Below are positions 1 through 42,177 of a stretch of 42,177 nucleotides of DNA, in pieces (position 1 is the stretch's first letter; every line of letters begins with the position of its first letter). The DNA comes from Deltaproteobacteria bacterium (GTDB lineage: Bacteria; Lernaellota; Lernaellaia; JACKCT01). The notes below the pieces were generated by a model that was not told the origin of the DNA, did not search any database, and saw nothing but the letters and a program-made list of their open reading frames with translations. Location: assembly GCA_020845895.1 (NCBI GenBank), contig JADLEX010000138.1, positions 1-42,177 on the forward strand, in the 5' to 3' direction. The translations under genes were made by a program, and so were the position numbers.

Positions 1-1531
1 CGGACGCGATCAGCTCCTGAAGCGCCTCGTCGACCCGGAGGATCTCGACGAGCGGAATGAGGTCGGTGTAGCCGGAGCGGCATTTCGGGCAGCCGACCGG
101 GCGTTTCACGCTTGCGCGATCGACGACGGCGCGCGGCTCGCGCAGCACGCGAGACGCCTTGGCGTGGTCCGTGTCGTCCGTCCGGCAGTCGGCGCACAGC
201 CGCCGGAAGAACGCCACGGCGATCACGCCGCGAAGCGCCTGCGCGACGAGGGTGCGGTTGTCGACGCTTTCGAGTATGAATTCGAGCCCCGGCAACGCCG
301 ACGGAAGGCTGAGATTGGCGAAGACGAAGCGCCGTTCGAGCGCGGCGAGCAGCGATTCGGTCAGCACGCGGCGATCCCAGCAATCCTCGATGTAGATCAG
401 GTCGGGGTCCTGGCCGACGACCATGCGCATCGAGCGCATCAGTTCCTCGGCGTCCTCGGTCGGCGCCTTGATCTGGATGAAGCGCTCGTTCTCAAACCAC
501 GGCATGCGCCCGATGGCGAAGGTGCGTTTGTCCCCCGCGTGTTTCTTTTCCATCAGCAGGGCGATGAACTTGCGCTTCTCCATCTTCTCGGTCCCGACGA
601 CGAGGCACAGCCCCGACCGTCCGCCGATCGTGCGCAGGAGCTCGTCGCACACATCAGGGGCGAGGCCGAGGTCCTCGACGCGGCCCGGAAAGTCGGGACA
701 CGACACGTTGAGCAGCGTCGCCGCGATGCCGTGCTGACCTTGGATGAAATTCGCGAAGAAAGAAAAGTTGCGGCCGGTGTCGCGAAACGCGAGCAGTCCC
801 TCGACGTGCGGGCCGATCGTCTCGATCTGCGTCGCCTTGAGGCGAAGCCCCTCCAGAAACGCCTTGTGCCAGGGAAGTCCCCACTCGGCGCAGGTTTCGA
901 GCCGTCCGTGAATGCGCAGACGCAGAACGGCGTGATCGGCGAACGGCTCGAAGTGCAGCGCCGTCGCGCGCATGGCGATCGACTCCGCGAGGATGCGATC
1001 GAGCGCCCGCGACGCTCCCGGGCCCGCGGTGATGAGTGCGGTGTCGTTGGGTCCGAAGAGCGACGTCTTGAACTGCGCGGGATCGAGCTCGGAAATGCCC
1101 GCCGACTCGTAAGACTCTTCGATGGCCCGGCGGATTTCCTCGGCGAGACCGACCGCCACGTTGATGTCCTTGCCCGAGGCTTCGGCCACCTCGTGGATCG
1201 CCTCGTGCCGCGTGGGATCGTCGATCACGACGGTCAACCGACCATCGATGAGGACGTAGGGGATGATCGTGTGGCGGCGCGCGATCGATTCGGGAACGAG
1301 CCGCAGCGCCTCGGGATCGACCTGATCGGAACGCACCCGCAAGAAGGGCATTCCCATCTGATTGGCGAGACCCCAGGTGATGTCGTCGGACTGCACGAGG
1401 CCAAGCCGGATGAGGGCTTCTCCGAAACGCAGTCCCGTCAGTTTTTGCTCGGCGAGTGCGGCTTCGACGTGCTCCGGCGTGATGATGTGCGCGTCGACCA
1501 AAATGTCGCCGAGACGCGGAATATCCGTCAT
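1..1531 (-). CDS. GspE/PilB-like secretion ATPase homologue, 3'-truncated by window edge, degenerate Walker motifs
   Basis: An open frame runs from ATG at 1531 to the window edge with no stop (510 codons). The N-terminal ~140 residues read as a MshEN/T2SSE_N domain (starts MTDIPRLGDILVDAHIITPE). A GspE-type core follows with ALHFEPFADHAVLRLRIHGR, matching the usual HIEP...RIDG block. The C-terminal part has the paired CxxC zinc motif (LCADC and GCPKCRSGYTD) typical of GspE/PilB. The phosphate-binding loop, normally GPTGSGKTTT, is VVGTEKMEKRKF at about residue 312. The Walker B block, normally DPDxxxxGEIRD, is DPDLIYIEDCWD at about 375-386. The fold is therefore recognisable but nucleotide hydrolysis looks lost. 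It may be a regulatory or structural paralogue of a type II secretion or type IV pilus ATPase. It is divergent from selA. Confidence 0.8.
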   Translation of the reverse strand, partial: MTDIPRLGDILVDAHIITPEHVEAALAEQKLTGLRFGEALIRLGLVQSDDITWGLANQMGMPFLRVRSDQVDPEALRLVPESIARRHTIIPYVLIDGRLTVVIDDPTRHEAIHEVAEASGKDINVAVGLAEEIRRAIEESYESAGISELDPAQFKTSLFGPNDTALITAGPGASRALDRILAESIAMRATALHFEPFADHAVLRLRIHGRLETCAEWGLPWHKAFLEGLRLKATQIETIGPHVEGLLAFRDTGRNFSFFANFIQGQHGIAATLLNVSCPDFPGRVEDLGLAPDVCDELLRTIGGRSGLCLVVGTEKMEKRKFIALLMEKKHAGDKRTFAIGRMPWFENERFIQIKAPTEDAEELMRSMRMVVGQDPDLIYIEDCWDRRVLTESLLAALERRFVFANLSLPSALPGLEFILESVDNRTLVAQALRGVIAVAFFRRLCADCRTDDTDHAKASRVLREPRAVVDRASVKRPVGCPKCRSGYTDLIPLVEILRVDEALQELIAS

Positions 1532-1573
1532 GCGGTCAACCGTGGAATTCTGGTGGATTTAGCAAACCGTCGT

Positions 1574-1602
1574 ATAGTAACAAGGCGCCGGGTGCTTGAA
1601 AA
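1574..1602 (-). promoter_or_regulatory. Putative sigma-70-type promoter for the GspE-like gene
   Basis: On the minus strand TTTTCA (1602-1597) and TACTAT (1579-1574) are separated by 17 nt. This would start transcription about 35 nt upstream of the ATG at 1531. The -35 is a weak match; spacing and -10 are good. Confidence 0.45.
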
Positions 1603-1666
1603 GCGAAGTGCCGGGAAACTCAAAGAAACTTCGCGGTTCGCGCGGTTTATGAATGGGGTGTGACGA

Positions 1667-3061
1667 ATGGCGGAAAATCTGCGGAACTTGCCCGCCATCG
1701 GACGATGGCTGAGCGAACCGGTATTTGCCGAGGCATTGGCGCGGCACGGCCGGTCGCGGGTGGTCGCGGCGATGCGCGAGGTCCTCGCGGCCGAGCGGAA
1801 ACGGCGGACCTGCGGCTCGAGCCCCGTTTCGATCGAGGAACTCGTCCACCTTGTCATCCGTCACCTGCAAACGGGGACGAGAGCGCGGCTTCGCCCGGTC
1901 ATCAACGCGACCGGGATCATTCTTCACACGAACCTGGGTCGCGCGCCGCTCGCGGAGTCGGCGATCGAGGCCGTCACGCGGACGGCCCGCGGCTACTCGA
2001 ATCTGGAATACGACATCGAATCGGGCGAGCGCGGTTCGCGGCACGACATCGTGCGGGACAAGCTGGCGCGTCTGGCCGGCGCGGCCGACGCCATGGTCGT
2101 CAACAACAACGCGGCGGCGGTCCTGCTGGTGCTCAACACGCTCGCGCAGAGCCGCGAGGTGATCGTCAGCCGGGGCGAACTCGTGGAGATCGGCGGGTCG
2201 TTTCGCATCCCCGCCGTCATGGAAAAAAGCGGTTGCCGCCTCGTGGAGGTCGGGACGACCAACAAGACGCACGCCGCGGACTATCGGGCCGCCGTGACCG
2301 ACGCCACCGCGCTCTTCCTCAAGGTCCACCGCGGCAATTTTCGCATGGAGGGCTTCGTCTCCGAGGTCGGCGTCGGCGAACTCGCGCGCATCGGGGATGA
2401 GATGGGCATTCCGGTCGTCGAGGACCTGGGCAGCGGATGCCTTGTAAACCCGGACGGCGGCGGATTGGGCGACGAGCCCACCGTGGCCGCGTCGTTGAAA
2501 GCCGGCTGCGCGGCCGTCACGTTTTCGGGCGACAAGCTGCTGGGCGGGCCGCAGGCGGGCGTCATTGCGGGACATGCCGAGGTCGTCGAAGCCTGTCGAA
2601 ATAATCCGCTGGCCCGGGCGCTGCGCGTGGACAAGATGACGCTCGCCGCGCTCGAGGCCACGCTCGCTTGTTACGAACATCCCGAAACCTTGCACGACAA
2701 GGTGCCGGTGCTGCGCATGGCCTCGACGCCGGTCGATTCGCTGCGCCGACGCGCACGGTCCATGACGTCGCGACTGCGCCGCGCGCTGGGCGACGCCGCG
2801 GCCGCTCGCGTTGTCGAGACGCGGTCGCGCATGGGCGGGGGCAGTCTGCCCGGCGGCGATCTGCCCGGCGTGGCGGTGCGCATCGACGCGGCGTCCATGT
2901 CGGCGAACGAACTCGAACGCGCGCTGCGGCTCGGCGATCCGCCCGTCGTCGGGCGCATCGCGGACGGCGCCGTGCTCATCGAAATGCGCACGTTGCTTGA
3001 CGGTGAAGACGCGCTCGTGGAAAAATCCCTGTGCAACATTCTGGGGCCGGGCGCGAAATGA
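1667..3061 (+). CDS. selA: L-seryl-tRNA(Sec) selenium transferase SelA
   Basis: SelA is the PLP enzyme that converts seryl-tRNA(Sec) to selenocysteinyl-tRNA(Sec) using selenophosphate. The 464-residue length is normal for bacterial SelA. The N-terminal cap (LRNLPAIGRWLSEP) is followed by INATGIILHTNLGRAPL, NLEYDIESGERGSR and VEVGTTNKTH, all classic SelA blocks. The PLP lysine is K290 in TFSGDKLLGGPQAG, equivalent to E. coli K295. The ATG at 1667 is chosen because the N-terminus aligns with the family there. The next gene overlaps its stop (ATGA). SelB, SelD and tRNA-Sec are not in this window. Its presence supports reading the in-frame UGA of the selenoprotein at 10268-11080 as selenocysteine. 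Confidence 0.97.
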   Translation: MAENLRNLPAIGRWLSEPVFAEALARHGRSRVVAAMREVLAAERKRRTCGSSPVSIEELVHLVIRHLQTGTRARLRPVINATGIILHTNLGRAPLAESAIEAVTRTARGYSNLEYDIESGERGSRHDIVRDKLARLAGAADAMVVNNNAAAVLLVLNTLAQSREVIVSRGELVEIGGSFRIPAVMEKSGCRLVEVGTTNKTHAADYRAAVTDATALFLKVHRGNFRMEGFVSEVGVGELARIGDEMGIPVVEDLGSGCLVNPDGGGLGDEPTVAASLKAGCAAVTFSGDKLLGGPQAGVIAGHAEVVEACRNNPLARALRVDKMTLAALEATLACYEHPETLHDKVPVLRMASTPVDSLRRRARSMTSRLRRALGDAAAARVVETRSRMGGGSLPGGDLPGVAVRIDAASMSANELERALRLGDPPVVGRIADGAVLIEMRTLLDGEDALVEKSLCNILGPGAK

Positions 3062-3384
3062 TCTCGCCAAAACCATGTCACGGATGCGGAAGAGCGCTGG
3101 TGATGGGCGGAACGTCGTACGACGTCAGCATCCGGATTGTCTCCGGGTTCGACGGGTTCGTGCCCGAGGCGGAAGGTGACGACGCCGGCCGCGAGGCGCG
3201 GATCGCGGGGTTGATGGAAACGCTCGATCGGATGTCCGAGCAGGAGATCGAGAACGACGTATTCCAGGAAATCGAGTTCACGCTCTGCCCCGATTGCCGA
3301 AAACGCTTCGTCGCAGAGCTTTCCGACTATCTCGGCGATCAGGACGCGCCGAAGTCCAAAAAGTCCCCGATCCTGCTTCAATGA
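3058..3384 (+). CDS. Small zinc-ribbon protein of unknown function
   Basis: Starting at the ATG that overlaps the selA stop (ATGA, 3058-3061), this encodes 108 residues. Two cysteine pairs are visible: CHGCGR near residue 7 and CPDCRKRF near residue 80. They would form a split zinc ribbon around an acidic, helical middle (AGREARIAGLMETLDRMSEQ). A longer in-frame start exists at 3031 inside selA, but the 3058 start gives the usual coupled overlap. No enzyme motif is seen. The coupling with selA suggests co-expression, but a role in selenium metabolism is only a guess. Confidence 0.75.
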   Translation: MISPKPCHGCGRALVMGGTSYDVSIRIVSGFDGFVPEAEGDDAGREARIAGLMETLDRMSEQEIENDVFQEIEFTLCPDCRKRFVAELSDYLGDQDAPKSKKSPILLQ

Positions 3385-3392
3385 CGCGAATT

Positions 3393-3424
3393 CGCGGCAC
3401 GCGCCCCGCGGGCGTCGTGCCGCG
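3393..3424 (+). terminator. Strong GC stem-loop after the selA operon, without a clear T-tract
   Basis: A perfect 9-bp outer stem (3393-3401 with 3416-3424) encloses a second GC helix. Only three T residues follow, so this could be a weak terminator or an mRNA-stabilising hairpin between the selA pair and the patatin operon. Confidence 0.35.
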
Positions 3425-3473
3425 TTTGCCCAACATCCCATGACGTGGATCTCATGAAGTGGCCGGTGGGTCG

Positions 3474-4490
3474 ATGTTTCCGGTGAGGGTCGGTTTGGCG
3501 CTCGGCGGCGGCGCGGCGCGGGGGCTCGCGCACCTGGGCGTCGTCGAAACGCTGTGCGCCGCCGGAATCCCCGTTCAGGTTGTGGCCGGCACGAGCATGG
3601 GCGCGCTCGTGGGGGCGATGTTCGCCCAAAAAGCCGACGCGACGTCGATGCTTGCCGACGCGACGCGTTTTCTGCGTTCGCCCGAGTTTCGCCAGGCGCG
3701 CATTCACCGATTGCAGCGCGAGACCGCCGGCGAAAAAAGCGTGCTCGACGCGGTCAGCCGCTATATCTCGCGCGGGCGCGTGTTGGCCTCGACGGTCACG
3801 CGGCCATCGGTGCTCGACGCCGAGGATCTGTACGAATTGCTCGGGTTCTTCGTGGACGATCGCGACATCCGTTCTCTGCACGTCCCCTTTTTCGCGGTGG
3901 CCGCCGATCTGCGGACGGGCGAGGAGGTGATCCTCGATCGCGGACCGGTCATCGATGCCGTGGCGGCCTCGTCCGCCGTGCCCGGCGCGTTTCCGCCCAT
4001 CGTCGTCGGCGGACGCGAATGTGTGGACGGCGGCGTGGTCAACATGGTGCCCGTGAGTGTTCTGCGCGACATGGATCTCGATTACGTGATCGCCTCGAAC
4101 GTATCGCACGAACTCCCCGTACCCGCCGACGCGATGAAGGCGCTCGCCACGCACTTTCGCACGCACGAAATCACCAAGCGCACGCTCACCCGGTTGCAGG
4201 TGCGTTTCGCGGATGCCGTCATCACGCCGCAGATCGGCCAGATCCATTGGGCGGATTTCACCAAGTCCGACGAGGTGATCGAAGCCGGACGGTTGGCGGC
4301 GCGGGGCGCGATCGATACAATCCATCGCGATCTGAAACGACTCGGACGTCGGCCGCGCTTTTGGCGCAAGCCGCGGCGTATTCCGCCGGAGCACGGAATT
4401 GTGCCGCCGATGTCGCCGCTCCCCTCGCCGGCGATCGAAGCTGCGCCCGCCGACGCGACCGAACCTTCCACGGAGGAACTCGACCTGTGA
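3474..4490 (+). CDS. Patatin-like phospholipase (RssA/NTE type)
   Basis: A serine acyl hydrolase of the patatin family, 338 residues, probably cytoplasmic or membrane-associated and acting on phospholipids or lysophospholipids. All family landmarks are present: oxyanion loop GGGAARGLAH at residues 11-20, nucleophile S41 in GTSMG, and the catalytic dyad aspartate D185 in VDGGVVNM. No signal peptide is visible. ATG 3474 places the protein immediately ahead of the first beta strand; a GTG at 3459 is an alternative adding five residues. The proline-rich C-terminal ~40 residues look disordered. The stop overlaps the next gene by 4 nt, so it heads the operon patatin - aminopeptidase - RluD - PgeF. 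Confidence 0.9.
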   Translation: MFPVRVGLALGGGAARGLAHLGVVETLCAAGIPVQVVAGTSMGALVGAMFAQKADATSMLADATRFLRSPEFRQARIHRLQRETAGEKSVLDAVSRYISRGRVLASTVTRPSVLDAEDLYELLGFFVDDRDIRSLHVPFFAVAADLRTGEEVILDRGPVIDAVAASSAVPGAFPPIVVGGRECVDGGVVNMVPVSVLRDMDLDYVIASNVSHELPVPADAMKALATHFRTHEITKRTLTRLQVRFADAVITPQIGQIHWADFTKSDEVIEAGRLAARGAIDTIHRDLKRLGRRPRFWRKPRRIPPEHGIVPPMSPLPSPAIEAAPADATEPSTEELDL

Positions 4491-5908
4491 CCGAGAAAAA
4501 AGACGACTCGCTCAAATCCCTTCGCAAGACTTTGATGCGCGAGCGCCGCCACGCGGCCGACGTGCTCGACAACACCCGCAAGGCTGATGCGTACCGTTTT
4601 GCCGACGACTACATCGACTACGTCTCCGCGGTGAAGACCGAGCGCGAATCGACGCGATGGTTCGCCGATCTGCTCGCGCGAAGAGGCTTCGCCGACGCGT
4701 CGGGCTCCGCCGAATCCGCGCGCTCCGTCTTCGTCGCGTATCGCAACCGCGTGATCGCGGCGGCGCGTCTCGGGACTGCGCCGTTCGATGCCGGACTCAC
4801 GATCGTCGCGGCGCATCACGATTCCCCGCGTCTCGATCTCAAGACGAACCCGATCTACGAGGATCTCCAGTTCGCGATGCTCAAGACGCACTACTTCGGC
4901 GGCGTCCGCAAGCATCAGTGGGTGGCGCGACCGCTGGCCATTCACGGAGTGGTGGCGCTCGCCGACGGACGCCGTGTGGACATCGCGATCGGCGAAGATC
5001 CCGCGGACCCCGTATTCACCATCGCGGATTTGCTGCCGCATCTCGCCGCGAACACGCAGTCGCAGAAAAAACTCGCCGAGGCGATTCCCGCCGAAAAACT
5101 CAACGTCATCATCGGCGGCATTCCGATCGGCGGGACCGAGGACAAGGATCGATTTCTGCTCGGCGCGCTGCGTCTGCTGCATGAGCGATTCGGGATCCGC
5201 GAGGAGGATTTCGTCAGCGCGGACATCGAGATCGTGCCCGCGGGCCCGGCCCGTTACGTCGGGCTCGACCGCGCATTCATCGGCGCGTACGGCCACGACG
5301 ACCGCTGTTGTTCATATGCCGCGATGCGCGCACTCATCGACGCGAATGACGCGACGCGAACGCGCGTGGCGATCTGTTTCGACAAGGAAGAGGTCGGCTC
5401 CTTCGGCGACACCGGCGCGCAGGGATACTTCCTGAAATTTCTCGTTGCCAGGCTCATGGAGTGCGCGGGAGCGAAGCCCGACGCGCTGGCCGTCGAGCGC
5501 ACGCTGCACAATTCGTTTGTCATTTCCGCCGACGTCGGCGCGTCGATGGACCCGGACTGGAAGGATGTTCACGACCGGCGCAATGCGGCCTTCGCGGGGC
5601 ACGGTATCACGATCAAAAAGGCGACGGGCCAGCGCGGAAAGACGGCCGCGTCGGAGGCCTCCGCGGAGACCGTGGCGCGGCTGCGCGAGATTCTGACGGC
5701 GGCGAATGTGCCGTGGCAGAACTCGTCGATGGGCAAGGTGGACGAAGGCGGCGGCGGCACCATCGCGAAGTTCATGGCGATTCACGGCGCCGAGGTGATC
5801 GACGCGGGGCCGCCGGTGCTCGGCATGCACAGCCCTTTCGAAATCCTTCACGTTTTTGACCTCTACAGCGCCTACGCCGCCTATCGCGCGGTGTTCGAGT
5901 CCGTCTGA
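4487..5908 (+). CDS. M18 family metallo-aminopeptidase
   Basis: A 473-residue zinc aminopeptidase of the M18 family, clostridial/bacterial type. Metal-site and catalytic blocks are in order: AHHDSPRLDLK (H110), GAYGHDDRCCSYAA, DKEEVGSFGDTGAQG, SADVGASMDPDWKDVH and LGMHSPFEI. It trims N-terminal residues from peptides in the cytoplasm. The GTG start at 4487 is chosen because it overlaps the patatin stop (GTGA) and is preceded by GGAGG at 4472-4476. The upstream continuation of the frame is a shadow of the patatin gene. The middle domain (residues ~140-230) corresponds to the family's butterfly insert. Confidence 0.93.
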   Translation: MTEKKDDSLKSLRKTLMRERRHAADVLDNTRKADAYRFADDYIDYVSAVKTERESTRWFADLLARRGFADASGSAESARSVFVAYRNRVIAAARLGTAPFDAGLTIVAAHHDSPRLDLKTNPIYEDLQFAMLKTHYFGGVRKHQWVARPLAIHGVVALADGRRVDIAIGEDPADPVFTIADLLPHLAANTQSQKKLAEAIPAEKLNVIIGGIPIGGTEDKDRFLLGALRLLHERFGIREEDFVSADIEIVPAGPARYVGLDRAFIGAYGHDDRCCSYAAMRALIDANDATRTRVAICFDKEEVGSFGDTGAQGYFLKFLVARLMECAGAKPDALAVERTLHNSFVISADVGASMDPDWKDVHDRRNAAFAGHGITIKKATGQRGKTAASEASAETVARLREILTAANVPWQNSSMGKVDEGGGGTIAKFMAIHGAEVIDAGPPVLGMHSPFEILHVFDLYSAYAAYRAVFESV

Positions 5909-5912
5909 GGTC

Positions 5913-6869
5913 ATGGCCGAACGACGGATCACCGTCCACGCCGGGCGCGACGACGCGGGCCTGCGGCTCGATGTTTTCCTCTCGCGCCGTGTGCCCGCGC
6001 TGAGCCGGTCGCGCGCGGCGTCGGTCGTGGACGCGAGCGGCGTGACCGTGGACGGGCGGATCGCCAAGTCGTCGTACCGAATGCGCGGCGACGAATCGAT
6101 CGACGTCGTCGTGCCGGAACCCGCGCCTGCGCGGGCCGAAGCCCAGGCGATTCCCCTCGACATCGTTTACGAGGATGCCGACATCGTGGCCGTCAACAAG
6201 CCGCCCGGCCTCGTGGTGCATCCCGCCGCGGGGAATCCCGACGGCACGCTCGTCAACGCGCTGCTCGCGCACAGCCGCGACCTGTCCGGCATCGGCGGGG
6301 TGATGCGGCCCGGCATCGTGCACCGCCTCGACAAAGGGACGAGCGGCGTCATCGTCTGCGCCAAGAACGACGCGGCGCACGAGGCGCTCACGCGCCAATT
6401 CGCGTCGCGCACCCTGACCAAAGTCTATCTCGCCATCACCATCGGCGCGCCGAGTCCGCGCGCGGGGGTGGTGGATCGTCCGATCGGGCGGCACACGGTG
6501 GACCGCAAACGCATGGCGGTGGATGTGCCGCGCTCGCGCGCCGCGAAGACGGAATACGAAACGCTCGCCGCGGCGGGCGGGCTCGCAGTCGTGCGTTGCG
6601 GGCTCCTCACGGGACGCACGCACCAGATCCGCGTGCACTTGCAGTCGCTGCGCTGCCCGATTCTCGGCGACGCGGTTTACGGCGGGCGCAATGCCGAAAA
6701 ACGTCTCGACCAGATGTCCATGTCCGACGCCCGTGCGATGCGTCGCCCCGCGCTGCACGCGTGGCGCATCGAGTTCGATCACCCGCGCGACGGCCGGCGC
6801 GTGAAGCTGGAGGCGGCGATTCCATCGGACATGAAGTGCATTCTCGACCGGATCGGATGGACGCCGTGA
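5913..6869 (+). CDS. rluD: RluA/RluD family 23S rRNA pseudouridine synthase
   Basis: A 318-residue pseudouridine synthase with an N-terminal S4 RNA-binding domain (LRLDVFLSRRVPALSRSRAA) followed by the catalytic domain. The catalytic aspartate is D140 in HRLDKGTSG; the NKPPGLVVHPA and GRTHQIRVH blocks also match RluD. It isomerises uridines in rRNA, in the RluD case in helix 69 of 23S rRNA. ATG 5913 lies 4 nt after the aminopeptidase stop. It overlaps the next gene by 13 nt; the rluD-yfiH/pgeF pair is a widely conserved gene order. The exact target (RluD rather than RluC or RluA) is inferred from that neighbour and the S4 domain. Confidence 0.9.
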   Translation: MAERRITVHAGRDDAGLRLDVFLSRRVPALSRSRAASVVDASGVTVDGRIAKSSYRMRGDESIDVVVPEPAPARAEAQAIPLDIVYEDADIVAVNKPPGLVVHPAAGNPDGTLVNALLAHSRDLSGIGGVMRPGIVHRLDKGTSGVIVCAKNDAAHEALTRQFASRTLTKVYLAITIGAPSPRAGVVDRPIGRHTVDRKRMAVDVPRSRAAKTEYETLAAAGGLAVVRCGLLTGRTHQIRVHLQSLRCPILGDAVYGGRNAEKRLDQMSMSDARAMRRPALHAWRIEFDHPRDGRRVKLEAAIPSDMKCILDRIGWTP

Positions 6870-7630
6870 CGTGGCGGATCGACGCCTTCGCGGACGCCGC
6901 GCTGCCCGTGCGCGGGGCGTTCTTCGGACGCCTCGGCGGCACGAGCGCCGCGCCTTGCGACTCGCTGAACCTCGGCATTCGGTGCGGGGACGACGCGGAT
7001 GCCGTGCGCCTCAACGAAAACTTCGTGCTGGCATCGATGGGGGTTCGCGCGCTCTACATGCCCGATCAGGTTCACGGGTGCGATGTTTCGATCGTGGAAA
7101 GCGAGCCCATCTCCGGCGTCGTGCGCGGTGTCGCCGCCGATGCCGCCGTCATCACGCGGCCCGGGATCGCCGTGGGCGTGCTGACGGCGGACTGCGTGCC
7201 GGTACTCATTGGCGACGCTCGCGGGCGCGCGGCGGCGGCGGTGCACGCGGGATGGCGCGGGCTCGACGGTGGGATCATCGCGGCAACGGTGGCGGCTCTC
7301 TCGCGGATGGGCGTTGCGCCGGGCGACCTGCGCGCGAGTGTCGGCCCCGGCATCGGACCGTGCCATTTCGAGGTATCGCCCGATCTCGCCGGGCGGTTTC
7401 GCTCCGAGGTCGCCGGCGCCGACAACGCTGTCGCGCGCGCCGGGGAGCGTGACGTGATCGATCTGGCGCTCGTGGCGTTTCGGCAACTCGTCCTCACGGG
7501 GATCGATTCGGCACATGTCGAAGTCGTTCGCCGTTGCACGGCCTGCGAGCCGGGCGTCTTCTTCAGCCATCGACGTGAACGGGGTGTCACGGGCCGCCAA
7601 CTTTCGGCGACGTGGATCGCGGGAAGATGA
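6857..7630 (+). CDS. pgeF: Purine nucleoside phosphorylase/laccase-domain protein (PgeF/YfiH)
   Basis: A 257-residue member of the multicopper-oxidase-like DUF152 family, now linked to purine nucleoside phosphorylase activity and to editing of peptidoglycan precursors. Diagnostic blocks are RLGGTS near residue 25, PDQVHG, TADCVPVLI, AVHAGWRGL, GPGIGPCHFEV and RRCTACEP...FFSHRR. The His and Cys residues in these form the conserved metal/active site. The start ATG at 6857 lies inside the rluD coding end, giving translational coupling. It is the last gene of the 3474-7630 operon. No terminator follows before the rho promoter. Confidence 0.9.
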   Translation: MDAVTWRIDAFADAALPVRGAFFGRLGGTSAAPCDSLNLGIRCGDDADAVRLNENFVLASMGVRALYMPDQVHGCDVSIVESEPISGVVRGVAADAAVITRPGIAVGVLTADCVPVLIGDARGRAAAAVHAGWRGLDGGIIAATVAALSRMGVAPGDLRASVGPGIGPCHFEVSPDLAGRFRSEVAGADNAVARAGERDVIDLALVAFRQLVLTGIDSAHVEVVRRCTACEPGVFFSHRRERGVTGRQLSATWIAGR

Positions 7631-7641
7631 ACAAAAAGGAC

Positions 7642-7670
7642 TTGACTGGCGAAAAAGCGAAGTCTAGATT
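7642..7670 (+). promoter_or_regulatory. Promoter of rho
   Basis: TTGACT (7642-7647) and TAGATT (7665-7670) are spaced by exactly 17 nt, a strong sigma-70-type promoter 11 nt after the pgeF stop. Predicted transcription start is near 7677. Confidence 0.75.
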
Positions 7671-8032
7671 GCCGTTATCCGTGAAGTCGTGGAGCCGACG
7701 ATTCCTGCGTTGTCCCGCGTCGTGTTTCGCCTGATGTGTCCGGGCCGTGTTTCGTCAGGTGTGTTCGTGCCGATGACCGGCTGTTTTTCGTGACGGCTGT
7801 TCCCGTTAACAACTCCACACGGTGAGATCGGGTAGTTCGTTCCCGTTCCAAACTCCCTGGCCAATGGTCGATACCTCATGGCTCGATGTGAAGCCCGAGG
7901 CGGCGCGAAAAGCGTTGCCCGGCACAAGTCCCAAATGACGGCGACCGCCGTTTTCGATGTCCCGCCCGCGCGTGGTTTTTCCTCGAACCGCCGCTCGTCC
8001 CACCTCATTCATTCCGTTATGGGAGACCTGAA
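7671..8032 (+). promoter_or_regulatory. Long rho leader with an imperfect 25-nt periodic repeat
   Basis: About 355 nt of leader separate the predicted start site from the rho ATG. No convincing gene is seen in it. Two imperfect copies of a 19-nt pyrimidine/G-rich unit lie at 7721-7739 and 7746-7764 (16 of 19 positions equal). Parts of the leader are C/U-rich and poor in stable hairpins, as expected of Rho-loading sites. By analogy with E. coli rho, whose leader is autogenously attenuated, this could be where Rho limits its own synthesis; that is inference. Confidence 0.45.
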
Positions 8033-9436
8033 ATGACCGCCTCGAAGTCGCAGTCCGAAGAACCCCAGGACCAGCAGCCCACGGTCGAAGCGACGCCCGA
8101 ACCCGCGCCGAGGCCGCCCGTGGTCGACGACTACGAGCCCGAGCCGCGTCGGAAAAAAGAGCGCCGGGAGGATCGCGGGCGGATCACGCTCAACATCCAG
8201 GAACTCAAGGAAAAGAAGATCGGCGAGTTGCTGCGTCTGGCGAAGGATCTGGACATCGAGAACGCGACCGGTTTGCGAAAGCAGGATCTGATCTACGCGA
8301 TCCTTCAGGAGCACGCCGAGCGACAGGGCGCGATCTTCGGCGAGGGCGTCCTGGAAATCCTGCCCGACGGCTTCGGATTCCTGCGCGCGCCGGACTACAA
8401 CTATCTGCCCGGGCCCGACGACATCTACGTCTCGCCCAGCCAGATTCGTCGTTTCAATCTGCGTACCGGCGACACGATTTCCGGGCAGGTGCGTCCGCCG
8501 AAAGAGAGTGAGCGGTACTTCGCCCTGCTCAAAGTCGAGACGGTCAACCACGAAAACCCCGAGGTCTCGCAGGACAAGATTCTGTTCGACAACCTCACGC
8601 CGCTTTATCCCGACGAGCGGATCAAGCTCGAATCCGACCCCGAGAATTTCTCGACGCGCGTCATGGACCTGCTCAGCCCCATCGGCAAGGGCCAGCGCGC
8701 GCTGATCGTGAGTCCGCCGAAGGCCGGCAAGACGATGCTGCTTCAGGCGATCGCGAATGCCGTCACGAAGAACCACAAAGAGGTCTATCTGATCGTCCTG
8801 CTCATCGACGAGCGACCCGAAGAGGTCACCGACATGAGCCGTTCGGTCAAGGGCGAGGTCATCAGCTCGACCTTCGACGAACCCGCCACGCGCCACGTGC
8901 AGGTCGCCGAAATGGTCATCGAAAAGGCCAAGCGCCTCGTCGAGCACAAAAAGGACGTCGTGATCCTGCTCGACTCCATCACGCGTCTCGCCCGTGCGTA
9001 CAACACCGTGGTACCGCACTCGGGCAAGATCCTGTCGGGCGGCGTCGATTCCAACGCGCTGCACAAACCCAAGCGGTTCTTCGGCGCGGCGCGCAACGTG
9101 GAAGAGGGCGGTTCGCTGACGATCATCGCCACGGCGCTGATCGAGACGGGCAGCCGCATGGACGAGGTCATCTACGAGGAGTTCAAGGGCACCGGCAATA
9201 TGGAGATCCACCTCGATCGCAAGCTCGCTGATCGGCGCATCTATCCCGCGATCGACATCAACCGCTCCGGCACCCGCAAGGAAGAACTGCTGCTCGACAA
9301 CGATATCCTCCAGCGCGTCTGGGTGCTTCGCCGCGTGCTCTCGCCGCTCAACCCCATCGATTCGATGGAATTCCTGCTCGCCAAGATCACGGGCACCAAG
9401 AGCAATGCCGACTTCCTGAATTCGATGAATCAGTAA
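8033..9436 (+). CDS. rho: Transcription termination factor Rho
   Basis: Rho is the hexameric RNA-dependent ATPase/helicase that terminates transcription. The protein has 467 residues. Residues 1-45 form a charged, proline-rich extension not found in E. coli Rho. Next come the Rho_N helical domain ([20 protein letters not shown]), the cold-shock RNA-binding domain ([20 protein letters not shown]) and the RecA-like core with Walker A SPPKAGKT (K233), the aspartate of VVILLDS, and the Q/R loops. The end [10 protein letters not shown] matches the usual C-terminus. ATG 8033 is preceded by GGGAGA at 8021-8026. It is transcribed alone, between a strong promoter and an intrinsic terminator. Confidence 0.98.
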
Positions 9437-9459
9437 GACGCGAATCGGATCAAGCATGG

Positions 9460-9489
9460 ATCGGCCGGGCGATTGTCCGGCCGATTTTT
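9460..9489 (+). terminator. Intrinsic terminator of rho
   Basis: A perfect 9-bp GC-rich stem (9460-9468 with 9477-9485) with an 8-nt loop is followed by five T residues. It overlaps the stop codon of the convergent gene at 9489. Confidence 0.85.
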
Positions 9490-10271
9490 CATGGGATCAG
9501 GTCCTTCCATTGACCCGTGATGCCGATGTGCGTGATCGCGAAATCGTAACGAAGAGGATCATCGGGCGCGAAGCTCCGCAGCGCGTCGGTGACCTCGATC
9601 GCGGCGCGGCGGTCGTCGCTCGCGCGGCGCAGCAGGCCGAGTCGACGTGAGATCCGCGCGACGTGCGTGTCGAGGGGCATGACGAGGCGCGACGCGCCGA
9701 ACTCCGACCACAGTCCGAAGTCGATGCCGTCGGCGTCCCGCACCATCCAGCGCAGAAACAGCGAAAACCGCTTGCAGGCGCTGCCGTCCGCGGGATCGGG
9801 CAACAGATAACGCACGTTGGGGCGAACCGCCCCGCCCGCGCGGAATTGCGCGACGAACCGCGACATGGCGGCGTCGATGGGTTCGCCGCCGCAGTCGCCC
9901 TCGCGAAACGCGGCGCGGAGGCTGCCGTGTTTTCGCAGGAGATCCGCCGTGCGTGTGAGAAACTCGTTCATGTCGTCGCGCGTAGTGAAACGGTGAACGA
10001 AATTCGCGGGCAGGGGGGAGTGGCGCGGATCGAAGTCGATCAACGCGCCGTGCAGATCCGGCCCGAGCGCATCGAAAACGCGCGACACCGACGCCCGCAC
10101 CTGCGCGGCCCGGCCGTAGGCGAGCGCCGACGCGATAAACGCCGCGACCTCGATGTCAGCGGGGCGCTCAAACCGATGTACAAGATCAACGGGATCGTGA
10201 TGACGGTGCCGGACGTGATGAAAACGCGCGACGAGGTCGTCGAGAAACACTTGAACTTCGCGACGGTTCAC
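9489..10271 (-). CDS. TIGR02757 (DUF2400) family protein
   Basis: A 260-residue protein matching the TIGR02757/DUF2400 family of unknown function. Recognisable blocks are DPVDLVHRF, EVAAFIASALAYGR, KRFSLFLRWMVR and LVMPLDTHVARISRRLGL, then YDFAITHIGI near the end. The last blocks recall helix-hairpin-helix DNA-glycosylase folds, but no catalytic residue can be assigned with confidence. The GTG start at 10271 overlaps the stop of the upstream selenoprotein gene (GTGA). The long upstream open frame is a shadow of that gene and was excluded. It is the last gene of the ten-gene minus-strand operon. Confidence 0.8.
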   Translation of the reverse strand: MNRREVQVFLDDLVARFHHVRHRHHDPVDLVHRFERPADIEVAAFIASALAYGRAAQVRASVSRVFDALGPDLHGALIDFDPRHSPLPANFVHRFTTRDDMNEFLTRTADLLRKHGSLRAAFREGDCGGEPIDAAMSRFVAQFRAGGAVRPNVRYLLPDPADGSACKRFSLFLRWMVRDADGIDFGLWSEFGASRLVMPLDTHVARISRRLGLLRRASDDRRAAIEVTDALRSFAPDDPLRYDFAITHIGITGQWKDLIP

Positions 10272-11080
10272 GACGTACCTGGCTCCCAGGGGTCGGCGTA
10301 TGTCTCGCGCCGCCAGCGATACGGCAGATCGACGATCGCGGGGGCATCGGCGCGCGCGAGCAGGTCGAAGGCGTCCTGAATCACACGCCGCTGCTGCGAA
10401 GCGTTCTCGGGTTCGCCGAGCGGATGGCCGAACGGCCAACGCACGCACACCGCACGTGGCGGTTTCACCTTCTCGGTGATCGCCCGGCTGAGCGAAATCG
10501 ACACCGTGGAAATTCCTCTCTCTTCGAATGCGCGTTGGATCAGTCCGACCGACTGATTGCAGATCCCTCAGGCGGGGGTGAGGAACGCGACCTCCACCCC
10601 CTCCGCCACCGCCGCGGCTGCAACCTCGGGCGCGGTGCGATCGATCAGCGTTGCGAGTTGGGGACCCTGAACGTGCCCCATGAACGACCACGCGTGTATA
10701 TGCAGTGCGCCGATGACGCCGAGTCGCGCGGCCTCGCGCATGCGGTCGATCGGCAGCACGATGTTCACGTCGCGGTCGGCATCACGGTGATCGTAGTAGT
10801 CGTGCGTGATCGTGAGGTTTCCGCCGCCAGTTTCAATGACGCGATACGACGCGTCGCCCACGTCGCGGCTCATATCGAACGGTCGATCGCTCGCGTGATG
10901 CACGCCCGCCGTGGTAACGAGCGCGACGCGGCACTCGCGAAGCGGTTTTCGCATCGGTGCCCAGGGTGTGGTCGCCGAGCACACGGCCTCGAATCGGGTT
11001 TCCCAGTTTTCGCGCAGGCCCGGCACCTTCGCGAACGCCCATCGGCCCGCCGCGTCCTTCAGCCTCTTGATGCGATCCAT
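10268..11080 (-). CDS. Selenoprotein of the glycine/sarcosine/betaine/D-proline reductase B (GrdB/PrdB-like) family, Sec171
   Basis: The frame from ATG 11080 runs 170 codons to a TGA at 10570-10568 and continues for a further 99 codons to a TGA stop at 10268, giving 270 residues if UGA is read as selenocysteine. The family signature spans the UGA: AFLTPA-U-GICNQSVGLIQR, a UxxC redox motif (Sec171, Cys174). Both flanks match the family: RKPLRECRVALVTTAGVH and ITHDYYDHRDADRDVNIV before it, and VCVRWPFGHPLGEP after it. A SECIS-like hairpin lies just downstream. selA is in the same window. The start overlaps the TIGR04282 gene by 22 nt and the end overlaps the TIGR02757 gene by 4 nt. The physiological substrate is unknown; no GrdA/GrdC-like partner is nearby, so a redox role outside amino-acid fermentation is likely. 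Confidence 0.9.
10539..10570 (-). promoter_or_regulatory. UGA selenocysteine codon with bacterial SECIS-like hairpin
   Basis: On the minus strand the UGA occupies 10570-10568. A perfect 7-bp stem (AUCAGUC 10557-10551 with GACUGAU 10545-10539) closes a 5-nt loop GGUCG. The loop carries the GGUC of the E. coli fdhF SECIS apical loop, and 17 nt separate the UGA from the loop, within the spacing SelB requires in characterised bacterial SECIS elements. Confidence 0.8.
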
Positions 11081-11682
11081 GCCTCGATCTCCGGAAACTT
11101 CTTCATGTCGTCCGCCGTGTCGAGATCGGACTGCGTTTCGAGCATCCGCGTGCGAAGCCCGAACTCGGCCGCGCGTCGCAGCGTTTCGGCCATGACATCC
11201 GCATGACCGTACCGCAGTCCCTCCAAAAACCCCGTGACCTGTCGCGCGAACCCGACGGCCACGTATCCGCCGTCGTCGGCGGGAATGAACACCATGTCGT
11301 GTCGATCGAGTTCGTTCAAGAAGGTTTCGACATGATGCGCACGCAAGCCCGGCGCGTCGCATCCCACGAGCGCCACGCGGCGAGCGCCGTCGCGAAACGC
11401 ATCGGCGAGCGCGTTCGCCATGCGCGCGCCCAGATCGTCGCCTCGTTGCGGATGGAATTCTGGATCTTCCCCGAGCCACGCGCGCATCAGGGATTCATCC
11501 TCCGGCGGCGTGAAATGAATGCGAACAGCGGCGCCCTGCACGAGCCGAAGCTGCGCCGTGACTTGAGCGCCGAGCCGCCGATAGACGGCGAGCGCGGCGT
11601 CGTCGCCGATAGCGGCCGCAAGGCGCGTCTTCACGGTTCCGAGGCGCGGCGATTTCGCGAAGAGGCATAGCACATCGGTCAT
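11059..11682 (-). CDS. TIGR04282 family glycosyltransferase-like protein (arsenosugar-cluster type, DUF2064)
   Basis: A 207-residue GT-A-fold nucleotidyl/glycosyltransferase-like protein. It begins MTDVLCLFAKSPRLGTVKTR, the usual TIGR04282 opening with the nucleotide-binding KTR. VALVGCDAPGLRAHHV supplies the metal-binding D-x-P block, and FIPADDGGYVAVGF is the family's second hallmark. Members occur beside TIGR04283 glycosyltransferases in clusters named for arsenosugar biosynthesis, though most genomes with the pair have no proven arsenosugar. ATG 11682 overlaps the stop of TIGR04283 (ATGA). ArsM and ArsS are not in this window, so the product is uncertain. Confidence 0.85.
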   Translation of the reverse strand: MTDVLCLFAKSPRLGTVKTRLAAAIGDDAALAVYRRLGAQVTAQLRLVQGAAVRIHFTPPEDESLMRAWLGEDPEFHPQRGDDLGARMANALADAFRDGARRVALVGCDAPGLRAHHVETFLNELDRHDMVFIPADDGGYVAVGFARQVTGFLEGLRYGHADVMAETLRRAAEFGLRTRMLETQSDLDTADDMKKFPEIEAWIASRG

Positions 11683-12332
11683 CGTCGATCCGTCCCGCGC
11701 CGCGCGAGCCAGGTCACCGCCTTGCCGTAGTGACGGAGCGTCAACGCGAAGTATCCGTGTCGTTTCCACGCGCGGTCGCTGATCCGCACGGACACGGGTG
11801 CCATGCGCAGATGACCAAGGCGACGCAAATCGAGCACGAGCGCCATGTCTTCCAGCGCGGGCGGCGGCGCGAATCCACCGACGGCCAGGAAGTCGGCGCG
11901 CCGACAGAACAGCGCCTGATCGCCGTATGGCATGCCGAAGACGGCGCAGCGCAGCGCCACGCCGAGCTCGATGACGCGGTTCGCCGCGCGCCGGCGTTCG
12001 AGCCCGAACCGAAACGCGCCGAGCGAAACGGAGGCGTCGCCGAGGATGCGCTCGACATGCGCGCGGTATCCGTCCGGCAACATCGTGTCGGCATGGCAAA
12101 ACAGCAGGAGGTCACTCGTGGTCCGCGCCGCGCCTTCATTCATCTGCGCCGCGCGGCCCGGTTTGGTTTCGATCACGCGGACGCCGTGAGTGCGGGCCAC
12201 GTCGCACGTTGCATCACGGCTCCCGCCATCGACCACCACAAGTTCATCGGGGCGTTCGCGCGACGCGGCGTCGAGGCAGGCGGGAAGATGAGCTTCCTCG
12301 TTCAGAGTCGGAACGATGATCGCGAGCGACAT
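11679..12332 (-). CDS. TIGR04283 family glycosyltransferase (GT2)
   Basis: A 217-residue family-2 glycosyltransferase. It opens MSLAIIVPTLNEEAHLPACL and shows VVDGGSRDAT, the metal-binding FCHADTMLP (DxD-like HAD) and YGDQALFCRR. These match TIGR04283, the usual partner of TIGR04282. It lacks membrane segments except a possible amphipathic C-terminus and is probably cytoplasmic. It starts 3 nt after the upstream outer-membrane protein stop and overlaps TIGR04282 by 4 nt. The sugar acceptor cannot be told from sequence. Confidence 0.87.
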   Translation of the reverse strand: MSLAIIVPTLNEEAHLPACLDAASRERPDELVVVDGGSRDATCDVARTHGVRVIETKPGRAAQMNEGAARTTSDLLLFCHADTMLPDGYRAHVERILGDASVSLGAFRFGLERRRAANRVIELGVALRCAVFGMPYGDQALFCRRADFLAVGGFAPPPALEDMALVLDLRRLGHLRMAPVSVRISDRAWKRHGYFALTLRHYGKAVTWLARRGTDRR

Positions 12333-12335
12333 GGA

Positions 12336-13427
12336 TCAGAAGTTGAACGACGCGCCAAGCGAATAGACGTTTTTGGAGAAATTGAATTGGCTGACCGAAT
12401 ACTGGCTCCAGAAGCGCGCGTAACGCGCCTCGAGCCAGATCCGTTCACCGACCTTCCGGTTCAGCTTCGCCACGAGCTGGTTGTAGTTCTCGTCGTCCTC
12501 TTCGACGGAGTAACTGTGCGGGATGAGCACCTGCTCGTCGCTGTCGCGGAAGTTGGCGACCGCGAAAAGGTGCAGGTTCGTCGTCGGCGTGAGGCTCTTC
12601 GAGACCATCAGACGCAGCCGGTGGTGGTAATACGAGTCGCCGTAGGAGTTGGAATCGTTCACCTGGAAATCGTACGCGAAGTTGACGAGCACGAAATAGA
12701 AGCTGGAGAACTTGAATCCCACCTCGTGCAGCGTGTCCTGACGCAGTTCGTCGGTCTCATCGAGGAACACGGAGTCGCGGTCGGAGACGACGTTCTCGAA
12801 CGCGAAGAAGGGGTAGTTCTTGTCCTCGATCAGGTAATGGACGCCGAACCCGAGCGCGTGGGAGATCGACTTGTTCAGCTCTATTCCGTACGCCTGCGTC
12901 CAATAGTCGTAATAGTCGTAGTTGCGGAAGTCGAAGCGGGTGTAGGACGCATTGACCTGCCCCGACACGCCGCGCGCGAAGTAGTGGCCGGCGAAGGAGT
13001 TGAGGATGACCTTGTTGTAGTCCTCTTCTCCGTCGCGAATGTTGCGCAGCTTGAGCGTGGCGTCGCCGCCGATGTACGTGTTCGAGATCGTCGTGTTTTC
13101 GTACTGCATCATCACCTGATTGATGAGCGTGTCCTGATCGATGAGGTCGGCGAACTTTTTTGCGCCGAGGGTGTAGTCGAGCGTGACCAGGTTTGCGCGA
13201 TTCGGGTGCAGATCGAGCTTCGAATCGAAGAAGACGCGTGCGAGCAGGTCGCCTTCCACATCGTCGGTTGTCTTGTAGACATTGTCGTCGTACTCGGCGT
13301 GCAGCGCGGCGTGATTCGTCCACGTCACGCGCTCGCCGGCGCCGACGGGCGCGGCGAACGCGAGCGCGGCGAGCACCGCCCACGCCATGCGCCCCAGGGC
13401 CGCGATATGGCCGTGTGGTCGTTTCAC
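12336..13427 (-). CDS. Outer-membrane beta-barrel protein
   Basis: A 363-residue exported protein. The signal peptide covers about residues 1-30 (hydrophobic AWAVLAALAFAAPVGA). The mature part consists of alternating aromatic strands such as FDFRNYDYYDYW, and it ends in phenylalanine (YSLGASFNF), the classic BamA recognition end. It fits the outer-membrane beta-barrel class loosely related to exopolysaccharide-locus barrels; no precise family is recognised. ATG 13427 overlaps the preceding coiled-coil gene (ATGA). Given the two-component system upstream and glycosyltransferases downstream, it may form an envelope export or anchoring channel. Confidence 0.8.
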   Translation of the reverse strand: MKRPHGHIAALGRMAWAVLAALAFAAPVGAGERVTWTNHAALHAEYDDNVYKTTDDVEGDLLARVFFDSKLDLHPNRANLVTLDYTLGAKKFADLIDQDTLINQVMMQYENTTISNTYIGGDATLKLRNIRDGEEDYNKVILNSFAGHYFARGVSGQVNASYTRFDFRNYDYYDYWTQAYGIELNKSISHALGFGVHYLIEDKNYPFFAFENVVSDRDSVFLDETDELRQDTLHEVGFKFSSFYFVLVNFAYDFQVNDSNSYGDSYYHHRLRLMVSKSLTPTTNLHLFAVANFRDSDEQVLIPHSYSVEEDDENYNQLVAKLNRKVGERIWLEARYARFWSQYSVSQFNFSKNVYSLGASFNF

Positions 13428-14484
13428 GGATTGGACCCCTTCGGCGATATCCTCGCCGTGTTCAACGGGACCGGACTCCGGATCACGTCGGCGCGCAGGC
13501 GCCGCTGGATCTCCTGGATCTGGCCGTCGATCTGCTTTTCCACGCTCCTCAGGTATTCGAGCAGCTTCTCGAGCCTTGCGATTTCGTCCTCAATGGAGAC
13601 GTTCAGGTCCGCGCGATCGCCGACATCCTCGAGCGGCGACACGTGACCGCGCGCGGAGGGATCGGCTCCGCCTTCGGCGCCGCCGGGTGCGGGAGTTTCG
13701 CCGGTTCGGGCTGAGCCGCGCGAGCCCGGCGAAAACACGACGCCGTCCTCGATGAGTTGCTCCTGGATGACGAGCGTGCGCATCTGGTCGGCGAGCGCCT
13801 TGTCGTTTCGGAGCGCCGCGATCTCCTTTTTCAGATTCGCGATCACGGCCGCGAGTCGCGCCTTGCGCCGTTGCAGCAGATCGCGTTTCGCGGCCAGCTC
13901 CGAGGGGGTATCCCCGTCGCCGAGCTCGACCGTCATGAACTCGGACTGCGCGACGCGCATCCCTGGCGGACGGAACTGCTCGCGACGATCGCGCAGCCGC
14001 GCGAAATCGCGCGCAAGCTCGACTACGGCGGCGCGTTTGGTCTCGCCCGAAATCCGATCGGCGATTTTTTCCATCTCCGCGGTGTACACGCGGTACAGAT
14101 TGGCCAGTCCGTCGTCGTTCTCCTTCTGTTTTCGATCAACCTGGGCGACGAGGTCTTCCATTCGCTTGCCGGCCTCGAGTGATTCGGCCTGCAATCGCTC
14201 CAGTCGGCGGCGGTCGATGAATCCCGGCTCGCCCTGCGCCTTGATGCGGTCGATCTCCGACGCGAGTCGTCGGACCTCGTCATGGGCGAGCGTCCGCTGG
14301 CGGACGAGCTCGCGCAGGTTGTTGCGGACGAGCTCGTGCTTTTGTTCCAGCACGCGGATATTGGCGGGGAGTGCGTCGTCGGCGCTCGCCGGGGCATGCC
14401 ATCCGACGATCGCGGCGAGCGCGATCAGAGCGGCCAGTCGGATGTGAACAGACGCCAAACGCACGTTGCCTGACGGCCGCCGGG

Positions 14485-14488
<4 letters not shown>
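13424..14488 (-). CDS. Periplasmic coiled-coil protein
   Basis: 354 residues. An N-terminal signal peptide ends near residue 37 (WHAPASA-DD). Long heptad-rich segments follow (about residues 45-240), for example [18 protein letters not shown] and [20 protein letters not shown] Gly/Pro-rich hinge follows at about 255-285, then another short coiled coil ([18 protein letters not shown]). No enzymatic motif is seen. It resembles periplasmic adaptor or scaffold proteins that pair with outer-membrane barrels, and it is translationally coupled both to the response regulator (4-nt overlap) and to the barrel gene. Function unknown. Confidence 0.75.
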
Positions 14489-15864
<1,376 letters not shown>

Positions 15865-15867
15865 GGA

Positions 15868-17298
15868 CTATCCCTGAATCGTCAGCGGAAGGCGGATCGT
15901 AACCCGCGTTCCCTGAAGGTGGCGACTGGTCAGTTGTATCGTACCCCGGTGGCTTTCCACGATCTTTTTCGCCAGCGGCATGCCCAGACCCGTTCCCTTG
16001 TCTTTCGTCGTGTAGAACGGCGTGAACAGGTGCTGCAAGTCCTCGTCCTTGATTCCGACGCCGGTGTCCTCGACCGCGAGCGTCCATTCGTCCGACTCTC
16101 GCTGTGCGAGAATCGTCAGCCGGCCGCCCTTGGGCATCGCCTGAATGGCGTTGTTCACCAGATTGAACAAAGCCCGGCGCAGGCGATCGGCATCGAAGGT
16201 CGCTTCCAATTCGGGCGGCTCGACTCGAAAGTCCAGAATAACGCCTTTTTGATCGAGGTCCATATAACCCGCCATCAGATCCCGCAAGAAACCCACAACG
16301 GATTGGGACTTCGGATTCAGGACGACGTCGCGGGTGAAATCGAGGAATTCGTTGACGACGTTTTCGAGCCCGCCGATCTCTCTGCGGATCTTTTCGACAT
16401 GCTTGAGCTTCTCGGCGTCGCCCGCGAGCTCGTCGCCGAGGATGTCGCAGAACAGGCGCATGCCCCCGAGGGGATTGCGGACCTCGTGGGCGATCCCACG
16501 CTGGAGCATCTGAAGGAACCGGTCGCGCTCGACGATGCTCTGGCGCGCGGTGTCGAGCGAAGCGGCCAGAAACCCGATCTCGTCGCGGCTTGTCGGGTCG
16601 ATGCGCGTTTCGAGGTCCCCGGACCCGAGGCGCCTCGCGTCCTGCACCAAGCGCGCGCTGGGCCGTTCGAATCCGATCGCGAGAAACACACTGACAGCCA
16701 CGATGAGCGCCGTCGCTCCCGCCGCATAGAGAAGGAGATTTCGTTTGATGCGGGAGAGCGTCTCGAAGAAGGGAACGTCGGCTTCGACGGCGAGCGCCGC
16801 CACGATCTCGTCGCCCTTGCGAATCGGCGCGAATGCCGATTTGTACCAAAGCCCGTCGAGCCCGAGAAAAACCTGCGAGACCACCGACTCGCCGGCAAAC
16901 GCCCGTCGCACCTCGGCGCGGTGCGTTTCGAGCCGAAAGTACGACGCGCCGATCTTCGTCTTGCCGTCAGTGTCGAGCATGCTTTTGTGCTCGGCGTCGA
17001 AAACGTAGATGCGCCTTGCCGCACCCAATTCCATCAGGTCGAGAACAGACTGCGTCTGCCGGCGATAGGTGGGCGAGTCCTCGTCGCCCGGGCGCAGCGT
17101 GACGAGCTGCTCCGGTTTCTGCCGACTGGCGGCCAATTCGGCGACCAGCACCAATCGCCGCCCCATCTCGTTGTCGAGCGAGTCGCGGGCGATGTAGTAA
17201 AAAAACGTCCCGATCACACCAAAAATCCCCGCCGTCAGCAGACAATACGTGACGACGAGCCGGGTGCGGATGCGTCGGTATAGTCGAGGGAGTTTCAC
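15868..17298 (-). CDS. Membrane-bound sensor histidine kinase
   Basis: 476 residues. A first transmembrane helix lies at about 14-36, a periplasmic sensor domain at about 37-188, a second transmembrane helix at about 189-210 (LLLYAAGATALIVAVSVF) and a HAMP linker at about 211-260. The HisKA domain carries the phosphoacceptor H271 in IAHEVRNPLGG. The HATPase_c domain shows NLVNNAIQAM (N box), EDTGVGI (G1) and GTGLGMPLAKKI (G2). The kinase phosphorylates the downstream NtrC-type regulator. It overlaps yraN by 4 nt. The signal is unknown; the periplasmic domain looks like a PDC/Cache-type fold but is not clearly assignable. Confidence 0.93.
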   Translation of the reverse strand: MKLPRLYRRIRTRLVVTYCLLTAGIFGVIGTFFYYIARDSLDNEMGRRLVLVAELAASRQKPEQLVTLRPGDEDSPTYRRQTQSVLDLMELGAARRIYVFDAEHKSMLDTDGKTKIGASYFRLETHRAEVRRAFAGESVVSQVFLGLDGLWYKSAFAPIRKGDEIVAALAVEADVPFFETLSRIKRNLLLYAAGATALIVAVSVFLAIGFERPSARLVQDARRLGSGDLETRIDPTSRDEIGFLAASLDTARQSIVERDRFLQMLQRGIAHEVRNPLGGMRLFCDILGDELAGDAEKLKHVEKIRREIGGLENVVNEFLDFTRDVVLNPKSQSVVGFLRDLMAGYMDLDQKGVILDFRVEPPELEATFDADRLRRALFNLVNNAIQAMPKGGRLTILAQRESDEWTLAVEDTGVGIKDEDLQHLFTPFYTTKDKGTGLGMPLAKKIVESHRGTIQLTSRHLQGTRVTIRLPLTIQG

Positions 17299-17699
17299 GC
17301 CCGGCGTCCCTTCGCGTCGATCGCACGCGGATACACCGTGATCCGCGGCTTGTCGCCGGCCATCACGACGGACACGACATCGATGCGGATCGCCACGTCG
17401 CGCAGATTGCGCGTCTGACGCAACTCGGCGACGAGGGATACGAGTTTGCGCGCTTTTTGCGAATTGACGTGGACCGTGGGCGAAATGTCTTCGCCCGACG
17501 CACTCTTGACCTCGACAATCACCAGAACGTCGCCGTGGCGGGCGAGGATGTCGATCTCCCCGCGACGAAGTTTCAGATTCCTTTCGAGAATCCGGTAACC
17601 GAGAGACCGCAGGTGTTCGGCGGCGAGGTCCTCGCCCGCCCGGCCGAGCGCCTGGCCGCGTTCGGGCTTTTCCGAATCATTCGCGCCGAACCAACCCAT
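17295..17699 (-). CDS. YraN/UPF0102 family nuclease-like protein
   Basis: 134 residues matching UPF0102 (YraN), a small restriction-endonuclease-fold protein. The fold's catalytic residues are present: G-x-x-GE at about 19-23, RRGEIDILARHGDVLVIVEVK with the D and E-x-K triad, and a lysine after the second acidic pair. ATG 17699 overlaps the rnhB stop (TGATG). The rnhB-yraN order is very common in bacteria. The first ~15 residues (MGWFGANDSEKPERGQ) are variable. Cellular role is not established beyond suspected Holliday-junction or DNA end processing. Confidence 0.9.
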   Translation of the reverse strand: MGWFGANDSEKPERGQALGRAGEDLAAEHLRSLGYRILERNLKLRRGEIDILARHGDVLVIVEVKSASGEDISPTVHVNSQKARKLVSLVAELRQTRNLRDVAIRIDVVSVVMAGDKPRITVYPRAIDAKGRRA

Positions 17700-18352
17700 C
17701 ACGCCAGAACCTCGGCTACGGGCTGGTAGCTGCGCCGATGGATCGGGCAGGGGCCGTGGAGACGCAGGGCGTCGCGATGCTCGGCGCTGGGGTAGCCGCG
17801 ATTTCGATCGAAGCCGTATTCCGGCCAGCGCGCGTGCATGGCGCACATCAGCTCGTCGCGGACGACCTTGGCCACGATGCTCGCCGCCGCGATCGAAAGC
17901 GAACGCAGGTCTCCCTTGACCAACGGCGTCTGGGGGATGGTGATCGGGAGTCGTTGGTTTCCGTCCACCAGGACATGCGTGGCTAATAACGAAAGTCCGG
18001 CCAAGGCGCGCATCATCGCGGTTTTCGAGGCCTGAAGGATGTTGATGCGATCGATTTCGGCCTGATCGCAAAATCCGATCGCCACGCAGTCCGCGGCAGC
18101 GAGGATCCCCGGCACCAATTTCCATCGGCGCGCTTCGGAGAGCTTTTTGGAATCCGTGACGCCCGGCAGCGCGATTCCCGGCGGGAGGATGACGGCTGCG
18201 GCGACGACCGGTCCGGCGAGCGGACCGCGGCCGACCTCGTCGCACCCGGCCACGTAACGGTGGCCGTGTTCCCACAGCGATTTTTCGAAAAACAGCGTGT
18301 CGCCGTATTCGGGATCGCAAAACAGCGTCGGCGCGGCTTTCGAGCGGGGCAT
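17699..18352 (-). CDS. rnhB: Ribonuclease HII
   Basis: 217 residues. RNase HII removes ribonucleotides misincorporated into DNA and RNA primers. Catalytic acids are visible in GCDEVGRGPLAGPVVAAAV (D and E), in ATHVLVDGNQRLP, and in a late aspartate following AAASIVAKVVRDELM. The C-terminal YGFDRNRGYPSAEHR block is diagnostic. ATG 18352 lies 6 nt downstream of a good -10 element, so the mRNA may be leaderless. It is the first gene of the ten-gene operon ending at 9489. Confidence 0.96.
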   Translation of the reverse strand: MPRSKAAPTLFCDPEYGDTLFFEKSLWEHGHRYVAGCDEVGRGPLAGPVVAAAVILPPGIALPGVTDSKKLSEARRWKLVPGILAAADCVAIGFCDQAEIDRINILQASKTAMMRALAGLSLLATHVLVDGNQRLPITIPQTPLVKGDLRSLSIAAASIVAKVVRDELMCAMHARWPEYGFDRNRGYPSAEHRDALRLHGPCPIHRRSYQPVAEVLA

Positions 18353-18358
18353 TGGCGC

Positions 18359-18387
18359 ATCGTAAATTCGCCACGACCCTTTGACAA
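18359..18387 (-). promoter_or_regulatory. Promoter of the rnhB operon (leaderless arrangement)
   Basis: On the minus strand TTGTCA (18387-18382) and TACGAT (18364-18359) are 17 nt apart. The -10 ends 6 nt before the rnhB ATG, so transcription would begin at or next to the start codon. The -35 overlaps that of the divergent promoter. Confidence 0.6.
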
Positions 18388-18408
18388 TCGAATGCGAATC
18401 CCTACAAT
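18381..18408 (+). promoter_or_regulatory. Promoter of the secreted metalloprotease gene
   Basis: A consensus TTGACA (18381-18386) and TACAAT (18403-18408) with a 16-nt spacer. Start site predicted near 18415, giving a leader of about 100 nt. Confidence 0.75.
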
Positions 18409-18515
18409 CGCGCGGTTTCGGCCCCGAACGGGGTGGTTCCTCGCGGCCGAAAACCGCCCGGGCTCGCGTCGCCGGGCGGACTCTCCTTCATCGCGGAACG
18501 CCCCGGAAGACGGCC

Positions 18516-20441
18516 ATGAAATTGCGGATTTTGACCTGCATCCTGATGCTTGCGTGTTCGTCCGTCGCCATTGCGTCGGTTTACTCTCCAGAAGACACGG
18601 TCGCCGCGGTGGAAGCGGACGAGCGCTCGGGCCTGATCGACTTCGACACGGCCGCGCTCTACAAGACCTACGCGTTTTTCGCCCCGGATCGACTGCCCGC
18701 CGCCTACCGGCAGGTGGCGTCCGAACCGTTGCACCACGAGTGTGCGACCGGATTTCTGCTGAAACTCGGTCCCGATCTCAAACGTGTGTCGCCCGCCGTG
18801 CGCGACGAGATCCGGACCATCGCGCCGAACATCCCCGACCTCAGCCGTCCACCGGTCGCGTCGCGTCCCAAGTCGGCCATTACGGCGCCGGCGGATTTCC
18901 CCGACGGGTACACGCCGCCGAACGTCTACTACACGGAGCATTTCGCGCTGCGTTACGGCGATGGGGCGTCGTACACGAACGACGAGCTCGAAGCCCTCGG
19001 CGACATCATGGAAGAGGTGTGGGACGTCGAGGTCACCGACATGGGCTATAATGCGCCGTACGGCTCCGACGATTACTTCACCGATATCTACGTGGGCAAT
19101 TCGGGCAACGGCGCGCCGTCGATCAGCTTCGAGGGCGCGTACACGACGATCTACGACTCGTGGCCCGACACCATGGCCCATATCGTCATGTGGCCCACCA
19201 TTCTCGACTACGAGTCGTCGTTCAAGGACATCATGTCCCATGAATTCTACCACGTCCTGCAGTTCCAGATCGCGCTCACGGGCTGCTTTCAGCACATGAG
19301 CGGTTCGGGTTCGGACTGGGCGGTCGAGGCGACGGCGACGTGGGCAGAGGACGAGGTCTTCGACGACATCAACAACTACGCGTACTTCGTCGACTACCAC
19401 ATGCAGAACGTCGAGCAGACGATCTTTGCGTTCTCGAGCGGCGCTCCGATCCAGTATTCGCGCGCGATCTATTTCAAGTTCCTGTCCGAGAACTACGGCG
19501 GCCGGGATGCCCTGCACCACATCTGGAACGACTGCAACGCCAACATCTGGTATTCGGTCGACAGCTATCTGCAGGACTACGAGACCACGACGACGTTCGA
19601 CACCTTCCCCGAATTCACGCGTAGGACGCTCTTCCGCGACTACGAAGAGGGCAACCTCTACGACAGCCCGTATGTGCTCGACCATGTCAACGACTACCCC
19701 GCCGCCGAACTGTATGACACGGGCAAACTCCCCGAGCCCTACGGAACGGCATACGTCCAGTTTCAGCCGAGCGGCGGCGAGACCTCGCTCAATTTGCGGG
19801 TACGCGGCGAGCCCAAGTACGGCAACCGCGATATCGACTACGACCTGACCATCGCCAAACAGCGCGCCAACGAGACGGTCGAAACCGAAACGATGACCGA
19901 GTCGGGCGCGGGCAACGTCGGCGACATCACGGTGGACGGTTTCGGCGGCGAGTGGACACGGATCTATCTCATCGTGACGCCCCGCGTGCAATTCTCGGGT
20001 GGGAGCGCGAATGGGATTCCGTTCTCGATTCAATCCAGCGAGGGCGACGATCCCCTGCCGCCCGAACCGACGGGCGACGATGACGACGACGATACCGACG
20101 ACGATGCGGATGACGACGACGCCGATGACGACGACGCTTCGGACGACGATGCGGACGATGACGACGGCGGCAATGCGTGTGTCGATGCGCTCGAACTCAT
20201 CTACGGGGGCTGTGACCTGTCGCTCATGAACGGAGGCTCGGCGATGGACGCTCAGGAGGCGCTCGATTCCTGCGAATCCGGCGGCGGTCCCTGGGCGTGC
20301 GTCGAAGCGTGCGTCGACGCGGTGAACTCCTGCGGCGACCTCGAATCGTGCCTGACGGGTCAGTGCGGAATCACGACGGATGACGGCGGTTCGAGCGGTG
20401 ACGACGACGACGATGACGACGGCGGTTCGTGCGGCTGCTGA
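18516..20441 (+). CDS. Secreted MXAN_6640-like zinc metalloprotease with poly-Asp linkers and Cys-rich tail
   Basis: 641 residues. A signal peptide covers about residues 1-20 (ILTCILMLACSSVAIAS). The catalytic domain resembles MXAN_6640-type putative metalloproteases: H242-E-F-Y-H246 in SHEFYHVLQF, and E271 in WAVEATATWAED as the probable third zinc ligand, giving a gluzincin arrangement. A beta domain follows at about 400-515. Residues ~522-552 are almost entirely Asp with Thr/Ala. Next comes an eight-cysteine domain with spacing C-x10-C-x19-C-x8-C-x3-C-x6-C-x5-C-x4-C. A second Asp run follows, and the protein ends in GGSCGC. ATG 18516 is chosen for the signal peptide. The protein should be cell-surface or extracellular. 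The same Cys spacing recurs in the lipoprotein at 41629-42036. Confidence 0.85.
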   Translation: MKLRILTCILMLACSSVAIASVYSPEDTVAAVEADERSGLIDFDTAALYKTYAFFAPDRLPAAYRQVASEPLHHECATGFLLKLGPDLKRVSPAVRDEIRTIAPNIPDLSRPPVASRPKSAITAPADFPDGYTPPNVYYTEHFALRYGDGASYTNDELEALGDIMEEVWDVEVTDMGYNAPYGSDDYFTDIYVGNSGNGAPSISFEGAYTTIYDSWPDTMAHIVMWPTILDYESSFKDIMSHEFYHVLQFQIALTGCFQHMSGSGSDWAVEATATWAEDEVFDDINNYAYFVDYHMQNVEQTIFAFSSGAPIQYSRAIYFKFLSENYGGRDALHHIWNDCNANIWYSVDSYLQDYETTTTFDTFPEFTRRTLFRDYEEGNLYDSPYVLDHVNDYPAAELYDTGKLPEPYGTAYVQFQPSGGETSLNLRVRGEPKYGNRDIDYDLTIAKQRANETVETETMTESGAGNVGDITVDGFGGEWTRIYLIVTPRVQFSGGSANGIPFSIQSSEGDDPLPPEPTGDDDDDDTDDDADDDDADDDDASDDDADDDDGGNACVDALELIYGGCDLSLMNGGSAMDAQEALDSCESGGGPWACVEACVDAVNSCGDLESCLTGQCGITTDDGGSSGDDDDDDDGGSCGC

Positions 20442-20472
20442 CGCCGTCGCCGATCTCCCGAAATTTCTCGAC

Positions 20473-20511
20473 GGCGGGGCATTTTGTCCCGCCTTCGTTT
20501 TTGGACAAAAT
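20473..20511 (+). terminator. Terminator overlapped by a mutually exclusive hairpin (attenuator-like)
   Basis: A 6-bp GC stem (20473-20478 with 20488-20493) followed by five T residues (20498-20502) forms an intrinsic terminator after the metalloprotease gene. A second perfect 9-bp stem, ATTTTGTCC (20481-20489) with GGACAAAAT (20503-20511), uses part of the first stem's 3' arm, so the two cannot form together. Confidence 0.6.
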
Positions 20512-20524
20512 CTGATCGCCGTCG

Positions 20525-20553
20525 TGGACAGTGCCGCGCGCATCCGGTAAAAG
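20525..20553 (+). promoter_or_regulatory. Putative promoter of larE
   Basis: TGGACA (20525-20530) and TAAAAG (20548-20553) are 17 nt apart, ending 9 nt before the larE ATG. The -10 is a modest match. Transcripts would have almost no leader. Confidence 0.45.
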
Positions 20554-20562
20554 TTGGGCGCG

Positions 20563-21414
20563 ATGAACACAGCCGTGAAACACTCCGATCTCGAATCCAA
20601 GCTGGAGCGCTTGCGGTCGATCCTCGTGGAGATGGAGCGATTTCTCGTCGCGTTTTCCGGCGGCGTCGACTCGGCGTTCCTGCTGGCCTTCGCGGCGAAG
20701 CACGTCGGCGACCGCGTGACGGGGCTCATCGCCGACGGGCCGTCGCTGCCGCGATCGGAACTCGCGGACGCGCGCGATTTCGCAAAACGGGTCGGGGCGA
20801 ATCTGCGCGTGGTGACGAGTCACGAAATCGAAAACGCCGACTACGCCGCGAACAACCCCGACCGCTGTTTTCACTGCAAGACCGAGCTGTTCTCGATCTG
20901 CGCCAATGACGCTGCGCGTCTGGGAATCCATTGGGTCTGCGACGGGTTCAACGCGGACGACGAGGGCGACTATCGCCCGGGCAAGCGCGCCGCCGCGGAG
21001 CGGCAGGTCCGCCATCCGCTCGCCGAGGCGGGGATGACGAAGGATGACATTCGCGAGGCGTCGCGCCGGATGGATCTTCCGACGTGGGACAAACCCGCAT
21101 TCGCATGTCTCGCATCGCGGTTCCCCTACGGCACTTCGATTTCGGTCGAGCGGCTCGGTCGGGTGGAGGCGTGCGAGGAGGCGTTGCGTCGCGAAGGCTT
21201 CCGGGGGTATCGCGTCCGGTTCCACGGCGAGATCGCGCGCGTCGAGGTTCCGCCGGCGGAGTTTAGGCGTTTGCTGGATGAAGACACTCGTGCGCGCGTG
21301 ATCGAAGCGATCAAGGCGCAGGGATTCACGTACGTCGTTCTCGATCTCGAAGGCTACCGATCGGGTTCGATGAACGAATCGCTCGACGCCGAAACGAAAG
21401 CCCGCCATCAATGA
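20563..21414 (+). CDS. larE: ATP-dependent sulfur transferase LarE (PP-loop)
   Basis: 283 residues. LarE inserts sulfur into the pyridinium nickel-pincer cofactor precursor of lactate racemase and related enzymes. The PP-loop SGGVDSAFLL is at about residues 32-41. Three cysteines stand out: C102 and C105 in DRCFHCKTELF, and C182 in FACLASRFPYG, equivalent to the sacrificial C176 of L. plantarum LarE. Having three cysteines resembles LarE proteins that carry a 4Fe-4S cluster and donate sulfur without destroying themselves; that assignment is inference. ATG 20563 is preferred over an upstream TTG at 20554. larA, larB and larC are not nearby. The stop overlaps the next gene (ATGA). Confidence 0.88.
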   Translation: MNTAVKHSDLESKLERLRSILVEMERFLVAFSGGVDSAFLLAFAAKHVGDRVTGLIADGPSLPRSELADARDFAKRVGANLRVVTSHEIENADYAANNPDRCFHCKTELFSICANDAARLGIHWVCDGFNADDEGDYRPGKRAAAERQVRHPLAEAGMTKDDIREASRRMDLPTWDKPAFACLASRFPYGTSISVERLGRVEACEEALRREGFRGYRVRFHGEIARVEVPPAEFRRLLDEDTRARVIEAIKAQGFTYVVLDLEGYRSGSMNESLDAETKARHQ

Positions 21415-22184
21415 CCGACCGGCTTCAAACGGTGATCGCCGTCGCCCGTGACGCGGGCCGGCTGGCGCTCGACCTGCGTCACGACCTTCGCGTTGAAACC
21501 AAGCCCGACGGTTCCATCGTCACGAACGCCGATGTCGCCGTGCAACAGCACATCGCCCTGGCGCTCGGCGCCGCGTTTCCGGATTTCGCGATCGTCGGTG
21601 AAGAAGGCGGGCTCGGCGGCGGCGACCTGAGCGGACCGACCTTCGCCGTCGATCCCATCGATGGCACCGATTCCTACCACCGGGGCTTCGTTCACTTCGG
21701 CGTCTCGATCGGGCTCGTGGAAAACGGTCGGTGCACGCTCGGGGTGTTTTTCAATCCCGCGCTCGATCTTCTCTATGCGGCGGATGCGGGAGTGGCGTAT
21801 TTGAACGGGGAGCCGCTTCCCCGGCTCGTGGATCGCGGCCTCGGCGAGGGCCGGCTCCTTCTCGCGCCCAGCAACTTCCACCGCTACTACACGACGACGT
21901 TCACGGGAAAAATCCGCGGATACGGCAGCGTGGCGCAGCATCTGTGTTACGTGGCTTCGGGCCAAGCGGCCGCGGCGCTCGCGTTCAGGTCGCACATCTG
22001 GGATCTCGCCGCGTCGCTCGCGATTCTCGACGCCGTCGATGGGCGCTATCTCGATCTGAACGGGCGGCCCTTCGATCCCGCGCCGACCCTGAACGGCGAA
22101 AAGATCATCGACGCATATCTCGCGGCGCCGGCTGACTGTTGGGGCGAAATGGCGGCGCACATCGCGCCGCGACCGCGCCCGTGA
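21411..22184 (+). CDS. Inositol monophosphatase family protein (IMPase/CysQ-like)
   Basis: 257 residues of the Mg-dependent FIG superfamily. The metal-binding blocks are in order: VGEEGG, DPIDGTDSYHRG (usual DxxDGT) and IWDLAASLAIL (usual WDxAA). It dephosphorylates inositol phosphate, PAP or a sugar phosphate; substrate cannot be assigned. It is shorter at the lid than SuhB and has DSYHRG instead of the common TxNFxxG, so CysQ-like or histidinol-phosphatase activity is possible. It is coupled to larE by a 4-nt overlap. The 305 bp that follow hold no gene but contain the DnaA-box cluster. Confidence 0.88.
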   Translation: MTDRLQTVIAVARDAGRLALDLRHDLRVETKPDGSIVTNADVAVQQHIALALGAAFPDFAIVGEEGGLGGGDLSGPTFAVDPIDGTDSYHRGFVHFGVSIGLVENGRCTLGVFFNPALDLLYAADAGVAYLNGEPLPRLVDRGLGEGRLLLAPSNFHRYYTTTFTGKIRGYGSVAQHLCYVASGQAAAALAFRSHIWDLAASLAILDAVDGRYLDLNGRPFDPAPTLNGEKIIDAYLAAPADCWGEMAAHIAPRPRP

Positions 22185-22297
22185 GGGCGATCGGCAAACG
22201 CCATTTCGCAGCGCTTCACGAGGGGAGAATTGGTTGCGGACACCGACCGGGTGGTCGAGTATTTTTGGCCCCGATGGGACGGGCCGCGAGCGGTCTC

Positions 22298-22474
22298 TGT
22301 GGATAAGTCGACGATTTGCCCACAGGTTTTCCGAAGCAAAAAAGGGCATGTGGACAATTAAGTGGATAACGTCGAAATCCGGACAGATTCACTGGAAAAA
22401 TTCTGTGGATATCGCTGTGGTCACCGCATTTTGACCAACGCCGCCTCGGGCTGATAAAGAGGGTGTTCTCCACA
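22298..22474. other. Cluster of DnaA-box-like 9-mers in the 22185-22489 intergenic region (candidate origin or DnaA-controlled region)
   Basis: Four boxes lie in one orientation: TGTGGATAA (22298-22306, complement of the perfect TTATCCACA), TGTGGACAA (22349-22357), AGTGGATAA (22361-22369) and TGTGGATAT (22404-22412). Two weaker boxes lie in the other orientation: TTGCCCACA (22316-22324) and TTCTCCACA (22466-22474). Short A/T-rich tracts lie between them, unlike the GC-rich surroundings. No dnaA or dnaN is in the window. The rest of the intergenic region (22185-22297) shows nothing else. Confidence 0.65.
22431..22458 (+). promoter_or_regulatory. Putative promoter of the LolA-like gene
   Basis: TTGACC (22431-22436) and GATAAA (22453-22458) with a 16-nt spacer. 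The start near 22465 would fall on the last DnaA-like box, leaving a leader of about 25 nt. Confidence 0.5.
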
Positions 22475-22489
22475 GGGCAGGGGCTTGAC

Positions 22490-23794
22490 ATGAAGTTGCG
22501 CGCAATCCGAGTTTCCGCGGCGATCCTCTGCGCCGTTTTGGCGTTCGCGTCGTCGGCGTGGGCCGACAATCGGCAACTGGCCGAGAGCCTGCGTGCGAAG
22601 CTGCTCCAGCTTCCGGGTTTCGAGGCCGTATACGAGGGGAAAAACAACGCGACCGGCGCGACGCTGCGCATCGAGGTGAAGTTCGCTTCGCCCGACCGTG
22701 TCCGCATGGATGTCGTGTCCAAGAACGTACGAACGGTTTACGACGGCAAGCGACTCATTCATTTCGACGAGAAGTCGGGCACCGTGCTCGAGATGAGTCT
22801 CGAAAACGCGCGCCGTGTCGTGAAGGAATCAGCCAAGTCCCTCGCGACGCTCGACTGGCTCGTGTCGGGCGCGAAGTCGTGGCCGGATCAGGCGGACGTG
22901 TTCCCGTTCGTGCTGCTCGACCTGACGGAATCGAACGCGGAACTCGCCGTCTATTTCGGCGCGCGCGCGTGTGACGCCCCGTGGCTCAACCGTCTTGCCG
23001 CGAACCCCGACGAACCCGAGATCGGCGACTCCGAGATCGTCGTGTCGTACGGCGAATTCACGCACCGCATCGACCCGAAAACCGGCGTGCTCGTCGCGGT
23101 GGAGCATCGCGAGAACGATGTCGTCGTTCGTTCACTTACGCGCACGTCGTTCGAGGTCAAGAAGCCCGATCCCGCCGTCTTTCATCTTACGCTGCCGCCC
23201 GTGACGCGCACCGAGCAGGCGCAGTCCGATTCCAACGCCGTCGACGCGGTCGTGCGCAGCCAATTCAACCTCCGCATCGACGCCCTGCTCGCGGCGTCGG
23301 CGGCGAGGTGGAAATCGACCACGCCGGAAGACAAACAAAAGATCAGCGCCGCGGTGACGGAATACTGGCGCATCGCGTTCGCCGCGAACGAGGATCTGAA
23401 GAATCGTCTCTTCAAGCTCATCGACAGCGACCAGAGCGTCGCGCTCATTCGTGAGCAGCTCGACGACGCCGAGGCGAAGAAAACATGGGTCGCCGAGCAG
23501 AAGGTCGAGGGTAATCCCGCGATCGAAGAGCTGTGGCGCAACAACGTGTCCGTCACGCTCACGCAGGAGATTCTGCGCGAGGCGGCTGAACCTTATCGCC
23601 GAGAGATTTTCGAATCGGTCATCAAGAGCGTGCGCGCGTCGGCAAAGGCACACAAGTTGTCCGAGGACGAGGCGAACGACCTGCTTCAGCGGCATACCGA
23701 GGGCATCGTGCTGGCGCTCGTCGAGGCGCTCATGGCGCCGATCCGTACGCACGTCGACGCGGCGGTCGCCAAGGCCGCGAAGCTCAAGCCCTGA
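22490..23794 (+). CDS. Secreted protein with LolA/RseB-like N-terminal domain
   Basis: 434 residues. The signal peptide ends near residue 25 (LAFASSAWA-DN). Residues ~30-250 look like the half-barrel fold of LolA/LolB/RseB proteins: short amphipathic strands such as GATLRIEVKFASPDRVRMDV, VRTVYDGKRLIHFDE and SYGEFTHRIDPKTGVLVAV. The C-terminal ~170 residues are helical and charged, with no catalytic motif, and may fold as an alpha-helical domain similar to DUF2059. It may bind lipid or lipoprotein in the periplasm. ATG 22490 starts the hydrophobic signal; the stop overlaps bioD (TGATG), an odd pairing with no obvious functional link. Confidence 0.75.
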   Translation: MKLRAIRVSAAILCAVLAFASSAWADNRQLAESLRAKLLQLPGFEAVYEGKNNATGATLRIEVKFASPDRVRMDVVSKNVRTVYDGKRLIHFDEKSGTVLEMSLENARRVVKESAKSLATLDWLVSGAKSWPDQADVFPFVLLDLTESNAELAVYFGARACDAPWLNRLAANPDEPEIGDSEIVVSYGEFTHRIDPKTGVLVAVEHRENDVVVRSLTRTSFEVKKPDPAVFHLTLPPVTRTEQAQSDSNAVDAVVRSQFNLRIDALLAASAARWKSTTPEDKQKISAAVTEYWRIAFAANEDLKNRLFKLIDSDQSVALIREQLDDAEAKKTWVAEQKVEGNPAIEELWRNNVSVTLTQEILREAAEPYRREIFESVIKSVRASAKAHKLSEDEANDLLQRHTEGIVLALVEALMAPIRTHVDAAVAKAAKLKP

Positions 23795-24519
23795 TGCCCG
23801 CCGGGCACCCCCCGCGCGCACGGCTGATCGCCGTCACCGGCACTGACACGGGCGTCGGCAAGACGTGGGTCGCATGCGCACTCGCTCGGAGTTGGTCAGC
23901 GAGAGGGCTTCGCGTTCGGGTCTGCAAGCCGCTCGAAACCGGTTGGCCGAGTGAAGGGGCGGCGGACGAAACCGACGCGGGACGACTCCGCCTGGCGGCG
24001 GGCGCGGATCAAGCCATCGAAGACGTTTGCCTCTACCGCTTTCTCGATCCCGTCGCGCCGTATGTCGCGGCCCGGGCCGAAGGCGTTGTTATCGATACGG
24101 AACGCGTTGCGAGGCACATCGAACATCTTCTCGACGGTTGCGACGTTGTCCTCGTCGAGGGAGCGGGGGGACTTCTCGCACCCCTCGCGCCCGGTTGGAC
24201 GCTTCTCGACCTTGCGGCCCGGACGGGCGCGGTCGTGGTGGTGGTCGTCGCCGATCGGCTCGGCTGCCTGAATCACGCGCTGCTCACCGAACGCGCACTC
24301 GCGAACGCGGGGGTCTTTCACCTCGGTTTTGTGATGAATCAACTGCCGGGAACCGGCGATGATTCGCGGTTGTCGAACGAAAAGACCCTGGGCGATTGGA
24401 CGCACGCGCCGATCCGGCGAGCGCCGGAGAGCGCGGACTCCGATGCCTGGGGACGGATCGCCGAGGCGATCCTCGTCGGAACCGGCGAACGAGGGCGGCA
24501 AAAACCTCCTCAATCGTGA
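23794..24519 (+). CDS. bioD: Dethiobiotin synthetase
   Basis: 241 residues. BioD closes the ureido ring of dethiobiotin from DAPA, CO2 and ATP in biotin synthesis. The P-loop is GTDTGVGKTWVACAL at residues ~15-29, the DAPA-binding KPLETG follows, the acidic VLVEGAGGLLAPL block is at ~115-127, and the nucleotide-base region VMNQLPG lies downstream. ATG 23794 overlaps the previous stop. No other biotin gene is in the window, so the remaining pathway must lie elsewhere. No terminator is visible after it. Confidence 0.93.
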   Translation: MPAGHPPRARLIAVTGTDTGVGKTWVACALARSWSARGLRVRVCKPLETGWPSEGAADETDAGRLRLAAGADQAIEDVCLYRFLDPVAPYVAARAEGVVIDTERVARHIEHLLDGCDVVLVEGAGGLLAPLAPGWTLLDLAARTGAVVVVVVADRLGCLNHALLTERALANAGVFHLGFVMNQLPGTGDDSRLSNEKTLGDWTHAPIRRAPESADSDAWGRIAEAILVGTGERGRQKPPQS

Positions 24520-24654
24520 ACGCGAACCGGACGGGGATCGGCGGCAGCGGAACGGCTGGTAATCCGCCCGACAACCGTTTCGATCAAGGAGCCTGGACCC
24601 CTCCCTTGATGTCGCCGCCGGTCCCCTTCCAATTTCCCCGATCTTCCCCCCAAA

Positions 24655-24671
24655 CGAATCGGGGCGATTCG
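24655..24671. promoter_or_regulatory. Perfect inverted repeat abutting a -35 element (candidate operator)
   Basis: CGAATCG (24655-24661) and CGATTCG (24665-24671) form a 7-bp inverted repeat with a 3-nt GGG centre. It ends 1 nt before the TTGACA of the ferredoxin-aroEK promoter, a position where a bound regulator would affect RNA polymerase. Confidence 0.4.
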
Positions 24672-24672
24672 A

Positions 24673-24702
24673 TTGACATGCCCCCGGCCGGCGGTCTTGT
24701 AT
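24673..24702 (+). promoter_or_regulatory. Promoter of the ferredoxin-aroE-aroK operon (leaderless arrangement)
   Basis: TTGACA (24673-24678) and TTGTAT (24697-24702) with an 18-nt spacer. The -10 ends 6 nt before the ATG at 24709, so transcription is predicted to start at the start codon. Confidence 0.6.
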
Positions 24703-24708
24703 GTCGCC

Positions 24709-25065
24709 ATGAATGAGATCGCGGCGAGAAAGATCGCGGCACTTCGCCTCGGGCAATGCACGCGGCACATCTTTTTGTGCACCGGTCCCGACTGCTGCCA
24801 TGCCGAGCAGGGGCTCGAAGCGTGGGAGTTTCTGAAAAAGCGGATGGCCGAGCGCGGATTGTCGCCCGGAAACGTGCTGCGCTCCAAGGTCGGTTGCCTG
24901 CGCATCTGCGCTGATGGGCCGATTTGCCTCGTCTATCCCGAGGGCACCTGGTATCGCGGCGCGACGCCCGAGGTACTGGAGCGCATCATCGAGGAACACC
25001 TGATCGGCGGACGGCCCGCGGACGAGTTCGTCATCGCCGTGAATCCGCTCCCGCCGAGCCCATGA
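24709..25065 (+). CDS. Thioredoxin-like 2Fe-2S ferredoxin
   Basis: 118 residues of the Shethna-type, thioredoxin-fold 2Fe-2S ferredoxin family. The cluster ligands are in [16 protein letters not shown] (residues ~18-33) and [19 protein letters not shown] (~63-81), the usual two-part cysteine set. [19 protein letters not shown] near the end matches the family. It is a small cytoplasmic electron carrier. ATG 24709 is favoured because the promoter sits directly before it. Its stop overlaps aroE (ATGA). Why a ferredoxin should lead a shikimate operon is not evident. Confidence 0.88.
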
Positions 25066-25904
25066 GCCCGCCGACGAAGTACGGCATCATCGGCTACCCG
25101 CTCGCCCATTCGGCGAGCCCCGCCATCTACGCCGCCGCGTTTCTCGCGCTCGGCATGGACGCGACCTTCGACCGCATCGAGGACAAGGACGGCGAGCGCG
25201 CCTTCGCCCGCGCCCGTGACGAGGGTTATACGGGAATCGCCGTCACGATGCCGCACAAAAAGATCGCCGCAGGTCTGTGCGGCGAGATTTCCGAAGACGT
25301 CGATCACACCTCCGCGGCGAACACCGTGGTCTTCGGCGATCCCATTCGAGCCTACAATACAGATGTTGCGGGGGTGCGCGCCGCCCTGGACAGCGTGGAA
25401 TTCGATTGTCGCGGCAAGTCGGCGACGATATTCGGACTCGGCGGAGCATCCCCGGCCGTGTTGCACGCGTTGATCCTCGCGGGAATTGAAGATGTCTGGG
25501 TCGTCACACGGTCAAAAACGGACGGCGACGTTCATGTGAATGGGTTTGGAGATCACGAGATCCTCGTCCGCATACGGCTGCGCACCGAGATGAGCATTCG
25601 CGAGGCCCTTGCAGCCTCGACGCTCGTCGTCAACGCGACGCCGCTGGGAATGAAGCCCGGCGATTCGCTCCCCGCTCCGAAAAAGCAACTGCGTCGGGAC
25701 ATGGTGGTGCTCGACGCGGTGTATCGTCCGGCGCGCACGCGGTTCCTGCTCGAAGCCATGGGGCGAGGCGCGACGGCGATTCCCGGCACGCGCTGGTTTC
25801 TCGGCCAGGCGGCTGAGCAGTTCCGGCTTCTCACGGGTCGTGAAGCCCCCGTCGAGGCCATGCGCGAGACGCTGGCCACGGTCCCCGGATGCGACTGGTT
25901 TTGA
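25062..25904 (+). CDS. aroE: Shikimate dehydrogenase
   Basis: 280 residues. AroE reduces 3-dehydroshikimate with NADPH in aromatic amino-acid synthesis. Substrate-binding blocks are [24 protein letters not shown] with the catalytic lysine, AANTVV and YNTDVAG. The dinucleotide-binding loop [12 protein letters not shown] is near residue 125, and NATPLGM and the C-terminal [12 protein letters not shown] block are present. The glycine-rich loop reads GLGGASPA rather than the usual GAGGAxRA. The gene overlaps aroK by 16 nt, an operon pairing consistent with successive pathway steps. Confidence 0.94.
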
Positions 25905-26419
25905 TCGGTCCGCGCGGCGCGGGCAAGTCCAAACTGGCGCGTCGGCTGGCCGCCGCATTCGAGCTGCCGTGCGTTGCGAGCGACGAGGAAATCACCCGCG
26001 CCGTCGGATGCTCGATCGCGGATTTTGTCGCGGCGAAGGGATGGAGTGCGTTTCGCGAAATGGAAACGGTCGTCCTCGAAAACATCCTGCGCGAGCATCC
26101 CGGCGATCTACTGCTGGATGCGGGTGGGGGGCTGATTGTCGCGGAGCGCAATCGCGAAATGCTTCGAGCGTTCGATGCAAAGATTTTTCTTACCGCGAGA
26201 ATCGAAACTTTGGTCGTGCGCGTTGCTCGTGATCGAAACCGTCCGCCGCTCACGGATGCCGCCGACCCCATCGAGGAGATGCGTCGCGTGACCGCGGAAC
26301 GCGAACCGATCTACAGGTCCCTGGCGGATTTGACGATCGACACGTCGGACGCCTCGCCCGACGAAACACTGGCGATGGCGACCCGCTGGATTCGGTCGCA
26401 TCTGGAGAATCATCCATGA
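25889..26419 (+). CDS. aroK: Shikimate kinase
   Basis: 176 residues, the usual AroK length. It phosphorylates shikimate with ATP. The P-loop GPRGAGKSKLARRLA is at residues ~7-21. SDEEITRA supplies the Mg/substrate aspartate. FREMETVVL matches the FRxxE motif, LLDAGGGLIV the GGG substrate loop, and RNRPPLTD the lid arginine block. ATG 25889 lies within the aroE end. Its own stop overlaps the next gene by 4 nt. Confidence 0.93.
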   Translation: MRLVLIGPRGAGKSKLARRLAAAFELPCVASDEEITRAVGCSIADFVAAKGWSAFREMETVVLENILREHPGDLLLDAGGGLIVAERNREMLRAFDAKIFLTARIETLVVRVARDRNRPPLTDAADPIEEMRRVTAEREPIYRSLADLTIDTSDASPDETLAMATRWIRSHLENHP

Positions 26420-27888
26420 AGTCCCCGACGCTCGTGGCGGCCATGGTTGCGGCACTCGTGTCCGCGCCGGCTTGGGCTCTCGAATTTCGAGAAAGCGCGA
26501 TGCAGTCGACGGGGTCGATCCGATCCGTCGTGGCCGACGATCTCGACGGCGACGGGAAGCTCGAAATCCTCGTGTCCATCACCGCCGGGACGCCGCCGAA
26601 CGAGAAGCGGCGAATTCAGATCTTTCACATCGGAGCGAACGGCTACGACGCGCAACCTCGATGGACGCTCGACGTGCCCGCGGGCGCGACGGTCTTCGAC
26701 ACCGGCGATGTGGACGGCGACCGCGCGGCGGAGCTGGTGTGGATCTACCGCAACCGCGTCGGCGCGGTGGATTTCGCCGCGTCGGGACCGGGCGACGAAC
26801 GCACCCTCGTGGACAAAGGCTGCGGCGTGTGCTGGGCCGATCGCACCAAAGCGCCCGTGCTCGACCTTGTGCGGGACTGGCGCGGCGACGCATCGGTCGA
26901 ACTCATGCTGCCCGGCGACGGCGAGTTTCGCTTTTTTGAGCGACGCGATGGCGCGTTCGTCGCGGCCGAGACGGTTGCGGTCGAGATGGAGCGCGACCTG
27001 CACAGCGCAAAGGCGACGAAGTCCGAAAGCTACGGATTCTCCGTCACCGCCACGATCAAGGTTCCCGAGTGGGCGCTCGTCGACTACGACAACGACCACG
27101 ACGCGGACCTGTACGTCGTCGGCAACGAGCGGATCTGGGTCGTCAGGCAAACCGACGGACGTTTCGAATCGAAAACCACGACGTCGCGCTTTTTCAAGAT
27201 CCGCTCCGAACAGGACTGGAAGCGTCAGGACGTGACCGTCTCGACGCACGTGCGCGATCTGGACGGCGACGGCTTCGGCGATCTCGTGTTCAACAAGTTC
27301 GGCGGCAGCATCACGAATTTCTCGTCGGACATCCGCGTCTATCGCGGCGGCGCGGCGGGGCTGCCGACGAGTCCGACCTACACGCGGCAGTTCGAGGGAT
27401 TCTCGGGTCTGCTCAAGTTCGCCGATGCGGACCGCGACGGTCGCGTGGACATGATCGCGCCGGGCGTGGAGGTGAGTATCGGCAAGATCATCCGCGTGCT
27501 CACCGTCAAGAAACTCGACATGGAGTACGGGCTCTACCGCTGCGACGGGTCAAATCTTTACTCGCAGGAACCGACGCAGAAGTTCGATGTTCCCTTCCAC
27601 ATGAGCACCGGCGACGAGACGGAGTTTTCGGGCACGCCGCCGGAGTACGGGCAGGACTTCAACGGCGACGGCAAGCCCGACCTGCTGATCGGCGTGAGCC
27701 CCGATGAGATTGTGGTGAAAACGGGAAAGAGCGGGCTCGATTTCACGGGCCCGACGGCGACGATCAAAGCGCCCGCTGCGAACGGCGCGGAGGTGATGGA
27801 TCTCGACGGCGACGGGAAGACGGACCTGCTGATTTGGTATGGAACGGCTTCGCGACAGGGGCAGTTGAAGGCGTTTTTGTCGCGGTGA
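26416..27888 (+). CDS. Secreted FG-GAP/VCBS repeat protein
   Basis: 490 residues. The signal peptide covers residues ~1-22 (MVAALVSAPAWA-LE). The mature part is a beta-propeller built from calcium-binding repeats: DDLDGDGKLEIL, GDVDGDRAAELV, DYDNDHDADLYV, RDLDGDGFGDLV, ADADRDGRVDMI, DFNGDGKPDLLIG and DLDGDGKTDLLI. Such proteins sit at the cell surface or are secreted, often binding ligands or other proteins. No enzymatic domain is seen. It is translationally coupled to aroK (ATGA), although the functional link is unclear, and converges with the PorV-like gene 12 bp away. Confidence 0.88.
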   Translation: MKSPTLVAAMVAALVSAPAWALEFRESAMQSTGSIRSVVADDLDGDGKLEILVSITAGTPPNEKRRIQIFHIGANGYDAQPRWTLDVPAGATVFDTGDVDGDRAAELVWIYRNRVGAVDFAASGPGDERTLVDKGCGVCWADRTKAPVLDLVRDWRGDASVELMLPGDGEFRFFERRDGAFVAAETVAVEMERDLHSAKATKSESYGFSVTATIKVPEWALVDYDNDHDADLYVVGNERIWVVRQTDGRFESKTTTSRFFKIRSEQDWKRQDVTVSTHVRDLDGDGFGDLVFNKFGGSITNFSSDIRVYRGGAAGLPTSPTYTRQFEGFSGLLKFADADRDGRVDMIAPGVEVSIGKIIRVLTVKKLDMEYGLYRCDGSNLYSQEPTQKFDVPFHMSTGDETEFSGTPPEYGQDFNGDGKPDLLIGVSPDEIVVKTGKSGLDFTGPTATIKAPAANGAEVMDLDGDGKTDLLIWYGTASRQGQLKAFLSR

Positions 27889-27900
27889 GGCGGTGGGCGC

Positions 27901-28905
27901 CTAGAAGTTCATGTTGATCATGAGCATGTGCGAAAAGTTCTTGGGATTCTCGACGTCGCCCCGGAACGAATAGCCGAGCGTCCCCTCGGGCGCGTACCAC
28001 GCGATGCCCGCGCCGTAGCGGTCGCGGTCGTGAATCTGATCCCAGTTGAATCCGCCGCGCAGCACGAGTCCCGCCTTGGTCATCGAGCGATAGCGATACA
28101 CGAAACCTTCCGCGCCCAGCGCGAAGTTGAACGTGTTGACCTCGTCCACGTCGAAGATCTTGGTTGCGTCGAAAGAGACGGTGGCATAATCGAGCACGAA
28201 CCCGGCGAGGCCGATCGAGAACTCGCGCTCGATCAGATAGGGATCGGGGCCGCCGAACATGTTGCGTCCCGCGAGCCCGATGGCGAAGTAGTCGATCGCC
28301 TTGATGAGCACACCCGCGTCCATGTTGATATTCGACGAGCCCGGCTCGAGCTGCCGGTATTTGCCCGACGCGCCGATGAAGAAGATGTCGGCCGCGCCGC
28401 CGGCGATGGCGAGCGCCGCCTGGTAATCCTTGCCCTCGGCGAAGGTGCGATTGGGAAAGTTCGCCGCCGTGAACGACAATCCCGCCGCGATCGCGTTCGT
28501 CGTCTTGCCGTCCACGATCGACAGGTGCCAGAAGTCCGAGATGTTCTTTTCGTGCTCGTCGACCGTCGATTCCTCGTCCGTGAAGAACTGATTGTTGAAA
28601 TCGTCTTCTTCCTCGAGCGGCTCGATGTCGTCGCTGTGGAGCTTTTCGTAATCCAGAATCTCGTACTCGCGGCGCTCGTACTCCACGTCGAGGCTGTACG
28701 TCTCGATCATGGCGATGCCCGCGGGGTTGATCTGGATCGCGTTGTTGTCGTCCGCGACGCCGGTGAACGCCGTGCCCATGCCCCCGGGTTTGACGCCCCA
28801 AAACCAGACGGCCTGGGCGGGCGAGGCCATGACCGCGGTGGCGATCAGGATGAGAAAAACGAGGCGGAATGCGCCTCGATTCCGTGAATGTCGATTGGAA
28901 ATCAC
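27901..28905 (-). CDS. PorV/FadL-like outer-membrane barrel
   Basis: 334 residues. A signal peptide ends near residue 32 (VMASPAQA-VW). FWGVKPGGMGTAFTGVADDNNAIQINPAG is split by the opening typical of PorV/UPF0164 proteins (GMGxAFTGxAD...NPAG). Alternating amphipathic strands fill the rest, ending in MLMINMNF with a terminal Phe for BAM recognition. An acidic loop (EEEDDFNNQFF) lies near residue 100. PorV-type barrels shuttle type IX or other secreted cargo, while UPF0164 members have unknown roles; no type IX genes are visible here. No promoter is clear, so it may be co-transcribed with the lipoprotein gene 76 bp upstream. Confidence 0.82.
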   Translation of the reverse strand: MISNRHSRNRGAFRLVFLILIATAVMASPAQAVWFWGVKPGGMGTAFTGVADDNNAIQINPAGIAMIETYSLDVEYERREYEILDYEKLHSDDIEPLEEEDDFNNQFFTDEESTVDEHEKNISDFWHLSIVDGKTTNAIAAGLSFTAANFPNRTFAEGKDYQAALAIAGGAADIFFIGASGKYRQLEPGSSNINMDAGVLIKAIDYFAIGLAGRNMFGGPDPYLIEREFSIGLAGFVLDYATVSFDATKIFDVDEVNTFNFALGAEGFVYRYRSMTKAGLVLRGGFNWDQIHDRDRYGAGIAWYAPEGTLGYSFRGDVENPKNFSHMLMINMNF

Positions 28906-28981
28906 GGCGGGAACTTAGACGTTTCCGCCGCCGGTGTAAAGAATCGGGGCGCGGTGGCCCGCGGGACGAACGGGGACCGTT

Positions 28982-29368
28982 TCAATAGGCGCAAAGCGCC
29001 ATGCGTTTCGCGAAGTCCTCGCAGTCGCGCGCGTCGCACGATGCCTGGATGCGGCATTCGAACGCCGCCTGCTCGACCGTCTCGCTCGCGATCGCTTCGT
29101 TGCAGGCGGATGCGAATTCCGCCGCGTCCGGCGTTTCGCCTTCGATCTCGACCACGCCGTGGCAGTCCTCAAAGATCGCCAGCGCCATTCCGCTGCAATC
29201 GCAGGTGCGGTCGATGTCCTCGTCGTCGAACTCGTCGCCGTCGCAGGTACACGAACCCGTCGCCGCGAGCGCCGTCAGCAGCGCGACCGCGATGGCCGCC
29301 CGGCTAAACGCGCGGCGGACGCACGCGCGGGTGCGAATAGGTCTTTCGGCTGCCTTCTTCCTCTTCAT
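28982..29368 (-). CDS. Small Cys-rich lipoprotein
   Basis: 128 residues. A long basic n-region (MKRKKAAERPIRTRACVRR) precedes a hydrophobic stretch and the lipobox ALAATGSC (Cys ~38). An acidic segment (DGDEFDDEDID) follows, then a cysteine-rich domain whose first part has C-x10-C-x19-C, the same spacing as in the metalloprotease at 18516-20441. The start overlaps the preceding Rossmann-protein gene by 65 nt, unusually much; no shorter in-frame start codon is seen before the hydrophobic segment. Likely an outer-membrane-anchored or periplasmic structural protein. Function unknown. Confidence 0.7.
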   Translation of the reverse strand: MKRKKAAERPIRTRACVRRAFSRAAIAVALLTALAATGSCTCDGDEFDDEDIDRTCDCSGMALAIFEDCHGVVEIEGETPDAAEFASACNEAIASETVEQAAFECRIQASCDARDCEDFAKRMALCAY

Positions 29369-31118
29369 TGAAGATCCATCCGACGATCTCGCCGACGTTG
29401 AGGACCGTTTTGCCCCGAACCGCGATCTCGTAGCGCTTGCGGTGCACCCGGCTGCTCGTGCCCATTCCCGACTGCGTCTGCTTCCAGCCCATCGACTCGA
29501 TCTCGGCGGCGAGGCGGGCGAGCCGAACGCACCAGTGTTTCATGTTCGAGACGCGAAGATCAACCCAGCCGTCGTGCGCGTAGCGGTCGAGTCGCTTGGC
29601 GTCGATTTCGATCGTATTGCGTCCCCGAAACGGCGGAATCACGATATTCGGCCCGCGCAGCATGCTCTTGCCGTCGGGCATCAGGATCGGAATGCCGATC
29701 GAAATGATGCGCGCACGCAGCGTTTTGTCGCGGCGTACGAGCCGCTCCAGATCGGCCGACATCTTCGCCGGGTCGGCCTTCGTGGCCGTTGCGATATCGC
29801 CATAGACACGACGCAGCAGGTGGGTCTCGTAAAGCAGCTTCGACAGGCGCGGCGGGCCGAGCAGCTCGAAGGCGATGCTCTCGTCGCCGCTCTCGGCCTG
29901 CATATCGCGCAGCCGCTCGAGCGCGATCTCGCGCATCACGCCCGCGCGGTAGGTCGATTTCATGACCGAGTTCGACAGCATGCCGATGATGTCGAATCCC
30001 GTGTTGCCGCCGAGCAACTCCTCCTTCACGTTTTTGGCGATCTCCTCGGGCGTCACGTATTCCATCTGACCGGTCGTGGTGATCGCCTCGAACTCGGCCG
30101 CCGAGAACAGGCCGTTTTCGCCCGTGTTGATGTACACCGCCTTCAGCGGCTCGCCGATCGGCCGAATGCGCGCGTCGCCCGTCGCGACGAGATCCACGGT
30201 TTTCGACACGTCGAACGGCGCGCGAAGGTCGCAGTCGTACAACTCGATGGGCTTCCCCGCCTTGCGGATTTCGCCCCGGTCGATGTCCTTCCACGCGATG
30301 GCCGCCGCCGGTTTGACCTCCATGGTGAACGCGAATCCCGGCGTGTTGTTCATGAGGAAGAGCAGCAGCGAATGCGCCCCCGCCACGGCCGACTTCGACA
30401 GCAGCTTCTGGCTCGGCTTTTCCTCGCTGTGCGTGTAGGGGATGTTGAGTCCCATGCCGCCCGTGCCCGTGGTGCCGATCTTGAAATAGCTTCGCGTGCC
30501 CGCCGTTTTCATCGCGTTGTACAGAATCTGCACGTGCCGGATCAGTCGGGGCAGGTAGTTCGACGCGATCTGAATTCGCGCGCTTTTCATCATCGCCCGC
30601 ACGGCTTCGGCATAGCCGGGATCGGATGGATCGAGCGCCTCGACGTCGCGCATGCGAAGGCGAAGATCGAGCACGGAGGCGTAAACGTCGCGATACGCGA
30701 CGCCCGTCGCCGTGTTCACGGCGTCGATGACGACATCGGGTTTGTAGCGCGTGACGAGACGGTGGAGGTAGTTCTTCGTCACGTCCACGGTGGACAGATC
30801 ATTGAACGTGTCGTCGATGATCCGGTCGAGCGTCGCGGTATCGGTAATCGCGCGCGCGTCCATGTCCTTGAATTCGATGCGCGCGAAAAGATCTCCCCAC
30901 TCCGGGACGAGTTTCGTCGTGACGCGCGTCTTGCCGGTATCCGAGAGAAACCCGATCTCCTGGGCGAGATCCAGAACGGCGTCTTTCGACTCGCTCTCTT
31001 TCAGCGAGCAAACGACGAGTTTTTTCGGATTTTCCTTGAGCAGTTCAAAGCAGATTGCGCGACCCACCAAGCCCCATCCGCCCAGAACCAGAATCGTCTG
31101 GCCCTTCAGCGCCGGCAT
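29304..31118 (-). CDS. Large Rossmann-fold (NAD-dependent epimerase/saccharopine-reductase-like) protein
   Basis: 604 residues. The N-terminus has a dinucleotide-binding loop, TILVLGGWGLVGRAICFEL, with glycines as GGWGLVG, followed by alternating alpha/beta up to about residue 200. TTGTGGMGLNIPYTHSE (~245-261) resembles an extended-SDR substrate region. The C-terminal ~300 residues have no family I recognise. It probably is an NAD(P)-dependent oxidoreductase with a large extra domain. ATG 31118 is preceded by GGAGGT and a strong promoter (31206-31179). The Cys-rich lipoprotein gene follows with an overlap. Confidence 0.75.
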   Translation of the reverse strand: MPALKGQTILVLGGWGLVGRAICFELLKENPKKLVVCSLKESESKDAVLDLAQEIGFLSDTGKTRVTTKLVPEWGDLFARIEFKDMDARAITDTATLDRIIDDTFNDLSTVDVTKNYLHRLVTRYKPDVVIDAVNTATGVAYRDVYASVLDLRLRMRDVEALDPSDPGYAEAVRAMMKSARIQIASNYLPRLIRHVQILYNAMKTAGTRSYFKIGTTGTGGMGLNIPYTHSEEKPSQKLLSKSAVAGAHSLLLFLMNNTPGFAFTMEVKPAAAIAWKDIDRGEIRKAGKPIELYDCDLRAPFDVSKTVDLVATGDARIRPIGEPLKAVYINTGENGLFSAAEFEAITTTGQMEYVTPEEIAKNVKEELLGGNTGFDIIGMLSNSVMKSTYRAGVMREIALERLRDMQAESGDESIAFELLGPPRLSKLLYETHLLRRVYGDIATATKADPAKMSADLERLVRRDKTLRARIISIGIPILMPDGKSMLRGPNIVIPPFRGRNTIEIDAKRLDRYAHDGWVDLRVSNMKHWCVRLARLAAEIESMGWKQTQSGMGTSSRVHRKRYEIAVRGKTVLNVGEIVGWIFNEEEEGSRKTYSHPRVRPPRV

Positions 31119-31178
31119 GCAGACCTCCAGAACATCAAAGGGAAAAATCGAGGAGGAAAGGCCCCCGAAAGCCCGGCG

Positions 31179-31206
31179 ATGATACCGCCGGGCCGGGCGG
31201 TGTCAA
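31179..31206 (-). promoter_or_regulatory. Promoter of the Rossmann-protein gene
   Basis: On the minus strand TTGACA (31206-31201) and TATCAT (31184-31179) are 16 nt apart. Start near 31172, leader about 54 nt with a GGAGGT ribosome-binding site 5 nt before the ATG. Confidence 0.72.
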
Positions 31207-31229
31207 CGAAAATGTGCCCGTTTTCGGGC
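31207..31229 (-). terminator. Weak intrinsic terminator after the O-methyltransferase
   Basis: On the minus strand GCCCG (31229-31225) pairs with CGGGC (31220-31216) around an AAAA loop, followed by ACATTTTCG. The 5-bp stem and interrupted T-run make it weak. It abuts the next promoter. Confidence 0.4.
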
Positions 31230-31251
31230 GGTTCGAGGTCTGCGCCAGCCC

Positions 31252-31884
31252 CTAGAGCTTGACCGCGACCGCGAGCCCGTCCCGTACCGGCACGATGGCG
31301 GAAAACGCGTCCGCGCGGGCGAAGAGGTGATCGTTGAAGGTGCGGATGGCGGTGGTGGACGGCGCGGCGTCGTCGGTCGCGACGCGGGCGCTCCACAGCA
31401 CGTTGTCGGTGATGAAGAGTCCTCCGGACCGCAGCTTCGCGAGTGCGACGTCGATCACCTCCGGGTACTGCTCCTTGTCGATATCGTTGTACACGATGTC
31501 GAAGGAACCCGGCTCGCGCGCGAGGATCTCCTGCCCGATGCCGACGCGAAAGTCGTAGCGCCCCGCGAATCCCAGCGTGTCGAGATGCGACGCTGCCCGA
31601 TCACGATTCCCGGCGTCGCCGTCGGTCAGTACGATCCGTCCCTCCGCGGGCATGCCGGTCAGGAACCAGTACGCCGAGTAGCCATAGCCGGAGCCCATCT
31701 CGAATACGGTTCGCGCATTTGTCGCCCGGGCGAACAGAGCGAGCAGGCGACCGACATGCGGCCCGATGATGGGAAATCGACGCTCGGCCGCGTACGCCTC
31801 CATGCGCGCGACCTCATCGGGGCGCTGGGGGATCAGGGCTTCGAGATACCGGTCGAGCCCTTCATGAAACATGCTCACGGCCAT
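31252..31884 (-). CDS. SAM-dependent O-methyltransferase (catechol-OMT type)
   Basis: 210 residues of the class I, O-methyltransferase family 3 type. The SAM-binding motif I is VFEMGSGYGYSAYWFL at about residues 59-74. LTDGDAGNRDRA is the acidic ribose-binding block, and DIVYNDIDKEQYPEVID and GGLFITDNVLWSARVA supply the metal-binding aspartates typical of cation-dependent catechol-type enzymes. The substrate is unknown. A good ribosome-binding site (GGAAAGGA) precedes the ATG. It follows the glycosidase gene by 42 nt and probably shares its transcript. Confidence 0.88.
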   Translation of the reverse strand: MAVSMFHEGLDRYLEALIPQRPDEVARMEAYAAERRFPIIGPHVGRLLALFARATNARTVFEMGSGYGYSAYWFLTGMPAEGRIVLTDGDAGNRDRAASHLDTLGFAGRYDFRVGIGQEILAREPGSFDIVYNDIDKEQYPEVIDVALAKLRSGGLFITDNVLWSARVATDDAAPSTTAIRTFNDHLFARADAFSAIVPVRDGLAVAVKL

Positions 31885-31926
31885 TCGAATATCCTTTCCA
31901 ACGGCGAGCGAGTTTTGAAAACGCGG

Positions 31927-33693
31927 TCAGTGCGCCGCGTCGAACTCCACGCGAAGAACGGTGAGGCTGTGCGGGGGAAGGTCGAGCGTCACGCGCGTCC
32001 CGACCTGAACGAAGACGGCGTCCGACGCGCGATACTCGCCCGTCGCGTCGGACTCCAGCGACGTCGGCGCGTAGAGCGCGGCGCCGGTCACGCGCGCATC
32101 GCGATCGATCTTCACATCGACCTGCGTATTCGAATCCTGCACGCGGTTCAGCAGTACGATCGTTCCGCGCGTGCCCTGCGCGTTCGCGAACGCCGTCGCC
32201 GCCACACTCGTGTATTCGAGCGCCGTCCGCTCGAACGAATACGAGCGCGACGTCATGCGCAGCGTGCGAACGGGCACGGTGCGGCCGAGCATCGCACCGG
32301 CCATCATGTCGGTCACCTCGAACGACGGCATGTTGACGAGGGCGCCGTGGGTGCCTACGCGAAATGGGTTGAACCAGCGCTCGACGAGCGCGTCGCGATC
32401 CTCGCCGTCCTCTCCGAAGGCGAGCGCCATGTGCTGGCACGCGGCGTCGATGCCGAGATTCGCGTACGCGATCAGCATATCGGCGATGCCGAGCCCCACC
32501 ACGGGCTGGTCGCCCCGCGCGAACCGAAAGCGCGAAAACGCTCCGGCGACATGGTACTCGGTCACCGCGACGCGAAGCGGCTCCGCGCGGGGCAGCGCGT
32601 CGAGTTCCTGTCGGAGCCGCGTGTAGAGGGGCGAAAAGAGGTCGCTGCCCGCGAGCAGCAGCTCCGACGAATTTTTGTCCCAGAACCCAAACACCGACGC
32701 GTCGTCCACTTGATACTGGTGAATGACGACCGCCTCGACGGCCGGGTGCGTGAGCAGGTCCGCGAGCGACGCGATCGAGGCGGATGTTCCACCCCACGCG
32801 TCCATCGACGCCTGCGAAAGCGGAACCCAGAAACGGGCGACCGGCTCCACGGCCAGCACGGCTTGAATGTACTTCAGGGCGCGTGCCGCGTAGTTCGCGG
32901 GGTCCTCCGCGGGTTTTCGATGCCACGCCGGATCGCCGCCGTTCTCGGCGCGGGGATTCGCGTAGGAGAATCGCCCGGTCTGCGAGTACGCCGTGTTCCA
33001 CCAGCCGAAGACCTCATTGCCGATTTCGAACGTGGTGTGATTCCACGGATTTTCGTAGCCCCAGTATCGGCGAGCCCCGGCCATCGCGTCGCCCTCGTCC
33101 GTACTGTTCAGGTGACGCACGTACGCGGCGGCTTCGAGCGCCGTCCCCGATCCGAAATTGAGCGTCACGAGTCCGTCGCCGCCGATCTCGTCCATGATCG
33201 CGTGATACTCGAAGGTCGCCATGTTGTCGTCTTCGGCGACTGTGCGATCCGGGCGGACGAAATCCCAGAAGTGGTAGCCGTCGCCGCCGAGCATTCCATC
33301 GATCTGCAAGCCCGAGAAACGCACCAGGGGCGGTCGGCCATCGGCGGGCCGGATCGACGAGAGACGCGAAACGGCTTCCGCCATCCACGGCGTGCGCCAC
33401 TCGGGATGCAGCGGATCGCCTTCCGGTGCGTAGAGTGTGCCGCGCCCGATATTCCAGCCGATGAGTCGCCCCGTTTCGCTCGTGGGCCCCGCGAAATTCA
33501 CGGCGAGCACGATGGGCGCGGAATCGGTGTCGACATCGGAGGGAACATCGCGAAGCTCGACGTCGGGGTGCGGCGCGGAATCGGCCGACGGCTCCGGAGT
33601 GTCGGCTTGGCGTTGCTGCTGCGCGCAACATGGGGCCAGCGCGATCCAAACGATCGTTGCGAACAGCGCGGGGATCGAACGTGGGCCCCTCAT
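31927..33693 (-). CDS. Lipoprotein glycoside hydrolase-like protein (clan A, arabinofuranosidase-like)
   Basis: 588 residues. The signal peptide ends in a lipobox (ALAPC, Cys ~22), followed by an acidic/Pro-rich linker. The catalytic region resembles TIM-barrel clan A hydrolases (GH51/GH39/GH79-like). HTTFEIGNEVFGWW provides an Asn-Glu acid/base pair, and RVAVTEYHVAG a candidate nucleophile Glu after a beta strand. A C-terminal beta-sandwich follows (VLLNRVQDSNTQVDVKI ... LPPHSLTVLRVEF), the usual GH51 companion domain. Substrate is unknown. The protein should be membrane-anchored, facing the periplasm or outside. Promoter at 33754-33725. Confidence 0.8.
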   Translation of the reverse strand: MRGPRSIPALFATIVWIALAPCCAQQQRQADTPEPSADSAPHPDVELRDVPSDVDTDSAPIVLAVNFAGPTSETGRLIGWNIGRGTLYAPEGDPLHPEWRTPWMAEAVSRLSSIRPADGRPPLVRFSGLQIDGMLGGDGYHFWDFVRPDRTVAEDDNMATFEYHAIMDEIGGDGLVTLNFGSGTALEAAAYVRHLNSTDEGDAMAGARRYWGYENPWNHTTFEIGNEVFGWWNTAYSQTGRFSYANPRAENGGDPAWHRKPAEDPANYAARALKYIQAVLAVEPVARFWVPLSQASMDAWGGTSASIASLADLLTHPAVEAVVIHQYQVDDASVFGFWDKNSSELLLAGSDLFSPLYTRLRQELDALPRAEPLRVAVTEYHVAGAFSRFRFARGDQPVVGLGIADMLIAYANLGIDAACQHMALAFGEDGEDRDALVERWFNPFRVGTHGALVNMPSFEVTDMMAGAMLGRTVPVRTLRMTSRSYSFERTALEYTSVAATAFANAQGTRGTIVLLNRVQDSNTQVDVKIDRDARVTGAALYAPTSLESDATGEYRASDAVFVQVGTRVTLDLPPHSLTVLRVEFDAAH

Positions 33694-33724
33694 CGCGTTT
33701 TGCCCTGGCAGGGAAATCGCCCGA

Positions 33725-33754
33725 ATTGTCAGACGGGCGGGGTAGCCTTGTCAA
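33725..33754 (-). promoter_or_regulatory. Promoter of the glycosidase-like gene
   Basis: On the minus strand TTGACA (33754-33749) and GACAAT (33730-33725) with an 18-nt spacer. Predicted start lies about 25 nt before the ATG at 33693. Confidence 0.6.
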
Positions 33755-33800
33755 ACCCGGGCGCGGACAATGCGAGCATCATGACAAACGATGTCCGGCG

Positions 33801-34619
33801 ATGACGCCGCAGCGGGTCGAGAGTTGGCGCGCGAAGTACGGTCCGTGGGCTCTCGTGACCGGGGCGACGGCCGGTATCGGAGCGCACTTCGCCCGCGAAC
33901 TCGCTCGGCGTGGGCTGAACCTCGTCGTGAACGCGCGCCATCGGGACGAAGTCGAGGGCGTGGCGAGAAACCTCGCCGAGCAGTTCGGCATCGAGACGCG
34001 GGCGGCGATCGCCGATCTGTCCCGGCCGGGCGACGTGCGTGCGCTCCTCGACGGCATCGCGGATCTGGAGATCGGCCTCGTGATTCAGAACGCGGGGACG
34101 ATGACGCTCGGTGCGCTGTGCGACGCGGACATCGACGCCGAACTGGGCGTCGCGGCGCTCCACGTTGAATCGACGCTGATGCTCGCGCACGCCCTCGTCC
34201 CGCCGATGCGCGGACGCGGGCGGGGCGGTTTCGTCATCGTGTCCTCGACGATGGGCGCGTTCGCCGCTCCCTACGCCTCGAACGCCGCCGCGACGAAGGG
34301 TTGGCAACGTCAGTTTGGGATTGCCCTCGCCGAGGAACTTCGCGGCAGCGGCGTAAACGTGCTCGTGCTCTGCCCGGCGCTTACGGACACACGTGCGATT
34401 CGCCGCCTGAATTTCCGCGCGCTCGGCAAGCACCCAATGCCGGTGGATGTGCCGGTGCGCTCGGCGCTCGACGCGCTGGGACGGCGGACGCTTGTTACCG
34501 TCGGTTGGACAAATTCGCTCGCGGGCGCGCTGCTGGGATTGCTGCCGCGCACATGGGTCGCGCGGGTCGTCGGGCGTTATCTGCGCCGACTTTCGATCGA
34601 TAACCCATCCTCGCGCTAG
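33801..34619 (+). CDS. Short-chain dehydrogenase/reductase with altered catalytic Tyr
   Basis: 272 residues of classical SDR fold. The cofactor loop is VTGATAGIGAHFARELAR, the NADP-preferring basic residue NARHRDE follows, NAG is in VIQNAGTMTLG, and the serine is in FVIVSSTMG. The catalytic YxxxK should read YAATK; here the aligned residues are N161-A162-A-A-T-K166, so the tyrosine is replaced by alanine while the lysine stays. A hydrophobic C-terminal stretch (LAGALLGLLPRTWVARVVG) resembles steroid/very-long-chain 3-ketoacyl reductase-like SDRs that associate with membranes. ATG 33801 is chosen to match the family's N-terminus. It is convergent with the rhodanese gene (4-nt overlap of stops). 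Confidence 0.85.
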   Translation: MTPQRVESWRAKYGPWALVTGATAGIGAHFARELARRGLNLVVNARHRDEVEGVARNLAEQFGIETRAAIADLSRPGDVRALLDGIADLEIGLVIQNAGTMTLGALCDADIDAELGVAALHVESTLMLAHALVPPMRGRGRGGFVIVSSTMGAFAAPYASNAAATKGWQRQFGIALAEELRGSGVNVLVLCPALTDTRAIRRLNFRALGKHPMPVDVPVRSALDALGRRTLVTVGWTNSLAGALLGLLPRTWVARVVGRYLRRLSIDNPSSR

Positions 34620-34945
34620 GCCGAGCGCTCCGTGGGGAACTGTGGCCGCCACGCCTCGAATCCGCCGGTGATACTGCACACGTCGGTGAATCCGCGCGAA
34701 CGCAGGAAATCCGCGCCGCCGACACTCACGTAGCCGTGATAGCAATAGACGACAATGCGCGCGTCCTTGGGCGTTTTTTTGACGAAATCCTCGACGTTGT
34801 CGTCACGCAGGTGGACCGCGCCGGGGACGTGAGCGCTGGCGTAGTCGCGTCCCATGCGCACGTCGACGAAGACAGCGGTCTTTTCGTCGAAGAGGCGTTT
34901 GGCTTCCTCTACGTCGATCTCGCAAACCTCGGGCTCCTCGTACAT
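34616..34945 (-). CDS. Single-domain rhodanese-like protein
   Basis: 109 residues with one rhodanese domain. FVDVRMGRDYASAHVPGAVHL is divided between the CH2A block (D-x-R...H-x-PGA) and the following helix. The active-site cysteine is C68 in VVYCYHGYVSVGGADFL, comparable to GlpE, although the loop CYHGYV lacks the usual Arg/Ser. SITGGFEAWR closes the domain. It could transfer sulfane sulfur or bind other thiols in the cytoplasm. It ends inside the stop of the convergent SDR gene and lies just upstream of the acyltransferase on the same strand. Confidence 0.88.
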   Translation of the reverse strand: MYEEPEVCEIDVEEAKRLFDEKTAVFVDVRMGRDYASAHVPGAVHLRDDNVEDFVKKTPKDARIVVYCYHGYVSVGGADFLRSRGFTDVCSITGGFEAWRPQFPTERSA

Positions 34946-34970
34946 GAATGATCTCCCGCGCCGGAACTAC

Positions 34971-35022
34971 GCGATCAGATCCGGTCGGCGCTCGTTGCGA
35001 TCAGGTCCGGTCGGCGTTCGTT
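34971..35022. repeat. 26-bp tandem duplication at the acyltransferase 3' end
   Basis: Two 26-bp units (34971-34996 and 34997-35022) differ at two positions. The unit length is not a multiple of three, so the second copy is read in a different frame and gives the protein a new C-terminus. Confidence 0.85.
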
Positions 35023-35946
35023 GTCGAAAACCTCGCCGAGGCGGGGCCACCGATGTCGTTCGGGGTCCGTCTCGCGGTACTGCATCATGGCGTCGATGCC
35101 ACGGCGCACTTCGTCGCGCACGAGGTCGCGCAGTTCGCGCGCGGCGTCGAGGTCGTCGAAATGGCCGCCGTAGTTTGCCGTGGCGATCGGTTTGCCGAAG
35201 CGGATGTACACGCGCTCGCGGCGCGGGATCAGCGTCGGGCCGACGCCCCGGACGATCGGGAGAATGGCGTCCTGACGAATCCCGAGCGCGGCGATCGCCT
35301 TGCCGATCGGCGTCTTCATGATCATCGGCGAATCGATGACCACGCGGTAGATTTCGTCCGCGCCGATCGCGGAGAACGGAATGATCGGGCAGCCGTATCG
35401 GATGGCGAACCGCGCGAATCCGACGCGGTCTTTCCAGATCACCTGATTCGTTTCCCCGCGCTGCTTGAACGCCTCGCGCGCGCCGCCCGGAAAGATCAGC
35501 ACGCACTCCCCCGCGCCCAGCAGCCGCGCGGCGTGTTCGTGCGTGCCTTCGAGCACGCCGAAGTGCGTCATGATCTCGCGCCACACCGGGACCTGGAAGT
35601 GCGCCCGGTCGCCCAGCGCGTGGAGGTAGATGTCGTGCCGGAAGTACAGCTCCTCGAACATGAACATCGAGTCGAAGAACGCGAAGAGGCTGTGGTTGCC
35701 GATGAACAGGAGCGGGCGATCGGCCGGGATGTTCTCGCCCCCGAAGATGACGGGACGCACGAACGCGCGCCACGGCGCGAGGATCTTCGACACCGCGTCC
35801 ATTTCCCAACGCGACGGCTTGGCCACATGCTCGAGCAACGGCAACACTCCCGGACGAGGACGCCGATTGGCGGCGAAACGAGGGGGGCGGCCCGTGAGCC
35901 GTCCCCGCGACGCCGTTCCTTTAGGGGAATTCCCGCGCCGGATCAA
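34975..35946 (-). CDS. Lysophospholipid/diacylglycerol acyltransferase-like protein (LPLAT)
   Basis: 323 residues as drawn. The acyltransferase blocks resemble TMEM68/DGAT2-type LPLATs: FIGNHSLFAFFDSMFMFEEL with catalytic His and an Asp seven residues on, VLIFPGGAREAFKQRGE, and CPIIPFSAIGADEIYRVV. It should esterify glycerolipids at the inner membrane. The first ~48 residues are basic and low-complexity; an internal ATG giving MDAVSKILAPW may be the real start, so the N-terminus is uncertain. The C-terminus NERRPDLIATSADRI arises from the 26-bp duplication; in the undisturbed frame the protein would end at NERRPDLIA. Confidence 0.82.
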   Translation of the reverse strand: MIRRGNSPKGTASRGRLTGRPPRFAANRRPRPGVLPLLEHVAKPSRWEMDAVSKILAPWRAFVRPVIFGGENIPADRPLLFIGNHSLFAFFDSMFMFEELYFRHDIYLHALGDRAHFQVPVWREIMTHFGVLEGTHEHAARLLGAGECVLIFPGGAREAFKQRGETNQVIWKDRVGFARFAIRYGCPIIPFSAIGADEIYRVVIDSPMIMKTPIGKAIAALGIRQDAILPIVRGVGPTLIPRRERVYIRFGKPIATANYGGHFDDLDAARELRDLVRDEVRRGIDAMMQYRETDPERHRWPRLGEVFDNERRPDLIATSADRI

Positions 35947-35994
35947 GAACCGGGGCTTACCGTTCGGAAAGTCCGGGGCGCACCGTGACGAAGA

Positions 35995-38220
35995 TCATCC
36001 CGCACGCTGAGCACGCCGGGCTGCGAGCCACGTCGCAAACGCACGCGCCGCGACCACGCCGAGGCCGATCACCGCGCCAAGCACCACGCCGCTCGTCGTT
36101 CCCGCGAGCCACGCAAGCGAGGCGAGAGCCGCGCCGAACATCGCGAATCGGCGAAGTCCCTGCCCGGAATCGGACAGAATCGTCCGCACGCGCCACGAGA
36201 GCGCGAGTGCGCCCGCGAGACCGAGCAGCCACACGAGCGACTTGAGCGACTCGAGCACCGACGAGAGCGCGAAGCCGAGCCGCAGCGTGGACGCCTCGCC
36301 GATGGTGACGAGTTCCCGGTAACGCAATTCGGTTCCCGCTTTGGGAATGGTGAAGCGCGTCGGCAATGCTCCGCCGGTGTCCTGCGCCGACTGTGCCGCA
36401 CGCAGCCGCTCCTGAAAATTCAGTTCGGCTTTTTTCTGCGAATCGTCGCCGTCCCAGTAGCCGCGGCCCGCGCGTCCGCCAAGTTTGCCGAGCGCGCCCG
36501 ACTCCGCGGGAGCAGGCGCTTCGGGAACGGCCATCTCGCCGCTCTCGAAGTCCCCCGCAATCGGCGAGGCGATCACAACCGGCTGCGTCCAAAGCCTCAT
36601 CGACCCGCCAAGACGCGTGAACCGGAACCGCTCGGGCGCATACACGGTCAGGTACGATTGCGAGATCGGCAGATCGACGAGCGGCATGGCCAGATTCGCC
36701 GTGCCCGCCAGGCGGATGTGACCGGGAAGCTGCGTGTAGAAGATCACCTCGACGTCGAAGCCCGTGGACTCGTCGTTGCCGCCCGCGGATTTTTCCAGCG
36801 GCAGCAGCATCGCCCCTTCCTTGGTCTTGCTCGGCTTCACGGGCTTGCCGGCGACGAAGCTGCTCCACAGCGCCGTCTTTTCGCCTTCCGGCAGACGCAC
36901 TTCCAAGAACTGTTTGCGATTGTTGCGCACGCGGTAGATCGCACTCACCACGCAGTCGCCGTCCTCGGTGATTTGCACAATGTAGTTCGCGCGGTCGATC
37001 GCCGCGCCGAGCACGGCCTGCGTCTGATGGCGCACGACGCGCAGCTCGCCCGAAAACGGATGACGCAGATATTTGTACGAGAGCACGATGGGGTTGGTCG
37101 CGCCGCCCGCGAGCCCCGCGGGCAGTTCCTTCACGTCGACCGGCTGCAGGTCCTTGATGTTCGCGGGCGTCACCTCGACGCCGCCCGTGACCTGCACGGC
37201 GAAGTGGCCCCGGTCGCGCTCGACGCCCTGCGCGGGCAGGGCCGGGAAGGGCACGGTGAATTCCTCGCCCTCGATGGATCGCTCCAGCACCACCGTAAGC
37301 GGGTACGCGCCCTTGACCTCGTAACCGATCGTGGCGATGAGCATGCGCGTCGCGGCATCGACGCGCCAACCGGCGATCGATGCGCCGGTGACATCCACGA
37401 CCTCGTACCCCTCGGGCACCGCGAGCGTGAACTCGGTGATTGGCGCGTGACGCACCTCGTAGTCGAGTTGCACCACGGCGCGGACGAAGCCTTCGTCGAT
37501 GCTCACGAGGGTGCTGGTGTCGACGAGCACCTTCGACGGCAGCTTTTCTTCCTTTGCGGCGGCGTCGCCTTCGGCCTTGTCGAGCGCGACGTTGTAACGC
37601 ACCACGAGCTGGTCGCCGGTGAGGACGGCGGTGACCAGACCCTTTTCGTCGTGCATCGTCGCCCCATCGATGGTGACGCCGGAGAGCTTCGCGCCGTAAG
37701 TCAGTCGCAGCACCTGCCCCGCCGCGTCGGGCAGCCCGAGCTCGACGCTGCCGGGGCCGGGACGCATCGGTGCATCCACCTCGAAACGCATCGTCAGTTT
37801 GTGCGCGGCGGGTCCCTTGAGCACGAGTTCGATTTGGCCGCCGTTGTCGTTGACGGGCGCGGTTTGGCCGTCGAGCAGAATGTCGGCGACGGGCGTGGAT
37901 GACGGCACGAGCGGGCACTGAACCCAGTCGGTCCCGAAGACCGTGAGGGGATAGTCGGCGGTGAGTTCGAGCCGCCCCGCGTCGAGCTTCGCCGTCAGCG
38001 TGCCTCGTCCGAGCGCGTAGGCCACGGGCGGCGGGGGAGGCGGCGTGGGCGTCTGCCCTTGAAGCTTTTCGCGCAGCAGCTTGAAGTCGGCCCACGGGAT
38101 GCTGACCTCGCTGCCGTTGATGTCGGGCAGCGTGTCTTCGGCGTTGGCGACGCCTGCGAGCGCCGCGACGAGCGCGAGAGCGAGCACGACCGGATACAAT
38201 CTTTGTCCAATTCGCGTCAT
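35995..38220 (-). CDS. Large periplasmic beta-domain protein with C-terminal membrane helices (paralogue B)
   Basis: 741 residues. The signal peptide ends near residue 27 (AGVANA-ED). A motif SIPWADFKLLREKLQ is followed by a run of prolines. About 550 residues of beta-rich sequence follow, then three probable transmembrane helices in the last ~110 residues (SLVWLLGLAGALALSW, FAMFGAALASLAWLAG, VVLGAVIGLGVVAARAF). The same architecture and many aligned blocks occur in the gene just upstream: YEVRHAPITEFTLAVPEG here matches YQILHKPVSRFTIALPAG there. No known family was recognised and no catalytic motif is visible. The start overlaps the upstream paralogue's stop (ATGA), so the two are made together and may form a complex. 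Confidence 0.78.
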   Translation of the reverse strand: MTRIGQRLYPVVLALALVAALAGVANAEDTLPDINGSEVSIPWADFKLLREKLQGQTPTPPPPPPVAYALGRGTLTAKLDAGRLELTADYPLTVFGTDWVQCPLVPSSTPVADILLDGQTAPVNDNGGQIELVLKGPAAHKLTMRFEVDAPMRPGPGSVELGLPDAAGQVLRLTYGAKLSGVTIDGATMHDEKGLVTAVLTGDQLVVRYNVALDKAEGDAAAKEEKLPSKVLVDTSTLVSIDEGFVRAVVQLDYEVRHAPITEFTLAVPEGYEVVDVTGASIAGWRVDAATRMLIATIGYEVKGAYPLTVVLERSIEGEEFTVPFPALPAQGVERDRGHFAVQVTGGVEVTPANIKDLQPVDVKELPAGLAGGATNPIVLSYKYLRHPFSGELRVVRHQTQAVLGAAIDRANYIVQITEDGDCVVSAIYRVRNNRKQFLEVRLPEGEKTALWSSFVAGKPVKPSKTKEGAMLLPLEKSAGGNDESTGFDVEVIFYTQLPGHIRLAGTANLAMPLVDLPISQSYLTVYAPERFRFTRLGGSMRLWTQPVVIASPIAGDFESGEMAVPEAPAPAESGALGKLGGRAGRGYWDGDDSQKKAELNFQERLRAAQSAQDTGGALPTRFTIPKAGTELRYRELVTIGEASTLRLGFALSSVLESLKSLVWLLGLAGALALSWRVRTILSDSGQGLRRFAMFGAALASLAWLAGTTSGVVLGAVIGLGVVAARAFATWLAARRAQRAG

Positions 38221-40514
38221 GACCCGCTCCCTTCGTCCGCGTTCGCGATCGGCGCGACGGGCGGAGTAGGCGGAGGACTCGGCGGCTCCCTGCGTGGGCG
38301 GTTGGCGATGGCCTCGCGGCCCTTGATGACGAGGACGCGCGAGACGGCGAAGAGGGCGCCGACGAACGCGGCGAGCGCGAAGTCTTCGAGGCCGAAACCG
38401 ATGAAGACGCCCAGCACCGCAGGCGCGGCCATCGCGACGAGCGCCGTACGGCGGGCGAGCGGGCCGGGTTCGGGAAGCGAGGGTTCGAAGCGACGCAGGA
38501 TGCGCCGGGCGACGCTCTCGCCGAATACGAGCGCGAGGATGGCGAGCACGAACGAAATCAACGCCGACGAGCGGTAACGCGCGTAGGCGAACGACAGATG
38601 CGGCTTTTCGCCCGGGTCCACGATGCGGGTCTCGAAGGTCATGGGCATGCCGTCCCATGCGATCTGCACCGCGACGGGGAGCGCGCCGCGCGTCATGGCG
38701 TTGGAGTACGCCACGTTCTCCGCGGCGGCCGGCAGATCGAATCCCTGTTTTTGCACGAGCGTCTGTTGGGAGCGGTAGATGCTCAGTTCGTCGGCCTTCT
38801 CCTTCACGCCCTTTTTGTCTTCGCTCCGCAGCAATCCATCCAGTTCCCCTTCGAGATTGCGCTTGTCCTCGTTCTGGTCGGGCGGAACCGTCGATGCGGC
38901 GAGGCCGCCTGGTCGCAGCGTGCCGGAGAAGCCGAAGTACCGGTATCCGCGCGGAAGGTAGGTTGTCAGCGCGACGCGCTGCACGGGAACGTCGATCGCG
39001 GGGAGGTCCAAGCCGCGCCGCCAAAGGTACGGGATCATGCGTTGCTGGCGGAAGTATGTGAGGCGCAGCGTCGTCGTTTCGCGGCCCTCGGCATTCGCCA
39101 CGGGTAGGAGCAATACGCCGTCTTTCACTGCGGCCTTCACCGGTTCGCCGTCGCGAAACACGCTCCACACATCCGCGCCCGGCGGCAGCGTGACCTCGAT
39201 GAACTGGCGGGCGCGGTTCGCCACGCGCAGCGTCGCTTCGACGAGTTCCTTGCCGCCGTTCGTCAGCATCACCGCGTAGGTCGCCTGGTCGACCGCGCAC
39301 GCGAGCACCGAGGCGTCCTCGTGGCGCGCGATGGCGAGTTCGGCGGTCGCGGGGTGCGTGACGTATTTGAAGCCGAAGAGCACGGTCAGATCCGCGACCG
39401 CGCTCAGGTCGGGCGGCAGTTCGCGCACATCGAGCGGCGCGAGGTTCGCGGTCTTGCCCGCCGTCACCTGCACATTGCCGCGCACCGCCACGGCGAGATG
39501 GCCGACCTCGTGCACGATGTCCCGCACGGTGATGTCCGCGGTCGTGAAATTCGCCGACGCCTCGGCGGGAAGCGACTGCTCGAGCGTAAAGGCGATGCGG
39601 TGATGCCCCGCGGCTTCATACGCCAGTTCGATTTGAAGTTCCTTACCGCCATCCACCTCGACCGCCTTCCAGTCCGCGAGACCGTTGGTCGTGACGTCGG
39701 CGACGTTGAGCCCGGCCGGGAGAGCGATCGTGAATCGGCTCACCGGCTTGTGCAGGATCTGGTAATCCACCACTGCCGTGTAGACGGCGAGACCTTCGGT
39801 AACGGTGACGAGCGTTCGCGTCTCGGCGGTCACCCGCGCCTGTTCGCGTTCGGCCTTCGGGGCGCGACGCGACCACTCGACGCGGACGGGATCGGCCTGA
39901 ACGAAGGAACCGATGGCCACGGTTTCGGTCGAGCCGTTCTCGACGCGCATGTGGCCGCCGGAAACGAGGCGCACGTCGAGATCCGGCGCGCCGAGGTGAA
40001 CGTTGAGCCGGTTCACGGGCGAAGTGACGGTCGGTAACGAGAAACCGCGCGGCCCGCCGGTGTCCTCGACGGGGACCTCGATCCGCAGTGTCAGCACGTG
40101 CGCGCCGGGAAGGTCGGTCACGACGTGCAGCCTCCCGTCGTTTTCGGAACCCAACGCGACCGGCTTGCCGTCGAGCTTCGCGTCCAGTACCGGCGCGTAG
40201 GCCGAAAGAATCGGCACGCTCGACCAGCCCCTGGGCTTGAGCACCTGAATCCCCACCGTCACCTCCGCGACCGCGTGATCGCCGACGACACGCACCACAT
40301 AGTCGGCGCCGGTGACGAGGGCGTCATGCGGGGGCGGGGGAGGCTCGACGGTGCCACCGGCGGTGAGGCGTTCGAGGATTTTCTGAAAGTCGCTCCAGGG
40401 GATCGACAGGGAGCTGTTCGGAAGATCCGGCGCGCCGGCTTCCTCGGCGTTCGAGGCCGCCGGCAGAAGCAGGGCGCAGATCAGCATCAGGGCAAACGTC
40501 GATCCCCGTCGCAT
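38217..40514 (-). CDS. Large periplasmic beta-domain protein with C-terminal membrane helices (paralogue A)
   Basis: 765 residues from ATG 40514. The signal peptide ends near residue 23 (LLPAASNA-EE). The N-terminal motif SIPWSDFQKILERL and a PPPPPP run precede a long beta-rich region, for example VLTLRIEVPVEDTGGP and RQFIEVTLPPGADVWSVF. Three hydrophobic helices lie near the C-terminus (LISFVLAILALVFG, ALVAMAAPAVLGVFIGFG, ALAAFVGALFAVSRVLV). The end is a Pro-rich cytoplasmic tail. It is paralogous along its whole length to the downstream gene. An upstream in-frame ATG at 40565 is rejected because the signal peptide starts at 40514. The Fur-like gene lies 107 bp upstream on the same strand. 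Function unknown. Confidence 0.78.
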   Translation of the reverse strand: MRRGSTFALMLICALLLPAASNAEEAGAPDLPNSSLSIPWSDFQKILERLTAGGTVEPPPPPHDALVTGADYVVRVVGDHAVAEVTVGIQVLKPRGWSSVPILSAYAPVLDAKLDGKPVALGSENDGRLHVVTDLPGAHVLTLRIEVPVEDTGGPRGFSLPTVTSPVNRLNVHLGAPDLDVRLVSGGHMRVENGSTETVAIGSFVQADPVRVEWSRRAPKAEREQARVTAETRTLVTVTEGLAVYTAVVDYQILHKPVSRFTIALPAGLNVADVTTNGLADWKAVEVDGGKELQIELAYEAAGHHRIAFTLEQSLPAEASANFTTADITVRDIVHEVGHLAVAVRGNVQVTAGKTANLAPLDVRELPPDLSAVADLTVLFGFKYVTHPATAELAIARHEDASVLACAVDQATYAVMLTNGGKELVEATLRVANRARQFIEVTLPPGADVWSVFRDGEPVKAAVKDGVLLLPVANAEGRETTTLRLTYFRQQRMIPYLWRRGLDLPAIDVPVQRVALTTYLPRGYRYFGFSGTLRPGGLAASTVPPDQNEDKRNLEGELDGLLRSEDKKGVKEKADELSIYRSQQTLVQKQGFDLPAAAENVAYSNAMTRGALPVAVQIAWDGMPMTFETRIVDPGEKPHLSFAYARYRSSALISFVLAILALVFGESVARRILRRFEPSLPEPGPLARRTALVAMAAPAVLGVFIGFGLEDFALAAFVGALFAVSRVLVIKGREAIANRPRREPPSPPPTPPVAPIANADEGSGS

Positions 40515-40621
40515 GTCGAACTCCAAGGCGATGCTGTGGACGCAAACAAACGATAACGCGGGCACGGGCCGGTGTCGACCTCACACCGGTGATCGCCGCC
40601 GCGCGGCGCGCGAGCATGATT

Positions 40622-41071
40622 TCACGGGCCGGTCTTTTCCCTTTTCGACACATCGCCGGCCGGTCGGTTCCCGATCTCGCCGCGCCGATCCCGCTCGGCC
40701 GATGCCCAGCACTCGGCGCAGAGCCCGTACACGAAGACCTCGAAGCGTCTCGGCAGAAACCCTTCGGGCAGGAGATCGTCGACATCCCGTTCGCCGCCGC
40801 CGAGGTTGAAGACCTTTCGGCAAGACTCGCACACGAAGCGAAATGGGGATTCGTCTCGGACGATTTCGAACCGCGCGGGCTCGCCGGGAATCTCGACGCG
40901 GCGGATCGACCCGGCGGCAAGTTCGATCTTCAGGTTGCGATAGACGGTGGCGATGCCGATGCGCGGGCTGAACGCGCGCGCCGCGTGCAGGATCTGCTCG
41001 ATCGTGAGCGGCGCCGGCGCACGGTCCAGCACCTCGCGCAGGGCTCGTCTCGGCTCGGTGTTCCGGGTCAT
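40622..41071 (-). CDS. Fur/PerR-family transcriptional regulator
   Basis: 149 residues. The winged-helix DNA-binding domain is recognisable (TIEQILHAARAF ... IGIATVYRNLKIELAAGSI). The structural zinc site is intact, with FVCESCRK and LCAECWAS giving the paired CxxC motif. The His-rich metal-sensing block that normally precedes the first CxxC (HHDH in Fur) is ESPFRF here, so the regulatory metal site looks altered. ATG 41071 is preceded by GAGGAG. It is divergent from a poly-Asp lipoprotein gene and upstream of the two paralogous membrane proteins, which are candidate targets. Confidence 0.9.
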   Translation of the reverse strand: MTRNTEPRRALREVLDRAPAPLTIEQILHAARAFSPRIGIATVYRNLKIELAAGSIRRVEIPGEPARFEIVRDESPFRFVCESCRKVFNLGGGERDVDDLLPEGFLPRRFEVFVYGLCAECWASAERDRRGEIGNRPAGDVSKREKTGP

Positions 41072-41139
41072 GCGACTCCTCGATCGGTATCTTCCGGAAA
41101 GACCGGGGAATGTCCATCGGTTTCGCCGCAAACTTCGAT

Positions 41140-41168
41140 TTGCCACGAGTCGCGGGGAACGGTAGAAT
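41140..41168 (+). promoter_or_regulatory. Promoter of the broken poly-Asp lipoprotein gene (leaderless arrangement)
   Basis: TTGCCA (41140-41145) and TAGAAT (41163-41168) with a 17-nt spacer. The -10 ends 7 nt before the ATG at 41176. Confidence 0.6.
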
Positions 41169-41175
41169 TTCTCGG

Positions 41176-41457
41176 ATGCTTTGGACGTTGCTGTGCGGGT
41201 TCGTGGCGTTTTCGTTCGTCGTGGGCGCGTGCGGCGATGGCCGCGACGATTCGGGCCGCGTCGGCGGGACGACGACCGACGACGACGATGACACCGTGGA
41301 CGACGATACCGGCGACGACGACACGAGCGGCGTCACCCAGTGCTATGTGGATGCGGTGGTCGAGCAGGGCGACTGCGCAACGCGGCCTGCTTCACGCCGC
41401 TCGGTTCGTGCATCGGCACGTGCGCGGGGCGCTGACCCGACGCCCGTGATGCGATGA
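41176..41457 (+). pseudogene. Poly-Asp Cys-rich lipoprotein, apparently frameshifted by a deletion
   Basis: The frame encodes 93 residues: a lipoprotein signal with lipobox VVGAC (Cys ~19), an acidic linker (TTTDDDDDTVDDDTGDDDT), and the first two cysteines of the shared Cys domain at the expected C-x10-C spacing (QCYVDAVVEQGDC). After the second cysteine the reading becomes Arg/Ala/Ser-rich with no cysteines. Two nucleotides later, another frame reads NAACFTPLGSCIGTCAGR and stops at 41435, restoring the family's C-x3-C-x6-C order. The simplest explanation is an internal deletion that also shifted the frame; an assembly error is the alternative. Confidence 0.65.
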
Positions 41458-41628
41458 AGGCGTTCTGTCGGCTCGAATCCGCGAGGATTTCGAACCGAAG
41501 TTATTTTGCGAAAAGGTCCCTAAGGCCCTCAGTTTTCTGAGACCAATCCCTCAAAAAATTTTCGTTGCGCGCGCAATTCGGCTGTGATAGAGAGAAGCCA
41601 CCCTAACCCCTAAGGAGGTTCGAAACCG

Positions 41629-42036
41629 ATGAAGACCCAATTCCTGTGGCTCGTGACCGTCCTGTTCCTCATCACCGGCATGATGGCTGCCGGCTTCGTC
41701 GCGTGCGGCGATGACGACGACGACGACGACGACGACACCGCGGACGACGACAGCGGCGACGACGACGACGACGACGACAGCTCTGATGACGACGATGACT
41801 CGGCGGACGATGACGCGGCCGATGACGACGCCGGCGATGACGACAGCGGAAGCTACTGCGAAGAGGTTGTGGCTGCGGTCGTGGCGTATTGTCCCGATTT
41901 GGACGAAGCCGAACTCTACGCGACCGTTTGCGAAGAGAATGATGACGCTGACTGTCTCGCGATCTGCTACGACACGTACGACGATTGCGCCCTGATCGTC
42001 GATTGCTACAACAGCAACGAGTGCGCCGGTCTCTAA
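41629..42036 (+). CDS. Poly-Asp lipoprotein with eight-cysteine domain
   Basis: 135 residues. The lipoprotein signal ends in AAGFVAC (Cys ~25). About 50 residues of almost pure Asp with Ser/Thr/Ala follow. The C-terminal domain has eight cysteines spaced C-x10-C-x12-C-x7-C-x3-C-x6-C-x5-C-x5-C, nearly the spacing in the tail of the metalloprotease at 18516-20441. A strong ribosome-binding site (AAGGAGG at 41612-41618) precedes the ATG. No similarity to a named family was recognised. The acidic linker would hold the disulfide-rich domain away from the membrane and could bind cations. The 171 bp before it carry no gene. Confidence 0.82.
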   Translation: MKTQFLWLVTVLFLITGMMAAGFVACGDDDDDDDDDTADDDSGDDDDDDDSSDDDDDSADDDAADDDAGDDDSGSYCEEVVAAVVAYCPDLDEAELYATVCEENDDADCLAICYDTYDDCALIVDCYNSNECAGL

Positions 42037-42060
42037 TCCTTCCTGAAGGATCGTCCCAAA

Positions 42061-42093
42061 ATCCCCGGGTCTTCGGTCCCGGGGATTTTTTTT
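42061..42093 (+). terminator. Intrinsic terminator of the poly-Asp lipoprotein gene
   Basis: A perfect 9-bp stem (42061-42069 with 42078-42086) with an 8-nt loop containing TTCG is followed by eight T residues. The remaining 84 bp of the window show nothing recognisable. Confidence 0.92.
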
Positions 42094-42177
42094 ATGCGTA
42101 CGAAAAATTCATCGACTCGGGCGCGAAGATGTGAGAAAATTCACGCATATGTATGTCCCCATGTGGGAGCGTGGCCA

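Follow-up and report, generated by a model that had tools for sequence, protein, structure and literature searches.

The window, by which we mean the whole 42,177-nt stretch of DNA analyzed here, carries a minus-strand gene in which, as comparative and genomic evidence shows, an in-frame UGA is evidently read through as selenocysteine (Sec) with a conserved SECIS-type hairpin. We are highly confident that this gene encodes a selenoprotein and that its predicted product belongs to a stand-alone PrdB/GrdB-like (PF07355) group. The main features of the locus are as follows:

10271 to 11080, minus strand: coding sequence of the PrdB-like selenoprotein, 270 residues with Sec at 171 (translation with TGA read as U; homologues in 46 of 386 genomes)
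10568 to 10570, minus strand: Sec codon UGA, residue 171, first position of the UxxC motif U-G-I-C (TGA in 80 of the 80 closest GTDB relatives)
10539 to 10557, minus strand: SECIS-type hairpin, very probably genuine, with a 7-bp stem and loop GGUCG (folding; covariation)
9492 to 10271, minus strand: downstream gene, DUF2400/TIGR02757, GTG start at 10271-10269 (PF09674 1e-67; TIGR02757 over cut-off)
11062 to 11679, minus strand: upstream gene, TIGR04282 glycosyltransferase-like (DUF2064; 178.9 bits versus a cut-off of 134)
11682 to 12332, minus strand: upstream gene, TIGR04283 family glycosyltransferase (200.9 bits versus a cut-off of 182)
1667 to 3061, plus strand: selA, L-seryl-tRNA(Sec) selenium transferase (TIGR00474, 569 bits; sole copy in the genome)

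Gene anatomy and locus

The minus-strand frame at 11080-10268 consists of 170 codons, a TGA at 10570-10568, 99 further codons and a terminal TGA at 10270-10268, which matches exactly the two same-frame halves described in an earlier note on this DNA. Translation would start at an ATG at 11080, with a GGAG box 8 nt upstream. The Sec codon sits in the motif TPA-U-GICNQSVGL, which contains the UxxC motif noticed earlier. The selenoprotein gene shares bases with both neighbors, at its start with the end of TIGR04282 and at its stop with the GTG start of DUF2400; these overlaps place it inside a tightly packed apparent operon. In G002, a genome of the same family, a DUF2400 gene likewise follows the homologue, in the same order as in the window. 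On the plus strand, selA lies about 7 kb away, the distance given in the earlier note. Elsewhere in the window, the 784-residue open frame at 3554-5905 (plus strand) matches an M18 aminopeptidase domain only on residues 325-783; its first 320 residues are without any match and may represent an extra domain or a spurious extension of the frame.

The window is GC-rich, and at least 90 open codons flank the TGA on both sides in 49 of its 962 TGAs, 2 of which also have a similar perfect hairpin. The anatomy of a UGA plus a hairpin is thus, by itself, not beyond chance. What makes the selenoprotein call secure is the presence of TGA at this codon in relatives, the covariation of the hairpin and the purifying selection past the TGA; taken with the Sec machinery of the genome, TGA conservation and hairpin covariation uphold the selenoprotein interpretation.

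Conservation of the UGA and selection on both halves

Homologues occur in 46 of the 386 genomes, spread over bacteria, and most have one TGA in frame. Relatives were also sought in GTDB species genomes with patterns that left out codon 171; a search with the single protein returned 0 matches and a 35-row alignment was too diverse, while an 11-row alignment proved effective, and the scan gave at least 446 genome stretches with relatives. Among the best 80 of these 446, all 80 have TGA at codon 171, and they represent Desulfuromonadales, Nitrospirota, other deltaproteobacteria, Wallbacteria, SAR324, Chloroflexota and others. The same codon is TGA in 33 distinct sequences from further genomes. 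Cys, Ser or Gly occupies the Sec position in distant relatives only. One such distant relative (L085, G358:C43) has Cys replacing Sec within a CPETCH motif that contains an extra residue.

Median dN/dS is ~0.10 after the UGA and 0.12 before it, indicating that both halves of the gene are under purifying selection; the conserved in-frame UGA is thus flanked by coding constraint on both sides, as in a bacterial selenoprotein. The earlier note had named homologues in close relatives with a frame ending at this position as a refuting result; none was found, and homologues retain the TGA, with frames that run on beyond it. This includes G002, the sole other member of the window's family with the gene. 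In the G002 homologue (L067, G002:C1:324574-325270), the frame differs by one base in a C-run immediately ahead of the TGA, which is likely an assembly error because this assembly is 77% complete and in 30 contigs.

A probable SECIS-type hairpin downstream of the UGA

Just after the UGA, the transcript can form a perfect 7-bp hairpin with a 5-nt loop (AUCAGUC-GGUCG-GACUGAU). The earlier note had reported this hairpin at 17 nt after the UGA; the stem length stands, but it is the loop that starts 17 nt after the UGA, and the stem starts at 10 nt. The fold energy of the region is ordinary (minimum free energy, z = 0.51 and -0.47, not significant).

Comparison across homologues is more informative. 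In an alignment of 30 distinct sequences, 92.9% of stem cells are paired, versus 77.7% after shuffling and 16-44% when slid out of register, and double changes in the stem number 27 versus 8.6 expected. The covariation score is 0.408 versus 0.142 in shuffles (0/500). Particularly clear is a synonymous pair formed by a Gln wobble base and a Leu first base, which is Watson-Crick in 77 of 78 sequences (G-C in 54, A-U in 23, G-U in 1) and in 45 of 78 under shuffling. In the first sequence set, a Gly wobble base also tracks the first base of a Ser/Thr/Ala codon in 28 of 28. The shuffle statistics ignore relatedness, and the more cautious figure comes from a tree test that accounts for it, in which on average 5.8 of the 6 independent supported switches run in the same direction and 0 in the opposite one (median p 0.03). 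Owing to these compensatory changes at synonymous sites, the hairpin very probably represents a true element of the SECIS type, despite its unremarkable energy.

The loop GGUC highlighted in the earlier note is present here, but is a minority type: among 105 distinct sequences, CGUGG occurs in 54, GGUCG in 18 and others in 33. The conserved feature is instead a G at loop position 2, found in all 105; the hairpin of the window gene, shortly after the UGA, has this apical-loop G. In distant relatives that lack the TGA, the hairpin positions pair less well, yet 3 of 6 still pair 5 of the 7 positions.

Selenocysteine machinery

The genome of the window (G000; assembly of 4.98 Mb, 99.5% complete) contains tRNA-Sec (anticodon UCA), selA, selB and selD; the earlier note had asked for a search for selB, selD and tRNA-Sec, whose absence would have spoken against a selenoprotein. 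Its selD (L012, G000:C17:65379-66293) itself contains an in-frame TGA, with the active site GAGUACKL. Across the survey, tRNA-Sec is present in 37 of the 39 genomes with a TGA homologue, a few of which carry a homologue of the full-length GrdB type, versus 174 of 386 overall (Fisher p 4e-12). The two others, G145 and G037, have a TGA homologue and no tRNA-Sec at a strict cut-off, and both assemblies are fragmented. Within the window's own family, G002 has both the gene and tRNA-Sec, and G001 (99% complete) has neither the gene nor tRNA-Sec at the strict cut-off, which suggests that the Sec trait was lost within the family.

Family assignment and alternative readings

One could argue that the TGA is an ordinary stop, that the 170 codons before it are a complete gene, and that what follows is either a small gene of its own or decayed remains. 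If the genome had no Sec machinery, the TGA would indeed end translation, and a GTG-started frame of ~78 codons is present downstream of it. However, this genome has the machinery, purifying selection acts alike on the two halves, the TGA is kept in relatives rather than scattered, the hairpin covaries, and an AlphaFold model of the read-through protein (mean pLDDT 91) predicts a confident single domain with residue 171 inside. We regard an ordinary stop as extremely improbable and as effectively refuted by TGA conservation together with covariation at synonymous sites. Another rival reading takes the selenoprotein for a true PrdB, which is the Sec-containing subunit of D-proline reductase. 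The product passes the curated cut-off of PF07355 (GRDB; 35.1 bits versus 22, 1.2e-8) and thus belongs to this superfamily, its best family match is PrdB itself (TIGR04483, 1.1e-48), and Sec occupies the equivalent position in true PrdB (TAGUGTCHR in L170-L172). Against this, the match reaches only 165.7 bits versus an equivalog cut-off of 300, and the substrate-site motif reads THDYYDH in the window group versus SHGGYDN in PrdB. In a quick tree with some long branches, a branch with support 100 sets the four reference PrdB rows apart, and the window protein is not among them. PrdA, moreover, is missing: the window genome has no TIGR04480 match, and none over the cut-off was found in 37 homologue genomes including it (36 others), whereas prdA lies two genes upstream in 3 of 4 reference PrdB loci, the fourth (Peptoclostridium, L169) not having it there. 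True PrdB is therefore very unlikely. Full-length GrdB fits no better (TIGR01917, 41.8 bits versus a cut-off of 602; 270 residues versus ~430). The earlier description of a GrdB/PrdB-like protein with Sec at this position thus holds as far as likeness and the PrdB Sec position go, and is refined here to a stand-alone PrdB-like protein, distinct from GrdB and PrdB proper.

The gene neighborhood raises another possibility, namely that the stand-alone selenoprotein acts in an arsenosugar-type pathway of its neighbors TIGR04282 and TIGR04283. Its gene and theirs overlap in one apparent operon, genes of both types also lie near a homologue in Nitrospirota (L103), the TIGR04282 type near one in Kouleothrix (L167) and the TIGR04283 type in G002 (L067, same family), and the ArsS radical SAM family TIGR04167 is encoded elsewhere in the window genome. 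However, ArsS is on another contig and the linkage is seen in only 4 of ~120 loci surveyed. Neighborhood clustering revealed no conserved partner; other loci have a rhodanese upstream (14 Desulfuromonadales-type loci), an FAD-oxidoreductase-like protein (10 loci) or a B12-radical-SAM protein (7 loci), labels that rest on one representative each and, for the FAD protein, on sequence reading only. A search for literature linking TIGR04282 or TIGR04283 with selenium gave nothing relevant. On balance, we consider a role in an arsenosugar-type pathway unlikely.

Predicted structure and possible function

Searching the PDB with the predicted model by fold gave no similar solved structure, and searching it by sequence gave no real relatives (the match with E = 2e-4 spans 29 residues and is to a de novo designed protein). 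With nothing similar in the PDB, the fold gives no functional hint.

During translation, the hairpin downstream of the UGA would recruit SelB carrying Sec-tRNA(Sec), by which the ribosome would read UGA-171 as Sec. In the mature protein, we infer that the Sec171/Cys174 pair does redox chemistry: Sec171 would attack a small-molecule substrate, the resolving Cys174 would close a selenosulfide, and a thioredoxin-type donor would re-reduce it. The most likely function, which we propose tentatively and at slightly less than even confidence, is the selenol/thiol-dependent reduction of a small molecule.

The selenol of PrdB and GrdB works jointly with a pyruvoyl subunit. Having no such subunit, the window group would be expected either to reduce the substrate by itself or to rely on an unrecognised partner. 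Since it would act without the pyruvoyl partner PrdA, the window protein is probably not a D-proline reductase. Whether the stand-alone PrdB-like proteins form a separate family, mislabelled in surveys, that performs a Sec-dependent reduction of an unnamed substrate with no pyruvoyl partner and a fold outside the PDB, we judge to be evenly balanced.

Comparison with known systems

Relative to PrdB (TIGR04483), the window protein is homologous over most of its length, with Sec aligned and the UxxC motif followed by H or N. GDxSFR, an (S/T)H motif, DxNxxxP and UxxC are common to both groups, whereas the region after the His differs. The four PrdB genes, as judged by eye, have no hairpin at the same position. 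With GrdB, GrdF and GrdH, the likeness is confined to the C-terminal part (PF07355 positions 200-345) and UxxC; these proteins have ~435 residues versus 270 here, and scores are 42-53 bits versus cut-offs of 602-800.

PrdB-like UxxC selenoproteins of PF07355 are a kind known since 2005. The Sargasso Sea survey listed 42 UxxC 'proline reductase PrdB' selenoproteins out of 310 (PMC1088965), and the GOS survey 235 'proline reductase PrdB' sequences with UxxC, with PF07355 in its table (PMC2398784). Another survey assigns a 'proline reductase' to Anaeromyxobacter and a Geobacter (PMC1794560), and current reviews still class such proteins as D-proline reductase (PMC13188914, PMC9312934).

The window group resembles the marine 'PrdB' sequences in its PF07355 membership (the family in the GOS table), its UxxC with Sec and its abundance in environmental bacteria. 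The survey papers call these proteins proline reductase, whereas the window group is without prdA and lies outside the PrdB clade. The most interesting outcome of the analysis is that name and genome content disagree: PrdB-named selenoproteins rank with the most abundant ones of marine metagenomes, yet the window group is without PrdA. For annotation, the window gene offers a clear case of one gene that an automatic caller would probably split in two. If the group is indeed a separate enzyme, 'proline reductase' would be the wrong job title, and its Sec-dependent reaction would become a testable question.
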